Assembly: GCA_002840895.1 (NCBI GenBank)
Contig: PHCZ01000001.1
Location: forward strand, 414,278-478,277
Length of the DNA: 64,000 nt
Direction of reading: 5' to 3'
From: Bacteroidetes bacterium HGW-Bacteroidetes-8
GTDB lineage: Bacteria; Bacteroidota; Bacteroidia; Bacteroidales; UBA932
In this document: piece by piece, positions 1 to 64,000 of the stretch
How the letters are laid out: every line of letters begins with the position of its first letter
Numbering within the stretch: the first letter of the stretch is position 1
Position numbers and translations under genes: made by a program
Notes under the pieces: generated by a model
What the model was told of the DNA's origin: nothing
The model's database searches: none
The model's input: the letters and a program-made list of their open reading frames with translations, nothing else

Positions 1-612
1 TTTAATGTTGTTGTTAAAGAGGTAAAGAGATTTAAGGATGCTGAGTTAAACGAGGAGCTCTTCGACCGGATGTTTGGTGCCGGCGCAGTTAAGAGTGAGC
101 AGGAGTTTAACGAAAAAATAGTTGATAGGATAAAGTCTGAGTATACACAAGAGAGCGACTACAGGTTTATGCTGGACGCAAGGGAAGCCCTAATAGAGAA
201 GGCTGCAATTGCACTTCCGGAGCAGTTCCTTAAGAGATGGCTGCACAGCGCCAATGAAGGTAAGTTCACAATGGAGGAGATAGAGAAAGATTTTCCTCTG
301 TTCCTAAAGGATTTCCGTTGGCAGATGGTTCGTCAATTCATTACAAAAGAGCAGGATATTAAGCTTACCAGAGAGAATCTCCTGGACCACGCAAGAAAGA
401 TAGCAGCCTATCAGTTTGCAATGTATGGTCTTAATAATGCTCCTGCGGAGCAGATAGATCACTACGCAGAGTCTCTGCTTGCAAATGAGAAAGAGGGGAA
501 AAGGATTTATGAGAAGGTAGAGGATGATCTGGTTTTAGATTATGTTCGTTCCGTTGTTACCCTGGATAAAAAAAGGGTTTCGATTGAAAAACTGCACGAT
601 CTCACTAAATAA
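1..612 (+). CDS. tig: Trigger factor, C-terminal part (5' end outside window)
   Basis: Frame is open from base 1 (FNVVVKEVKRFKDAELNEELFDRMFG...); trigger factor-like C-terminus directly upstream of clpP-clpX. Confidence 0.85.
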   Translation, partial: FNVVVKEVKRFKDAELNEELFDRMFGAGAVKSEQEFNEKIVDRIKSEYTQESDYRFMLDAREALIEKAAIALPEQFLKRWLHSANEGKFTMEEIEKDFPLFLKDFRWQMVRQFITKEQDIKLTRENLLDHARKIAAYQFAMYGLNNAPAEQIDHYAESLLANEKEGKRIYEKVEDDLVLDYVRSVVTLDKKRVSIEKLHDLTK

Positions 613-638
613 TTTTTAATTTTATAAAAAAACGAGTT

Positions 639-1313
639 ATGGCTACTGATTTTGAAAAATATGCAATTAAGCACAGAGGTATAAGCAGTCTGACTCTTCA
701 CAGGGTAAACTCACTATACAGTGCATACATTAACCCTACAATAATCGAGGAGAGACAGCTCAACATTGCTGCAATGGATGTCTTTTCCAGACTGATGATG
801 GATAGAATTATCTTTTTGGGCGTTCCCATTAATGATGATGTTGCCAATATAATTCAGGCGCAGCTATTGTATCTGGACTCAACTGAGTCGAAGTCGGATA
901 TTCAGCTCTATATAAACTCTCCGGGAGGAGGTGTTTATGCAGGACTAGGTATCTACGATACAATGCAGCTGGTATCCTCCGAAGTTGCCACGATTTGTAC
1001 CGGTATGGCAGCCTCAATGTCTGCAATTCTACTAACTTCCGGAGCAAAGGGGAAACGCTCTGTTCTCCCTCACTCAAGGGTTATGATTCACCAGCCTATG
1101 GGCGGAGCAGAGGGACAGGCTAGCGACATAGAGATTACTGCCAAGCAGATAGTAACTCTCAAAAAAGAGCTTTACGAGATAATCTCATACCACACCGGAA
1201 AACCATACGAGCAGATAGAGAAAGATGCCGACAGAGATTACTGGATGAGAGCCCTTGAAGCCAAAGAGTACGGGATGATTGACGAAATCCTTACCAATCC
1301 AAATAAAAAATAG
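639..1313 (+). CDS. clpP: ATP-dependent Clp protease proteolytic subunit
   Basis: [50 protein letters not shown]; Ser/His/Asp protease motifs. Confidence 0.97.
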
Positions 1314-1317
1314 AGAG

Positions 1318-2559
1318 ATGCCTTCTAAATACAACGATTTCTGTTCATTTTGCGGAAGAGGCAAGGATGAGGTAGATGTCCTTATCACAGGAGATATATC
1401 TGCAATCTGCAATGAGTGTGCCCAGCAGGCTCTTGACTACTCCAAGGAGGCATTAAGTGCAAAGAGGGCCAAGAACGGCTCCTCTGCATCTGCCGCCAAG
1501 ATGCTTAAACCCAAAGAGATTACCCAGTTTCTTGACCAATACGTTATTGGACAGGATGAGGCAAAAAGATACCTTGCAGTGGCTGTCTACAATCACTACA
1601 AAAGGATTAATAACCACGCCGATGATGATATGGATCTTGAAAAATCCAATATTCTTCTTGTAGGTCAGACAGGTACTGGAAAGACACTCTTAGCCAGGTC
1701 AATAGCAAAGATGTTGGATGTCCCCTTTACAATTGTAGATGCAACAGTTTTGACAGAGGCTGGTTATGTGGGAGAGGATGTTGAGAGTATCCTTACCAGG
1801 CTTCTGCAGGAGGCTGACTATGATGTTGACAGAGCACAAAGAGGAATTGTCTTTATTGACGAGATAGACAAGATTGCCCGCAAAAGCGACAATCCATCAA
1901 TCACCAGGGATGTCTCAGGAGAGGGTGTTCAGCAGGCTATGCTAAAACTGCTCGAGGGTAGTGTTGTAAATGTTCCGCCGCAAGGTGGGAGAAAGCACCC
2001 GGAGCAGCGGATGATTGCAGTCAATACTAAGAATATCCTCTTTATTTGCGGGGGAGCATTTGAAGGAATAGACAGAAAGATCTCTCAAAGGCTTAATACT
2101 CAGGTTGTGGGTTACGGAACAATGATCAAAAAAGAGAAGATAGACAGGAATAATCTTCTTAAATATATTGCACCACAGGATCTTAGATCATATGGACTAA
2201 TTCCGGAGATTATAGGTAGGCTGCCTGTTCTAACATATCTGGAGGCACTGGATAAAAAAGCGTTGAGAAGAATACTTACAGAACCGAAGAATGCTCTTGT
2301 CCGTCAGTATATTAAGCTATTTGAACTGGATGGTGTAAAACTTAAAATTGAAGAGAGTGTTTTGGACTATATCGTAGACACAGCTGTAGATTATAAATTG
2401 GGTGCCAGAGGGCTCAGATCTATCTGCGAAGCAATAATGGTAGATGCAATGTACCATACACCTTCTGAGAGTAAGAAAACACTCTCGATAAAACTCCCTT
2501 ATGCTCGAAAAATGGTTGATAAATTCACCGGCTCCCTACAGATATCTAAAGAGGCTTAG
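1318..2559 (+). CDS. clpX: Clp protease ATP-binding subunit ClpX (the ORF track start at 1279 is probably too early)
   Basis: Zn finger [15 protein letters not shown], Walker [29 protein letters not shown] start at 1318. Confidence 0.97.
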
Positions 2560-2575
2560 CGCCTCTTTTTTTTTG
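2548..2575 (+). terminator. Intrinsic terminator of clpX
   Basis: aaagaggc-ttagc-gcctctttttttttg; hairpin followed by T-run, contains the clpX stop codon. Confidence 0.75.
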
Positions 2576-2583
2576 TATATTTG
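2576..2583 (+). promoter_or_regulatory. Putative Bacteroidetes -7 box (TATATTTG) for the nitrilase-family gene
   Basis: Matches TAnnTTTG, 17 nt upstream of the ATG at 2601. Confidence 0.45.
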
Positions 2584-2600
2584 TCTAAAACCAACCGGTT

Positions 2601-3548
2601 ATGGAAAATATCAAAATCTCTACAGCGCAGTTTGAATCCAGATCTGCAGACAAAGGTTACAACCTAGCAATAATTGAGAGACTATCTGCTGAGGCAGCCG
2701 CAGAGGGCTCCAATGTGATTGCTTTCCACGAGTGCTCTCTCACAGGATATACCTTTGCACGAAAGTTAAGTAAAAAGGAGCTTCTGGATATAGCAGAGTA
2801 TATCCCCGAGGGAGAGAGTATGAAAAACCTGACTGAGATTGCTTCGGAGTACAATATTGCAATTCTGGCAGGGCTCTTTGAGAAGGATAAAAATGGAAAT
2901 ATCTACAAAGCTTATGTTTGTGTGACATCGGATGGTGTTATTGCCAAACACAGAAAACTACACCCCTTTATTAACCCTCACCTTACTGCCGGTAACAGTT
3001 ACACAGTTTTTGATCTCTACGGCTGGAGATGTGGAATTCTCATATGCTACGACAATAATATTGTGGAGAATGTAAGGGCAACAAAGCTGCTTGGTGCAGA
3101 TATTATCTTTATGCCCCACGTAACAATGTGTACCCCATCCAAACGTCCCGGATCGGGTTTTGTAGATCCTAAATTATGGATTAACAGAGAGGTGGACCCA
3201 ACATCTCTAAGGCAGGAGTTTGACGGCCCAAAGGGTAGGGAGTGGCTTATGAGATGGCTCCCCTCAAGAGCTCACGACAACGGAATATATGTGGTCTTCT
3301 CTAACCCTATAGGGATGGATGATGACCAGCTCAAAAATGGCTGCTCTATGATAATTGACCCTTACGGAGATATTGTTGCAGAGTGCCGTAAACTTGGAGA
3401 CGATCTTGAGACCGCTCTAATCACCCCGGGAAAACTTATCTCTGCAGGTGGTTTTAGATACACTAACTCAAGAAAACCGGATCTTTACGGAGAGATTATC
3501 TCTAAAAGTCATAATCCGGTTCAGAAGATTGCCTGGATGGAGGATTAA
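2601..3548 (+). CDS. Carbon-nitrogen hydrolase (nitrilase) family protein
   Basis: FHECSLTGY, KHRKLHPF, GILICYDN: Glu-Lys-Cys nitrilase triad context. Confidence 0.85.
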   Translation: MENIKISTAQFESRSADKGYNLAIIERLSAEAAAEGSNVIAFHECSLTGYTFARKLSKKELLDIAEYIPEGESMKNLTEIASEYNIAILAGLFEKDKNGNIYKAYVCVTSDGVIAKHRKLHPFINPHLTAGNSYTVFDLYGWRCGILICYDNNIVENVRATKLLGADIIFMPHVTMCTPSKRPGSGFVDPKLWINREVDPTSLRQEFDGPKGREWLMRWLPSRAHDNGIYVVFSNPIGMDDDQLKNGCSMIIDPYGDIVAECRKLGDDLETALITPGKLISAGGFRYTNSRKPDLYGEIISKSHNPVQKIAWMED

Positions 3549-4429
3549 TCCCTGTCCGGCCTGTGACCCTGCCTGTACTCTCCGATTACCTTAAGGTTCT
3601 CGGTAATTGGAGTTATAGCATCCAGAGCCTGGCGATATCTTCTATAATCATCAAAAATCAAATCGGTATAAAAGAGATACTCCCACTCTTTTCCCACAAT
3701 AGGTAGTGACTGAATTTTTGTAAGGTTCATATCGTATATTGAGAGTACAGAGAGTACGTGGGAGAGTTTCCCTTTGGTATGCGGGAGGGAGAAGCAGAGC
3801 GAGGCCTTGTTTATAGTTTGTGGGGTGAGTCTCAGTATATCTTTCACCTTATCATTTGTTGCAATTATAATAAACCTTGTATAGTTTCTCTTATTACTCT
3901 CAACACCCTCTTTTATTATCTCCAGGTTGTACATTTTTGCCGCCAATTCGCTTGCCAGTGCTCCCACCCCTTTAAGATTTTCGTCCCTGATCCGTTTTGC
4001 ACTAAGAGCAGTATCTACAGAGTCGATAATCTTCACCCCATTTTTACGGAGCTCATTTAAAAAGAGATGACACTGCATTATTGCAACAGGGTGGGAGTGT
4101 ATCTCTCTTATATCACTCACACTCTCGCCGGGCAGAGCTAAAAGATTTTGTACCACTCTTATATACTGTTCTCCCACCACCGGGAGATTGCTTTCGTGAA
4201 TAAAAGAATGATTTTGAAGAAGAGAACCTGCGACCGAATTCTCAACCGCCACAATTCCACAATCTGGTTTCTTCTTTTGCAACTCATCAAACAGATCCGA
4301 AAAGGTATCACAAGGGACTATTTTAACACATTGTTTTTCAAAGAACTGTTTAGCAGCAATTTCGTGAAAAGCCCCGAATCCTCCTTGGATTGCTACGCTT
4401 ACCTCTTTTCTTGTACTCATAGTTTTCAT
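3545..4429 (-). CDS. pheA: Prephenate dehydratase with C-terminal ACT domain (start ATG at 4429 or 4420; the track start at 4432 is a TTG)
   Basis: VAIQGGFGAFHEIAAKQFF, GIVAVENSVAGSL, SNKRNYTRFIII; ACT region LCFSLPHTKGKLSHVLSVLSIYDMNLTKIQSLP. Confidence 0.93.
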   Translation of the reverse strand: MKTMSTRKEVSVAIQGGFGAFHEIAAKQFFEKQCVKIVPCDTFSDLFDELQKKKPDCGIVAVENSVAGSLLQNHSFIHESNLPVVGEQYIRVVQNLLALPGESVSDIREIHSHPVAIMQCHLFLNELRKNGVKIIDSVDTALSAKRIRDENLKGVGALASELAAKMYNLEIIKEGVESNKRNYTRFIIIATNDKVKDILRLTPQTINKASLCFSLPHTKGKLSHVLSVLSIYDMNLTKIQSLPIVGKEWEYLFYTDLIFDDYRRYRQALDAITPITENLKVIGEYRQGHRPDRD

Positions 4430-4440
4430 CAATTAAGGTT

Positions 4441-4469
4441 AAAAAAAAAGCCCCGAAAAACGGGGCCTT
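4441..4469 (-). terminator. Leader terminator (attenuator) upstream of pheA
   Basis: Minus strand AAGGCCCCG-TTTTT-CGGGGCTTTTTTTTT, ending 11 nt before the pheA ATG. Confidence 0.85.
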
Positions 4470-4489
4470 AATACTATTGTAACAAATGT

Positions 4490-4561
4490 TCAATAACATA
4501 TCAGCCCCTTTTGCGGTCCAAAAAAGAAACAGAAGAAAATGTATGTTGTTGAATTACTCAT
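4490..4561 (-). CDS. Phe-rich leader peptide of pheA (attenuation leader)
   Basis: ATG AGT AAT TCA ACA ACA TAC ATT TTC TTC TGT TTC TTT TTT GGA CCG CAA AAG GGG CTG ATA TGT TAT TGA = MSNSTTYIFFCFFFGPQKGLICY*; 5 of 6 consecutive codons are Phe, followed by a terminator and pheA. Confidence 0.85.
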   Translation of the reverse strand: MSNSTTYIFFCFFFGPQKGLICY

Positions 4562-4567
4562 CGGGTG

Positions 4568-4575
4568 CAAAGCTA
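4568..4575 (-). promoter_or_regulatory. Putative -7 box (TAGCTTTG) for the pheA leader transcript
   Basis: TAnnTTTG match ending 6 nt before the leader peptide ATG. Confidence 0.5.
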
Positions 4576-4582
4576 ATAATTA

Positions 4583-5938
4583 TTATTCATTATAGTAATT
4601 GTAGAAGAGAGCAATTGACTCAATCCCTTTAAAAAACTGACCAAGGAGATAACTCTCGTTTGGTGAGTGGATAACATCTCTCTCCAGACCAAAGCCCATA
4701 AGCAGAGGATTTGCATTTAGAATAGTCTGCAAATCTGCAAGTACAGGAATGCTTCCTCCACCTCGGCTCGGAACCGGTTCTGTACCATATACCTCACCTA
4801 TCGCTCTTGAGGCAGATTTATACACCTTAGATGAGATTGGGCAGAGAAAACCCTGACCACCGTGGTGAGGAGTAACTTTTATCTTTACTCCAACAGGTGC
4901 CAGAGAGATAAAGTGCTCTTCAAATAGTTTTGCAATCTTTTTGTTATCCTGGTTAGGTACGATTCTCATTGATATCTTTGCGTATGCCTTAGATGGGATA
5001 ACTGTTTTTGCCCCCTCTCCGGTATAACCTCCCCAAATACCATTTACATCAAGACAAGGACGGATACCTGTTCTCTCCATTGTTGTATACCCCTGCTCTC
5101 CGGTAACTCCGTCTATATCCAGAAAATGTTTATACTCTTTTTCGTCAAACGGAGCGCGCCCAAGCATCTCTCTCTCCGCTTTTGTGAGCTCAACCACGTC
5201 GTCGTAAAAACCTTTGATAGTAACCCGTCCGTTATCGTCAATGAGTTTAGATATCATTGTGGCAAGAACATTGATAGGGTTTGCAATTGCACCTCCGTAA
5301 TGTCCCGAGTGAAGATCTTTGTTTGGTCCTGTCACCTCAACCTCAAGATAGGCGAGCCCCCTCATCCCTACATTTATAGATGGTATTTTCTCATCTATCA
5401 TAGTTGTATCGGATACAAGAATGTCATCGCAACTTAGCATCTCTTTATGTGCAACTGCCCACTCAGGAAGACTTGGAGAACCAATCTCCTCCTCTCCATC
5501 AATTATAAACTTTACGTTACACTTAAGTTGATTGCTCTTAACGAGGTATTCAAAGGCTTTGATGTGCATAAATCCCTGGCCTTTATCGTCATTGGCACCT
5601 CTTGCATAGATTGCACCATCCCTTATCTCAGGCTCAAAAGGGGGAGTTGTCCACAGGTTGAGTGGGTCTGCCGGCTGAACATCGTAGTGAGCATAAACCA
5701 AAATAGTTGGTTTGGTTTTATCAATAATCTTCTCTGCAAATACAACCGGGTGCCCCTTTGTAGGGTATACATCTGCTCTGTCACATCCTGCCTTTAGGAG
5801 TAGTTCTACATATTTCTCAGCTGCTTTTTGCATATCATCTTTATGAGCAGCCATAGAGCTAATTGAAGGAATTCTTAAAAGCTCAAACAATTCCGAAAGG
5901 AATCTCTCTCTGTTCTCCTGAATGTAGTTTTTAATCAT
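4583..5938 (-). CDS. M20/M25/M40 family metallo-dipeptidase
   Basis: VYAHYDVQPADPLNLW, RGANDDKGQ, DGEEEIGSPSL, DLHSGHYGG. Confidence 0.92.
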   Translation of the reverse strand: MIKNYIQENRERFLSELFELLRIPSISSMAAHKDDMQKAAEKYVELLLKAGCDRADVYPTKGHPVVFAEKIIDKTKPTILVYAHYDVQPADPLNLWTTPPFEPEIRDGAIYARGANDDKGQGFMHIKAFEYLVKSNQLKCNVKFIIDGEEEIGSPSLPEWAVAHKEMLSCDDILVSDTTMIDEKIPSINVGMRGLAYLEVEVTGPNKDLHSGHYGGAIANPINVLATMISKLIDDNGRVTIKGFYDDVVELTKAEREMLGRAPFDEKEYKHFLDIDGVTGEQGYTTMERTGIRPCLDVNGIWGGYTGEGAKTVIPSKAYAKISMRIVPNQDNKKIAKLFEEHFISLAPVGVKIKVTPHHGGQGFLCPISSKVYKSASRAIGEVYGTEPVPSRGGGSIPVLADLQTILNANPLLMGFGLERDVIHSPNESYLLGQFFKGIESIALFYNYYNE

Positions 5939-5981
5939 ACTTGTTTGTTATTTAATTAATTACTTGAATTTTACCTGAATA

Positions 5982-6437
5982 TTACAAAACATATCTTATT
6001 GTAAGAGCAAAGCCATCACCCTTTAACCCAGCACTCTTTATCATCTGTAGTCTTGGATTCCAGTCAAAAGAGAGTGCTATTGGTGAGCTGTGAAACTTAT
6101 ACTCTAAACCTGCCATACCATCTAAAGACATAATAAAGCCGCTGGAGTCTCCAACATAGATACCTGCAGATGCACCGGGGCCGGCAAAAGCCGACAGCCC
6201 ATCTATATTAAGTCCGAAGTGAAACAGGTAGAGCCCTGTGAGCTCAACTTTCATCTCATTTCTGTAGAGGATGTCAAGGTCTAGAATTCCCTCAATCGCT
6301 TTTTTTGGCTCAATAAATTTTTTATAACTGACCCCTAAACTAGAGCCCAATCTCAACCCCACAGCACTTTTGTACTCCTGAGAAAAGAGAGTAGAGCCTA
6401 TAGAGAGGAGCGTGAACAAAACTAAAAATCTCTTCAT
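5982..6437 (-). CDS. Putative outer-membrane beta-barrel-like secreted protein
   Basis: Signal peptide MKRFLVLFTLLSIGSTLFSQ; alternating short-strand pattern ending in aromatic/hydrophobic residues. Confidence 0.55.
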   Translation of the reverse strand: MKRFLVLFTLLSIGSTLFSQEYKSAVGLRLGSSLGVSYKKFIEPKKAIEGILDLDILYRNEMKVELTGLYLFHFGLNIDGLSAFAGPGASAGIYVGDSSGFIMSLDGMAGLEYKFHSSPIALSFDWNPRLQMIKSAGLKGDGFALTIRYVL

Positions 6438-6438
6438 A

Positions 6439-7269
6439 TTAAAAATAGTTTATCTCCTTTGACTCCATTTGAGACAGCAAATTATTTGCCAACCTGCTTG
6501 CTCCCAAACGGAACAGGTTACTGTTTAACCACTCACTGCCCAGAATTGTATCTACAATAGCATAATACTTTATTGCATCGGAAGGGGTCACTATTCCTCC
6601 TGCAGGTTTAAACCCGACCTTTTTCCCGGTTGATTTATGAAACTCCTTTATAGCCTTGCACATAACTAAGGCAGCCTGGGGTGTTGCAGCCGGTTCTAAC
6701 TTCCCTGTTGAGGTTTTAATAAAATCTGCTCCGGCTTTCATAGCCAGCATAGATGCATTATAAATGAGCTCATCATCTTTGAGCGCACCTGTTTCAAGTA
6801 TAACTTTAAGGTGAGCACCTTTTACAGCCTCTTTTAAAAGCGATATCTCATCTGAAGCTCTATTATACTCGCCTGATAAAAAGTAATTTAGAGCAAGGAC
6901 AATATCTACCTCATTGGCACCATCCTCTACAGCCATCCTGCACTCCAGAGCCTTAACTTTATAAAAGCTTTGTGAACTTGGAAAAACCCCGGCTACCACA
7001 GCCAGATTTACATCTTTGTCTGTGAGATTTGCTCTTACCGTTTTTGCAAAATTTGGGAACACGCACATTGCAGCAACCTGTCCATAATTGGGAAAGGCTC
7101 CACGAAATTGATTTACCCTCTCTGTCATTGAGATTATCTTCGCCTCTGTATCAGTTGTGTTTAGTGAAGTAAGGTCTATAAAACCAAAGCAGGCAGACAA
7201 AACCTCTTTTTTGTCCCAACTCTTTATTTTTTTCTCTATGCCCTCAAGCAATTCTGGTGTAGATTTCAT
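6439..7269 (-). CDS. deoC: Deoxyribose-phosphate aldolase
   Basis: AVVAGVFPSS, VKVILETG-like LKVILETGAL, AGADFIKTSTG, VGFKPAGGI. Confidence 0.92.
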   Translation of the reverse strand: MKSTPELLEGIEKKIKSWDKKEVLSACFGFIDLTSLNTTDTEAKIISMTERVNQFRGAFPNYGQVAAMCVFPNFAKTVRANLTDKDVNLAVVAGVFPSSQSFYKVKALECRMAVEDGANEVDIVLALNYFLSGEYNRASDEISLLKEAVKGAHLKVILETGALKDDELIYNASMLAMKAGADFIKTSTGKLEPAATPQAALVMCKAIKEFHKSTGKKVGFKPAGGIVTPSDAIKYYAIVDTILGSEWLNSNLFRLGASRLANNLLSQMESKEINYF

Positions 7270-7340
7270 CGAAAGTACTCTTTTTGTTGTTTAAATATAG
7301 GATTAATTATTTAATCAGAAGTGAATATTTTAGTCACAAG

Positions 7341-7796
7341 TTAATAATTCACCTCTTTTGTGTCTATCCAGATTGTAACAGGTCCGTTATTCAGTAGTGA
7401 AACCTTCATATCTGCACCGAAAACTCCGCATTTTATCTCTTTTGAGGTTGCATCGGTGAGTAAAGCTTTGAATTTTTCATATAATGGTATAGCCTTTTCC
7501 GGACGTGCAGCTTTAATATATGAGGGTCTGTTTCCCTTTTTTGTAATAGCGTGGAGGGTAAACTGGCTGATTAACAAAATCTCTCCTGAAATATCTAAAA
7601 CTGAGAGATTCATAACGCCACTCTCATCGTCAAATATTCTTAGGTTCACAATTTTTCGCGTGGCGTACTCCAAATCACCATCGTCGTCTTCATCTTCAAA
7701 TCCGGCAAAGATAAGAAGCCCCTCCTTAATCTCTCCGGTAAGAACTCCATCTGAGACCACCGATGCTTGGGTAACCCTCTGTATTAAAACTCTCAT
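7341..7796 (-). CDS. dtd: D-aminoacyl-tRNA deacylase
   Basis: MRVLIQRVTQASV, LLISQFTLHA..KGNRPSY, GVFGADMKVSLLNNGPVTIWID. Confidence 0.96.
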   Translation of the reverse strand: MRVLIQRVTQASVVSDGVLTGEIKEGLLIFAGFEDEDDDGDLEYATRKIVNLRIFDDESGVMNLSVLDISGEILLISQFTLHAITKKGNRPSYIKAARPEKAIPLYEKFKALLTDATSKEIKCGVFGADMKVSLLNNGPVTIWIDTKEVNY

Positions 7797-7807
7797 TTTT
7801 ATAGATT

Positions 7808-8584
7808 TTATCCACTTATTGTAATCTTGAAACCGGCCTCAACTAACGGAGCAGCTATTCTGTTCATCTGCTCAGTTGTCACCTTCTCCAGCCCCTGTAC
7901 CGGTGTCTCTCTGTCTATGGTATACATCATTATCTCTCTGGGCTCTGTCTTTTTAATAACCTCATACCAGGCATTAACCTCCTCGTCTGTTGTGTTGTCA
8001 AAATATTCTCCCCCAAAACTACCTTTGAGAAACATTGTCTGAAGTACAAACCTCCCTTTGAACGGTATAAGATTGTTAATTATATTCTCAATTGAGTAGT
8101 CAAACTGTGGCCGGTCAATAATTCGAACACTACTCTCTATTGCAGAATCTATCTTGATTATGGCATTATCCACTTTCATAAGCGCATCTGCAACATCTTT
8201 AATACCGATTCGCGAACCATTTGTAAGAACAGATACTTTTGCCTCTTTTGTAAATTTATCTCTAAGATCAAGCGCAATTGAGATTATTTCTGCAAAATTA
8301 GGGTGAAGCGTTGGCTCTCCGTTACCGGAAAAAGTGATGTTATCTATTCTCCCTATTTTTTGGTCGTGATTTTTTAGTTTATCTGCAAGAGCTTCCCAAA
8401 CTTCGTCAATAGTGGGCAGTTTTTTGTCCTCTTTTCCATCTTTGTTAAAGCCGCATTCACAATAGATGCAGTCGAAATTGCACCACTTGCCGAATCTTGG
8501 CAGCAGATTCACCCCCAGGGATACTCCCAGTCTTCTGCTTTTAACCGGCCCAAAAACTATCTCGTTAAACAGAATTGTTGACAT
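7808..8584 (-). CDS. Radical SAM protein
   Basis: GKWCNFDCIYCECGF (CxxxCxxC cluster), ITFSGNGEPTLHP. Confidence 0.9.
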   Translation of the reverse strand: MSTILFNEIVFGPVKSRRLGVSLGVNLLPRFGKWCNFDCIYCECGFNKDGKEDKKLPTIDEVWEALADKLKNHDQKIGRIDNITFSGNGEPTLHPNFAEIISIALDLRDKFTKEAKVSVLTNGSRIGIKDVADALMKVDNAIIKIDSAIESSVRIIDRPQFDYSIENIINNLIPFKGRFVLQTMFLKGSFGGEYFDNTTDEEVNAWYEVIKKTEPREIMMYTIDRETPVQGLEKVTTEQMNRIAAPLVEAGFKITISG

Positions 8585-8638
8585 CTTCTTTACCCTTTTA
8601 ATCTTATATATTTATACTCTATTTACATCCTGCACCAT

Positions 8639-9826
8639 CTATACCAACCTCACGCTCCTGCTTTCGGTTGTGAGCAGGTTTTTTTGGAAATCAATGTTAT
8701 CTATCAAAACAACTCCCGGTCTCTTACCCACCTCAAAAGAGCCGAATCTGCTCTCAATACCGAGGAACCTGGCTCCGTTATATGAGCTCCACTCCAGAAT
8801 TTGGGTAAGCGGTATAGCCGGAAAGTATCTATGGATGCACTTTATTTCATCTGCAATCGAAAGTAAACTATTGCTCGAAAGAGAGTCTGTTCCTATAGTA
8901 ATGGCTGCATTGTGCCTTCTAAGTAACTCCAGCGGAGGAAGTGCGTTATGAATGAAGAGATTTGAGAGAGGGCATATTGCCCAAAAGAGATTTTTTATTC
9001 TGGAGGTTGCACTCTCAACACTTTCGGTGTCACAAAAAGTATTATGGACCAAAAGAACTCTTTCATCCTCTATCTTTTGTGTAGATTCAACAATGTTTAA
9101 AAAGTAGATGAGTGATGGTCTTCCGGTAACAGGAGGGGTAGAGAGCCCTCTCTGTCTGTACTGATTTGCAAGGGGGCCTGTGCCGGTTTGAATAAGCTCC
9201 TCCTCTTCCCAGCTCTCCTGATTATGATAGGATAGCCAACCTGAATCCAACCCTGCTCTTGATATTGCTCTTAGAAGTTCCGGACTCATAGAGTAGCTGG
9301 AGTGGGGGGTAGGTGAGGCGTCTAAGCCAAACTCCTTAGCTTTTTTTGTCAACTCCTCTGCCCTTACCAATATCTCATCTACCTGTGAAGGCTCCGTGCC
9401 AAAAAACTCAAGAAAAGTTCTTGTATAAATTGGTGATTCTGCTTTTACTGCAAAGCTTTCACTGTTGTTGCTAATATCTGCCATAGCAGAGACACCACTC
9501 TCATAAAGAATCTGCATCTCATTTCTCATCGCCTGCTCCCGGAACTCTACATCCACACCGTTACGCAACTTAACCACCTCTTTAATAAAACCGGACATTC
9601 CTGTACCTTTGTCAAAGATATCTTTAAGATGAGAGAGCTCTATATGGCAGTGTGAGTTTATAAACCCGGGTACCAGAATACCATTATAAAATTCGGTACT
9701 CTCAGTCTCGTCACTTAGCCGGCCAATCTCAACAATTGTACCGTCATCATCTAAGGTAAGAACCCCCTTCGGGATCGGCAATGATGAGTTCAGTGGGTAG
9801 AGGTATTGTGCGGCGATTTTTCTCAT
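8639..9826 (-). CDS. Amidohydrolase family protein (cytosine/aminofutalosine deaminase-like)
   Basis: GFINSHCHIELSH metal motif, HSSYSMSPELL, VLLVHNTFC, IGTDSLSSN. Confidence 0.82.
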   Translation of the reverse strand: MRKIAAQYLYPLNSSLPIPKGVLTLDDDGTIVEIGRLSDETESTEFYNGILVPGFINSHCHIELSHLKDIFDKGTGMSGFIKEVVKLRNGVDVEFREQAMRNEMQILYESGVSAMADISNNSESFAVKAESPIYTRTFLEFFGTEPSQVDEILVRAEELTKKAKEFGLDASPTPHSSYSMSPELLRAISRAGLDSGWLSYHNQESWEEEELIQTGTGPLANQYRQRGLSTPPVTGRPSLIYFLNIVESTQKIEDERVLLVHNTFCDTESVESATSRIKNLFWAICPLSNLFIHNALPPLELLRRHNAAITIGTDSLSSNSLLSIADEIKCIHRYFPAIPLTQILEWSSYNGARFLGIESRFGSFEVGKRPGVVLIDNIDFQKNLLTTESRSVRLV

Positions 9827-10397
9827 TTATATTAATTATTGAAAATTTTGTGGTGTCTTTTTGGTAATTTTCCCACCACCATCGACTCAAACGAGGAGTT
9901 TCATAAATCTTCATAAGAGAGTCACCAAGTGATACTTTAAACTCAGGATGTTTTTCAGGTATGAGTATCCATCTGATTGCCCTGCTTTTAGGATCATATT
10001 TAATAACTGAGTCCCAAAGTTCTACCATCTTTTTTATCGGAGCGGAGATAGAGTCTGCCCTCTCTCTCTTGCGGATAATCTCAATTACGGCCTCTTCCTC
10101 CTTTTCAAGTATTATCTTTGCTTGTGCATAGAAACTTTTAAGTTTTACAGGGCGTGAGAGGTAGTAGTCCAATGTGTTAATGAAATCCTGAGAGGTGTAC
10201 CCGTAGTGGTTAAATATTGATTCATAGATCTTTATTGTATCTGCCCTTAAAACCAGCTTGTAATCGGTATTGATGTATCTGTCAACTTTATAAAGTTGAG
10301 CAATTATCTCCGGCATTCTCTTTTGAGGTATATACTCTCTTGAACAGGAGAGAACCACAAAGAGCAAAAAAAATGGTATGAATGAAATATGCCTCAT
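9747..10397 (-). CDS. DUF4296-like lipoprotein
   Basis: Lipobox VVLSC; IIAQLYKVDRY, YGYTSQDFINTLDYYL; overlaps the following amidohydrolase by 80 nt. Confidence 0.7.
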   Translation of the reverse strand: MRHISFIPFFLLFVVLSCSREYIPQKRMPEIIAQLYKVDRYINTDYKLVLRADTIKIYESIFNHYGYTSQDFINTLDYYLSRPVKLKSFYAQAKIILEKEEEAVIEIIRKRERADSISAPIKKMVELWDSVIKYDPKSRAIRWILIPEKHPEFKVSLGDSLMKIYETPRLSRWWWENYQKDTTKFSIININEKNRRTIPLPTELIIADPEGGSYLR

Positions 10398-10436
10398 CGT
10401 TATCTATTGTAGCCTACAAAGTTAATTTATTATTGT

Positions 10437-10444
10437 TATTTTTG
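10437..10444 (+). promoter_or_regulatory. Putative -7 box (TATTTTTG) for purD
   Basis: TAnnTTTG match ending 12 nt before the purD ATG at 10457. Confidence 0.45.
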
Positions 10445-10456
10445 CCCAAAAAAAAG

Positions 10457-11728
10457 ATGAGAGTACTTATTATCGGCTCTGGAGGAAGAGAGAACGCGAT
10501 TGCCTGGAAGATTTCCAAAAGTCCTCTGTTGGAGAAACTTTTTTGTGCTCCGGGAAATCCGGGTACATCCTCAATTGCAGTTAATCTTAGTATTGACATT
10601 AAGAGTTTTGATGCAATAAAATCTGCTGTTTTAGATAACTCTGTAGATATGGTTGTTGTGGGTCCGGAAGAGCCGCTGGTTAACGGATTGGGAGATTTTT
10701 TTAAAAATGATGAATCTCTCAAGGAGGTTAACTTTATCGGACCATCTTCACAGGGTGCAAAACTGGAGGGGAGCAAAGAGTTTGCAAAGGATTTTATGTC
10801 TAAATACAGAATCCCTACAGCAGGTTACAAAAGTTTTGATATAGACACCATTGAGGATGCGGAGCGCTACATTGACTCACTCAAAGCCCCGTATGTGTTA
10901 AAAGCAGATGGTTTGGCTGCAGGCAAGGGGGTTTTGATAATTGATGATTCACAACAGGCTAAAAGAGAGCTTAGAGAGATTCTCACAGGACGATTCGGCT
11001 CTGCAGGAGACAAAGTGGTAATAGAGGAGTTCCTCTGTGGAATAGAGCTGTCTGTATTTGTATTAACCGACGGAAAAAACTATCTTATACTACCAGAGGC
11101 TAAAGATTATAAAAGAGCCGGTGATGGAGATAAAGGACTTAATACCGGCGGAATGGGAGCTGTGTCACCGGTTCCTTTTGCTGATGCCAACTTTATGAGC
11201 AAGGTGGAGAGTCGTATAATCATACCAACAATTGAGGGGCTGCAAAAAGAGGAAATTGATTATAAAGGATTTATCTTCATTGGTCTTATGAATTGTAACG
11301 GAGATCCCTATGTGATAGAGTATAACGTTAGGATGGGCGATCCGGAGACTGAGGCTGTTGTTCCAAGAATTGAGAGCGATCTTCTTGCACACTTTATTGC
11401 TTTGGGAGAGGGGAAGCTGGAGAGAGAAAAAATTAAAATTTCCCATAAATGTGCAGTAACTCTTGTAATGGTCTCAGGTGGTTATCCCCAAAATTTCGAG
11501 AAAGGATTTGAAATCTCAGGAGCTTCAGATCTAGCCGGAGAGATGCTTTTTCACTCAGGAACATCAATGAAAGAGGGAAAACTGGTAACTTTCGGTGGCA
11601 GAGTTATTGCTCTTACAGCTCTTGCAGATGGAATTCAAAGCGGCAGAGAGCGACTCTACTCTCTTGCCCAAAAGGTGACTTATAAAGGCATATACTACAG
11701 AAGAGATATTGGACTAGATCTTTTATAA
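10457..11728 (+). CDS. purD: Phosphoribosylamine-glycine ligase (track start at 10382 is too early)
   Basis: MRVLIIGSGGRENAIAWKISKS, APGNPGT, YVLKADGLAAGKGV, YNVRMGDPETEAV. Confidence 0.96.
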   Translation: MRVLIIGSGGRENAIAWKISKSPLLEKLFCAPGNPGTSSIAVNLSIDIKSFDAIKSAVLDNSVDMVVVGPEEPLVNGLGDFFKNDESLKEVNFIGPSSQGAKLEGSKEFAKDFMSKYRIPTAGYKSFDIDTIEDAERYIDSLKAPYVLKADGLAAGKGVLIIDDSQQAKRELREILTGRFGSAGDKVVIEEFLCGIELSVFVLTDGKNYLILPEAKDYKRAGDGDKGLNTGGMGAVSPVPFADANFMSKVESRIIIPTIEGLQKEEIDYKGFIFIGLMNCNGDPYVIEYNVRMGDPETEAVVPRIESDLLAHFIALGEGKLEREKIKISHKCAVTLVMVSGGYPQNFEKGFEISGASDLAGEMLFHSGTSMKEGKLVTFGGRVIALTALADGIQSGRERLYSLAQKVTYKGIYYRRDIGLDLL

Positions 11729-12714
11729 TGGGTAAGGAAAGCAGATATAAATTTGTCTCCTCCCCCTTTTTTCTGGGGGTCTATCTCATATTTATGCTGG
11801 TTACCTCCTTTATTTTGTCAGATGGTCTAATTAACTATACTTCCATAAAGTGGATTCCCATCTTTGCCGGAGTGCTCGATACAGAATCAATCTCTACAAC
11901 CATCTCGGTCCTGACCGCCGTTGCAATAATCTCTTTTACAGCATTCACACTCTATTTTGTGAACGAAAAAATCTTCTCCTGCGGGAAAAGCTCCTCATCA
12001 CTTTTTTTTATCTATCTTATTTTACTATTATCTAGTCCTGAAACAATATTTTTTAGTGGCGCAACTGCTGCTGCACCTCTCTTTTTGTGGTCTCTCTACT
12101 ACTCTATGATTACAAAAGAGGGGGACAAAAACCTGTTTATGGCTCTGTTCCTGATATCTTTGGCTACCCTTTTTGATTTTCACGCTGTTGTACTGCTCCC
12201 TTTTATTCTCTACTATTCACTTATAACCTCCTCTTTTGCGATCAGAGGAGTTCTTGTTGCGGTGGGGGCTATTTTGGTCCCATATATTTTAATCTTCTCC
12301 TTCCGGTATCTGATGTTTGATGATACATCTCTATTTGCAGAGCTTCTTGTAAGTGACTTTCTCTCTATATCACCACCTTATATAAAACTAGAGAGTGTTG
12401 CCAAGATTGTTCTGGTAATCTTTATGGTACTCATAATATCCCGCTCTTTGATCTCAATTTTTTCAATAATAAGCAGGTATAAGGTTGTGAAGTCAATAGG
12501 GCTTGTGCGGAACATCACTGTTATGCTTGTACTTATTGCCACAATGCTCGTTTTTAGAGATTCTCAGGGAATGTTGACAAATCTGCTTGCTCTGCCGCTA
12601 TCGTTCATAATAGTAGAATATCTCTCATTGAAGAGCACAAACAAGTTCAGAAGAGTGGAGTTTCTAGTTCTTCTAATAATAATATTACTTAACAGAGTCG
12701 CCCAATTCGTCTAA
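11728..12714 (+). CDS. Multi-pass membrane protein (DUF6427-like)
   Basis: Many TM helices; translationally coupled to purD (TAATG overlap). Confidence 0.55.
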   Translation: MGKESRYKFVSSPFFLGVYLIFMLVTSFILSDGLINYTSIKWIPIFAGVLDTESISTTISVLTAVAIISFTAFTLYFVNEKIFSCGKSSSSLFFIYLILLLSSPETIFFSGATAAAPLFLWSLYYSMITKEGDKNLFMALFLISLATLFDFHAVVLLPFILYYSLITSSFAIRGVLVAVGAILVPYILIFSFRYLMFDDTSLFAELLVSDFLSISPPYIKLESVAKIVLVIFMVLIISRSLISIFSIISRYKVVKSIGLVRNITVMLVLIATMLVFRDSQGMLTNLLALPLSFIIVEYLSLKSTNKFRRVEFLVLLIIILLNRVAQFV

Positions 12715-12756
12715 TCACCTCTTAACTCCTCAATATCCGATTTCCCCGATACCAAA

Positions 12757-12784
12757 AGAGGTTGCCCATTTAAGGCAACCTCTC
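12757..12784 (-). terminator. Terminator between the convergent membrane-protein and aminotransferase genes
   Basis: AGAGGTTGCC-TTAAATG-GGCAACCTCT followed by TTTT on the minus strand. Confidence 0.75.
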
Positions 12785-12808
12785 TATGAGAATTTTTGTC
12801 TATTTGGT

Positions 12809-14008
12809 TTAAATAGTCCTGCCGGGATACTGTTTTAGAGCCTCTTCAAGACATTTCATTGCGTTTTTAAGATCTTCTATATTAAGAACATATGCAATTC
12901 TTACCTCATCTTTACCCTTCCCTTTAGTAGCATAAAAACCAGCAGCAGGGGCAACCATAACAGTCTGATTTTCGTAGCTGAACTCCTCTAGTAACCACTG
13001 TGCAAATTTATCGCTGTCGTCAACAGGAAGTTTTGCAATGGTATAGAATGCACCCATTGGCATTGGAGACATAACTCCCTCCATTTTATTCAATGCTCCA
13101 ATAACAAAATCTCTGCGTTTGATATATTCGTCGCGTACGGCAACGAAATACTCTTTAGGTGTGTTAAGTGCACCTTCGGCAGCAATCTGACCATATGCAG
13201 GAGAGCATAGTCTGGCCTGAGCGTAGCGGAGTACTGCACTCATTACCTCTTTGTTTTTTGATACAATAGCTCCGATACGAACTCCGCACAGGCTATATCT
13301 TTTGGAGACTGAGTCAAGCAGAATCACATTCTGCTCCAGCCCGTCAAGGTGCATACAGGAGAAGTGAGGCTCGTCTGTGTAGCAGAACTCTCTGTAAACC
13401 TCATCTGAGTAAATAAAGAGCTCATTCTTTTTGGCAAGCTCACCCAACTTTATAAGGGACTCTTTTTTGTAGAGTGTTCCGGTAGGGTTACCCGGGTTGC
13501 AGATAATAATTCCTTTTGTCTTAGGGGTTATAAGTTTTTCAAACTCGCTAACATCAGGAAGAGCAAACCCATCTTCAATATTTGTTTGGATTGGCTTTAG
13601 TATTACATCGTTTTGTACTGCAAAGGAGTTGTAGTTTGTATAAAACGGCTCCATAACAATAACTTCATCATCCGGGTTGCAGGTAACTGCCAGTGCAATC
13701 TGAAGGGCTTCACTTCCTCCGGTAGTAATGTTAATCTCGTTGGCCTTAACATTGATATTGATCCCCTGGTAGTATTTTGCAAGTCCCTCTCTGTAAGATT
13801 CAAACCCGGCAGAGTGAGGATAAGATACAAGTTCAAGGGTGTTGTTTTTAACTGCATCTAAAGCCTCTTTTGGCGAAGCGATATCCGGTTGGCCAATGTT
13901 AAGGTGGTAAACTTTTACCCCTTTTTTCTTGGCTACATCTGCATAAGGCACTAATTTCCTTATTGGAGAGGCCGGCATCTGATGTGCTTTTTTTGAAAGT
14001 GTTAACAT
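12809..14008 (-). CDS. Pyridoxal phosphate-dependent class I/II aminotransferase
   Basis: HLNIGQPDIASP, TTGGSEALQIA, ICNPGNPTGTLY, SDEVYREF, SVSKRYSLCGVRIG. Confidence 0.93.
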   Translation of the reverse strand: MLTLSKKAHQMPASPIRKLVPYADVAKKKGVKVYHLNIGQPDIASPKEALDAVKNNTLELVSYPHSAGFESYREGLAKYYQGININVKANEINITTGGSEALQIALAVTCNPDDEVIVMEPFYTNYNSFAVQNDVILKPIQTNIEDGFALPDVSEFEKLITPKTKGIIICNPGNPTGTLYKKESLIKLGELAKKNELFIYSDEVYREFCYTDEPHFSCMHLDGLEQNVILLDSVSKRYSLCGVRIGAIVSKNKEVMSAVLRYAQARLCSPAYGQIAAEGALNTPKEYFVAVRDEYIKRRDFVIGALNKMEGVMSPMPMGAFYTIAKLPVDDSDKFAQWLLEEFSYENQTVMVAPAAGFYATKGKGKDEVRIAYVLNIEDLKNAMKCLEEALKQYPGRTI

Positions 14009-14118
14009 CTCTATTTTAAATTTTGTTTAGTTATAATTTGATTGAATATTGTTATATATTGTAAGGCAAATAAAGATCTAATATAGGCAAAAGTTAATAA
14101 TTAACAATAAAAAAACTA

Positions 14119-15582
14119 TCAATAATTTATTAATTCTCTCATAAAACCCTCAATACCAACTTGCATCAGTGTAGTTCTAGCAGAAAAATTGTTTGTCAGG
14201 ATTGCAAAATAGATCAATTCACCATTATCTCTCTTTACGTAGCCTGCATAACAGCGAACATTTGCAAGAGAACCGCTCTTGGCACGCATTTTTGCTTTAC
14301 TCTCATTCTGTTCGTTTGCCAGAACACTTTTAAGGGTTCCTGGAGCTCCCGGCTGCGGCAGTGAGTTAAAAAATGTGTTGAAACTACTGCTCTCTCTCAT
14401 TTTTGAAAAATAGTTACAGAAGAATCTTGCAGATACATAGTTCTGTCTGGATAGTCCGCTACCGTCAGATTGTGTAAACCCCTTCCTTCTGACACCCATT
14501 CCATCCAGCTCCCTTACCAGAGCAACCCTTGCCGAGTCATAAGAACCTACTCCAGTTGCTTTTTTACCAATCATTTTTAGCAAGGTTTCTGCATAAAAAT
14601 TGTTGCTGATTCTATTTGTGACATTTACTATTGAAGATAGCGGAGGAGATAGTGTCTCTGCAATGATTGTAAGTTGATGGGGTTGTAATGAATTAAACTC
14701 TCTTGCATCTTTAATTTGAGAATCACTTATAATTCCGTTTTTCATCAGGTATTGACGAAATTCCCAGCCACAACTCAGGTGCGGAAATTTATTTGAATAT
14801 GTTACAGATATTGAGTCTGACCCTGCTGGTAACGTGCCTTTTATCTGAGATATTTTTGCCAGGTCAGAGATATAGTACGAACTTCTGTTCCCGCTCTTTA
14901 CCTCACCGGTAGAGAGCTCGTTTCTGTATTCCATTCCCGGTACACCCGGATAGACATCCATCAGAGATACCTTATCACCCGGGTTGATTCCCGGAATAAA
15001 TTTAAATTTCTGAAGATTTTCATAGAATGAGAGCCCCGATACACCGCTCCCGTACGCAGGCCCAAGATTACTCCACGACCAGCTTTCAGGTACGATTTCA
15101 GGTTCAAAAAATCTGTCGTCGGCAACTATATTGCCGTTTATTCGTCTGATTCCGGCAGCAGAAATGGCATCCTTCCATTGCAAGAACAGATTTTCGACAG
15201 CTATTGCCAGAGTATCTGAAGAGCCTAATGTTGGATCTCCCCCTCCAACTATATAGAGATCTCCATAAAGCACTCCGTTTCGTACACTCCCGGAGTATCC
15301 AATTTTTGTAGAGAACCGAAAGTCATCTCCAAGTAGGTTAAGAGCCACTCCTGTTGTAATGGTTTTCATTGTTGAAGCGGTAAGCAAAGGCATATCCGGA
15401 TTCCAGGAGGCCACAGTTTTGCCCCTGGAGTCCATAACCATTATTCCGACGACAGCATCTGTAAAGAGTGTATCTTTTTTTAGTTTCCCAATATAATTTT
15501 GGATATTATTTGATTGGGAAGATAAGTTCACAGGAGATAGAGATGAGGTTAAAATCAATAGAAAACTGAGTATCTGTTTCAT
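14119..15582 (-). CDS. dacB: D-alanyl-D-alanine carboxypeptidase/endopeptidase (PBP4 family)
   Basis: TASTMKTITTG (SxxK), SDGSGLSRQNY, AKSGSLANVRCYAGY (KSG). Confidence 0.93.
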   Translation of the reverse strand: MKQILSFLLILTSSLSPVNLSSQSNNIQNYIGKLKKDTLFTDAVVGIMVMDSRGKTVASWNPDMPLLTASTMKTITTGVALNLLGDDFRFSTKIGYSGSVRNGVLYGDLYIVGGGDPTLGSSDTLAIAVENLFLQWKDAISAAGIRRINGNIVADDRFFEPEIVPESWSWSNLGPAYGSGVSGLSFYENLQKFKFIPGINPGDKVSLMDVYPGVPGMEYRNELSTGEVKSGNRSSYYISDLAKISQIKGTLPAGSDSISVTYSNKFPHLSCGWEFRQYLMKNGIISDSQIKDAREFNSLQPHQLTIIAETLSPPLSSIVNVTNRISNNFYAETLLKMIGKKATGVGSYDSARVALVRELDGMGVRRKGFTQSDGSGLSRQNYVSARFFCNYFSKMRESSSFNTFFNSLPQPGAPGTLKSVLANEQNESKAKMRAKSGSLANVRCYAGYVKRDNGELIYFAILTNNFSARTTLMQVGIEGFMRELINY

Positions 15583-15605
15583 TAGGGTAAATTTTATTTA
15601 GGATA

Positions 15606-15613
15606 CAAAAGTA
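15606..15613 (-). promoter_or_regulatory. Putative -7 box (TACTTTTG) for dacB
   Basis: TAnnTTTG match on the minus strand upstream of 15582. Confidence 0.4.
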
Positions 15614-15646
15614 TAAAAAATGGTCAGGTTTTTTTAAAAATATAAC

Positions 15647-15654
15647 TACATTTG
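15647..15654 (+). promoter_or_regulatory. Putative -7 box (TACATTTG) for glutamine synthetase
   Basis: TAnnTTTG match 21 nt upstream of the ATG at 15676. Confidence 0.45.
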
Positions 15655-15675
15655 CCCGATTAATAATATAAGTAT

Positions 15676-17862
15676 ATGAGCAGTTTCAGAAAAAGAGCAT
15701 TGGATGAATTTTCCAGCCACAGGGCTGAAAGGTTTTATGTTGAGAAACAACCGGTATCCCAGTATTTTGGTCAAAACGTCTTCGATATCGAGAAGATGCG
15801 ACGATACCTCTCATCCGAAGCTTTTGAAGCTGTACAACTGGCTGTGATCGACGGTGTAAAAATAGACAGAAGCATCGCTAACCAGATAGCGTCAGGAATG
15901 AAGGCCTGGGCCCTTGAGAGAGGCGCTACACACTATACACACTGGTTTCATCCGTTAACCGATGCCACAGCAGAGAAACACGAAGCGTTTGTAGACCCCT
16001 CCAAAAACGGAGGTGTATTTGAAAATTTCCGGGGCGAAGCTCTTGTTCAGCAGGAGCCCGATGCATCAAGCTTTCCTAACGGAGGTTTAAGAAATACATT
16101 TGAGGCAAGAGGATACTCTGCCTGGGATCCCTCATCACCTGCATTTATTATTGATGACACACTTTGTATTCCTTCTGTTTTTGTAGCCTACACAGGGGAG
16201 TCGCTTGATATGAAGACCCCTCACCTGAAATCTCTGCAGCAGTTGGACAAGGCAGCAACAGAGCTTGCAAAGATGTTTGACTCAAAAACAGCCAGAGTGA
16301 ATGTTATGCTTGGAATCGAACAGGAGTATTTTCTGGTTGATGAGGCACTCTACAGGGCAAGACCGGACCTTATGCTTTGCAACAGAACACTAATTGGTCA
16401 CACAGCCGCGAAAGACCAGCAGTTGGAAGATCACTACTTTGGAGCAATCCCATCAAGAGTTATGTGCTTTATGAAAGATTTTGAGACTGAAGCATTTAAG
16501 TTGGGAGTGGTACTAAAGACACGTCATAACGAGGTTGCTCCAAATCAGTTTGAATTTGCTCCCTATCACGCAGAGGCAAATCTCTCTGTAGATCATAATC
16601 TTATGATGATGATTCTGATGAGAAAAATTGCAAAGAGACACAAACTTAAAGTGATATTTCACGAAAAACCTTTTGCAGGGATAAACGGATCCGGAAAACA
16701 CTGTAACTGGTCTATGGTTACAAACACGGGAGTTAACCTGCTCTCTCCGGGAAAAACGCCAAGAAACAATATTCAGTTTTTAAGTTTTTTTGTTTCTGTT
16801 ATCAGAGCCGTATATGAGCACCACCACCTGCTTATGTCAAGTGTGGCATCTCTCAATAACTCGTACAGGCTTGGAGGAAGCGAAGCCCCACCTGCAATAA
16901 TGTCGGTATTTTGCGGAACAACCCTGACAGAGCTATTAGATTCGATCGAAAATATGGCTATCACCGACGACAGTGCGGAGAACAGAGCTATAAAACTGGA
17001 TATAGTAAACAAAATTCCTGAGATTCTGCCGGACAACACAGACAGAAACAGAACATCACCATTTGCCTTTACAGGAAACAGATTTGAGTTCCGGGCAGTT
17101 GGATCCTCAGTAAATGTTGCATCATCTATGTTTATCCTTAATGCTGCAGTTGCACAGCAGGTATCTAGATTTAAGACGCTTACAGACAAAGAGATGAGCG
17201 ATGGTCTCTCTAAGGATGAGGCAATTCTTAAGGTTATTCGCAGGTTTATAATTGAATCTAAAAACATCAGGTTTGAAGGTAACGGTTACAGCGAAGAGTG
17301 GCATAGAGAGGCAGCAAGAAGAGGGCTTAAGGGTATCTCAGATATTCCAAGTGCATTTGCCGCTTTTCTGGATAAGAAGACACTTGCTCTTATGGAGGAG
17401 ACCCACGTGCTTTGTGAGAGAGAGGTAGAGGCAAGGTATGAAGTTTTAAATGAGATATTTATCAAAAAACTTCAAATTGAGGCGAGGGTAATAGGAGACC
17501 TGACTATAAACCATATTATCCCCACTGCAATCAAATTTCAAAACTCTTTGATTGAGAATGTGCTTGGTTTGAAAGAGCTTTTCGGAGAGGATGAATACAA
17601 GGCAATGTCAGAAAAACAGTTGTTGAGTATAAAGAAGATATCCGGGTATATTCAGATGCTCAGAGATGATGTTTACGGTATTATTAATGCCAGAAAAGAG
17701 GCTAACAAAATTGCATCCTATCCCGAGAGAGCCGTAAGCTATTCTGAGAGTGTTCTGCCATATATTGAGAAGCTTAGAACGACTACAGATAAATTAGAGA
17801 TGTTGGTTGACGATGAGTTGTGGCCATTACCAAAATACAGGGAGCTGCTCTTCTGGAGGTAG
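15676..17862 (+). CDS. glnN: Glutamine synthetase type III
   Basis: 728 aa; THYTHWFHPLT, GIEQEYFLVD, HNEVAPNQFEFAP, NGSGKHCNWS, NRTSPFAFTGNRFEFRAVGSS. Confidence 0.95.
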   Translation: MSSFRKRALDEFSSHRAERFYVEKQPVSQYFGQNVFDIEKMRRYLSSEAFEAVQLAVIDGVKIDRSIANQIASGMKAWALERGATHYTHWFHPLTDATAEKHEAFVDPSKNGGVFENFRGEALVQQEPDASSFPNGGLRNTFEARGYSAWDPSSPAFIIDDTLCIPSVFVAYTGESLDMKTPHLKSLQQLDKAATELAKMFDSKTARVNVMLGIEQEYFLVDEALYRARPDLMLCNRTLIGHTAAKDQQLEDHYFGAIPSRVMCFMKDFETEAFKLGVVLKTRHNEVAPNQFEFAPYHAEANLSVDHNLMMMILMRKIAKRHKLKVIFHEKPFAGINGSGKHCNWSMVTNTGVNLLSPGKTPRNNIQFLSFFVSVIRAVYEHHHLLMSSVASLNNSYRLGGSEAPPAIMSVFCGTTLTELLDSIENMAITDDSAENRAIKLDIVNKIPEILPDNTDRNRTSPFAFTGNRFEFRAVGSSVNVASSMFILNAAVAQQVSRFKTLTDKEMSDGLSKDEAILKVIRRFIIESKNIRFEGNGYSEEWHREAARRGLKGISDIPSAFAAFLDKKTLALMEETHVLCEREVEARYEVLNEIFIKKLQIEARVIGDLTINHIIPTAIKFQNSLIENVLGLKELFGEDEYKAMSEKQLLSIKKISGYIQMLRDDVYGIINARKEANKIASYPERAVSYSESVLPYIEKLRTTTDKLEMLVDDELWPLPKYRELLFWR

Positions 17863-17896
17863 GGGGCTCTGTAGTTATTAATATTTAACGAAGATT

Positions 17897-19084
17897 ATGG
17901 CGGAAGGTAATACCGATGCACAAAAATATGCTTTAAGAGGTGTCTCATCATCTAAAGAGGATGTTCATAAAGCAATTGAAAGCACAGATAAAGGTTTGTT
18001 TCCAAAAGCTTTTTGTAAAATTGTACCCGATTTTCTCTCAAATGACCCGGAGTATTGCATAGTTATGCACGCAGATGGAGCTGGTACAAAATCTTCACTG
18101 GCATATATTTACTGGAAAGAGACAGGAGATCTCTCTGTTTGGAGAGGCATTGCACAAGATGCGATTGTGATGAATACAGACGATCTTATCTGTGTCGGAG
18201 CATTTGACAACATCCTGCTCTCATCTACAATCGGAAGAGATAAACATCTCATTCCCGGCGAGGTTATCTCCGAAATAATATCCGGTTCTGCCTCTTTTAC
18301 CCAAAAAATGAGAGAGTATGGAATCGATATTCATCTAACAGGAGGAGAGACTGCAGATGTTGGAGACCTGGTGAGGACAATAATCGTTGATAGTACAGTA
18401 TGTGCAAGAATCAAAAGATCTGAAGTTATTGATAACACAAGGATTAAAGAGGGAGACCTCATTGTTGGGCTCTGTTCTTACGGGAAAGCGATTTACGAAG
18501 ATGAGTACAACGGTGGCACAGGCAGCAACGGACTTACATCTGCAAGACACGATCTATTCGGCAAATATCTGGCAGAAAAATATCCTGAGAGCTATAGTAA
18601 CCAGATACCGCCAGAGCTCGCCTATACCGGCAGCAGAAAACTTGATGAGAGAGACACTATAACAGGTGTCACATTTGGTAAACTGCTCCTATCTCCCACA
18701 AGAACTTATGCTCCTGTGGTTAAGGAGATGGTAATGAGTCACAGAGGTGATATTCACGGGATTATTCACTGTTCCGGAGGAGCTCAGACAAAAGTTCTTA
18801 ATTTTATAGATAATCTATCAGTAATAAAGGATAACCTCTTTCCTGTACCGCCTCTCTTTACCCATATACAGAGAGAGTCAGCTACACCCTGGATGGAGAT
18901 GTACAAAGTCTTCAATATGGGACACAGGCTGGAGTTGTATGTGAGCCCTGAGGTTGCAGATGCACTAATAGAGATCTCCGCTAAATACAACATAGAAGCA
19001 AGGGTTATAGGCAGGGTTGACGCCTCGCAAAGAGCGGAGGTGTTATTAAAAACAGAGTATGGAGAGTTTAATTATGTTCGCTGA
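17897..19084 (+). CDS. purM: Phosphoribosylformylglycinamidine cyclo-ligase (AIR synthase)-like
   Basis: HADGAGTKSSLAYIYWKETGD, MNTDDLICVGA, LTGGETADVGD, GLCSYGKAIYEDEYNGGTGSNGLT. Confidence 0.85.
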   Translation: MAEGNTDAQKYALRGVSSSKEDVHKAIESTDKGLFPKAFCKIVPDFLSNDPEYCIVMHADGAGTKSSLAYIYWKETGDLSVWRGIAQDAIVMNTDDLICVGAFDNILLSSTIGRDKHLIPGEVISEIISGSASFTQKMREYGIDIHLTGGETADVGDLVRTIIVDSTVCARIKRSEVIDNTRIKEGDLIVGLCSYGKAIYEDEYNGGTGSNGLTSARHDLFGKYLAEKYPESYSNQIPPELAYTGSRKLDERDTITGVTFGKLLLSPTRTYAPVVKEMVMSHRGDIHGIIHCSGGAQTKVLNFIDNLSVIKDNLFPVPPLFTHIQRESATPWMEMYKVFNMGHRLELYVSPEVADALIEISAKYNIEARVIGRVDASQRAEVLLKTEYGEFNYVR

Positions 19085-20534
19085 CTGTTTTAAAAAATCC
19101 GGGATTATTCAATTGGTTTTTATCTCTGTGATTCTATTATCGGGATGTACAGAGTCCCGAAATGTCAACCCGGGTGAGGAGGTTGCTATTATATCCAAGG
19201 CACTTGAAGATAGCACCTCTGTCTATTATGCCAACTTTAATAACTACCCTGCAGATCTTAAAAGCTTGCCTGTAGGGATGTTTGACTCCGGTACAGGAGG
19301 GCTGACTGTTCTTGAGCAATTTCTTGTAATTGACAGCTTCAACAATACAACCGGAGTGGAGTATCCGGATGGAGTGCCCGATTTTGACGGAGAAGAGTTT
19401 ATCTACCTTGCAGACCAGGCAAATATGCCGTACGGGGTCTACTCTTCTCAGAACAAGACAGATTACCTTAGAGAGCTAATAATAAAGGATGCACTTTTTC
19501 TCACCACAGGGTCAAAAAGAACCAAGGTGGTAGTAATTGCCTGCAATACAGCTACCGCTTTCGGACTGGAAGATGTGTCACGTATGTTGCAATTCAGCTC
19601 GACCGGTGTCAAAGCTATTGGGGTAATTGACGCAGGTGTTGAGGGAGCAATGAGCAGGATATCACACGACGAAAAGAGTTTTGCTGTTGGGGTCTTGGCA
19701 ACCGTTGGAACGATTGCTTCCGGGGGATATGAAAGAAGCATAATCAAATACTCTAAACAGATGGGATACACCGGTGATATTAGGGTGGTAAACCAGGGGG
19801 GAGCCGGTTTTGCAGAGGCTGTAGATTCCGAAGTTGACTACATTTCCAAAAATGCAACAGAAGTAAGAGAGAACTACAGAGGACCTCGTTTTGGAGACTC
19901 GATTGGTATACAACGGGCGCTGCTATCTCTCTATAATTTTGATACTACAGGTAACTCTCTGCTTGTGAAAAGGGATAAAAACGGAGATATTGAAGATATT
20001 CAGCTTAACTCCTCCGGAAATTATGCACGATTCCATATGGTCTCACTACTTGAGAGGCACAGGTTGGAAAATCCGGGAGTTGTAATGAAGAGCATTATTC
20101 TTGGATGTACACACTACCCATATCTTGAAGATACATTAAGAGAGGTTATAGCAGAGCTAAGAGATTACTCTCAAGGTGACATAAAGCCCTATGAATCTAT
20201 TCTGGATGCAGAAATTCTCTTTATCGACCCCGCTGTAAACACTGCTAAAGAGACCTTCAAACTTCTATTTGCACAAAATTTGTTAAAAAGAGAGAGTAGC
20301 GGGAACAGAGTTGATGCTTTTATATCTGTCCCCCACAATGATTTGCCAAAAGAGGCAAAAGATTCGAGCGGAAACCTTACATTCAACTTTAAGTATGGCC
20401 GCGACACAGGTTCAGAAGTACCTTCGGTAACTGTTACCCCTTTTTCTAAAGCTAACATAAACAGGGATAACCTTACCAGAATAGAGCAGAGATTACCACT
20501 TTCGTACTCTCTTTTAAAAAATAATATAGAGTAG
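19074..20534 (+). CDS. Glutamate (Asp/Glu) racemase-like lipoprotein
   Basis: Signal peptide and lipobox MFADCFKKSGIIQLVFISVILLSGC; MurI motifs VGMFDSGTGGLTVLEQ, VVIACNTATAFG, IILGCTHYPYL. Confidence 0.8.
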   Translation: MFADCFKKSGIIQLVFISVILLSGCTESRNVNPGEEVAIISKALEDSTSVYYANFNNYPADLKSLPVGMFDSGTGGLTVLEQFLVIDSFNNTTGVEYPDGVPDFDGEEFIYLADQANMPYGVYSSQNKTDYLRELIIKDALFLTTGSKRTKVVVIACNTATAFGLEDVSRMLQFSSTGVKAIGVIDAGVEGAMSRISHDEKSFAVGVLATVGTIASGGYERSIIKYSKQMGYTGDIRVVNQGGAGFAEAVDSEVDYISKNATEVRENYRGPRFGDSIGIQRALLSLYNFDTTGNSLLVKRDKNGDIEDIQLNSSGNYARFHMVSLLERHRLENPGVVMKSIILGCTHYPYLEDTLREVIAELRDYSQGDIKPYESILDAEILFIDPAVNTAKETFKLLFAQNLLKRESSGNRVDAFISVPHNDLPKEAKDSSGNLTFNFKYGRDTGSEVPSVTVTPFSKANINRDNLTRIEQRLPLSYSLLKNNIE

Positions 20535-21176
20535 ATGATTTATAAACCGACAATAACACCCGATGAGTTAGAACATCTGCCTGTAGCCGAATTCAATGGT
20601 GAGATAGTTGTTGTTAACCAAGTAGATGAAAAGTATTACGAAGCGATAGATTATCTTAAAAATCAGAAGATAATCGGGTTTGACACAGAAACCAGACCAT
20701 CTTTTACCGCTAATACCAAAAGAAATCTTGTTGCACTGCTTCAGTTGAGTGGTAAGGATAGAGCCTATATTTTCCGTCTTCATAATACCGGTCTTTTACC
20801 AGATTTGGTAAAAATTTTATCGACATCAAGAATAATTAAGGTTGGAGCAGCAGTCACAGACGACATAAGAGCTCTTCAATACCACACCAAGTTTATCTCA
20901 AAGGGTTTTATAGATTTACAGAGCATAGCATCCAACTGGGGTATTCAGGAGAAGAGTGTCAGAAAGATGGCAGCTATCATCCTTGGAGTAAGAGTCTCAA
21001 AATCTCAGCAGCTCTCCAATTGGGAGAGTGCAGATCTCTCAATCGCCCAGATACATTATGCCGCTGTTGATGCGTGGGTGTGCCAGAAGATGTATCTTAA
21101 ATTACTGAGTACTCCTGTATTAAAAACACCCCTGCCTCAGGCCGCAACTAAGCCTGCACCAAATAAAAGCCTTTGA
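20535..21176 (+). CDS. 3'-5' exonuclease (DnaQ/WRN-like ribonuclease H fold)
   Basis: IIGFDTETRPSF, VALLQLSG, FIDLQSIASNWGI, HYAAVDAWVCQKMY. Confidence 0.88.
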   Translation: MIYKPTITPDELEHLPVAEFNGEIVVVNQVDEKYYEAIDYLKNQKIIGFDTETRPSFTANTKRNLVALLQLSGKDRAYIFRLHNTGLLPDLVKILSTSRIIKVGAAVTDDIRALQYHTKFISKGFIDLQSIASNWGIQEKSVRKMAAIILGVRVSKSQQLSNWESADLSIAQIHYAAVDAWVCQKMYLKLLSTPVLKTPLPQAATKPAPNKSL

Positions 21177-22420
21177 TTATGTCAAAAATTTATCTAAGAA
21201 AGGGGAGAGAGGAGTCCCTTAAACGGTTTCATCCGTGGGTCTTCTCGGGAGCGATTGAGAGTATTGATAAATCTGCAAAAGAGGGAGATATTTTACAGAT
21301 ATTCTCTTATAACGATGAGTTTCTTGGGTGTGGTCACTACCAAATAGGTTCAATTGCATTACGCATTCTCAGTTTTGACAAATCTGCATTGGAGAGCTCA
21401 TTTTGGCTCAATCGCATCACTGAAGCGCACAATCTGCGATGCGCTCTGGGTATTGCCTTCAAAACAGATGAGGGCGCAAACTCTTCTCCGAAGAGTCAGG
21501 GCACAAACTCATACAGGCTTATTCACGGAGAGGGAGATATGCTGCCCGGCCTAATTATAGACCTCTATAATGGTGTGGCAGTAATTCAATCTCACTCCGC
21601 AGGGATGTTTCTCTCAAGAGACAAAATAACAGCTGCCTTAAGGGAGTTATATGGCGACAATCTTAAAGCTGTCTATGATAAAAGTGCCTCTACTGCCCCC
21701 TTTAAAGCATCCCTTAATTTAGAGGAGGGCTATCTTTACCAAAGAGAGGATTTCGATGAGAACGACTGTATAATCAAAGAGAATGGACATCTCTTTAAAG
21801 TTGACTGGAGAGAGGGTCAGAAGACAGGTTTTTTTCTTGACCAGAGAGAGAATCGGGCTATGGTGCAGAGGTTCTCAAAAGGGAGAAGAGTACTCAACCT
21901 GTTCTGCTATACCGGAGGGTTCTCTGTTTATGCACTTGCCGGTGGTGCACTCTCTGTTGATTCTGTAGACAGCTCTGCAAAAGCGATTGAGCTGCTGGAG
22001 AAAAATATTGAGCTTAACAGAGCAGAGAGAGGATCTGTGCCAATTGCACCTCACAACGCTTACTGCACAGATGCCATAGAGTTTATAAAGTCAAAGAGAG
22101 AGGATGCATACGACCTGATTGTTGTGGATCCGCCTGCATTTGCAAAGCACAGAGGTGCGTTGAGTAATGCATTAAGGGCGTACCAGAGGTTGAACTACTC
22201 TGCATTTACAGCTATTGCTCCTGGTGGAATCATATTCACTTACAGCTGCTCACAGGTTGTAGATAAAGTCTCCTTTGCAGAGGCAGTATTCTCTGCAGCT
22301 GCACAAAGTGGAAGGAGGGTGAGGGTTATTGATCGGCTTACCCAACCGGGAGATCACCCTGTAAACATTTTTCATCCCGAGGGTGAGTATCTTAAAGGGT
22401 TGGTTCTTTTTGTCGAGTAG
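21173..22420 (+). CDS. rlmI: Class I SAM-dependent rRNA (cytosine-C5) methyltransferase, RlmI-like, PUA domain
   Basis: KGREESLKRFHPWVFSGAI, DWREGQKTGFFLDQRENR, VLNLFCYTGGFSVYALAGGA, DLIVVDPPAFAK. Confidence 0.9.
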   Translation: MIMSKIYLRKGREESLKRFHPWVFSGAIESIDKSAKEGDILQIFSYNDEFLGCGHYQIGSIALRILSFDKSALESSFWLNRITEAHNLRCALGIAFKTDEGANSSPKSQGTNSYRLIHGEGDMLPGLIIDLYNGVAVIQSHSAGMFLSRDKITAALRELYGDNLKAVYDKSASTAPFKASLNLEEGYLYQREDFDENDCIIKENGHLFKVDWREGQKTGFFLDQRENRAMVQRFSKGRRVLNLFCYTGGFSVYALAGGALSVDSVDSSAKAIELLEKNIELNRAERGSVPIAPHNAYCTDAIEFIKSKREDAYDLIVVDPPAFAKHRGALSNALRAYQRLNYSAFTAIAPGGIIFTYSCSQVVDKVSFAEAVFSAAAQSGRRVRVIDRLTQPGDHPVNIFHPEGEYLKGLVLFVE

Positions 22421-22430
22421 CTGTTTTTCT

Positions 22431-22438
22431 TATCTTTG
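22431..22438 (+). promoter_or_regulatory. Putative -7 box (TATCTTTG) with upstream TTTG at 22409-22412
   Basis: TTTG-N18-TAnnTTTG spacing; upstream of the GAF gene. Confidence 0.55.
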
Positions 22439-22461
22439 TTTACTAATAAAAATATACAAAG

Positions 22462-22971
22462 ATGGAGAAGCTGGAGATTCCTAAAGGTGATAAGGCCCAT
22501 ATTTACAACTCTTTAATTCCTCAAATTCACGCTCTTATTCAAGGCGAAGATGATATATATGCAAATCTTGCCAACGTTGCAGCAGCTCTTAAAGAGGCCT
22601 TCGGTCACTTTTGGGTAGGGTTTTACATTGTGAAAGCTGACTCTTGTGAGTATGGTAAAAAATTGGTTCTTGGGCCATTCCAGGGACCCGTTGCCTGTAC
22701 AAGAATTGCTTTTGGTAAAGGGGTATGCGGAACTGCCTGGAGAGAGAGACGTACTGTTGTGGTTTATGATGTGGAGCAGTTTCCGGGACATATTGCCTGT
22801 AGTTCACTCTCAAGATCAGAGATTGTAGTCCCCATCTTTAAAGATTCTCAGGTGTTTGCTGTGTTGGACATAGATAGTACCGAGCTTGGCTCATTTGACC
22901 AAACTGATGCTGAATATCTGGAAAAACTCTTCCCTCAAGACTATTTGGACTCTTATCAATTTTCACTTTAA
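22462..22971 (+). CDS. GAF domain protein (free methionine-R-sulfoxide reductase-like)
   Basis: HFWVGFYIV, LGPFQGPVACTRIAFGKGVCGTAWRE, VPIFKDSQVFAVLDIDS. Confidence 0.85.
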   Translation: MEKLEIPKGDKAHIYNSLIPQIHALIQGEDDIYANLANVAAALKEAFGHFWVGFYIVKADSCEYGKKLVLGPFQGPVACTRIAFGKGVCGTAWRERRTVVVYDVEQFPGHIACSSLSRSEIVVPIFKDSQVFAVLDIDSTELGSFDQTDAEYLEKLFPQDYLDSYQFSL

Positions 22972-22982
22972 CAGCCATCAAA

Positions 22983-25415
22983 ATGAGACTAAGTTTACTC
23001 TCCACATTGATATTGTTAACATTGTTTACTATCTCCTGCAATGAGGAGATTGTAAAAATCCCCGCCGATTCAGGAGTAAGCAGAGAGCTTGCCATTTTCA
23101 GGAAAGAGTCACTATCAGCTATAGAGTATAAACTCCATTTTTCTATACCTGCTCAAAAAGAGTCTCAAATTGACGCAACTGCCAAGATCACTTTTAACCT
23201 TAAGAGAAAGCTCCCCGTTATACTGGACTTTAAACCTTCATACCAAATTGATGATAAGCTCCCTCTTGAGGTATCCATCAACGGAAAGCAAAGAGAGATT
23301 AAATATGAAAATGAACATCTGTATATTCCCTCCCAATATTTAGAGAAGGGTAACAACTTTGTTGAAATTGATTTTTTAGCCGGTGAGCAATCTCTAAACA
23401 GAAGAGATGATATGCTATATACACTGCTTGTCCCGGACAGGGCAAGAACTCTCTTCCCCTGTTTTGATCAACCGGATCTTAAAGCTATCTATAAACTCTC
23501 TCTTGAAATCCCTTTGGGTTGGGAGGCACTTGCCAACGGCAGATTGATGGCATCCGATAGTTTGTTGGATAGGATGTTGTTGAATTTTACCCCCACTGAG
23601 CCTATATCTACCTATCTCTTCTCATTTGTAGCAGGTAGGTTTCAAAAGATAAAGGAGAGCAGAGGTTCTAGGGAGATAAATATCTATCACAGAGAGAGTG
23701 ACCCACATAAAACGGCACAATTCGGCACTATTTTTAACCAGATATTCGGCTCTCTGGAGTGGTTAGAGGAGTATACTGCTATTGAGTACCCATTCACAAA
23801 ATATGATATTGCAATTGTTCCGGGATTTCAGTACGGAGGTATGGAGCATATGGGGGCCACACTCTATTCAGATAGAACAATGTTCCTTGATAAAAGTGCG
23901 ACTATTTCTGATGAGTTAAACCGTGCAAAACTTATCGCCCACGAGACAGCACATATGTGGTTTGGAGACTATGTTACAATGCCTTGGTTTGATGATGTTT
24001 GGACTAAAGAGGTGTTTGCCAACTGGTTTGCATCTAAAATTGTATCTCCTATGTTTCCAAATATAAACCATCGCCTCAATTTTATTAATACTTACTTCCC
24101 GGCATCCTATGCCGAAGATAGGAGTGAGGGTTCTAATCCGGTTCAGCAGCAGTTGGACAATCTAAACAATGCCGGGCTTGTCTATGGTAATATTATCTAC
24201 AACAAAGCTCCGATTGTGATGGATAAATTGGTTACCAAGGTTGGTGAAGAGAGCTTCCGAAAGGGGATAAGAGAGTATCTTAAAAGCTACTCTTACTCTA
24301 ATGCATCCTGGGATCAACTCATTACTATTCTTGACTCACTCTCGCCGGAGGATCTTACCCGATGGAGTAATGTGTGGATAAAGGAGAGGGGGATGCCGCA
24401 TATATTTATGGAATTTCACGGAGATTCAGTTACATACCGGCAAAAAGATCCGCTGGGAAGAGGATTGGTATGGGAGCAGAGTCTTGTAAGCGAAGAGGTC
24501 CCAAATTCCGATGGAATGGGTTACGGACTCTTTGTATTGGATAGCACTCTCTCGACAAGAGTTATGAACCTGTTGTTTTCAAACGGATTAAAGGATGATG
24601 TCACCAGGCTGTCATCAATAATTAATCTATACGAAAATCTTGAAGCAGGTTACATCGATGCCTCACAGTTTGTATCTGCAATCTCTTCATATTTAAGTAG
24701 TGAGAAGAATCCAATAATCTTTTCCCGGGTTGTGGGATATCTGGGGAGCGATATTTTGAGGAAGCATTTTTTGCAGATAGAGACTCTCCTTTGGAATCTA
24801 CTCTCCAGCTCGCCAAATGCACAGTTTCGCTCAATGGCATTTAGCTCTTACATTAATGTAGCTACATCTGCAGATGCATCGTTAAAATTGTATCGAATAT
24901 GGGAATCTCCTGAGCTATTTACAAAGGTAAAGGTAGGTGAGAGAGATCTTATGAAACTCTCATATGAGTTGGCGGTGAGATACCCTCATAGATACAATCA
25001 GATAAATGATTACCAGAGAGCCAGGCTTTCCGGCGATGATAGAAAAAAGGAGTTTGGTTTTATCTACCCCTCTGTATCCTCAACTAAGAGTGTAAGAGAC
25101 TCTGTTTTTAACTCCCTTTTGAGTGAAAAGAACAGAGAGGTAGAGCCTTGGGCTGCAACTGCCTTGAGCTATCTTAACCATCGTCTTATACAAACGAACT
25201 CTCTGGAGTACATACGCCCTGCTCTGGATATTATAGAGCAGATTCAAAGATCAGGGGATATATTCTTTCCCTCAAACTGGCTAAGGGCTCTTTTGGGAGG
25301 GCATAGCTCCGACTCAGCAAAAGAGACGGTATCTGCATTCCTTAAAGAGAGAACAGATCTTCACCCTATGCTACGACTTAAAGTACTACAACAGTCACAC
25401 CATCTCAACAGATAG
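22983..25415 (+). CDS. M1 family metallo-aminopeptidase, lipoprotein
   Basis: Lipobox-like FTISC; GGMEHMGATLYSD (GAMEN-like), HETAHMWFGDYVT (HExxH). Confidence 0.92.
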   Translation: MRLSLLSTLILLTLFTISCNEEIVKIPADSGVSRELAIFRKESLSAIEYKLHFSIPAQKESQIDATAKITFNLKRKLPVILDFKPSYQIDDKLPLEVSINGKQREIKYENEHLYIPSQYLEKGNNFVEIDFLAGEQSLNRRDDMLYTLLVPDRARTLFPCFDQPDLKAIYKLSLEIPLGWEALANGRLMASDSLLDRMLLNFTPTEPISTYLFSFVAGRFQKIKESRGSREINIYHRESDPHKTAQFGTIFNQIFGSLEWLEEYTAIEYPFTKYDIAIVPGFQYGGMEHMGATLYSDRTMFLDKSATISDELNRAKLIAHETAHMWFGDYVTMPWFDDVWTKEVFANWFASKIVSPMFPNINHRLNFINTYFPASYAEDRSEGSNPVQQQLDNLNNAGLVYGNIIYNKAPIVMDKLVTKVGEESFRKGIREYLKSYSYSNASWDQLITILDSLSPEDLTRWSNVWIKERGMPHIFMEFHGDSVTYRQKDPLGRGLVWEQSLVSEEVPNSDGMGYGLFVLDSTLSTRVMNLLFSNGLKDDVTRLSSIINLYENLEAGYIDASQFVSAISSYLSSEKNPIIFSRVVGYLGSDILRKHFLQIETLLWNLLSSSPNAQFRSMAFSSYINVATSADASLKLYRIWESPELFTKVKVGERDLMKLSYELAVRYPHRYNQINDYQRARLSGDDRKKEFGFIYPSVSSTKSVRDSVFNSLLSEKNREVEPWAATALSYLNHRLIQTNSLEYIRPALDIIEQIQRSGDIFFPSNWLRALLGGHSSDSAKETVSAFLKERTDLHPMLRLKVLQQSHHLNR

Positions 25416-26297
25416 ATGAAAAACCAGACAAAGGCTCTAATTATGGGTGGATTCGTGGTTCTTTTCTGGTCCACGGTTGCAACTGCTTTTAAGATTGCAC
25501 TTGCAGATATGAGTTATATAATGCTTTTATTGATAGCCTCTATAACAGCTCTCTTAGTATCCTTCGGGGAGATTCTTAGAACAGGTAAACTCGCTCAGGT
25601 TAGAGTATTTTTCAGAAATAGAGATATGATTATAAAGGGCGCTCTGCAGGGTCTGCTAAATCCTTTTCTATACTACCTTATTCTCTTTAAAGCTTACTCA
25701 CTTCTTCCGGCACAGATTGCCCAGCCCCTTAACTACTCCTGGCAAGTTGTTCTGATAATTATGATGGCTGTTTTTTTTAAACAGAAACTAAAGTGGCAGC
25801 AAATCGCTGGTGTGCTTGTGAGCTTTTCCGGGATAATTATGCTCTCTGCAAACAATGCAGCCTCTGCAGATGGTAAGCTATCACTCCTGGGTATTATACT
25901 GGCCCTGGGAAGTACTTTTGTATGGGCATCTTACTGGATGTCTAAAATAGAGTCAAAAGAGGACTCCTCTGTCTCCCTTTTTGTCAATTTTCTCTTCGGC
26001 TCTCTCTACCTTATTGTTTTAACTCTCTTTATTCCAATGGATTTTCCCTCACTAAAACCTTTTCTTGCAGCAGTATATGTAGGATGCTTTGAGATGGGAG
26101 TAACTTTTATCCTTTGGGGAAAAGCTTTGAACATTGCAACAAACAGAGTCACATTAGCTCAGGTTACATATCTCTCTCCGGTTTTATCACTTCTGTTAAT
26201 TCATTTTATATTGGGCGAAAGTATTGGTATATTGACAGTTGCAGGTCTTGTCTTTATTATTGGCGGTATTCTGGTTAGCAATCTAAAAAAAGGGTAA
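25416..26297 (+). CDS. DMT superfamily EamA-type transporter
   Basis: Ten-TM pattern, duplicated EamA-like halves; TAGATG coupling to the upstream gene. Confidence 0.85.
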   Translation: MKNQTKALIMGGFVVLFWSTVATAFKIALADMSYIMLLLIASITALLVSFGEILRTGKLAQVRVFFRNRDMIIKGALQGLLNPFLYYLILFKAYSLLPAQIAQPLNYSWQVVLIIMMAVFFKQKLKWQQIAGVLVSFSGIIMLSANNAASADGKLSLLGIILALGSTFVWASYWMSKIESKEDSSVSLFVNFLFGSLYLIVLTLFIPMDFPSLKPFLAAVYVGCFEMGVTFILWGKALNIATNRVTLAQVTYLSPVLSLLLIHFILGESIGILTVAGLVFIIGGILVSNLKKG

Positions 26298-26312
26298 TTC
26301 CCCGTTTCTCAT

Positions 26313-26342
26313 TTTGCCGTTTAAAAAAAATAGCTATCTTTG
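26313..26342 (+). promoter_or_regulatory. Putative Bacteroidetes promoter of tRNA-Cys
   Basis: TTTG (26313-26316), 18 nt spacer, TATCTTTG (26335-26342). Confidence 0.6.
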
Positions 26343-26354
26343 CAAACTCAAATT

Positions 26355-26425
26355 GGTACCCTGGCCGAGCGGTTAGGCAACGGTCTGCAAAACCGTGTAC
26401 AGCAGTTCGATTCTGCTGGGTACCT
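26355..26425 (+). tRNA. tRNA-Cys (GCA)
   Basis: Acceptor GGTACCC/GGGTACC, anticodon stem ACGGT-CTGCAAA-ACCGT, T-arm GCAGTTCGATTCTGC. Confidence 0.95.
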
Positions 26426-26431
26426 CATAAA

Positions 26432-26457
26432 AAAGGCCGGGTAACTACCCCGGCCTT
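26432..26457 (+). terminator. Terminator downstream of tRNA-Cys
   Basis: AAAGGCCGGGTAACTACCCCGGCCTTT hairpin, symmetric and possibly bidirectional. Confidence 0.8.
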
Positions 26458-26562
26458 TCCCACTTAACTATTAACCACTAACTCAACTAACCAAATCTCC
26501 CGCCTCATTTGAAATCACTCGCCTCTGCCCTAACATAATCCGGGAAACAAACACCTACCGGA

Positions 26563-28812
26563 CTATTTTTTATAATTGTCTGCACCTGTCTCAAGGAAAG
26601 TTATAAAGGCCTGGATATCCAGGTTATAACCTCTTGGAGTTGTAAGGTGTGCCTCTGTTGCAGGGTCAATAATGGCATAATAGGGTTGAGCATTTACACC
26701 ATATTTTGACATTGCAAGATTTGCATTTATTTTTCCTATACTTTTTAAAACTCTTCCACTTTCGGTAGTAATCCAATCCTTCTCCTGAGCATCTGTCTTA
26801 TCATCAGCATAGAGGGCAAGCAAGACGAAACGCTCTTTTAGAAGCTTCAATACTGCTGGATCTGACCACACTCTGGCCTCCATTTCACGACAGTTTACAC
26901 AGCCGTGTCCGGTAAAGTCTACAAATAGTGGTTTTCCAACTCTCTTAGCATACTCTATAGCTTCACTATATTCAAAGAATCCCTCCAAGCCGTGAGGCAG
27001 ATGTAAAAAATCGCTATATTTTGGCTTGAACCCCAGGTCGTTGCTAAAAGCAGATCCTGAACTCTCTCCTCCTGTCCCGGATACAGTGATAGATTTAATA
27101 TCGTTTAACTGTGCACTCTGGAAATCCTGACTGCTCATTGGAGGCATATATCCCGAGAGACCCTTTAGAGGTGCTCCCCACATTCCCGGTATCATATAGA
27201 CAACGAAAGAGAATGTAATGATTGAAAGAGCCAATCTTTTTACTGTTATGTGCTGCTCCGGAGTGTCGTGAGCAAATCTTAATTTACCTAACAGATAGAA
27301 GCCCATAAGGGTAAAGGTAACAATCCAGATAGCAAGATATATCTCTCTGTCCAGAAGACCCCAGTGGTATGTCTGGTCTGCAACGCTTAGGAATTTAAAG
27401 CCTAATGCAACCTCTATAAAACCTAAAACCACCTTCACAGAGTTGAGCCATCCCCCTGATTTTGGCAGGTCTTTTAGAAGAGATGGTGCAAATGCGAAGA
27501 TTGTGAAAGGGAGTGCAAATGCTGCCGAGAAGGCGAACATTGTTATGATTGGTTCCCAGATCTCTCCCTGGGTAGATTTTATTAAAATTGTTCCAACAAT
27601 AGGTCCTGTGCAGGAGAAAGATACTAATACAAGCGTTAAGGCCATAAAGAAGACCCCTATGTAACCACCTTTATCTGATTTGGAATCTGTCTTATTAACC
27701 AGCCAACTCGGCAGGACAATCTCAAATGCGCCAAAGAACGAGGCTGCAAAGATCATAAAGATTAGAAAGAATAGAACATTTGGAACCCAGTGTGTGGCAA
27801 GCCAGTTAAAAATATCTGCAGTTACAGCCTCTCCACCGGCAAAATATGTGATCAGGATTATCGCTGCTATAGGCAGGGTATACAAAAGAATGATTGAGGC
27901 TCCAAAGAATGAGGCCATTATCCTGCCATTTGAAGATTTTCTTTTTGCTGCCTTAGGGTCGTCAGAGTCACTATTCGCATTGGACTGGCTGTTCTTAAGG
28001 AAAAAAGATACAGTCATCGGAACCATAGGAAATACACACGGGGTAAGCAGTGCAACAAACCCCCAGATGATAGCCTCAATAATTACTCCCCATATAGATT
28101 TACGAGTTGATTCATCCCGGGGAGAGGATGCCAACTCTACTGAGGGGGAGAGCTGAGTCTCCTCATCTGTTGTTGCTGCCAGAGTATCTTTTACGGCTGG
28201 CTCCTGTATAGTAGCTGTCGGCTGTTGAGCAGTGGTCATCACTGAGTTTTTCTCAACTTCAACCGGTTTAGTTGTGCTTTGAGCCGCTGCAGGAGTATCT
28301 TTTGCTACTGCCGGAGTGGCTGCTGTTTTTTTGCCGGTACCTGGGAGCTTAATTTTAAACTCTTTATCTGTAGGAGGAAGGCACGACTGCTCGTCGCACG
28401 CCTGCCACTCAATAATTGCTAAAATTGAAACGGAATCTGCAGAGTTGACTCTTATCTTCTGAGCTACAATAACATTTTCCTCGCAAATACCTATCTCCAT
28501 CCCGAACATCTCGTCAAATTTCTTCTTTGCTTTAGTAAGGAGATATGGTTTACCAACAAGCTCGGCACCTTTAATGTTATCAAAGGTCAAGGTAGTTGGA
28601 GTAGGACCATCTACATAGGGCCCGAGGTCATATATGTGCCACTCGCTACGGCTCTCATCAATAGATCCAATAATTTGAATTTCATATAGATTACTCTCTA
28701 AAGTAACTATCTTGCTGCTCCAGACAATTGGTTGCGTAACCATCTGGGCAGAGAGCTCTGTCTTAAAAAATGTTAATGTTAGTAATAAGGTTAAAAAAAA
28801 CAATCTTTTCAT
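26563..28812 (-). CDS. DsbD-like thiol:disulfide interchange protein (periplasmic alpha domain, CcdA-type membrane domain, thioredoxin-like gamma domain)
   Basis: CDEQSCLPPTDKEF; TPCVFPMVPMTVSFF and FSCTGPIVGTIL membrane cysteines; DFTGHGCVNCREME. Confidence 0.93.
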   Translation of the reverse strand: MKRLFFLTLLLTLTFFKTELSAQMVTQPIVWSSKIVTLESNLYEIQIIGSIDESRSEWHIYDLGPYVDGPTPTTLTFDNIKGAELVGKPYLLTKAKKKFDEMFGMEIGICEENVIVAQKIRVNSADSVSILAIIEWQACDEQSCLPPTDKEFKIKLPGTGKKTAATPAVAKDTPAAAQSTTKPVEVEKNSVMTTAQQPTATIQEPAVKDTLAATTDEETQLSPSVELASSPRDESTRKSIWGVIIEAIIWGFVALLTPCVFPMVPMTVSFFLKNSQSNANSDSDDPKAAKRKSSNGRIMASFFGASIILLYTLPIAAIILITYFAGGEAVTADIFNWLATHWVPNVLFFLIFMIFAASFFGAFEIVLPSWLVNKTDSKSDKGGYIGVFFMALTLVLVSFSCTGPIVGTILIKSTQGEIWEPIITMFAFSAAFALPFTIFAFAPSLLKDLPKSGGWLNSVKVVLGFIEVALGFKFLSVADQTYHWGLLDREIYLAIWIVTFTLMGFYLLGKLRFAHDTPEQHITVKRLALSIITFSFVVYMIPGMWGAPLKGLSGYMPPMSSQDFQSAQLNDIKSITVSGTGGESSGSAFSNDLGFKPKYSDFLHLPHGLEGFFEYSEAIEYAKRVGKPLFVDFTGHGCVNCREMEARVWSDPAVLKLLKERFVLLALYADDKTDAQEKDWITTESGRVLKSIGKINANLAMSKYGVNAQPYYAIIDPATEAHLTTPRGYNLDIQAFITFLETGADNYKK

Positions 28813-29074
28813 GATAAGAAGTACGTTTATGAATTAAATACAATTATAAGAGGCATTACCCTAAAAAAAGTTTAAAAAAGTTTGTTCGGGGCAATCTAAA
28901 CTGTAAAATTATTATAAAAAAGTAATTAATGAACAATATTTTATAACATTCTTTAGCAGTTTTGATTTCACACTCCGGTTTTAGACAACATAATTTATAA
29001 AAGGTTTAGGCACACAAATTCTTTTTTGTTTAATTACACCTTTTCAAAATCATTGGTAATTTTTTATGTTTTGC

Positions 29075-30463
29075 CTACTTAAGGCTTTTAAGGATCTCTT
29101 CTGTTTGTGATTGCGAAGGTCTTGGTGCAAAGGGATCTATAAAGGTAAAATCCTTACCGATTAGAATAAATCTTGGGATGAAGGCAATTTTATACTGACT
29201 CAGGTAGCTGTTGCTTACGTGAAGCGATATATTTTCGTGTTTGTGCTCTTTAAGATATTGTATCCACTTATCTTTGTCCTGATCTGTTGATATTGATATA
29301 AATACTACATCTTCTCTATCCCGGAATTTCTGGTATAGCTCCATAAAGAATGGGTACTCTTTTATACAGGGACCGCACCAGGTAGCCCAAAAATCAAGAT
29401 AGATATATTTACCTTTAAACTGACTGAGTTTTACTGGGTTATTGTTTATGTCATAACCTGTAAAATCAAATGCAGGAGAGCCTTTTTTAATTATTGAGTA
29501 CTCATTTATGCTATCATCGATTAATTCTTTGTAAAGCTGAGTTGAGATGCTACTTTTTGCCTGATTCAACTCTGCAAGAACATCTTCTGCCTTTCTATCC
29601 GAAGGGTAGGAGGTAAAACAGGAGGCATACTTTTGAATTAGCTGAGAAACAAAATTGTAATCTTCAATGCGATCTATTTTTTTATATGCCGGTAGTAGTG
29701 AACCACTCGCGTCGGTTACCCATACAACAATTTTTCTAAACTCAGGTAAAACTATATTACCCTCTACTGCTAAATCTTTACCATACTCCATTAACATATC
29801 TCTGAAAAACTCTATGTGCTCACCTCTAAGCTTGGCAAATAGATCTCTATCTTTTACAACATCAAAGTTTTCTATGAATTTTCTTGAATAACCGGCAGTA
29901 TAGAGCATTATGCTCATTACCACATTTGATTTTATTCTAGCTACCTCTCTCTCCTTGAAAACATCAGGAACAGTTTTTAACTGCCCGATTGCCCTCATAC
30001 TGCTATTTACCTGAGGCAGCATAACAGAGTTTGTAAACTCCGATAGATCCTTCTTTACAAACTCATAATTTTTACCCAGATAACCAATATCAACCTGTGA
30101 AAACTCAGGAATTGTTTTCAAATAGTAACACGCCTCACTCGAACTCCCTTTAAAAGTGGAGTTGTTCCTATTAATGCAATCAATTTCTACCGAAAGTTTA
30201 TCACCGGGCATTAGAAAAATTGTATTGGCTCCAAGTTTAAAGTATTCCGGCTCTTGTAGATCAATTTCTAAGACAAATTCATTATTGGAGTTGAGTTCAA
30301 TATAGAAATTTTTAGGTACTCTCATTCCGGCTTTGTCAGATACATCTATCAAAATTGCTTTATCGCCGGAAAAGCCTTTCAAAATTCCTTTGACTATAGT
30401 CTCTTTTGCCTCTGCGGGCTTTAAGAGTAGAGTTAAAAATATTATAGTGATAAACTTTTTCAT
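29075..30463 (-). CDS. TlpA-like thioredoxin family protein, CGPC active site
   Basis: Signal peptide; YLDFWATWCGPCIKEYPFF. Confidence 0.9.
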   Translation of the reverse strand: MKKFITIIFLTLLLKPAEAKETIVKGILKGFSGDKAILIDVSDKAGMRVPKNFYIELNSNNEFVLEIDLQEPEYFKLGANTIFLMPGDKLSVEIDCINRNNSTFKGSSSEACYYLKTIPEFSQVDIGYLGKNYEFVKKDLSEFTNSVMLPQVNSSMRAIGQLKTVPDVFKEREVARIKSNVVMSIMLYTAGYSRKFIENFDVVKDRDLFAKLRGEHIEFFRDMLMEYGKDLAVEGNIVLPEFRKIVVWVTDASGSLLPAYKKIDRIEDYNFVSQLIQKYASCFTSYPSDRKAEDVLAELNQAKSSISTQLYKELIDDSINEYSIIKKGSPAFDFTGYDINNNPVKLSQFKGKYIYLDFWATWCGPCIKEYPFFMELYQKFRDREDVVFISISTDQDKDKWIQYLKEHKHENISLHVSNSYLSQYKIAFIPRFILIGKDFTFIDPFAPRPSQSQTEEILKSLK

Positions 30464-30486
30464 ATCAGCACATCTATTAATTATTT

Positions 30487-30574
30487 ATAAAAAAAGGGAG
30501 CCATACAGAGGCAAATTCATATCGTTTTCATTCTGTTCCCATTAACCCAAACACAATTATCCGTAAGCTCCCTT
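30487..30574 (-). ncRNA. Structured terminator-like RNA element (3' UTR or small RNA) downstream of the 30597-31691 gene
   Basis: GGGAGC-U-UACGGA ... UCUGUA-UG-GCUCCC two-part stem followed by U7. Confidence 0.45.
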
Positions 30575-30596
30575 ATTATTGACCGGTTTAAACCGT

Positions 30597-31691
30597 CTAT
30601 TTGATATACTTATTCAAAAATCTTCTAAGCCCGGCAGCTTCACAGTAACCCACCTTCATCTTCATACCTCTACCCTGAGGATCAATTAGAAAGAGTGTAG
30701 GATAGCCTGTTACTCCAAAATATTCAGGTAAAGTTGTTTTTGTCTTATCATTGACCTGGGTCCACACCATTTTATCGTCAGCGATAACTTTAAGCATTCT
30801 CTCTCTGTCTGACTCTTTATCTACAGAGATACTTATTATCTCCAAACCTCTATTTTTGTATTCGTTATAAATAATCCCAAGATTTGGAGCAAGTTTCCTG
30901 CACCAGTGACAATCTACATACCAAAAATCCAAAAGAACCCATTTCCCTTTGAAATCCGAGAGTGAGACCATCTTTCCGTCAGGTGCGGGTAGTGTGAAAT
31001 CTTTGATCTTAGCTCCATCGGTACATCTGCTCATTGCTTCGTAGTGTTTTTTGAGATTTTCATAGTTATTTGTATAACTGAATCTTTCAAACATTTTTAT
31101 AAACGGCTCTATTGCTTTTGCCCCCTCATAACGAGCTATACGTGGTAATATTACCATTGAGGCAAAGCTGTTATTACTTCTAAGAAGTTTAAGAGTCAAG
31201 TCTCTCTCTGCCTCCTTGGCATCTTCATTTTTATTCCAAAGTTTCTCCAACTCCTCCTGAGAAGCTTTATTGTTGTATGCTCTTTGCCAATCATAAAATG
31301 TAGTCGCAGACTCTTCGGAGTATTTTTTCAGTTGGCTTGTCAGTAACTCATAGTTTACATTTTCATTTGTCCCTCCAACTGTTGCCATCCGGGTATTAAA
31401 TGCTACTGTTATTACCCCTGGCTCAAGAATTACCGTATTACCTCTTCTTGAATTACCCTCAATAACACTTATTGAAGCAGCCCTTGGATAGGTACCCTCT
31501 TTTAACTCTCCACTTATTTCGAAAGCTCCGTCAGTTATTACAATCTTCTCGCTCTTAGTCCCCCAGTCGTTATACTCCAGTTCTAAATTAAGTGCTTTAT
31601 TGACAGTACCTTTAATTAAATATGATTTTGTCTGACTAAATGCATTTGTGCACAAAGCACATAAAATTAACAGAATAGCTATTTTTTTCAT
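30597..31691 (-). CDS. DUF4369/TlpA-like thioredoxin protein, CHWC active site
   Basis: Signal peptide; WVLLDFWYVDCHWCRKLAPNLG. Confidence 0.9.
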   Translation of the reverse strand: MKKIAILLILCALCTNAFSQTKSYLIKGTVNKALNLELEYNDWGTKSEKIVITDGAFEISGELKEGTYPRAASISVIEGNSRRGNTVILEPGVITVAFNTRMATVGGTNENVNYELLTSQLKKYSEESATTFYDWQRAYNNKASQEELEKLWNKNEDAKEAERDLTLKLLRSNNSFASMVILPRIARYEGAKAIEPFIKMFERFSYTNNYENLKKHYEAMSRCTDGAKIKDFTLPAPDGKMVSLSDFKGKWVLLDFWYVDCHWCRKLAPNLGIIYNEYKNRGLEIISISVDKESDRERMLKVIADDKMVWTQVNDKTKTTLPEYFGVTGYPTLFLIDPQGRGMKMKVGYCEAAGLRRFLNKYIK

Positions 31692-31710
31692 ATTTTTAAT
31701 TTTTAAATGA

Positions 31711-32787
31711 TTAATTAATATTTAAGAGCTTCTTAACCGTTTCGGTTTCATCCGCCAAGCCCCCGGCGCCAAAGTAATGTATTACACCTTTTTTATCCAG
31801 TACAAACGATTTGGGAATACCGGGAATACCAAACTGTCTCCCTGTTTTGTTCTCTTTGTCGATAACATTAATCCAGATCCCTGATCCATCTTTCTCCATT
31901 GCTTTTATCCAGGGTTCTACTGTTTTATCACTTGAGATCCCGATAATTTCCAGTCCAGAGTCCTTAAATTTTGAATAAATTTCCTTAAGATGAGGGACTT
32001 TTGCTCTGCAGGCGTGGCACCAGGATGCCCAGAAATCCAGAATAATGGCCTCACCCTTAAAGTTTTTTAGAAATTCATTTAAGGTGAACCTGTTGCCATC
32101 AATATCAACTGCTTCAAAATCCGGCAATCTCATTCCAAGATCTGTTTTTGACTGAGGAATATAGATACTCTCTATTCTTTTATAATGCTCATCTGCAACA
32201 AAACGTTTATGGTTATCAAGCCAGATTTTCATCTCACTTGGTGTTGCGGTGCTTCTTAGTACATAAGCAATATATAACCCCACCCCTAGGGTATCTGTTT
32301 CCAAAAAATGCTTAACTCTCTTCTCTCTAGCTATGTGACGCTCTATCAGCAGATCATAATAGTACTTTTTGTCTCCTTCCGTTTTTGCACTGTCTCTTAA
32401 TTTGCTCGCCTCCATTATTCCGGCAAATGCCTTACCACCCCAAAGAGAGTCGTATATCAAAGCAAAATTATCATTATCTATTGACCCTCTCACTGAGCCG
32501 TTTTTAACTTTATGAACTCTCCCGCGTTCCATAACAAACGGAGAGCCATAATTGCCTCTTAGATAGATTTTTGCTAGTAGAACATCACCTATGGAATCAT
32601 TTTTATAAACAACATCTCCATCGGAGATTATTAACTGGTATCTTGGAGATCTATACTCCGGGCCAAACTGCAGAGTGGCAGTATCACCGCGTCTATATCC
32701 TTCAAATGTGAATATAAAATTCTGACAAACAGCTTCTTCACAGGTCAAAGCAAGTGCTAAACCTATTAATAATAGACTCTTTTTCAT
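31711..32787 (-). CDS. TlpA-like thioredoxin family protein, CHAC active site
   Basis: Signal peptide; IILDFWASWCHACRAKVPHLKEIY. Confidence 0.9.
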   Translation of the reverse strand: MKKSLLLIGLALALTCEEAVCQNFIFTFEGYRRGDTATLQFGPEYRSPRYQLIISDGDVVYKNDSIGDVLLAKIYLRGNYGSPFVMERGRVHKVKNGSVRGSIDNDNFALIYDSLWGGKAFAGIMEASKLRDSAKTEGDKKYYYDLLIERHIAREKRVKHFLETDTLGVGLYIAYVLRSTATPSEMKIWLDNHKRFVADEHYKRIESIYIPQSKTDLGMRLPDFEAVDIDGNRFTLNEFLKNFKGEAIILDFWASWCHACRAKVPHLKEIYSKFKDSGLEIIGISSDKTVEPWIKAMEKDGSGIWINVIDKENKTGRQFGIPGIPKSFVLDKKGVIHYFGAGGLADETETVKKLLNIN

Positions 32788-32813
32788 CGTATTTTAAATG
32801 AACTTGATAATTA

Positions 32814-33857
32814 TTAAATATCCTTAATACATCTGACGCTATATCCGGTTTTTTTGTCGGTTGATGCTCGTGTTGCTATCTTGTCGGAATAGGGGAGCCA
32901 GTTGTAATAGGCAGTTGAACTGGTTGGACTTACAGATGTAGATGTCCAGAAGTAACAGGAGTTAAATAGGTGATACACATAGATTCCGTTGCTGGGGCGA
33001 AAATCTCCCGGCATTGCAGTGAATCCAAACTCATTAGTTCCGAAAACATTTGCACCATACCAGTGAGTTGAACCGCTTTGCTTTAGCTTTCCTCCGGCAA
33101 CAGTTCTGCCACCAGCGTAGTCCATAAGTGCAGTCCACTCAACATCTGTAGGTATATGCCAGCCTACGGGGCAGAGCCCCTTAGCATCGTTAACACTATG
33201 CCAGTTGTATAATCTACCATAAGTGTCGCCATTTTTAACTACATTATTAAGGTTACAGTATGCAGCAGTAGTTAGAAGCCCCCACTGGGAATCGTCAGAT
33301 ACATTAGGGATATTTGTTCCATCCCTGAATTTTGTTGTTCTCAGGTTTTCTACCATCCAGATTCTTGTCCCAATTACAACAGTCTGATATAAGTTTCCGG
33401 AGGCGTCAGATACTAAACCTCCTATACCGGGAGGGAAGGGGCGGGTAACAAAATTCTTAGAGGTAACTCCACCATAACCTGTTCCTGCGCTATTGGTTGC
33501 ATATGCTCGAAAAAAGTAGGTAGTTCCAGGTAACAGACCAGTTATTTTTGAAACAAATTTTCCCGCTCCGGAACCTTCATTGGTTTTTGTAGTCAAGTCA
33601 ATAGTAGGAAGAGGAGTCGTACCCCAAACAACTCCTTTAGCAGTAACCTCTCCACCACCATCATCTGTCACCTCACCTCCACAATCTGCCATTGTCACTA
33701 AGACATTGGCGGGATCCATAGAGCTAACCAAAGGGATAACAGGAGTAACCTCTCCTGCAGGTATTTCATCTTTTTCGCAGCCGGATAGTAAAAGAGTCAG
33801 GACTCCGGTAAAAACTGCCAAAGGGTAAAAAACACAGTTATATAATATTCTTTTCAT
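32814..33857 (-). CDS. FISUMP (Fibrobacter succinogenes major paralogous) domain lipoprotein with N-terminal fibronectin-like region
   Basis: Lipobox LLSGC; ITGLLPGTTYFFRAYATNSAG; VVIGTRIWMVENLRTTKFRDGTNIP, CPVGWHIPTDVEWTALMDYAGG, GYSVRCIKD. Confidence 0.88.
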   Translation of the reverse strand: MKRILYNCVFYPLAVFTGVLTLLLSGCEKDEIPAGEVTPVIPLVSSMDPANVLVTMADCGGEVTDDGGGEVTAKGVVWGTTPLPTIDLTTKTNEGSGAGKFVSKITGLLPGTTYFFRAYATNSAGTGYGGVTSKNFVTRPFPPGIGGLVSDASGNLYQTVVIGTRIWMVENLRTTKFRDGTNIPNVSDDSQWGLLTTAAYCNLNNVVKNGDTYGRLYNWHSVNDAKGLCPVGWHIPTDVEWTALMDYAGGRTVAGGKLKQSGSTHWYGANVFGTNEFGFTAMPGDFRPSNGIYVYHLFNSCYFWTSTSVSPTSSTAYYNWLPYSDKIATRASTDKKTGYSVRCIKDI

Positions 33858-33920
33858 AACAATTTGTATTTAGATCATTATAATTTTAATAAATATCGAG
33901 CATAGGCACGATAAATTACA

Positions 33921-35399
33921 TCAATTATACCCTTCATTTTGAATAATTTCGGGGCTCTGGTTTATATACTTCTTACCAATAGGCATTACCCAATGAACGT
34001 CACCGGGAGGAAGCATATCGTTAGTGAAGTTTCTCTTTATTGTGATGTTGGCATTCTCAATAGCATTGAGCCTTTTCAGATCAAACCATCTTAACCCATT
34101 TCCCCATAACTCTCTTCTTCTTTCGTTAAGAATCAACTGAATTACCTGCTCTTTGTTATAATTGGCGGCAATGTAGTCTGTATGAGTTCCTGTGATATAT
34201 CTGTTTACTCTCAAATAGTTTAGATCTGCTATTGCCGAAGCGAGGTTAGCTGCTCCTCCGACTCTGGCTAGAGACTCAGCTCTTGTTAACAGCATTTCAG
34301 GCACAGTGACTCCTACTATTGGATAGTACTGAGTTGCCCATCTGCGGGTAATTTCACCATAAGTGTAACTGGTGCCGCTTAGGGTGCCGAATTTAACGAA
34401 GAACCTTAGATCATTCACTACATCAAATAGATTATTGACCGTTTGTGCATCACTTAACATATATGAGTAGTGGTAAGTGCCGCTAACCATACAGCTCTCT
34501 TTCTGGCATAAAAGTTCTTTGTCGAACCAGGCATTCGCAACAAGTGCAACATTAAAAAAGTTATATTTAGCGTCTCCTACCGTACGAACAAGCACTGTGT
34601 TAAAGTCATATAAAAAATTAGTGAGTGCCAGCCCAAGATTGGCTTTCTCTAAAGCTTTTGCATAATTTCCTTGATATAGATATACTCGGGCGAGTAGTGC
34701 ATATCCGGATGCTCTGTTTGGCCTGTGGTTGAATTGTTGGCTTGTGGGCAGGTTTGGAGTCGCTGTCTCAAGGTCATCTATTATTGCATCGTATACCTCT
34801 TTTACTGTGGCTCTGGTAAGAGGGGCTGTGAGAGAGAGGTCTAGTCTTAACGGAATACCGGGATCTTTATCTGCATTCGCTGATGTGTAGTGCTTTGCAT
34901 AGATGTTGACCAACGCAAGATGGCAAAAAGCTCTGTGAAACTTAGCCTCAGCTACAAGAGCATTTTTTGCACTCTCAGATCCTGATACCTTTGGAACTCC
35001 ATCTATGGCTGTATTTGCGATGTAGATCTGACCATACATAGAGAGCCAATCCGGGTCTTCCTGCTCTTCTGTATATATTGCCCCCTCTTTTGCCCAACGG
35101 AAGAGATCACCTCTGTCGTTAAGAGGCACTCCCGCTACACTAAGAATACTCTTATATGTTGTTGAGTCTGCTACCTGATAGTCATCAGTGAGAAAATTTG
35201 CTATCCCGTAAGTGTTATATATTGTACTTTGAAGTCCAACGCTGTTTTTATTGCCTACGAAATCCAGTATTTTTCTGTAATCATCTATTGATGATGGTAT
35301 CATTTGCCCCTTTGGTTTTATGTCCAAATAGTCATTACAACCAGTTATAATGAAGAGAAGAGCAAATAGTAACCAATGAAATATATTTCTTGTTTTCAT
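33921..35399 (-). CDS. RagB/SusD family nutrient-binding outer membrane lipoprotein (cassette A)
   Basis: IITGCNDYLDIKPKGQ; AEAKFHRAFCHLALVNIYAKHY; LNERRRELWGNGLRWFDLKRLN. Confidence 0.95.
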   Translation of the reverse strand: MKTRNIFHWLLFALLFIITGCNDYLDIKPKGQMIPSSIDDYRKILDFVGNKNSVGLQSTIYNTYGIANFLTDDYQVADSTTYKSILSVAGVPLNDRGDLFRWAKEGAIYTEEQEDPDWLSMYGQIYIANTAIDGVPKVSGSESAKNALVAEAKFHRAFCHLALVNIYAKHYTSANADKDPGIPLRLDLSLTAPLTRATVKEVYDAIIDDLETATPNLPTSQQFNHRPNRASGYALLARVYLYQGNYAKALEKANLGLALTNFLYDFNTVLVRTVGDAKYNFFNVALVANAWFDKELLCQKESCMVSGTYHYSYMLSDAQTVNNLFDVVNDLRFFVKFGTLSGTSYTYGEITRRWATQYYPIVGVTVPEMLLTRAESLARVGGAANLASAIADLNYLRVNRYITGTHTDYIAANYNKEQVIQLILNERRRELWGNGLRWFDLKRLNAIENANITIKRNFTNDMLPPGDVHWVMPIGKKYINQSPEIIQNEGYN

Positions 35400-35418
35400 A
35401 TCATTAATCTGCTATAGG

Positions 35419-38400
35419 TTAAAATGTTGCCATAATACTGAATGTAAATTCAGGGCTTGTATTAAGAATAAAATTACCCATCATATCAGGTAAATATTCC
35501 GGATCTTCGTGATACTTATTGAATGCAATTATCCCCAAATTCCTTCCCTGTAAAGTGAAAGTCATTCTGCTGAACATCTTCGGCAGAATCTTTCTGTCCA
35601 GGGAGTAGGCAAGGCTTATTCGCTGGAAACGAATATGTGCAGCACTCTCTGTGAGTTGACTTCCATAGTTGACAGGGTATGTATACCAGATAGTTAGTGC
35701 TCTTACCTGTGCACCGGTGAGTTCATAAGGCATTTTGGGAATATTAGTCTTAAGTTCATCTCCCGGATTTTTCCACATCTGCTCAAACTCTTTTGCGTAG
35801 TGCGAGATATAGTTGCCCTGAGCAATACCAAATAGGTCGTTGTTGCTTACCCGGAAGGGTGCAGTATGCTGGTAAACGTGACCGAATTTATAGGAGAGCA
35901 ATACAGATAGTTCAAAGCCCTTGTATGAAAAAATGTTATTCCAAGAACCGTAGTTTGGAGCAAGTGTAGTACCCTCATACTTCAGATCTGCAAATTTGTA
36001 ATTTGTCCAGGTTGGATTTTGAGGTGTTCTCCAGTTATATACAGAGTCTTTAAAAATGAATTGCGGATATCCATTTGCATCCAGTCCACCCCAAGGCATA
36101 GAGACCAGATTAAAACGTGGTCTGCTCTGAACTACCCTATACTGTTGATACATTAAAGCAGTTGATATTGAGGTGTTGTTAAGGATTATATCTTTGTCAG
36201 TTTTTGTTATAACATTGCTGTTATGTGAGTATATCAACTGAGTCCTCCACGAGAATGCTCCTTTTTTAAGTGTGTGCGCTACAGTTATGTCTATCCCATT
36301 GTTTTGAATGGCACCAACATTAAATTTGGCGCTTGTGAAACCATAAGTACTGTTTATGTTCTTTGTGGCGAGCAAATCTTCGCTATTCTTAAAGTAGTAA
36401 TCTACTGTTCCCGAAATTCTATTATTAAGCAGCGAGAATTCAAGACCAATATTGACCTGTTTAGTCTTCTCCCACCTTAACTCCGGATTTGCCGGGTTGG
36501 AATATTTAGCTCCTGGCAGAGCAAGTGTAGAGTTGGTGTAAGAGCCTCCAATAGCTGCTATTGCATAGGGACTTGTAGATTTATCTACATTACCGCTTGA
36601 GCCGTATGTTGCCCTCAACCTTAGTCTGTCAACAAATGAGAGTTTGAAAAAGGGCTCTTTATCAATTGACCATCCAAGACCTAACGACCATAAAGGTACC
36701 TGCCTGTATTTTGGAGAGTCCCCGAACATATTGGACTGGTCCAACCTCCAGCTTGCGGTGAAGTCATACTTGTCGTTGTAATTGTATGCAACATTCCCGA
36801 ACCACGATACAAATCTGTCAAGTTTATCGTAAAAGTTGTAGATCGTAGTCCATTGAGCTTGTGGGTCTATAAAGTAGGGACTTTGATTTGCCATCAGATT
36901 TCGCGGAAATTTGGTAAGAAAGTCCAGTTGTGGAACATATGCTAAGGTTTGAGGGTCATAGCCATAACGACGCACATTGGATCTGTCACTATTCTGTTCC
37001 CGGATCTCTATACCTGCAAGAGCTACTACATTATGTTTATCAAATGTTTTGTTGAAAAGTGCAGTAGCAAGTAAATTGTGAGCGTAGTTTGTTCCATACT
37101 GGTGTTCCAGAATTCCACCCTTTGGTACAGGCAAAAGTGAAGGTTGGGCATATGTATTCACCAGATTTCTAACCAGAAATGTCTGTTCATTATAGTAGTT
37201 CTTTTGTTTGGAAGATCCGAACTCATACTGATATTTTGCATCTATAGTGAGTATATCTCCAAACGGTTTTACCTGAACACCACCCTGCAATCTTGTACTT
37301 ACACTCTTGACTGTATTGTCCATATTGTCCCACTCCTGCTTGATGTTCCATTTCCAGTCATAAGGGAAGTAACTATACATTCTCACAACATCATCACGAA
37401 TTTGTCTACCTGTTGAGATACCTGTATACTTGCTCATAGATGTATAGTCTCCATTTTCGTCCAATATCCTTTGATGTTGAGGAATACTAAACAGATCTGT
37501 CATCGTTACTCCGTTCTTCTCTTCATTCCTGAGATTAAGATTTACACTGGTAGTAATTGTAAGCCACTCAAGTGGCTTGGCCTGATTTGAAAAATTGACA
37601 ACAAACCTATCATCGTTGTTGCCTTTATTGTGTGCCAGATCCTTGTCAAATGCTATTGAAAAGCGGTAGTTATTGAATCCTACCCTCTGATTTACAGAGA
37701 CGTTATACTGTTGGTGGACACTATTTTGCAAGAAGTAGTCGGAGAACTCATTTCTATTATCATATGTTTGCATCTGGTATTCCAGATCAAGCAGATCTTT
37801 TTGGGTAAGAATTCCATCCCTTACCCTAGCCCTTACATAGAAATAGTCCGGTAAATTTGAGTATTCGGTAGCACTGGTTGCATTATTTGTATACCAGCCC
37901 GCCTCGTATCTGCTCTTCTCTATCTGGAAGTAGGTCTCTGGGTTGCAATATGGTAATCTATTTACATCCGGCTTAGGCTTGAATGAGAAGTTTGTAGAGA
38001 AATTGACCTCCGGTTCAGAGATTTTAGCACTTGTCTTTTTAAGATTGATAACGATAACTCCGTTTGCAGCTCTTGCCCCGTAAATAGAGGCTGCTGCTGC
38101 ATCTTTCAAAACAGTAACACTCTCTACATCGTTTGGGTTAATTGAATTAAGAGCTCTTGAGAGGTTCTCAAAATCAAGGGCGTCGTCCTGACTTGTGCTA
38201 TGGCTAATATCTACCTGAAGAGGAAATCCGTCTACTATGATCAAAGGTAGTCTGCTTGCATTTATTGTTGCAACTCCCCTTACAGATATTCCTGTATTTG
38301 GGTCGTGATTCAAACCACTCAATGTTCCGTTGATGATTTTATCCTGGATACTGTAGGATAGAGTTCTCTCCAACTCTTTTGTATCTATCTTGGAAAAAGA

Positions 38401-39078
38401 ACCTGTTGCTCTCTCTTTAGGTAGCGTCTGATATCCTGTTACATAAACCTCCTGTAAGAGAGCCTCATCTTCGTTCAAAGCTGCGTTGATAACAGCTCTG
38501 CCATTTACAGGAATCTCCTGAGTAACATAACCAATAAATGAGATTGTCAGAGTCGCATCCGTTGGTACATTGTTAAGGGTAAATTTACCTTCAAGATCTG
38601 TTGTTGTACCCAGGCCTCTTACCCCTTTTACCATTATATTGGCATTTGGAGCAGGAGATGAGTCTTCGGCAAAGAGAATTTTACCCGATACCGAAATTTT
38701 GACGACTTCGGTTTGGACACCGCTTCTTTGCTGGATTACAATCTGTTTGTCGTTTAGAACGTAGGTAAGGTTAGTCTTTAAAAAAACTTTGTTTAAAATT
38801 GACACCATTGTCTCTTCATAGGCCTCAATTGAAATCTTAGGAAGAGATTCCACCTGCGAATTTTTGTAAAAAAATTTGTAAGTGGAGATTCTTTCAATCT
38901 CTTTAAAGAAGTCGATTATATCAACATCTTTAAGATTAATTGTTATCTTCTCCTGCTGGTTACCTCCCAATAGAAGTGGAGGAAACAGAAGTGAGAAAAG
39001 TACCGGCAATATTAAAAAAAGCCGTTGCAAGTGTCTTTCATTGAAGCACTTTTTTCTCCATTTTGAAAAAGTTTTCAT
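35419..39078 (-). CDS. SusC/RagA family TonB-linked outer membrane protein with N-terminal STN domain (cassette A)
   Basis: 1219 aa; STN region INLKDVDIIDFFKEIERISTYKFFYKNSQVES; VTVLKDAAAASIYGARAANGVIVI. Confidence 0.96.
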   Translation of the reverse strand: MKTFSKWRKKCFNERHLQRLFLILPVLFSLLFPPLLLGGNQQEKITINLKDVDIIDFFKEIERISTYKFFYKNSQVESLPKISIEAYEETMVSILNKVFLKTNLTYVLNDKQIVIQQRSGVQTEVVKISVSGKILFAEDSSPAPNANIMVKGVRGLGTTTDLEGKFTLNNVPTDATLTISFIGYVTQEIPVNGRAVINAALNEDEALLQEVYVTGYQTLPKERATGSFSKIDTKELERTLSYSIQDKIINGTLSGLNHDPNTGISVRGVATINASRLPLIIVDGFPLQVDISHSTSQDDALDFENLSRALNSINPNDVESVTVLKDAAAASIYGARAANGVIVINLKKTSAKISEPEVNFSTNFSFKPKPDVNRLPYCNPETYFQIEKSRYEAGWYTNNATSATEYSNLPDYFYVRARVRDGILTQKDLLDLEYQMQTYDNRNEFSDYFLQNSVHQQYNVSVNQRVGFNNYRFSIAFDKDLAHNKGNNDDRFVVNFSNQAKPLEWLTITTSVNLNLRNEEKNGVTMTDLFSIPQHQRILDENGDYTSMSKYTGISTGRQIRDDVVRMYSYFPYDWKWNIKQEWDNMDNTVKSVSTRLQGGVQVKPFGDILTIDAKYQYEFGSSKQKNYYNEQTFLVRNLVNTYAQPSLLPVPKGGILEHQYGTNYAHNLLATALFNKTFDKHNVVALAGIEIREQNSDRSNVRRYGYDPQTLAYVPQLDFLTKFPRNLMANQSPYFIDPQAQWTTIYNFYDKLDRFVSWFGNVAYNYNDKYDFTASWRLDQSNMFGDSPKYRQVPLWSLGLGWSIDKEPFFKLSFVDRLRLRATYGSSGNVDKSTSPYAIAAIGGSYTNSTLALPGAKYSNPANPELRWEKTKQVNIGLEFSLLNNRISGTVDYYFKNSEDLLATKNINSTYGFTSAKFNVGAIQNNGIDITVAHTLKKGAFSWRTQLIYSHNSNVITKTDKDIILNNTSISTALMYQQYRVVQSRPRFNLVSMPWGGLDANGYPQFIFKDSVYNWRTPQNPTWTNYKFADLKYEGTTLAPNYGSWNNIFSYKGFELSVLLSYKFGHVYQHTAPFRVSNNDLFGIAQGNYISHYAKEFEQMWKNPGDELKTNIPKMPYELTGAQVRALTIWYTYPVNYGSQLTESAAHIRFQRISLAYSLDRKILPKMFSRMTFTLQGRNLGIIAFNKYHEDPEYLPDMMGNFILNTSPEFTFSIMATF

Positions 39079-39084
39079 AGTTTT

Positions 39085-39171
39085 GCATCGTTTCTGGTTA
39101 ATATATATTTATTGATCGGTTTTTGCGGGAGGGATTAAAGTTTACCAGGCCTTAGGATCTCCCGCATTTTT
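39085..39171 (+). ncRNA. Candidate cis-antisense sRNA opposite the susC 5' leader (cassette A)
   Basis: Plus strand: TAGTTTTG (39078-39085) then a conserved segment ending in the GCGGGAG...CTCCCGC hairpin plus ATTTTT (39125-39171); same arrangement in cassette B. Confidence 0.4.
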
Positions 39172-40353
39172 CTATTTATAATCTACAATTATAAGTCTCC
39201 CTTTATCAATTCTATACCTCACTTTTGCACTGATAGCCACCGTTTTAATCGCAGCTTCTATATTTTCTCTGTCAAATTTTCCATTGAAGCGCTCACTCTC
39301 AGAGATTGATGACCGGTTAATTATCTCCACACCGTACCACGAGGAGAGACTTTCGATGAGTTCATTGAAAGAGAGCTCTTTTAAGACCAATATTCCATCT
39401 TTCCACTGAGTCATAGATTTTGAATCTACACAGCTCACAGAGCTCTCTCCCTGCTTGCGGTTAAAGAAAAACATCTCATCAGGGCTGATTATCCTGCTCT
39501 CCTTTCCTGTATGAACCTTTACAGAACCCTCTATCAGAATAACCGAGGAGTTGTCAGATCCTTTTTTTGATTCTATGTCAAATGTTGTCCCAAGAACCTC
39601 AACGCTCAAATCATCTGTTTTTACAATAAATGGGACATCAGATTTTTTTACATCAAAGTATGCACGTCCAACCAAGGTTACATCTCTGGACTCAGAATTG
39701 AAGCTTACAGGATATCTTAAGCAGGAGTTGGAGTGAAGATACACCTTTGTCCCGTCGGAGAGGATGATAACGAACCTCTCACCTGCAGGAATTGAAACGG
39801 AGTTATATTTAAGGCTATCACTTTTGTCGGTAAGAAGCAGACTCTCTTTACTGTAATCTATCTCTCTTGGATTTGTCGTAGTAAGGCTCTGGTGGTATCC
39901 ATCGATCATCTCAATACTCTCTTTTAATGGATTGATTATCCTCCCGTCTGCTAACTCTACCTTTATAGATTCTGAGTTGTACTTTAGGTCGGAGAATAGA
40001 ACATTATCATATCTACCGGAGATTTTTAAAATTTCAAATAATGAGAAGAGTCCGAATATCAGCAGAATTACGGCAGCAGAGGATGCAATATAGAGGAGCC
40101 TTTTTCTGAAAAGCTCTCTTCTTTTACTGTTTCTTATATATATCAAAAGAGATTTTAATGATCGGTCTATCAACTCTTCACCGGGTTGAATGTTTTGAGC
40201 AGCGTGCCAAACCTCTTTAAACTGTTCAAAATATCTCTCATTGTCGATGTTTTTTATCCACTCTACAAATAACTCAACTTCTTGATCACTAGCTCTCCCT
40301 GAGAGCATTTTTGACAACACAAAATCTGTCACTACACCCTTTTTCTCTTGCAT
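39172..40353 (-). CDS. FecR-family anti-sigma factor (cassette A)
   Basis: Central TM; VSIPAGERFVIILSDGTKVYLHSNSCLRYPVSF, VTLVGRAYFDVKKSDVPFIV. Confidence 0.94.
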   Translation of the reverse strand: MQEKKGVVTDFVLSKMLSGRASDQEVELFVEWIKNIDNERYFEQFKEVWHAAQNIQPGEELIDRSLKSLLIYIRNSKRRELFRKRLLYIASSAAVILLIFGLFSLFEILKISGRYDNVLFSDLKYNSESIKVELADGRIINPLKESIEMIDGYHQSLTTTNPREIDYSKESLLLTDKSDSLKYNSVSIPAGERFVIILSDGTKVYLHSNSCLRYPVSFNSESRDVTLVGRAYFDVKKSDVPFIVKTDDLSVEVLGTTFDIESKKGSDNSSVILIEGSVKVHTGKESRIISPDEMFFFNRKQGESSVSCVDSKSMTQWKDGILVLKELSFNELIESLSSWYGVEIINRSSISESERFNGKFDRENIEAAIKTVAISAKVRYRIDKGRLIIVDYK

Positions 40354-40398
40354 CTTAAAATAGTATTTATTCTAAGACGTATAAGAATGATGTAACCC

Positions 40399-40983
40399 CT
40401 AAAATAGAATAAAATTTTTAAGTTTTTCTCTGAGCTTGGTTAATGCAATCGTCATCTGATTCTCCACTGTCTTTACAGAGATATTGAGGCTGGATGCAAT
40501 TTCGGCGTGAGAATATCCCATCACTCTGCATCTGATAAAAATCTCCCGGCACCTCTCCGGCAGTGAGTTTATCGAGTTCTGAACAGCCTTTCTTGTTTCA
40601 GATCCCTGAAGTTTAATCTCTGCCTCAGGGTTCTGAACCACACCATACATATAAATATCCAGAAATCCCTTCTCCTCATATTTTTCGAGAACTCTTTTTT
40701 TGCGGATAATATCTATGCATCCGTTGTAAACAGATCTATAGAGATAAGATTTTAAAGAGTCGTTGATATTCAATGATTTTCTTATATCCCATAAATGACA
40801 GAATGTGCTCTGGATACACTCCTTTGTATCGCTTTCGTTGTTTAGAATTCTAAATGCATATGAGTAGAGATTGGTGTAGTACTTTAAAAAAATATACTCA
40901 TAAGCCTCCTCTTTCCCATCTTTTAGTGCATCGAGAAGAGTTTTGTTACTTGAAAAAAAATTATTAGGAGTATTATCCTGCAT
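40399..40983 (-). CDS. RNA polymerase ECF sigma-70 factor (cassette A)
   Basis: YEYIFLKYYTNLYSYAFRIL, SLPERCREIFIRCRVMGYSHAEIASSLNISVKTVENQM. Confidence 0.94.
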   Translation of the reverse strand: MQDNTPNNFFSSNKTLLDALKDGKEEAYEYIFLKYYTNLYSYAFRILNNESDTKECIQSTFCHLWDIRKSLNINDSLKSYLYRSVYNGCIDIIRKKRVLEKYEEKGFLDIYMYGVVQNPEAEIKLQGSETRKAVQNSINSLPERCREIFIRCRVMGYSHAEIASSLNISVKTVENQMTIALTKLREKLKNFILF

Positions 40984-41021
40984 CTCTTTTAGTCTGTTTT
41001 TATATGGGACGATATCATCTC

Positions 41022-41029
41022 CAAATTTA
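41022..41029 (-). promoter_or_regulatory. Putative -7 box (TAAATTTG) for the cassette A sigma factor
   Basis: TAnnTTTG on the minus strand 39 nt upstream of the start at 40983. Confidence 0.4.
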
Positions 41030-41052
41030 TAAAATTATTCAACCGGAAACTA

Positions 41053-41088
41053 AAAAAGAGGTCGGAAGATATCTACCGGCCTCTTTTT
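41053..41088 (-). terminator. Terminator of cassette B (after tlpA)
   Basis: AAAGAGGCCGG-TAGATATCTT-CCGACCTCTTTTTT on the minus strand. Confidence 0.8.
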
Positions 41089-41122
41089 ATCCACTACTAA
41101 CGTACTCAACCTAACAAATTAT

Positions 41123-42220
41123 CTACTCTCCAAAAATCTCTTTCAGTTTGTTTTTTAACTCCTCTCCTCTTAAGTTATAACCACACAGTTTACCCTCTTT
41201 ATCCAGAAGAACAGAGTAGGGAACACCTGTCATTCCATATGCAAGACCAAAGAGTTTTGCTACGGGACACTCCCATCCTACAAGGCTGGAAACCTGATTC
41301 TTCCAGGGGAGATTGTCATCTTTGACTGCCTTGACCCACTTCTCTCTATCCTCATCAATAGAGACACTCATTACAGTAAACCCCTTAGGGTGGTATTTAT
41401 TGTATAGTTCAACCACATTCTTATTCTCTGCTCTACACGGGGCGCACCAGGAGGCCCAGAAATCCACAAGAACAACACTACCTCTTAATGAAGAGAGGGT
41501 TATCTTCTTGCCTTCGGGATCCTTTAGTGTAAAATCGGGAGCAACTTTTCCGTAGTCAACCCTGCTCATAATGTCTGTTCTATCTCTTAACCTGTTTGTA
41601 TACCAGTTTTCCGGTGTTGATGGGTCAAAAATGCTCATAAGCTCGAATAGACCTTTATAGTCTAGATAACCGGTACCTGCAGATAGGAACATCGGGGCTA
41701 TAATTGTATTGTTATACTTTTTAGCAAAGTTTTTCCTGAATTCATAAAATGCATCGTAAGATTTTTGATTCTCTGCCATAAGAGCTCTTTTTTTGCCAGG
41801 GTCACCCTCTGCTTTTATTGCAGCCCTCTCCCTGTTTATCTTCTCATCTAAAGGAGCAACCTCACTCTGATAGATATTCCAGGCATCGTTGGATGCTGTC
41901 CCTTTTGCTTTTATTGTAGAAGGTTTTCCAAATTCACCTGAGATTGTAATTGTACCAGGCTCAATAAAGAGATTAGGCAAAGTTCTCACATTTCCTACTA
42001 GCAGCGTAGATACTGTTCCAAGAAATTTTTCCCTCTTCTCAATCACAAAACTCCCTGCTTTAATATTACCGGAATTTAGAGTATCCCCGTCAAACTGGTT
42101 AATAATGTATACCTTACCATCAGGAGCTCCCGTTATGTTACCTTTTATGGTATATCCTGTTTTATTTTGTGCAGAGAGTGCTAATGGAAGAATCAGAAGC
42201 ATTATAAATAATTTTCTCAT
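41123..42220 (-). CDS. DUF4369/TlpA-like thioredoxin protein, CAPC active site (cassette B)
   Basis: Signal peptide; VVLVDFWASWCAPCRAENKNVVELYNKY. Confidence 0.92.
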   Translation of the reverse strand: MRKLFIMLLILPLALSAQNKTGYTIKGNITGAPDGKVYIINQFDGDTLNSGNIKAGSFVIEKREKFLGTVSTLLVGNVRTLPNLFIEPGTITISGEFGKPSTIKAKGTASNDAWNIYQSEVAPLDEKINRERAAIKAEGDPGKKRALMAENQKSYDAFYEFRKNFAKKYNNTIIAPMFLSAGTGYLDYKGLFELMSIFDPSTPENWYTNRLRDRTDIMSRVDYGKVAPDFTLKDPEGKKITLSSLRGSVVLVDFWASWCAPCRAENKNVVELYNKYHPKGFTVMSVSIDEDREKWVKAVKDDNLPWKNQVSSLVGWECPVAKLFGLAYGMTGVPYSVLLDKEGKLCGYNLRGEELKNKLKEIFGE

Positions 42221-42258
42221 AATGTTTTTTTTGATGATAATGATAATTGATTAATAAT

Positions 42259-43818
42259 TTAATTGTCGGTAATAGGTACCTCTACACCCAAACTGTTGAA
42301 ATATTTAACTCCCGTAATACTTCTCTCATTCTGTTCAAGTTCTGAGTTCATATCAATATATGGCTTGAAGATAGGCCATACCAATCGTGGATCGTTTGCA
42401 GGGACCTCAATTCTCAGTGAGCCCAGGTTGTGAGAGAATGGCTGGTTGAGTCGCTTAAGATCGAACAGACGTAAGTCTCTGCCAAACAACTCCCGCCTTC
42501 TCTCCAACAGCACTCTCTCCAGCACCTTATCTTTGTTGTTCTGAAAATCTGTAGGAGTAAGCGCTGTGAATGTGCCTGTTTTGTATCTCTTCATACAGAT
42601 AGCATTGATGTCATTTAGCGCCTCCTGAAGCTTTCCATCCCTTGCATTGCACTCTGCTCTTGTAAGGTACATCTCTGCTGTCTGGATTGGAACGTGGCAG
42701 GCAGAACCTCCGGTAGAACCATCTGTTTTGTATCTGTAATTATAAAAATCGAACACATAGGTTGCTGTTTTTGCGGTGATCTTTCTGTTGAGAGCAATTG
42801 CATTGAATTTAAGAGTTCTTCTAAGGTCTTTTGTTATAAAGGAACCATCCGGATTTTTTGTGAAATCGGGATATAACTTATTAAAGGACATTGTGTCAAG
42901 AATGTGGTAAGAGTTTGTTGGAGTTGTGTTTGCATTCTTGGCATATGCTTTCCACAAAAGCGTCTCCTCGTCTGTATTCCTCGACACACCTATTAGGTTA
43001 GAGTAGAAGTCTACAGTTCCGGTAAAAATGGTATTATAATCATACAAGTAGTTTCGTATTAAAAGCGCTTTGTTTGAGTACTCCAAAGCCTTTGCATAAT
43101 TACCCATATAGAGATATGCTCTTGCAAGAATTGCATAGGCACTCACCTTTGCAGGACGGTGCTTAAACTGATTTACATCGTCCGGCAAATCGGGAACAGC
43201 CTCTTCAAGTTGACTGATAATTAGTGTATATACATCTTTTACGGAGCTTCTTACCAAAGGTGGTAGAGCAGCAGGGTTGTTTATTATTGGAACCCCTAAT
43301 GTGTTAGCCGCATTAGATTCATTGTACACAGGGGCATAAAGGTTTACAAGAAGGAGGTAGGCGTAAGCCCTGTGAACTTTCGTTTCGGCTATCAGTTGCT
43401 TTTGCAGTTGTGCGTTATCTGTTGCCTTGACAATTTCTGACAGGATTGAGCTGCACAGAGAAACTATATAATACTGGTTATTCCAGTTTACCTCATTTGT
43501 AAACGTAGGGGCCTCATATGTCCAGATTGTGTTTTTAAATACATATAAGTTTTTAATGTGTTCAGTTGTAGTTGTATATGTATTCCATTTTACTGAGTCA
43601 AAGTAAACATTATCTGTTAGCAAATCTACAAAGGACATTGTTAGGGAGAGTGAATAGGAGTACCTTGAATTATCTACATAATCCAGCAATTTTCTAAAGT
43701 CTGCCGTTGATTTTGCAATTACCTGGCCTCTCGGGAGCACCTCCAGAAACTCTTTTTCACAGGATGTCAAAACACTTGTAAAGAAAAAGATTGCAACTAT
43801 ATATTTTATTGTTTTCAT
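42259..43818 (-). CDS. RagB/SusD family lipoprotein (cassette B)
   Basis: VLTSCEKEFLEVLPRGQ; AETKVHRAYAYLLLVNLYAPVY; LLERRRELFGRDLRLFDLKRLNQ. Confidence 0.94.
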   Translation of the reverse strand: MKTIKYIVAIFFFTSVLTSCEKEFLEVLPRGQVIAKSTADFRKLLDYVDNSRYSYSLSLTMSFVDLLTDNVYFDSVKWNTYTTTTEHIKNLYVFKNTIWTYEAPTFTNEVNWNNQYYIVSLCSSILSEIVKATDNAQLQKQLIAETKVHRAYAYLLLVNLYAPVYNESNAANTLGVPIINNPAALPPLVRSSVKDVYTLIISQLEEAVPDLPDDVNQFKHRPAKVSAYAILARAYLYMGNYAKALEYSNKALLIRNYLYDYNTIFTGTVDFYSNLIGVSRNTDEETLLWKAYAKNANTTPTNSYHILDTMSFNKLYPDFTKNPDGSFITKDLRRTLKFNAIALNRKITAKTATYVFDFYNYRYKTDGSTGGSACHVPIQTAEMYLTRAECNARDGKLQEALNDINAICMKRYKTGTFTALTPTDFQNNKDKVLERVLLERRRELFGRDLRLFDLKRLNQPFSHNLGSLRIEVPANDPRLVWPIFKPYIDMNSELEQNERSITGVKYFNSLGVEVPITDN

Positions 43819-43836
43819 ATTCTAGATTTTTTATTT

Positions 43837-46800
43837 TTAAAATAATCCAATCTTTAATCCTGCCGAAAATTCAGGACGGTTACGGGCGACAAACAGCAAT
43901 GCTCCGTAAGTTGAGCTGCTGTAGGGAGGATTATCGGGGTCAAATCCCGGAGTAAATTTGATGATTGGGCCTAAATTTCTTCCCTCAATCACTATTCTCA
44001 AATCTTTTAGATTGAGTTTCTGAAGTATGTGTTTAGGAACTATATACGATAGACTAATGCTCTGTATCCTAACCGAACTTGCATTATAAACATTTTGAGT
44101 TCCATAAGGCATTATTGCATCTAAAAGCTGAGTCTGGGCACTGTTAGTTATTTTTGTGCCGATATTATACATAGATGCTGTATTGGCATCTTCTGCACTC
44201 TTCCAGCTGTTTACCATCTTTTCCGGTAGGAATGTGTACATCTTTGTTGCTGTCATATATGATGAGAAGATGCTGGTAGGCGGGTAGTCTCCAATTACTT
44301 TATGACCGAATTTATAGTATAACCTTATGGAGAGATCAAAGTTCTTGTAAGCTATCCTGTTTGTAAGGGAGCCAAAGTGTTTAGGATCTTTTTGCCCGAC
44401 AAATTTGAACAACTTCATCATATCAAGCTTGTTAATGTCAGTAACATCTGTGATTTTTGTCTCAACTCCGTCATACATAAATTTAGGTAACCCGGCCTCG
44501 TCATACCCTGCCCACTCTATAGCTGCCAGATAACTTAGTGGCTGGTCCGGTTTTCTGTAGTAGAACGACATATTAGTGTAAGCCATTATATTATTAAGGA
44601 CTCTTGTGATTCCAACAGCAATATTTTTGTTTGTAGAGTACTGGAACATAGTTTGCCATTTAAAATCCTTTCTATTTATGATGTTAGCCTGTATGTCAAA
44701 TTCAATTCCGGTGTTTTTAAGCCCCCCTGCATTAAGTGTAGCTCTGTTATTTTGAAAACCATAGGTTCCGTTTACAGCCATCTGTACCAAACAATCTTTT
44801 GAGTCTTTGTGGTAAAAATTGATTGTACCACTGATGTTATTGGAAAGCAAACCATAATCGATACCAATATTGTAAGTTGAGGTTTTTTCCCAGGTAAGAT
44901 TTGGGTTTGGTGCAGATTGAATAGCTGAGTATGGCAATCTAGTCACCGGGTCAGTCCAAGGATAACCATATAGATATGGTGCTGCGCTTTTATCGATGTT
45001 ACCATTCCATCCGTAAGATGCCCTTAGCTTTAGATAATTCACCTCGTTTTTGAATTTTTTTGCAAACTCCTCCTGAGTTATCTGCCATCCAAACCCGACA
45101 GACCATTGTGGCAAGTTCGGTGAATCTGAAGAGCTTCCGAAAAGGTTTGTCTTATCCAGTCTTATACTACCGGTTAAATCATATTTTTTATTGTAAGAGT
45201 ATCCGAAATTCCCGAAATATGATACATATCTATCGTCTCTGCCGTTAATACTGAAGTAGTACTTGCCTGGAATCATAGGAATTGTTTGGTAATAGTTTGT
45301 CTGCCCGGATAATTTTGGATATACAGGGTCCTTGAAATTTATCCCTGAAGCATAAGTTAATGCCTGAGGATCGTACCCGTAATAGCCATATGGGTGTTCG
45401 TCATAATAATCTTTTTTCCAGTCTGTCCCGGCCATTACTTTTAAAGAGTGCTCCCCGAATTTTTTGTCATATGTTACCTGTCCCCGGTAATTATTTCCGG
45501 AACCCATTCTTTTGCGCTCGTAGAGCATCCCTCCGGGAGGAATCGGGTAGGTACCATCTGTCCTGGCATTATTGTTAACCTGATTTCTAACAACCCAACT
45601 CTGTTCGTTGTAATACTCTCTCAGATAGCGGTTAACATATTGATATTGATAAGATAACTCTACACTAAGTCCTGCAAAAGGCATTAGATTTAATTTTGCT
45701 GTCAGTCTCAGATCTGAGTTCTTCTCGGTGTTATCTCTGTTATCGGCCTCTCTTTTAAGATTCCAGTCCCAATCATATGGTAATCTGTATTTTGCTACAG
45801 AGTCTCTTCGTGCAGCGGTACTAAGCGCATAATATGAATCGTAAGTTGCTCTGGAATCCTGTGCTATCATAGGGAGATAATTTCCATTTTCGTCAAGAAT
45901 TTGAGTCATTTGGTTGATATAGTTCAACTCTTTGATATCCATTCCATTATTCTTGGATTCATTCAGGTTAAGGTTTGCACCGAAGGAGAGAGCCATCCAT
46001 TTTGCAGGCGCAAGTTGTTCGCTAACACTAATGATATAGTCGCTCTTCTCGTTCCCTTTATTGTATTTTTGATTTGAAGTTGCTGTAATTGACGTTCTAA
46101 AATTATGGGATTTGCTCCCAATCTGATATGCAATATTCGCCTTTACATTTGTCTCAAGTTTATTGAGGAATAGTTCGGCAAATTCATCTCTTACATCAAT
46201 TTTTTTCAACTTTTCAAGTTCTGTATTGGCTTGATCCATTGTAATTACACCTCTCATAGCACCTGCAATTGTTCTTATTACTGGAGATAGGTCATATTTG
46301 TCATAAATGGCCGCGTTTGTCTTAAATTGATCCAGATAGTTTGTCTCAAATGCCATCCATTTATATAGCTCTACTGCCTGCTCACTGCTTGCCCAAGGGA
46401 TTTTGTTCAGGTTTGGGGCTGCTTGTGCATAAAAATCTACAGCCACATCCACTTTTGGAGCTGTGCTTTGCCCCCTTTTGGTTGTTATTACAATAACGCC
46501 ATTGGCAGCCTGTGCACCCCAGATAGATGCAGCAGATGCATCTTTAAGAACTGTCACATTTTCAATGTCATCAGGGTTAATTGAAGACCACGGATTTGAG
46601 GCCGAACTTACAGGAAAGCCATCTATTACTATAAGAGGATTGCTGTCACCAAATGTACTGGCACCTCGGATAATTATACTTCTGCTGGCCTGGTCAGTCG
46701 GATATTGATCCTCCACATAGTTTGGCTCAAAATAGAGTCCCGGTACCAACCCTTCTAGTTTATCCTTTAGACTGAAGGTCCTGTTCCTTTCAAGCTCTTT

Positions 46801-47490
46801 TGAATCCACTTGTGTAAAGGCACCTGTGACTCTCTCTCTTGGTAGAGTCTGGTAACCTGTAACAACTGCTTCAGAGATAACAAGCTCGTCTTCTACCATC
46901 ACGATTTCATAATAGGTCTTCTCGTCGGGGTAAAGGATTTGAGTATTCATCCCAATCATCGAGAAACTGACAGATGTCCCTCTGCCTCTGGGAATATCTA
47001 TCTCAAATTTCCCCTCATCATCTGTATATGTTCCTCTCTTTGTGCCGACAACAATGACAGAGACTCCCACTATGGGGGTCTTAGACTTATCGACAACCAA
47101 ACCACTGATTTTGATTAATTGTGATTGAGTAGAGCTTTTCTCCTGAATGACTATCTGTTTCTCATTGAAGGAATAGGTGAGATTCGACTTTGCGAAAACA
47201 GTGTTCAGAATTGAACTCAAGGTTTGATCTTTTGCCTCGATAGTAACATTCGGGAACGATTCTACCTGAGACTTTTTGTAGAAAAATTTAAACATAGTAA
47301 CTTTTTCAACCTCTTCAAAAAAAGTGGTAATTGACGCATTTTTGAGAGTGATTGATATCTTCTCCTGCTGGTAGGCAGCAGTTAATGGCGGAGGTGCAAG
47401 GATGAAAAAAACTACCGGTAACAATAGAAAATGCTTCAAAGAACGCCACCCGTGAAAGCACTTTTTTCTCTTTTGTAAAAAAGTTTTCAT
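43837..47490 (-). CDS. SusC/RagA family TonB-linked outer membrane protein with STN domain (cassette B)
   Basis: 1217 aa; ITLKNASITTFFEEVEKVTMFKFFYKKSQVES; VTVLKDASAASIWGAQAANGVIVI. Confidence 0.96.
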   Translation of the reverse strand: MKTFLQKRKKCFHGWRSLKHFLLLPVVFFILAPPPLTAAYQQEKISITLKNASITTFFEEVEKVTMFKFFYKKSQVESFPNVTIEAKDQTLSSILNTVFAKSNLTYSFNEKQIVIQEKSSTQSQLIKISGLVVDKSKTPIVGVSVIVVGTKRGTYTDDEGKFEIDIPRGRGTSVSFSMIGMNTQILYPDEKTYYEIVMVEDELVISEAVVTGYQTLPRERVTGAFTQVDSKELERNRTFSLKDKLEGLVPGLYFEPNYVEDQYPTDQASRSIIIRGASTFGDSNPLIVIDGFPVSSASNPWSSINPDDIENVTVLKDASAASIWGAQAANGVIVITTKRGQSTAPKVDVAVDFYAQAAPNLNKIPWASSEQAVELYKWMAFETNYLDQFKTNAAIYDKYDLSPVIRTIAGAMRGVITMDQANTELEKLKKIDVRDEFAELFLNKLETNVKANIAYQIGSKSHNFRTSITATSNQKYNKGNEKSDYIISVSEQLAPAKWMALSFGANLNLNESKNNGMDIKELNYINQMTQILDENGNYLPMIAQDSRATYDSYYALSTAARRDSVAKYRLPYDWDWNLKREADNRDNTEKNSDLRLTAKLNLMPFAGLSVELSYQYQYVNRYLREYYNEQSWVVRNQVNNNARTDGTYPIPPGGMLYERKRMGSGNNYRGQVTYDKKFGEHSLKVMAGTDWKKDYYDEHPYGYYGYDPQALTYASGINFKDPVYPKLSGQTNYYQTIPMIPGKYYFSINGRDDRYVSYFGNFGYSYNKKYDLTGSIRLDKTNLFGSSSDSPNLPQWSVGFGWQITQEEFAKKFKNEVNYLKLRASYGWNGNIDKSAAPYLYGYPWTDPVTRLPYSAIQSAPNPNLTWEKTSTYNIGIDYGLLSNNISGTINFYHKDSKDCLVQMAVNGTYGFQNNRATLNAGGLKNTGIEFDIQANIINRKDFKWQTMFQYSTNKNIAVGITRVLNNIMAYTNMSFYYRKPDQPLSYLAAIEWAGYDEAGLPKFMYDGVETKITDVTDINKLDMMKLFKFVGQKDPKHFGSLTNRIAYKNFDLSIRLYYKFGHKVIGDYPPTSIFSSYMTATKMYTFLPEKMVNSWKSAEDANTASMYNIGTKITNSAQTQLLDAIMPYGTQNVYNASSVRIQSISLSYIVPKHILQKLNLKDLRIVIEGRNLGPIIKFTPGFDPDNPPYSSSTYGALLFVARNRPEFSAGLKIGLF

Positions 47491-47496
47491 AGTTTT

Positions 47497-47577
47497 GCAA
47501 ATTACTGGTTAATACTTGGAATTGATCAGCTTTGCGGGAGGGATAAAGTATACCACGCCTTAAATCTCCCGCATTTT
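47497..47577 (+). ncRNA. Candidate cis-antisense sRNA opposite the susC 5' leader (cassette B)
   Basis: TAGTTTTG (47490-47497); conserved hairpin GCGGGAG (47534-47540)/CTCCCGC (47566-47572) followed by ATTTTTTATTT on the plus strand. Confidence 0.4.
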
Positions 47578-48801
47578 TTATTTATAGTCCACTATAATTA
47601 GTTTTCCCTTTTCTATCCTGTATCTCACTTTGGCACTTAGTGCAATAGTTTTCACTGCAGCTTCAATATTCTCCCTATCAAATTTTCCGTAAAATCTCTC
47701 ATTGGGGGAGACTGAAGATCTGTTAACTATCTCTACTCCATACCAGGTAGAGAGGCTAGAGAGCATATCGTTGAAAGATATCTCCCGAAGAGCAAGAATG
47801 CCATCTTTCCATTGAGTCATTGCTTTGGAGTCTACAATTTTAACGATCCCTTCGCGAATTTCTCTGTTGAACGAGAACATCTCATCCGGAGCGATTATTC
47901 TGCTAATCCCGTGGGTGTGTACTTTAACCGACCCCTCTATTAGAATAACAGAAGATTTAGCTGCACTCTTTTTTGCCTCTACATCAAATGATGTTCCCAA
48001 TACCTCAACTTTCATATCCTCTGTAGATACAATAAAGGGAACCTTTGATTTCGAAACATCAAAATAGGCTCTTCCATCCAGAGTTACCTCTCTTGAGGCT
48101 GAACCAAAACATATCGGATACCTCAAATATGAACCAGAATGCAGATACACCTTTGTGCCGTCAGACAAAACCACGACAAATCTTTCACCGGGAGGAATAG
48201 TAACTGCGTTGTATCTAAGGGTATCGGAGCTATCTGAAATGCTCTTCACCCTGTTAAGGTAATTTATCTCTCTGATCTCTTGCAGCAACCCATCTTCCCC
48301 GCTATTAAGATCACTCAATAAAGATTTGTTTGACTTTGAACTCAATGGATTTATAACACTTCCATCAGATAACTCAATCTTAATTGAGTCCGAGTTGTAT
48401 TTAAGCTCAGAAAATGCAAGCTTGTTGTAATCATCAGCAGTTCCAGCCATCCACAACACCATATATATGCCGGCCATAATTAGTAGTGTTGCAGCAGAAG
48501 AGCCCCAGTATAGAACTCTTCTTCTGAATCTCTCTCTTCTTTTACTGCTTTCTACATAATTCAGGAATGAGATCAACGATTGATCACTCCTCTGCGTCGA
48601 GGCTGGGGTGCTATTTAAAGTATGCCATAATTGCTTATACTCTTCGAAATATCTCTCATTTTGAGAATCTTTTATCCATAATGCAAACTGTTCAACTTCA
48701 CTTGAAACTGCTTTTCCCGATAGGATTTTCGATAAAAGATTATCTGATGGATTTATTGACTCTTTATACATCTTATTAAACATATATTTGGTAAGACGCA
48801 A
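47578..48801 (-). CDS. FecR-family anti-sigma factor (cassette B)
   Basis: VTIPPGERFVVVLSDGTKVYLHSGSYLRYPICF; paralogous to 39172-40353. Confidence 0.94.
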   Translation of the reverse strand: MRLTKYMFNKMYKESINPSDNLLSKILSGKAVSSEVEQFALWIKDSQNERYFEEYKQLWHTLNSTPASTQRSDQSLISFLNYVESSKRRERFRRRVLYWGSSAATLLIMAGIYMVLWMAGTADDYNKLAFSELKYNSDSIKIELSDGSVINPLSSKSNKSLLSDLNSGEDGLLQEIREINYLNRVKSISDSSDTLRYNAVTIPPGERFVVVLSDGTKVYLHSGSYLRYPICFGSASREVTLDGRAYFDVSKSKVPFIVSTEDMKVEVLGTSFDVEAKKSAAKSSVILIEGSVKVHTHGISRIIAPDEMFSFNREIREGIVKIVDSKAMTQWKDGILALREISFNDMLSSLSTWYGVEIVNRSSVSPNERFYGKFDRENIEAAVKTIALSAKVRYRIEKGKLIIVDYK

Positions 48802-48817
48802 AAAGATGTTTCAACCA

Positions 48818-49402
48818 CTAAAAGAGAATCAGATATTTTAAACGTTCCCTCAATTTTTTCAGGGCTATTGCCATTTGATTCTCTACTGTATTGACAGATA
48901 TCTCCAGTGAAGAGGCAACCTCGATGTAGCTTTGTCCTCCGACTTTACACTTGATAAATATCTCTCTGCATCGCACAGGTAAAGAGTTAATAGATTCAAT
49001 TATCTCCTTTCTGGTTTCTGAGTCAGTTAATCTCAACTCGGCATCAGGACTCTGAATCACTCTTGAAAAATATAGATCTGCAAGACCTCTCTCCTCGTAT
49101 TTATCAAGAACTTTGTTTTTCCGTATAATCGAAATGGAGTTGTTGTAGACAGATCTATAGAGGTAAGATCTCAACGAATCTCTAATCTCAAGTCTCTCAC
49201 GGATATCCCAAATATGACAAAAAGTAGATTGAACACACTCACCTGCATCGTTTTCGTCATTAAGTATTCTTAATGCATAGGAGTAGAGATTATCATAATG
49301 ATTATTAAAGATATATACAAACGCATCGTGGGCTCCGTTTTTTAGTGCCTCTTTCAATGCATCACTATTAGAATAAACACTATGTGTACTCTCTTTTTTC
49401 AC
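48818..49402 (-). CDS. RNA polymerase ECF sigma-70 factor (cassette B)
   Basis: FVYIFNNHYDNLYSYALRIL, SLPVRCREIFIKCKVGGQSYIEVASSLEISVNTVENQM; same length (194 aa) as its paralog. Confidence 0.94.
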   Translation of the reverse strand: MKKESTHSVYSNSDALKEALKNGAHDAFVYIFNNHYDNLYSYALRILNDENDAGECVQSTFCHIWDIRERLEIRDSLRSYLYRSVYNNSISIIRKNKVLDKYEERGLADLYFSRVIQSPDAELRLTDSETRKEIIESINSLPVRCREIFIKCKVGGQSYIEVASSLEISVNTVENQMAIALKKLRERLKYLILF

Positions 49403-49447
49403 CTAAAAAATAACAATATGAAATCACAGAAGAGTTAATATAACTAT

Positions 49448-49455
49448 CAAAAATA
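49448..49455 (-). promoter_or_regulatory. Putative -7 box (TATTTTTG) for the cassette B sigma factor
   Basis: TAnnTTTG on the minus strand upstream of 49402. Confidence 0.4.
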
Positions 49456-49523
49456 GGCAATATTTTTTACTATCCAGCAACGTTTAGAATATAGCCTACT
49501 GCAAAACCCGGAGGTTGCACGAT

Positions 49524-49555
49524 AAAAAAAGCTGCCAAATTTATTTGACAGCTCT
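49524..49555 (-). terminator. Terminator of the DUF3276 gene
   Basis: AGCTGTCAAATAAATTTGGCAGCTTTTTTTATC on the minus strand. Confidence 0.75.
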
Positions 49556-49574
49556 CTATTATAAAATATTATCT

Positions 49575-49925
49575 CTATAGCTCTTCGAAATTGACATCAG
49601 AGAAAGAGGGTGTTGCAACCTCCTTTTCAACTTTTTCTGAGGTTGCAGGAATTCTCTCACGGATATACTGAATAATCTCCTCTAACCCTTGTGAAAATTT
49701 TTCAAAATCCTCTTTATACAGGAAAATTTTGTGTTTGTCGTAAACAAATCTACCGTCTTTGTCTACTCTCCGTTTACTTTCGGTGATAGTGAGGTAGTAA
49801 TCGTTGTTTTTAGTTGCTTTAACATCAAAGAAATAGGTCCTCTTTCCTGCTCTAACCGGTTTTGAATAAACATCATCTCCATTGCGCTCATGCATATCTG
49901 CATTGTCAAAATCCTCGAAGTACAT
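49575..49925 (-). CDS. DUF3276 / PUR-alpha-like nucleic-acid binding protein
   Basis: VYSKPVRAGKRTYFFDVKATKNNDYYLTITESKRRVDKDG. Confidence 0.9.
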   Translation of the reverse strand: MYFEDFDNADMHERNGDDVYSKPVRAGKRTYFFDVKATKNNDYYLTITESKRRVDKDGRFVYDKHKIFLYKEDFEKFSQGLEEIIQYIRERIPATSEKVEKEVATPSFSDVNFEEL

Positions 49926-49950
49926 TTTCGTTGTTTTTAAGTTTGTCTCA

Positions 49951-49958
49951 CAAAGATA
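49951..49958 (-). promoter_or_regulatory. Putative -7 box (TATCTTTG) for DUF3276
   Basis: CAAAGATA on the plus strand. Confidence 0.5.
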
Positions 49959-49983
49959 AAATTATTTTTTATGCACAAAAATC

Positions 49984-49991
49984 TATCTTTG
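49984..49991 (+). promoter_or_regulatory. Putative -7 box (TATCTTTG) for nusB
   Basis: TAnnTTTG match 26 nt upstream of the ATG at 50018. Confidence 0.5.
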
Positions 49992-50017
49992 TAAAATATT
50001 TGATAATTATTGTTTTT

Positions 50018-50965
50018 ATGATCAGCAGAAGATTGATTCGCATTAAGGTTTTTAAAGTTCTTTTCAGTCGTATAAATTCGGGGTCAGACTCTTTTCTGGC
50101 AGCAGAAAAGGAGCTAATTCTAAGTTGTGACAAGTCACTTGAACTCTATTACTTTTTACTATCCTTACCTTCTGCACTTAAAAATGTTGCAGAGCAAAAG
50201 ATAGATGCTGGGTTAAAGAAATTTCATCCCACTCCTCAGGAGATTGACCCAAATAGGAAATTTATCAATAACAGACTTATTACTTTGTTGGAGGATGATG
50301 TAGATATCACAGGTTTTTGTAGTAAAAGAGCTCTCTCCTGGAGAGAGTACGACTCTTTTGTGAAGAAAATTTATGCATCAGTAGTCTCCAAAGAGTACTT
50401 CTCTAACTATATGGAGTCGTCTGAGAGCTCTTTTGAGGAGGATATGAAACTTATTACATCAATATTTGAAGAGGAGCTGGAGGAGTCAGATGAGCTTTAC
50501 ACTTTGTTGGAAGATGCGAACCTCTACTGGACAGATGATTTAGCCTTTATAATTAATATAATAACAAAGAGACTCCACTCATTAAAAGAGAATAGCTCTA
50601 TAGAACACCCCTCTCTCTTTTTAAAGTCAGAGGATAAGGACTATGCAATTCGGCTTCTAAATGTCTCAATGATTAGATACGCAGAATATACAGGGCTTAT
50701 GTCCAAGTATGTGCTCAATTGGGAGACAGACAGGCTGGCTGCTACAGATCTTGCGCTTATTGTAATGGGTATTGCTGAGGCAGTCACTTTCCCAAATATC
50801 CCTATAAAAGTTACTATAAACGAATATGTGGAGCTATCTAAATTTTATAGCACTCCTAACAGCAAGGTATTTGTAAACGGAATGCTGGATAAAATTCTGC
50901 TCGCTCTAAAGGATGAGGGTCAGATAGAAAAAAGTGGAAGAGGTTTGGTAGGGTCGTCAGAATAG
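50018..50965 (+). CDS. nusB: Transcription antitermination factor NusB (track start at 49862 is too early)
   Basis: MISRRLIRIKVFKVLFSRINSG, C-terminal AATDLALIVMGIAEAVTFPNIPIKVTINEYVELSKFYSTPNSKVFVNGMLDKI. Confidence 0.92.
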   Translation: MISRRLIRIKVFKVLFSRINSGSDSFLAAEKELILSCDKSLELYYFLLSLPSALKNVAEQKIDAGLKKFHPTPQEIDPNRKFINNRLITLLEDDVDITGFCSKRALSWREYDSFVKKIYASVVSKEYFSNYMESSESSFEEDMKLITSIFEEELEESDELYTLLEDANLYWTDDLAFIINIITKRLHSLKENSSIEHPSLFLKSEDKDYAIRLLNVSMIRYAEYTGLMSKYVLNWETDRLAATDLALIVMGIAEAVTFPNIPIKVTINEYVELSKFYSTPNSKVFVNGMLDKILLALKDEGQIEKSGRGLVGSSE

Positions 50966-51002
50966 TTAAATTTGCATAATCTTATTTAAAAAAATATACA
51001 GT

Positions 51003-51320
51003 ATGAATTTTTTTGTAATTCTTCAACAAACAGCAGAAGCAGGTTCAGGAAACTGGAGCTTTCTGGTTATGATGGGTCTTATCTTTGTTGTAATGTACTT
51101 CTTTATGATCCGTCCTCAGCAGAAAAAGCAGAAAGAGCTTGCCAAATTCAGGAGCAGTCTTGAAAAAGGAGATAAAGTGGTGACTCTTGGTGGAATATAT
51201 GGTGTCGTAGTAGAGGTAAAGGAGCAATATGTCCTTGTGGAGGTTGATTCAAATGTTAAGCTAAGAATCGATAAATCGGCTATTGTAAAGGATATCAGCG
51301 ATATTACAGCCGGTAAATAG
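51003..51320 (+). CDS. yajC: Preprotein translocase subunit YajC
   Basis: YFFMIRPQQKKQKELAKFRSSLEKGDKVVTLGGIYG. Confidence 0.97.
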   Translation: MNFFVILQQTAEAGSGNWSFLVMMGLIFVVMYFFMIRPQQKKQKELAKFRSSLEKGDKVVTLGGIYGVVVEVKEQYVLVEVDSNVKLRIDKSAIVKDISDITAGK

Positions 51321-51333
51321 TTTCCCTAAAGCT

Positions 51334-52326
51334 ATGTTAAAGCTTAACAGCTCCATAATCAGTTACGAAAGAGGCAGACGACTTTTACAACTCTTGTTCT
51401 GTCTCTTTCTTGCTTTTGTTATATGGAGTGTACATAACCTCTCAGACGACTATAGCCATCTCTTTCAATATACTGTAGTTGCAAAATCCTCAATGAGCGG
51501 TAAATTGGAAGATTCTCAATCCATCAATAAACTTACTCTAAGGGCGAGAGCGTCCGGATTCTACATTCTGAAACACAGGTACAACAGAGTTGATGCCTCG
51601 TTGGTACTCTCTCCGGATAATAAGCTTTTCAAAAAGATAGCGGGCAAAAAAGATAGCTACTATCTTCTCACTTCAGATATAAGAGCTCACATCTCCGAAG
51701 CAACAGCAGACAAGCTTCAGGTGGAGTATCTCAGCACAGACACTCTATTTTTTCGCTTTCCCGGAGTAGTTTCCAAGGAGGTTCCTGTTGCTTTTAAATC
51801 CAGAATCTCTTTTAGGGACCAATATATGCAAAAAGGAGAGTTAAAATTAGAACCTTTGAGAGTTACAATGTATGGAGAGCAATCTCAACTTGACAAAATA
51901 GATTCTGCATTCACTCAATTAATTGTAATGAAAAATGTTAGCACTTCGATAAGCGGAGTGGCAACCTTTACTTCTGTCTCAGGTGTTACCATCTCTCCAA
52001 AAGAGCTGCTCTACTCTATGAATGTTGAGAGGTATGTAGAGAAAGAGATTCTTTTGCCGGTAAGAATGATTAACCTGCCGGAGGGTTTCGTCTGCCGGCT
52101 TACTCCATCGGAAATACGTATTACCTACAGGTTCCCACTCAGCGACAGAGAATCACTCTCCTTGCTCTCAACATCGCTATATATAAATTACAAAAGTATA
52201 GAGGGGGTATCAGACACTGTTGTGACTCCGGTTCTAGAGAATTTACCCGCGGAAATTTTAGATTATACGTTATACCCCGGGTATGTAGATTGCAAAGTCT
52301 ATCCAAACACACGAGTTAATAATTAA
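51334..52326 (+). CDS. YbbR-like domain protein
   Basis: N-terminal TM; PVAFKSRISFRDQYMQKGELKLEPLRVTMYGEQSQLDKID repeats. Confidence 0.75.
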   Translation: MLKLNSSIISYERGRRLLQLLFCLFLAFVIWSVHNLSDDYSHLFQYTVVAKSSMSGKLEDSQSINKLTLRARASGFYILKHRYNRVDASLVLSPDNKLFKKIAGKKDSYYLLTSDIRAHISEATADKLQVEYLSTDTLFFRFPGVVSKEVPVAFKSRISFRDQYMQKGELKLEPLRVTMYGEQSQLDKIDSAFTQLIVMKNVSTSISGVATFTSVSGVTISPKELLYSMNVERYVEKEILLPVRMINLPEGFVCRLTPSEIRITYRFPLSDRESLSLLSTSLYINYKSIEGVSDTVVTPVLENLPAEILDYTLYPGYVDCKVYPNTRVNN

Positions 52327-52337
52327 AATTCTAAAAA

Positions 52338-52934
52338 ATGGTCTGTCTGGTTTGCACGGGAGGGATTGGCAGCGGGAAATCTTATGTACTAAGAGTTATT
52401 TCCCGGCTTGGCATACCTTCATATATTGCAGATAATAGGGCAAAAGAGCTTTACTATACAGATAAAGAGCTGCTTGGTAATCTTATCGAGCTTCTTGGAG
52501 ATGATATTGCTCCTGGTGGAGTTATAAGAAGAGATATTATGGCAGCAAAAATCTTCCCCAATCCGGAACTTTTAAAGAGGGTCAATGAGATTGTTCATCC
52601 AAGAGTATTAGCAGATTTTGAAGCCTGGAAGATGGCCCGAAGGGAAGATGGCTCAGATATTGTAGTATTTGAGAGTGCAATTTTTTTTGAGTCACCTGTA
52701 TTTCATCATATTGCAGATAAAGTAATGGTTGTTACAGCCCCTCAGGAGCTTAGAATTAAAAGAGTTATAAAGAGAGACGGAGTCTCTCGCGAGTTGGTTA
52801 AAGAGAGGATGGATAGACAGTGCTCCGATATAGAGAGACTACAGAGGGCAGACTTTGTTGTCTATACTGATGGGAAAAGAGCAGTTTTACCTCAGATTTT
52901 ACAAGTTTTAAATCAGATGAAAATTAAAAGATAA
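52338..52934 (+). CDS. coaE: Dephospho-CoA kinase
   Basis: CTGGIGSGKSYVLRVISRLGIPSYIAD; VNEIVHPRV; FESAIFFES. Confidence 0.95.
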   Translation: MVCLVCTGGIGSGKSYVLRVISRLGIPSYIADNRAKELYYTDKELLGNLIELLGDDIAPGGVIRRDIMAAKIFPNPELLKRVNEIVHPRVLADFEAWKMARREDGSDIVVFESAIFFESPVFHHIADKVMVVTAPQELRIKRVIKRDGVSRELVKERMDRQCSDIERLQRADFVVYTDGKRAVLPQILQVLNQMKIKR

Positions 52935-52937
52935 CGT

Positions 52938-53687
52938 ATGGGATACGGGAAATGGATAAGTGGAGCAATAGGGTGGGCGTTAGGCGGGCCTATTGGAGGG
53001 GTTATCGGGTATTCAATAGCCTCCTTACTTGAGGGAGGTTCAAAGAGTGAGGAGCAAGGGGCCGGGGGTTTTACCGTTCACAGGGGAGCCTACTCAAGAA
53101 CAGAAGAGAGAAATAGTTTTCTTGTAACGCTACTTGTGCTCTCATCTGCAGTTATGAAGGCAGACGGGAGAGTTATGAAGTCGGAGCTGGATTATGTCAA
53201 GCAATTCATAATATCAAATTTTGGAGTTGATGCAGCTGCCGAAGCAACAAAATATCTGCAGGATATTTTAAAGAAAGAGGTTGATATAAATTCAGTTGGA
53301 GCTCAGATTCAGCGTTATATGAACATAGAGGCGAGAATCCAACTCCTTCACTACCTTACAGGTATTGCCAAAGCAGATGGCCTGGTAAGCACATCGGAGC
53401 TGAAGGTTCTTAGAGAGATTGCCCTGGCGATGTCACTTTCGCACCGTGAAAGCGAAGCTATATTTGCAATGTTTGATAGTGGTATAGATGCTGCTTATCA
53501 GATTTTAGAGGTTGATAAAAGCATTACAGACGAAGAGCTTAAAAAAGCTTACAAACAACTTGCAAGAAAACACCACCCGGATAAAGTTTCGCATCTGGGT
53601 CCCGATATACAAAAATCTTCCGAAGAGAGATTCAAAAGAATCTCAGAAGCCTATGAAAAGATTAAGAGGGATAGAGGTATATCATAA
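52938..53687 (+). CDS. TerB/DnaJ domain co-chaperone (DjlA-like)
   Basis: N-terminal Gly-rich membrane segment, TerB region MKADGRVMKSELDYV, C-terminal J domain with HHPDKV. Confidence 0.88.
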   Translation: MGYGKWISGAIGWALGGPIGGVIGYSIASLLEGGSKSEEQGAGGFTVHRGAYSRTEERNSFLVTLLVLSSAVMKADGRVMKSELDYVKQFIISNFGVDAAAEATKYLQDILKKEVDINSVGAQIQRYMNIEARIQLLHYLTGIAKADGLVSTSELKVLREIALAMSLSHRESEAIFAMFDSGIDAAYQILEVDKSITDEELKKAYKQLARKHHPDKVSHLGPDIQKSSEERFKRISEAYEKIKRDRGIS

Positions 53688-53716
53688 ATAACAAGGTTAT
53701 AAATATCCATAATAAT

Positions 53717-54157
53717 ATGAGTAAGACAGATTTAAAAAAAATTTTATCTATAGCCGGAGAACCCGGTCTATTTCGTTTCGTAGCTCAGGCAAATGCAGGT
53801 GTGATTGCTGAATCTCTATCCACCGGGAAAAGAAACCTATACGGACTTAGTGCCAGGCTTACAACTCTTTCGGAAATATCTATCTATACCAGCGACCAGG
53901 AGGTCTCTTTGATGGTAGTGTTCGAAAAGATGAGAGAACTTCTTGGAGAGAGTGATGCTCCGCTGGCAAAATCTTCTCCGGAAGCTTTGAAATCTTTCTT
54001 TGAAACAGCGCTACCGGATTACGACAGAGATCGCTTCTATGTCTCACATATGAAAAAAGTTGTAGACTGGTATAGTCAGCTAAAAAAATATGCATCTCTG
54101 GATTTTGAAAAACCGGAAGAAAAGCCGGAAGATAAGGAGAGCTCCACAAAAGAGTAG
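53717..54157 (+). CDS. DUF5606 family protein
   Basis: LKKILSIAGEPGLFRFVAQANAGVIAESLSTGKR. Confidence 0.8.
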   Translation: MSKTDLKKILSIAGEPGLFRFVAQANAGVIAESLSTGKRNLYGLSARLTTLSEISIYTSDQEVSLMVVFEKMRELLGESDAPLAKSSPEALKSFFETALPDYDRDRFYVSHMKKVVDWYSQLKKYASLDFEKPEEKPEDKESSTKE

Positions 54158-55480
54158 ATGATTAGTAAAATACAACTGATAACTTTAGGCTGCTCTAAGA
54201 ACAGAGTTGATTCCGAACATCTGCTTAAACAGATTTTTGATTCCGGTATTGAGATACTACCGGAGGGCAGAGACCTTTCAAAAGAGAGGGTTGGGGCAAT
54301 TATTATTAACACTTGCGGCTTTATTAAAGATGCCAAAGAGGAGTCTGTTGAGACGATCTTTGCTGCAGTTGATGCAAAAATCAGAGGATATACAGAAAAG
54401 ATTTTTGTGTTTGGATGTCTCTCTCAGAGATATCGTACAGAGCTTGAAGCCGAAATTCCTGAGGTAGACGGCTTTTTTGGCGCATTCGATGCTCGGTCTG
54501 TTGTACGCGCACTAGGAAAAGAGTGGAACTCTCTTCTCGATAACAGAAGGTACCTGACAACTCCCTCTCACTATGCATATTTAAAAATATCAGAAGGTTG
54601 TGACCGTATTTGCTCATACTGTTCAATCCCCCTTATTAGAGGCACACATACGTCGGTTCCTTTTAATGACCTTTTGGATGAGGCAAAACACCTTGCACAG
54701 AGTGGTGTTAAAGAGCTCATTGTGGTTGCACAAGACACAACCTACTACGGGGTAGACCTATATAAGGAGAGGAGGCTCGCTCAACTTTTGGAGGCTCTGT
54801 GTGATGTTGACGGCATAGAGTGGATAAGAGTTCTCTACTCATACCCGGCGGCATTCCCGGAGAGAGTTCTTGATGTTATGGCTTCAAATCAAAAGATGTG
54901 TAAATACCTGGATATTCCGCTTCAACACATAAACGACAAAGTTCTTGCAAATATGAGAAGATCTGTGGATGGAGATAGTATCCGCGCTTTGGTAAGAAAT
55001 TTTCGGGAGAGAGTACCGGGAATTGTACTAAGAACAACAATGATTGTTGGACATCCCGGAGAGAGTAAAGGTGCATTTGAAGAGCTTATCAATTTTGTCT
55101 CCGAAGCAAAATTTGAGAGACTTGGTGCATTTACCTACTCTCAGGAGGAGGGTACCTGGGGTGCCCAAAATCTTAAAGATTCAATTTCTGAGAGAGTTAA
55201 ACAGGAGAGATACCAGAGGTTAATGGAGGTGCAATCACATATCTCAATGGATTTCAATTTATCACGGAAAGGGAAGATAGAGAGAGTTTTGGTTGACTCA
55301 TTTAGTGATGGTGTTTTTACAGCAAGAAGTATGAGTGAGAGCCCCGAGGTTGATGGAGAGATTCTTATTGGATCGGATACTTTTTTAAACGGTTTCAATC
55401 CTAACAAAATTATTGGTACATTTGTTGATGTGCGAATAGATAGTGCAGATGAGTACGATCTGACAGCAACTTTTGTTTGA
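54158..55480 (+). CDS. rimO: Ribosomal protein S12 methylthiotransferase
   Basis: ITLGCSKNRVDSE, INTCGFIKDAKEESVETI, ISEGCDRICSYCSIPLIRG, TRAM-like C-terminus. Confidence 0.97.
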   Translation: MISKIQLITLGCSKNRVDSEHLLKQIFDSGIEILPEGRDLSKERVGAIIINTCGFIKDAKEESVETIFAAVDAKIRGYTEKIFVFGCLSQRYRTELEAEIPEVDGFFGAFDARSVVRALGKEWNSLLDNRRYLTTPSHYAYLKISEGCDRICSYCSIPLIRGTHTSVPFNDLLDEAKHLAQSGVKELIVVAQDTTYYGVDLYKERRLAQLLEALCDVDGIEWIRVLYSYPAAFPERVLDVMASNQKMCKYLDIPLQHINDKVLANMRRSVDGDSIRALVRNFRERVPGIVLRTTMIVGHPGESKGAFEELINFVSEAKFERLGAFTYSQEEGTWGAQNLKDSISERVKQERYQRLMEVQSHISMDFNLSRKGKIERVLVDSFSDGVFTARSMSESPEVDGEILIGSDTFLNGFNPNKIIGTFVDVRIDSADEYDLTATFV

Positions 55481-55506
55481 TTTTAAATTTAAATAGACTT
55501 TAAACT

Positions 55507-56253
55507 ATGAAATTACTTGAAGGAAAGGTGGCCCTTATTACAGGCGCTGCCAGAGGTATAGGAAAGGCGATTGCAGTTAAGTATGCATCAGAGGGTGCAA
55601 ATATTGCCTTTACCGACCTTGTGATTGACGATAATACAGAGGCTACAAAAAAGGAGCTTGAGAGTTACGGAGTAAAAGTTGTTGCAATTGCCTCCAATGC
55701 TGCCTCATTTGATGAAGCTCATAAGGTTGTTGAGGATGTTGTTAAAGAGTTCGGTAAGCTGGATATTCTGGTTAACAATGCCGGTATTACCAAAGATGGT
55801 CTTATGATGCGAATGTCCGAACAGCAGTGGGATATGGTCATAAACATCAATCTAAAAAGTGCCTTTAACTATGTGCACGCTGTTACCCCTGTAATGATGA
55901 GGCAGAAAGCCGGTTCGATCATAAATATGAGCTCTGTGGTTGGGGTAGGCGGCAATGCCGGTCAGGCAAACTATTCTGCCTCAAAAGCCGGTATGATTGG
56001 TTTGACAAAATCAATTGCTCAGGAGCTTGGCTCAAGAGGAGTTCGCTCCAATGCTGTAGCTCCCGGGTTTATCCTCACAGATATGACTGATAAACTTCCG
56101 GATGAGGTGAAAAAACTTTGGGCAGAGCAGATACCGTTAAGAAGGGGAGGCTCCCCTCAGGATGTGGCAAACGTATGTCTCTTCCTTGCGAGTGATCTAT
56201 CCTCTTATGTAACTGGTCAGGTGATATCTGTCTGCGGTGGTATGAAAATGTAA
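55507..56253 (+). CDS. fabG: 3-oxoacyl-[ACP] reductase
   Basis: ALITGAARGIGKAIA, LVNNAGITKDGLMMRM, YSASKAGMIGLTKS. Confidence 0.95.
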   Translation: MKLLEGKVALITGAARGIGKAIAVKYASEGANIAFTDLVIDDNTEATKKELESYGVKVVAIASNAASFDEAHKVVEDVVKEFGKLDILVNNAGITKDGLMMRMSEQQWDMVININLKSAFNYVHAVTPVMMRQKAGSIINMSSVVGVGGNAGQANYSASKAGMIGLTKSIAQELGSRGVRSNAVAPGFILTDMTDKLPDEVKKLWAEQIPLRRGGSPQDVANVCLFLASDLSSYVTGQVISVCGGMKM

Positions 56254-56282
56254 CCATATATTAATTTAAAATCTCTTGAGTT

Positions 56283-57140
56283 ATGAAGGGGTTCTTGTGG
56301 GTTATTATTGCAGGGGTAGTTATCTCCTCCTGCAATTTGCAGCAAAACAGCGTCCAATCTTTTAAGAAAGGTCTTAAAGTGATGATCCAGGTAGACTTCG
56401 AAGGAGTTACCGGAGTAGTTAATTTTGATGAAATCTATCCCGGCCACCCCCACTTCGAGAGAAACGCCACTATCCTTACTAAGGAGATAAACGCTGCCGT
56501 TGAGGGTGCAGCTGCAGCCGGGGCGACTACAATTATTGTAAGAGATGGTCACGCAGGAAACATCAATGTAGACCCCCAGCTTTTAGATAAAAGGGCTATG
56601 TTAACACGAGGCAGACTCCCTGGTACCCCTCACACTATGGTTCTTGGGATCGATTCTACATTTGATGCACTTCTGTTTATTGGTGCTCACTCCAGAGCCG
56701 GGGTAGAGAACGGCACCCTATCCCACACAATGTCACTAAAGGTTTTAGATTTCAGAATCAACGACAGGCCTCTTTTTGAAGCAGCATATAACTCTCTCTA
56801 TGCAGGGCAATTCGGAGTGCCGGTTCTCTTTCTTGCCGGTGATGATGCTGCCTGCAGGGAGGCAATAGAGAATTTTGGAAATATAGATACTGTTGTTACA
56901 AAGTACTCTTTCGGAAGAACTTGTGCAACTAGTAAATCTCCCGAGGTTGTCTATGACCAGATAAGAGAGGGTGTAGAGAGATCTCTGATCAATTTGAATA
57001 AAGGTTGTATCTTTAAAATGGAGAGACCATACAGGATGGAGGTTAGAGTAAAAACAGACGAATTTGCAGGGGAGAAAACTGTAACAGCCATATCCGATAC
57101 ACTCGAAGTTGTAATGAAGAAATTCTGGGAAAACTTATAG
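56283..57140 (+). CDS. M55 family D-aminopeptidase-like lipoprotein
   Basis: Lipobox VVISSC; IQVDFEGVTGVV, IIVRDGHAGNINVD, LFIGAHSRAG, GVPVLFLAGDDAACREA. Confidence 0.88.
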   Translation: MKGFLWVIIAGVVISSCNLQQNSVQSFKKGLKVMIQVDFEGVTGVVNFDEIYPGHPHFERNATILTKEINAAVEGAAAAGATTIIVRDGHAGNINVDPQLLDKRAMLTRGRLPGTPHTMVLGIDSTFDALLFIGAHSRAGVENGTLSHTMSLKVLDFRINDRPLFEAAYNSLYAGQFGVPVLFLAGDDAACREAIENFGNIDTVVTKYSFGRTCATSKSPEVVYDQIREGVERSLINLNKGCIFKMERPYRMEVRVKTDEFAGEKTVTAISDTLEVVMKKFWENL

Positions 57141-57143
57141 TAT

Positions 57144-58106
57144 ATGAAAACACTATATCCTGTTAAGGGGCTAATATTTTTGGTTTTTGTTATTATTCTG
57201 AGCTCTTGCGGGCCTGCAGTACAATTCTTTAACATCGATGAGAGAGTTGCCCCACTTCACCCTGTAAACTTTGACAACAGATCAATTTCTGTTTATGTCT
57301 CTATCTATGGCGGAGAGGTAGATGAGAACCTTTTATTTAAAAACGACTCTGCCCAAATGTCAAATCTGGCAACCGGGATTGCTTCATCACTCGAGAAAAA
57401 CCTTCTTCTTGATGAGGGAGCGGTCTATGTTTTCAATCACTATCCCGAAAGTGGGTTTAAATACAATATGGAGTATATTCAATCACTCTCTGCAGCATCC
57501 AATTCGGATGTTCTGGTGGTAGTAGATACACTTGTAGTAGGTAGAACTCAAATTATGAATGATTTAAAATCTCCGGTAACACAATCTTACAGGTCAAATT
57601 ACGTTTTTGCACCAATCAGAACCGTTATTAATGTTTTTGACGGAATAACAGCAGAGAGATTGGGAAGGATAGACCAAAAAGATACAGTATATTGGGAGAT
57701 ACTCTCCAGAAGCGATGCAAGAGAGAATGCTATAAAATATAAAGCGGTGGAATCTATGCTAGTAGTTGCCACTACATTGGGAGAGGATATTGTGACGACA
57801 ATGTTCCCGCAGTGGAAAACCGTAGGGAAATACCTATATGTCTATCCTGTATCCACCTGGCAAAAAGCGTATGAATACTCGCTGGAGTTCAAATGGAGAG
57901 AGGCTATGGAAATATGGTTAGAGGAGATATCTCACCAGGATGCAATACGTGCCGCATCTGCCGCTTATAATATTGCCCTGGCTTGTGAACTTACAGATAG
58001 ACTTGAGTTGGCAATTGAGTGGATTGATGTCTCAATCAAGAAGTTCCGTTTGCAGGGTGTTTCAAGTTATAAACAGAGTTTGATTGAGAAGCTTGAAAAG
58101 AGATAA
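57144..58106 (+). CDS. DUF6340-like lipoprotein
   Basis: Lipobox ILSSC; conserved-looking secreted protein with TPR-like C-terminus. Confidence 0.6.
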   Translation: MKTLYPVKGLIFLVFVIILSSCGPAVQFFNIDERVAPLHPVNFDNRSISVYVSIYGGEVDENLLFKNDSAQMSNLATGIASSLEKNLLLDEGAVYVFNHYPESGFKYNMEYIQSLSAASNSDVLVVVDTLVVGRTQIMNDLKSPVTQSYRSNYVFAPIRTVINVFDGITAERLGRIDQKDTVYWEILSRSDARENAIKYKAVESMLVVATTLGEDIVTTMFPQWKTVGKYLYVYPVSTWQKAYEYSLEFKWREAMEIWLEEISHQDAIRAASAAYNIALACELTDRLELAIEWIDVSIKKFRLQGVSSYKQSLIEKLEKR

Positions 58107-58323
58107 ACTAAAGCCGGCTACAGATCCTGAGTATCTCAGACAAAAGAGGGAGGCAGGAGTGAGAAAGCATAGAAAGACAATTCTTTTTAATGACAAAGAG
58201 TTGGAAGCTATTGATATCTACTGTAAAAAATATAAGGTTAAGTCAAAGACCAAATTTTGCAGAGAGGCAATAATATCTGCAATTCTCAAACAATTTGAAG
58301 AAGATCATCCAAAGCTGTTTTAA
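58084..58323 (+). CDS. Small basic protein, ribbon-helix-helix-like
   Basis: RKTILFNDKELEAIDIYCKKYKVKSKTKFCREAIISAILKQFEED; overlaps the upstream gene by 23 nt. Confidence 0.6.
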   Translation: MRSLKRDKLKPATDPEYLRQKREAGVRKHRKTILFNDKELEAIDIYCKKYKVKSKTKFCREAIISAILKQFEEDHPKLF

Positions 58324-58330
58324 GAAAAAA

Positions 58331-58655
58331 AGGTGGGTCTGTAAGCCGGATTCTGTACTTCTTTCGAAGCCTCTGTCATCTATCTGATGCAGCCTACCCC
58401 CCGGCATCGGGCGAGCAGCCCTCAATCACCGGTATATGTGGCCTTGCAGGAGACTGTTCGTACCCTCACAATGTCGCCATAATGAGTCGTGGGCTCTTAC
58501 CCCGCGTTTTCAACCTTACCTCACAAAAAGGCGGTTATTTTCTGTTACGATTTGCCTAAAGTTACCCCCAGCTGTGCTTTCCACAGAGTCTTGCTCTATC
58601 CTGTCCGGACTTTCCTCCCCTGCATAAGCAGAGGCGACAGAGCGACCCACCGGCG
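58331..58655 (-). ncRNA. rnpB: RNase P RNA (bacterial class A)
   Basis: Minus strand contains GGGGAGGAAAGTCCGGAC and CAGAATCCGGCTTACAGACCCACC; ends pair GGTGGGTC/GACCCACC; T-run at 58331-58325. Confidence 0.95.
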
Positions 58656-58656
58656 A

Positions 58657-58664
58657 CAAAGGTA
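58657..58664 (-). promoter_or_regulatory. Putative -7 box (TACCTTTG) of rnpB
   Basis: CAAAGGTA on the plus strand just upstream of the rnpB 5' end. Confidence 0.5.
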
Positions 58665-58695
58665 GAAAAAAGGAGGAGGAGTTACTAAAAATATG

Positions 58696-58703
58696 TATAT
58701 TTG
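58696..58703 (+). promoter_or_regulatory. Putative -7 box (TATATTTG) for the TPP-riboswitch operon
   Basis: TAnnTTTG match 18 nt upstream of the aptamer. Confidence 0.5.
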
Positions 58704-58720
58704 CACTGCATTAACATAAT

Positions 58721-58795
58721 GCTTGGGGGTGCCCTTTGGGCTGAGATCATACCCTTTTCACCTGATCAGGATAATGCCTGCGAAGGGAAAGCGAA
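58721..58795 (+). promoter_or_regulatory. TPP (thiamine pyrophosphate) riboswitch, THI element
   Basis: GGGGGTGCC...GGGCTGAGATCATACCC...CACCTGATCAGGATAATGCCTGCGAAGGGAA. Confidence 0.96.
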
Positions 58796-58835
58796 TCTCG
58801 TTTAACGTACCCCCCTGCAATAAAAATAATTAATA

Positions 58836-61049
58836 ATGAAAAGATTAGCTTTATTTTGCGGGGTCATTTTTTTACCTTTATTATCCCAGGCCCAAGATTC
58901 AGGGCAAAAAGAAAAGGTAGCACAAACAAAACTGGACAGTGTTGTGGTAGAGTCATTCAGGGGAGGAAAAAACACCCCTGTAACTCACTCAACAATGGAT
59001 ATTAATCTATTAAAAAAGCAATCGCCCGTCAGCTCTGTCCCGATGGTTTTATCACTGATGCCATCTGTTGTATCTTCAACAGAAGGGGGTAACGGACTTG
59101 GTTACTCCTCTCTTAGAATAAGAGGAAGTGAAAGTTCCAGAATAAATGTCACTCTAAACGGAATTGCCCTTAATGATGCCGAGTCACAAGAGGTTTTCTG
59201 GGTTAATATACCCTCATTTACATCCTTTCTGCAGGATGTTCAGGTACAGAGAGGGGTGGGAACCTCAACCAACGGACCTGCTGCTTTTGGAGCCAGTATC
59301 AATATGAGAACCCTCTTTACGGCACAGGAGCCATATGGAGTTGCAGATTTTAGCATTGGCAGCTATAACACTTTTCTTGCAACAGTGGGTGCAGGCTCAG
59401 GACTTTTAAAGAACGGGCTCTCGTTTGACCTTCGCTACTCCCGTAACAGAGGAGATGGTTATATAAGAAATGCAAAAACAGACCTTGGCTCTCTCTTTGC
59501 TTCTGCAGGATGGTTTAAAGGTGATAACTCATTAAAATTAACCTATATAATGGGAGACCAAAAATCCGGAATAACCTGGGAGGGGATATCTAAAGAGCAG
59601 ATGGAGAGCGACAGAAAATTTAACTCTGCAGGATCATATTACGACAAAGCGGGAAATCTTCAATTTTACCAAAATGAGACTGATAACTATATTCAACACC
59701 ATATTCAGGCGCACTTTATCCATAGGATATCTGAGAAGATGATATGGAGTTCAACCATTCACTTTACCAAAGGTGACGGCTATTATGAGAATTATAAAAA
59801 CAACCGCAAATTCTCGGAGTATGACTTACCTGTTCAGAGGGTTAAAGAGATAGAGTACACAAGATCAGATATTGTAATAAGACAAGCGCTGGACAACAAT
59901 TACATCGCATTAAACAGTTCACTTTCATATAACAGTAAAGAGTTTAACTCCACTGCAGGTGTAACCTACTCATACTATGACGGAGACCATTTCGGGAATT
60001 TGATTTGGAGTATGTACGACAATAACATTCCCGAGAACCACCAATGGTACCTGAACAAAGGATTTAAAGCAGACCTCTCTGCTTTTGCCAGAGTAGAGAA
60101 AAATTTAGGCAGCAAAGTGGTAGCCTTTGCAGATTTACAATACAGAAGAGTAGTTTTTACACTTGGGGGAGAGGATAAAGATTTTGCTTCACTGGATTGG
60201 AAAGGGGAGTATAACTTTATCAACCCTAAGGCCGGGATTACAATTAATATAGACATTGCAAATCAGTTATATGCATCTGTTGCGGTCGGGAGAAAGGAGC
60301 CGGGAAGATCGGATATAAAGGAGTCAGTTAAGGCACTCACGGCAGCAGATGTAAAACCGGAGAGAGTGATAGATTACGAGGCCGGTTATCGCTATAATTC
60401 AAAAAAAGTAGCTCTTTCTGCAAATCTCTATTTTATGGAGTATAAAGACCAGTTGGTACCTACCGGGAAGCTAAGTGAAACAGGGTATATAATAAAGGAG
60501 AATGTAGAGCGCTCTTTCCGCAGAGGGATTGAACTCTCCTCATCCTGGAAACCTATCACCTATTTGGGTGTTGATGCAAATTTGACGTTGAGCACTAACA
60601 AAATCCTGAATTATACCTGGTTTCTGGATCAGTTTGACGAGAACTGGAATTTAGTCTCCCAGAGAGAGGTAAAATTTGACAACAGCCACATTGCATTCTC
60701 TCCATCGGTAACAGGTATGGGTATGGTTACTCTACTCCCCAATAAAAGCTCTTCAATAACTGTTCACGGGAAGTATGTAGGCAAACAGTATCTGGATAAT
60801 ACCTCTAATTCAGCTAGATCTGTTCCCCAATACTTTGTTTTAGGGCTGAGTGCATCTAAAAGTTTTGAAGTTAAAAGCGAAAGATATCTGGATATTCAAC
60901 TGTTTATAGATAACATTCTAAACAGAAGATACTACTCAAACGGTTGGGTCTACAGTGCAGAGTTTTTAAATGGCGATGCTTACAGTGAGGAGGGTCTATA
61001 CCCACAGGCAGAGATAAACTTCACAGCTAAAGTATCTTTTCGATTTTAA
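58836..61049 (+). CDS. TonB-dependent outer membrane receptor, predicted thiamine/precursor uptake
   Basis: Plug LRIRGSESSRINVTLNGIALNDAESQEVFWVNIPSF; beta-barrel ending in aromatic residue (KVSFRF); downstream of the TPP riboswitch. Confidence 0.92.
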   Translation: MKRLALFCGVIFLPLLSQAQDSGQKEKVAQTKLDSVVVESFRGGKNTPVTHSTMDINLLKKQSPVSSVPMVLSLMPSVVSSTEGGNGLGYSSLRIRGSESSRINVTLNGIALNDAESQEVFWVNIPSFTSFLQDVQVQRGVGTSTNGPAAFGASINMRTLFTAQEPYGVADFSIGSYNTFLATVGAGSGLLKNGLSFDLRYSRNRGDGYIRNAKTDLGSLFASAGWFKGDNSLKLTYIMGDQKSGITWEGISKEQMESDRKFNSAGSYYDKAGNLQFYQNETDNYIQHHIQAHFIHRISEKMIWSSTIHFTKGDGYYENYKNNRKFSEYDLPVQRVKEIEYTRSDIVIRQALDNNYIALNSSLSYNSKEFNSTAGVTYSYYDGDHFGNLIWSMYDNNIPENHQWYLNKGFKADLSAFARVEKNLGSKVVAFADLQYRRVVFTLGGEDKDFASLDWKGEYNFINPKAGITINIDIANQLYASVAVGRKEPGRSDIKESVKALTAADVKPERVIDYEAGYRYNSKKVALSANLYFMEYKDQLVPTGKLSETGYIIKENVERSFRRGIELSSSWKPITYLGVDANLTLSTNKILNYTWFLDQFDENWNLVSQREVKFDNSHIAFSPSVTGMGMVTLLPNKSSSITVHGKYVGKQYLDNTSNSARSVPQYFVLGLSASKSFEVKSERYLDIQLFIDNILNRRYYSNGWVYSAEFLNGDAYSEEGLYPQAEINFTAKVSFRF

Positions 61050-61053
61050 AATT

Positions 61054-61623
61054 ATGGACTATTCAGAGATATTCGGAGCAGTTACAGGTATTATTTATGT
61101 AATACTAGAGATTAAACAGAAAAAGTCGATGTGGATTGTGGGTGCTGTATCTGCTCTCTTCTATACCCTGATATTCCTTAATGCAAATCTTTTTGCGGCA
61201 ATGGGGCTGCAGATATATTTTCTTTTTGCAAGCATTTACGGATGGTGGATGTGGAGCAGACAAAATAGCAACGAGGAGATATCAGAACCGATTGTATTAA
61301 AGCTTAGCATAAAGAGGGCAGCCATATCATCTGCATTAGCGTTAGCCGGGTTTCTGTTTCTTTGGTATATCCTTAAAAACTATAGCTCCGACCCTATGCC
61401 TGCTACTGATGCTCTGATAGCTTCATTGAGTATGCTGGCAACCTACTGGGTTACCAACAGATTCATACAACATTGGCATTTGTGGATTGCTGCAGATGTA
61501 CTTGCAATATATATGTATTTCTCTCAGGGACTCTATGCTACTACTGCTCTTTATCTTATCTATATAATTGCTGCTATTGCAGGCATTGTCCACTGGAGAA
61601 AGTTTCGACAGGTTTTGAATTAG
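61054..61623 (+). CDS. pnuT: PnuC-family transporter, predicted thiamine transporter PnuT
   Basis: GAVTGIIYVILEIKQKKSMWIVGAVSALFY, YGWWMW, HWHLWIAADVLAIYMYFSQGLYATTALYLIY. Confidence 0.9.
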   Translation: MDYSEIFGAVTGIIYVILEIKQKKSMWIVGAVSALFYTLIFLNANLFAAMGLQIYFLFASIYGWWMWSRQNSNEEISEPIVLKLSIKRAAISSALALAGFLFLWYILKNYSSDPMPATDALIASLSMLATYWVTNRFIQHWHLWIAADVLAIYMYFSQGLYATTALYLIYIIAAIAGIVHWRKFRQVLN

Positions 61624-61636
61624 CTCTAAAATTTCC

Positions 61637-61644
61637 TATTTTTG
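61637..61644 (+). promoter_or_regulatory. Putative -7 box (TATTTTTG) for the murK-like/murQ/recR genes
   Basis: TAnnTTTG match 21 nt upstream of the ATG at 61666. Confidence 0.4.
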
Positions 61645-61665
61645 GCCGAATTAATAAATTGAAAT

Positions 61666-62502
61666 ATGCGTCTTATTGCAGATAGCGGCTCAACCAAGGT
61701 AGACTGGAGAGCAATCCATAGTGACGGTACTGTTCAGGAGATAACGACAGCCGGAATAAATCCGTTTTTTCAAACAGAGGAGCAAATTATTTACGAACTG
61801 GAACAACATCTGCTACCCGAGATAAGTGCCTCAGTTAATGAGATTCACTTTTACGGAGCAGGGGTATCATCACCGGATAAGGTGAAAATCCTTCAGGATT
61901 GCTTCAGAAAGGTCTTTCCAAAGGCAAACACCAACGCATACACAGATCTTCTTGCGGCAGCCCGTTCACTTTGTGGCAATAAGCCTGGTATCGCAGGGAT
62001 AATGGGAACCGGAGCTAACTCTTGTTTCTTTGATGGTAATGAAATTGTAGATAATGTTCCGGCCTGTGGCTATATTCTTGGAGATGAGGGGAGCGGTGCG
62101 GTCCTCGGGAAAAAATTTATATCAGATTACCTTAAGAGGCAACTTCCTGCAGATCTTAATGCTCAGTTTGATCTTAAATACAATCTTAACTACAGCATAG
62201 TGATAGAGAGGGTATACAGACAACCATTTCCAAACAGGTATCTTGCCACTTTTTCTGTATTCCTTAACGAGAACAAAACTCACCCATACGTGGATAAATT
62301 CCTGAGAGAGTGCTTTAATGAGTTCTTTACAAGAAATATTATGCAGTATGACTACAAAAAATACCCAGTGAACTTAGTAGGCTCTGTGGCATTTCACTAT
62401 AAGGAGATTTTAGTTGATGTTGCATCAAAACTCGGTATTAAAATTGGGAAAATAGTACAGTCTCCCATAGACGGACTGGCAGAATATCACAAATCTTTAT
62501 AA
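61666..62502 (+). CDS. BadF/BadG-type ATPase, N-acetylglucosamine/N-acetylmuramate kinase-like
   Basis: MRLIADSGSTKVDWRAI, GIMGTGANSCFFDG, GYILGDEGSGAVLGKKF. Confidence 0.9.
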   Translation: MRLIADSGSTKVDWRAIHSDGTVQEITTAGINPFFQTEEQIIYELEQHLLPEISASVNEIHFYGAGVSSPDKVKILQDCFRKVFPKANTNAYTDLLAAARSLCGNKPGIAGIMGTGANSCFFDGNEIVDNVPACGYILGDEGSGAVLGKKFISDYLKRQLPADLNAQFDLKYNLNYSIVIERVYRQPFPNRYLATFSVFLNENKTHPYVDKFLRECFNEFFTRNIMQYDYKKYPVNLVGSVAFHYKEILVDVASKLGIKIGKIVQSPIDGLAEYHKSL

Positions 62503-62506
62503 TCCA

Positions 62507-63319
62507 ATGAGAGTTACAGAACAATCATCAAATTATAATCATCTGGACAAGATGTCCACGTTGGAACTTCTGGTTAATATAAATAACGAAGATAAAACAG
62601 TGCCTTTTGCGGTAGAGAGGTGCATACCTCAGATAGAGAAGCTTGTTGACGGTATTGTTGAGAGACTCTCAAGAGGAGGTAGGCTATTCTATTTGGGAGC
62701 AGGAACAAGCGGTCGTCTGGGAATCCTTGACGCTTCTGAGATTCCGCCAACATTCGGAGCTCCGTTTGATTTGGTTATTGGTCTTATTGCAGGTGGTGAT
62801 AAAGCAATAAGAAGAGCCGTAGAGGCTGCCGAAGACAGTTGGGAGGGGGGATGGAATGATATGCAGCAGTACGGAGTAGATAACGACGATATTGTTGTGG
62901 GTATTGCTGCTTCCGGGACTACACCCTATGTTATTGGTGCAGTAAAAGAGTCCAGGTCAAGAGGAATTCTTACTGCGTGTGTTACCTGCAATCCAAACAG
63001 CCCTTTGGCTGCAGAGGTTGATATTCCAATAGAGGCCGTGGTAGGCCCCGAATTTGTAACCGGAAGTACAAGAATGAAAGCAGGGACAGCCCAAAAGCTG
63101 GTTCTTAATATGATTACCACATCTGCTATGATTAGACTTGGTCACGTAAAAGGGAATAAGATGGTAGATATGCAGTTGACAAATGCCAAGTTGGTAGACA
63201 GAGGAACAAGAATGATTATGGACGAAGCCTCAATTTCAGACTATGAACAGGCAAAAGAGCTGCTTCTCACCCACGGCTCAGTTAGAAAGGGCGTAGATTT
63301 CTTTAAAAATCAGAGATAA
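62507..63319 (+). CDS. murQ: N-acetylmuramic acid 6-phosphate etherase
   Basis: FYLGAGTSGRLGILDASEIPPTFG, GIAASGTTPYVIGAV, VGPEFVTGSTRMKAGTAQKLVLNM. Confidence 0.97.
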   Translation: MRVTEQSSNYNHLDKMSTLELLVNINNEDKTVPFAVERCIPQIEKLVDGIVERLSRGGRLFYLGAGTSGRLGILDASEIPPTFGAPFDLVIGLIAGGDKAIRRAVEAAEDSWEGGWNDMQQYGVDNDDIVVGIAASGTTPYVIGAVKESRSRGILTACVTCNPNSPLAAEVDIPIEAVVGPEFVTGSTRMKAGTAQKLVLNMITTSAMIRLGHVKGNKMVDMQLTNAKLVDRGTRMIMDEASISDYEQAKELLLTHGSVRKGVDFFKNQR

Positions 63320-63331
63320 CAGCCATTTGAA

Positions 63332-63955
63332 ATGTTCAGAAACAGTCTCTCATCATCACTGTTGTCCAATGCTGTAGAGGAGCTTACAGCTCTACCCGGT
63401 ATTGGTCGCAAGAGTGCATTGAGATTTGCACTTCATCTTCTTAAACAACCCAGAGAAAATGTAGAGAGATTCTCAAAGGCAATAATAAGAATGAGAGAGG
63501 AGATTAAATATTGCAGTATATGCAATATGATATCCGACACTCCTATTTGTTCAGTTTGCAGTGACACCAGAAGGGATTCATCGCTTGTTTGTGTTGTTGA
63601 GAGCATAAGAGATGTCCTCAGTATTGAAAATACAGGCGAATTCAAAGGTCTCTACCACGTGCTTGGTGGTATAATCTCCCCAATGGATGGAGTCTCTCCA
63701 TCTGATCTCTCTATAGACTCTCTTGTTAACAGAGTCGAAAGAGGTGGAGTAGAGGAGGTTTTTCTGGCTCTCAGTACCACAATGGAGGGAGAGACCACAT
63801 CATACTATATCTACAAAAAGATAGGAAGATTTCCGGTAAAAGTAAGCACTATTGCCAGAGGTGTAGGTTTCGGAGATGAACTTGAGTTTACGGACGAAGT
63901 TACCCTGGGAAGATCAATAACCAACAGACAGCCATTTATACCAGTTAATCAGTAA
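63332..63955 (+). CDS. recR: Recombination mediator RecR
   Basis: [38 protein letters not shown] zinc finger, TOPRIM region [26 protein letters not shown]. Confidence 0.97.
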
Positions 63956-63967
63956 AAATCAAATATT

Positions 63968-64000
63968 ATGCATCAATTTCCTTTATCGTGGCTTTTAATA
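63968..64000 (+). CDS. Possible start of a further CDS, truncated by the window end
   Basis: ATG CAT CAA TTT CCT TTA TCG TGG ... open to the window edge (MHQFPLSWLLI). Confidence 0.3.
   Translation, partial: MHQFPLSWLLI

Follow-up and report, generated by a model that had tools for sequence, protein, structure and literature searches.

Leader-peptide attenuation is a textbook mechanism of transcriptional control that was worked out in Proteobacteria. The DNA analysed here, a stretch of 64,000 nucleotides referred to as the window, contains a stand-alone pheA gene from a member of the Bacteroidales that is preceded by a short Phe-rich open reading frame (ORF) and a terminator, and it raises the question of whether a mechanism of this kind controls pheA in Bacteroidota. 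The pheA leader is very probably a ribosome-mediated transcription attenuator that senses charged tRNA-Phe, as judged from sequence comparison and modeled RNA folding. The elements of the locus are as follows, from upstream to downstream.

4583 to 5938: M20 peptidase gene, upstream of the pheA leader region.
4568 to 4575, minus strand: putative -7 box TAGCTTTG of the TAnnTTTG type (sigma-ABfr), recognized from sequence and consensus.
4490 to 4561, minus strand: pheL leader peptide ORF, MSNSTTYIFFCFFFGPQKGLICY followed by a stop codon, kept in relatives.
4520 to 4537, minus strand: regulatory codon run TTC TTC TGT TTC TTT TTT (five Phe, one Cys).
4503 to 4508, minus strand: GGGGCT, 5' arm of the antiterminator outer helix and mimic of the terminator 3' arm, covarying with the terminator 5' arm.
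4491 to 4499, minus strand: ATGTTATTG, 5' arm of the antiterminator inner helix, overlapping the pheL stop codon (folding, covariation).
4492 to 4490, minus strand: pheL stop codon UGA.
4471 to 4479, minus strand: CAATAGTAT, 3' arm of the antiterminator inner helix (folding, covariation).
4462 to 4467, minus strand: shared arm GGCCCC, whose partner is either 4508-4503 (antiterminator) or the terminator 3' arm.
4441 to 4468, minus strand: intrinsic terminator AGGCCCCG-TTTTT-CGGGGCTT with a T tract at 4449-4441.
3545 to 4429, minus strand: pheA, prephenate dehydratase (Pfam match to PF00800), stand-alone.

The pheL ORF consists of 23 codons, of which five (codons 9, 10, 12, 13, and 14) encode Phe. 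The T tract comprises nine T residues and ends at 4441, and the pheA ATG (4429) lies 11 nt further on. An earlier note on this DNA had described the leader, the Phe run, the terminator, and its spacing from the pheA ATG, and the sequences and coordinates it gave match the DNA. The downstream neighbor of pheA is a convergent carbon-nitrogen hydrolase gene, hence pheA is stand-alone. The TAnnTTTG consensus of the -7 box was taken from PMC7366714. This motif is found no more than 70 nt upstream of 105 of 135 homologous leaders, as against 37 of 675 shuffled sequences (5.5%), and its distance to the ATG is usually about 23 nt and is 6 nt in the focal species. Since only 6 nt separate the box from the ATG, the leader mRNA probably has little or no 5' untranslated region, with transcription predicted to start at or within a few nucleotides of the leader ATG.

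The terminator competes with an alternative structure. The pairing first described between a GGGGC segment (4508-4504, 11 nt past the last Phe codon) and GCCCC in the terminator arm (4466-4462) forms the base of a longer predicted antiterminator. This antiterminator is an 18-bp helix consisting of 6 bp (GGGGCU/GGCCCC), a 3 x 3 internal loop, and 12 bp (AUGUUAUUG/CAAUAGUAU plus three further pairs); 9 bp of the 12-bp inner helix were counted in relatives. Taken alone, the antiterminator has a predicted energy of -18.0 kcal/mol and the terminator one of about -14.1 to -14.7 kcal/mol. When folding is masked by a ribosome with Phe codon 9, 12, or 14 in its A site, the antiterminator is predicted, and moving the mask to the stop codon leaves the terminator as the only one of the two to form. 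In a single-sequence prediction with no ribosome, the leader pairs over the antiterminator arm, again giving the terminator. These predicted states correspond to the classical three-state logic of attenuation, and the stalling and release that the earlier note had envisaged are reproduced in the masked-folding model. The locus has features of the attenuator class, namely an ORF with a codon run and a terminator before pheA, together with a mutually exclusive antiterminator, as judged from prediction and covariation, and, in masked folding, the appropriate ribosome geometry.

Attenuation requires the coupling of transcription and translation. The following course of events, from the start of transcription through ribosome stalling to termination in vivo, is inferred, as is the amino acid sensed. 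Transcription would begin at the leader ATG or shortly upstream of it, with a ribosome translating the leader in the wake of the RNA polymerase. When Phe-tRNA is short, the ribosome would stall in the Phe run with its leading edge just short of GGGGCT (4508-4503); the long antiterminator would then form and use up GGCCCC, and the polymerase would read into pheA. When Phe is plentiful, the ribosome would reach the UGA at 4492-4490 and cover both 5' arms of the antiterminator, so that the GGCCCC/CGGGGC terminator would form and transcription would stop. In an untranslated leader, the RNA is predicted to pair with itself, a state in which termination would again be favored.

The conservation of these elements was followed by searching for PheA in the genus, family, order, and class of the focal genome as well as in named genomes, and then reading the upstream regions. 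Of 154 non-redundant pheA loci, mostly from Bacteroidales, about 130 have a Phe/Tyr-rich leader and a terminator upstream (about 128 and 134 under two detection rules), and the same test gave no hit in 1764 random windows of 650 nt drawn from the contigs concerned. Among Bacteroidia outside the Bacteroidales, 12-14 of 20 pheA genes have the leader and terminator. Named carriers include Bacteroides fragilis, B. xylanisolvens, Parabacteroides, Alistipes, Dysgonomonas, and Paraprevotella; the B. fragilis genome examined has a mixed Phe/Tyr leader, MNVFTFTYYFFFYFYFSQKVEREFVCIK. The earlier note had made its reading depend on conservation in close relatives, where comparative alignment finds the leader ORF and the Phe run retained, and covariation-aware alignment finds the same for the terminator and the covarying antiterminator pairing. 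Its proposal of a pheL-pheA-like attenuator in a Bacteroidetes-type genome is supported by these data, but the element is widespread in Bacteroidia and not peculiar to one genome.

The leaders pair with their own terminators at a mean energy of -13.8 kcal/mol, compared with -9.3 kcal/mol (sd 0.21) when terminators are swapped, and the former value was reached in 0 of 2000 permutations. The gap between the last Phe or Tyr codon and the antiterminator segment has a median of 11 nt (IQR 9-12), about as far as a ribosome usually extends downstream. In an alignment of 14 sequences, 91% of the antiterminator cells are paired with 14 double-change cells versus 3.9 in shuffled alignments, and slid versions of the pairing reach 40-50%. 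The corresponding values for the terminator are 92% paired cells and 7 double-change cells versus 2.3. The inner helix of the antiterminator is paired in 92.9% of cells, with changes on both sides at 4 of 9 pairs, and alignment column 10/67/83 shows three-way covariation. The leader was not detected at 7 of 17 stand-alone pheA loci. Three of these seven, all from the genus of the focal genome (L071 in G012, L074 in G021, and L076 in G020), consist of the M20 gene, a terminator, and pheA with no leader ORF, and at these loci we read the switch as lost.

In most Bacteroidales, pheA is the first gene of an operon with an aminotransferase gene, aroF (DAHP synthase/chorismate mutase), and tyrA, and the leaders of such operons contain both Phe and Tyr codons, as in YYFFFYFYF. 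Tyr codons were counted as a share of Phe plus Tyr codons in the best 8-codon window of each leader, leaving out the M20 C-terminus ORFs at the three leaderless loci, and operon content was judged over about 6 kb downstream. The Tyr share is 363/814 (45%) at tyrA-linked loci, 36/105 where pheA is accompanied by the aminotransferase or aroF without tyrA, and 5/58 (9%) where pheA stands alone. The share at stand-alone loci is lower than that at tyrA-linked loci with p = 1e-7, relatedness being only partly controlled; a looser definition of the run, in place of which the 8-codon rule was used, gave p = 1e-5. Stand-alone leaders fall into 5-6 independent groups on the PheA tree. Three loci lacking tyrA (L110, L164, and L191) have kept their Tyr codons, with the shared genes still present. 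Two complete Phe/Tyr units of leader and terminator occur in tandem upstream of pheA at nine loci (L106, L114, L122, L129, L135, L136, L138, L140, and L221), and two such units stand in series before the tyrA operon at L258.

The focal genome has both halves of a divided operon. Contig C9 holds the aminotransferase-tyrA-aroF operon (L226, 2880-6061), split from pheA and preceded by a leader of its own:

L226, 2734 to 2867, plus strand: tyrA-operon leader MISHNATFFYYYYFFYSKRGGCVIV followed by a stop codon (run FFYYYYFFY), with antiterminator and terminator.

The layout of this leader, GGGGC...GTTATTG...GGCCCC, is the same as that of the pheA leader, so that the genome pairs FFCFFF at pheA with FFYYYYFFY at the tyrA operon. 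A second aroF (contig C16, L227) is without a leader. A Phe-pure pheA leader together with a Tyr-rich tyrA-operon leader is also present in G008, G023, G024, and G003 and, outside the genus, in G169, G179, G243, and G189, the Tyr excess being weakest in G189. On the evidence of these leader sequences, we read the ancestral form as one that senses Phe and Tyr, with the Phe-only form accompanying the separation of pheA from tyrA, and we read the focal pair as one bispecific switch that split into two specific ones along with the operon, likely through leader duplication as judged from the alignment. The focal element would then be a Phe-specialized descendant of the Phe and Tyr leader of pheA-aminotransferase-aroF-tyrA operons in Bacteroidia, and the detached tyrA operon would have a Tyr-rich sister leader, either retained or acquired.

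These observations bear on a simpler account, in which the hairpin is a mere terminator of the M20 peptidase gene, the Phe-rich ORF a chance product of a pyrimidine-rich spacer, and the pheA promoter unregulated. Such an account would suit the three congeneric loci that have a terminator between the M20 gene and pheA and no leader ORF, as well as a window scan that pairs the terminator with the M20 C-terminus too. However, the leader, its spacing, and the antiterminator are kept at loci that differ in the sequence preceding pheA, the pairing covaries, the mix of Phe and Tyr codons tracks operon content, and the detached tyrA operon carries its own Tyr-rich copy. The pure form of this account is rejected on these grounds, and we regard it as very improbable next to the attenuator.

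Leaders with other codon runs were sought with a covariance model, R1, built from the leaders of the genus, whose matches favor leaders sharing the GTTATTG motif, and by direct inspection. Three were found in the focal genome:

Contig C17, 246744 to 246905, minus strand (L319, G000; R1 match): Asn-run leader MIKINNNLFNNLNDNYIRAGRLLL followed by a stop codon, a GGGAGG antiterminator segment, and a terminator, before asnA.
Contig C20 (L326; direct inspection): His-run leader IHSIHHHHLQLH / MNLYSNIHSIHHHHLQLHGRLDRLFVYMR, then a terminator, before hisG.
Contig C8 (L327; direct inspection): Leu-run leader MNRQISIIQSLLLLGFYKSGGATVVH (SLLLL), then a terminator, before leuA.

The asnA leader is orthologous in G008 and G017. 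In relatives within the genus, a Met-rich leader precedes a methionine-synthase-like gene, Trp-run (WWW) leaders precede trpB-like genes, and a His-run leader precedes hisG (these further Met, Trp, and His leaders are at L317 in G012, L322 in G003, L312 in G016, and L307 in G010); the Trp and Met leaders each hold a segment complementary to their own terminator. Tandem Tyr leaders (YYYSYYYF and YYYSYYYY) with terminators stand before a tryptophanase/tyrosine phenol-lyase-like gene at L303 and L304 (G004 and G016), two genomes in which pheA was not found. Several R1 matches above E = 0.02 proved to be ordinary terminators. Because the leaders for other amino acids were found partly through sequence shared with the model, they constitute leads and not a census, and a combined alignment of Phe, Tyr, Asn, His, Met, and Leu leaders did not have the quality needed to build a second covariance model. 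We lean slightly towards the view that Bacteroidia possess a modular attenuator family with a common layout of promoter, antiterminator, and terminator, in which exchangeable codon cassettes evolve with operon content and the bispecific form splits when pheA and tyrA separate. The cassettes would, on the same modest confidence, comprise the ancestral Phe and Tyr form, the Phe-only, Tyr-rich, His, Leu, and Asn forms of the focal genome, and the Trp and Met forms of relatives. If this is true, the family takes in leader peptides that sense Tyr, Asn, and Met, of which we know of no earlier description.

A second account keeps the leader peptide and changes what is sensed: the nascent aromatic peptide would stall the ribosome in response to free Phe or Tyr or another small molecule, in the manner of TnaC, and not in response to tRNA charging. 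The peptide is aromatic and hydrophobic, and in the focal clade its length and its tail (KGLICY) are fairly constant. Sensing of codons fits better because the peptide outside the run varies freely across the class, the runs may be of Phe, of Tyr, or mixed, and the same layout is found in the focal genome's leaders for His, Leu, and Asn; we consider peptide-dependent stalling as improbable as the first alternative. Least probable of all is a riboswitch or T-box-like RNA that binds a protein or small molecule and governs the terminator with the ORF incidental, since, although mutually exclusive hairpins are also typical of riboswitches and members of the genus show good conservation of the inner helix GUUAUU/AAUAAU, no Rfam family (T-box included) is matched at the gathering score, conservation outside the ORF is confined to the two hairpins with no aptamer-like region, and codon content tracks the regulated pathway.

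At gathering scores, the Rfam search of the pheA leader locus returned no family, and the same holds for five homologous loci; permissive scores gave chance-like matches alone. Elsewhere in the window, Rfam identified a tRNA (26355-26425, plus strand), RNase P RNA class A (58326-58653, minus strand), and a TPP riboswitch (58715-58805, plus strand).

The closest known system is the enterobacterial pheL-pheA attenuator (RF01859, Phe_leader), which likewise has a Phe-codon leader, a terminator before pheA, a competing antiterminator, and masking from the stop codon. The focal leader differs from it in promoter type, in its near-leaderless start, and in its antiterminator, and its relatives mix Phe and Tyr codons and also control tyrA and aroF. 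The focal element falls outside RF01859: its covariance-model score is 26 bits, the gathering score being 55, and this match (E = 0.016 when 221 bases are searched) is no better than chance-like ones to unrelated families. Mycobacterial poly-cysteine attenuators resemble the focal leader in having a leaderless small ORF in which codons for the amino acid under regulation follow one another; they differ in that they concern cysteine, occur in actinobacteria, and are unrelated in sequence. Bacteroid-trp RNA (RF01692) is a cis-regulatory RNA from Bacteroidetes that, by its name, lies before trp genes; it has no match at the locus, in the focal genome, or in relatives within the genus, and a Bacteroidales genome further removed gave a single match below threshold. 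Within the phylum, PMC9723704 reports clues to leader-peptide attenuation in Flavobacterium psychrophilum and other Flavobacteriaceae, with structured 5' elements upstream of pheA and hisG, the one before pheA being conserved and without an Rfam family. The pheA element shares the phylum and the gene of the focal leader and belongs to a different order, and the main text contains no analysis of codon content, of Phe/Tyr mixing, or of dependence on the operon (PMC9723704). The Flavobacteriaceae pheA element is probably homologous to the focal leader. No report of Phe/Tyr or Tyr leader attenuators was found in the literature searched, the coverage of which is incomplete. The type of mechanism is known, and the Phe/Tyr-bispecific, splitting version of Bacteroidota appears to be undescribed, the Flavobacteriaceae pheA element aside.

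These leaders would place attenuation widely in a phylum whose sigma factor and promoter code are different and in which Shine-Dalgarno sequences are little used, the leader ORF being predicted to begin very near the 5' end of its RNA. If the use of such attenuators is conserved, transcription and translation would be closely coupled at pheA-type genes in Bacteroidota. The repeated natural splitting of Phe/Tyr operons, with codons that follow the genes, amounts to an evolutionary test of codon sensing, and it supplies ready-made pairs of putative switches, one specific for Phe and one for Tyr, for Bacteroidales of the gut and the environment, relatives of Bacteroides fragilis included.

The earlier note had also assigned an ACT domain to PheA, implying control of the enzyme by Phe. 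The domain falls below the Pfam cut-off, although the C-terminus aligns end to end with the ACT-containing PheA 2qmx. The ESRP motif of the ACT domain is replaced by QSLP (residues 237-242), and I237, Q238, S239, and P241 are invariant in an alignment of 13 Bacteroidales PheA sequences. This conserved replacement suggests that Phe feedback on the enzyme may differ from that on ESRP enzymes.
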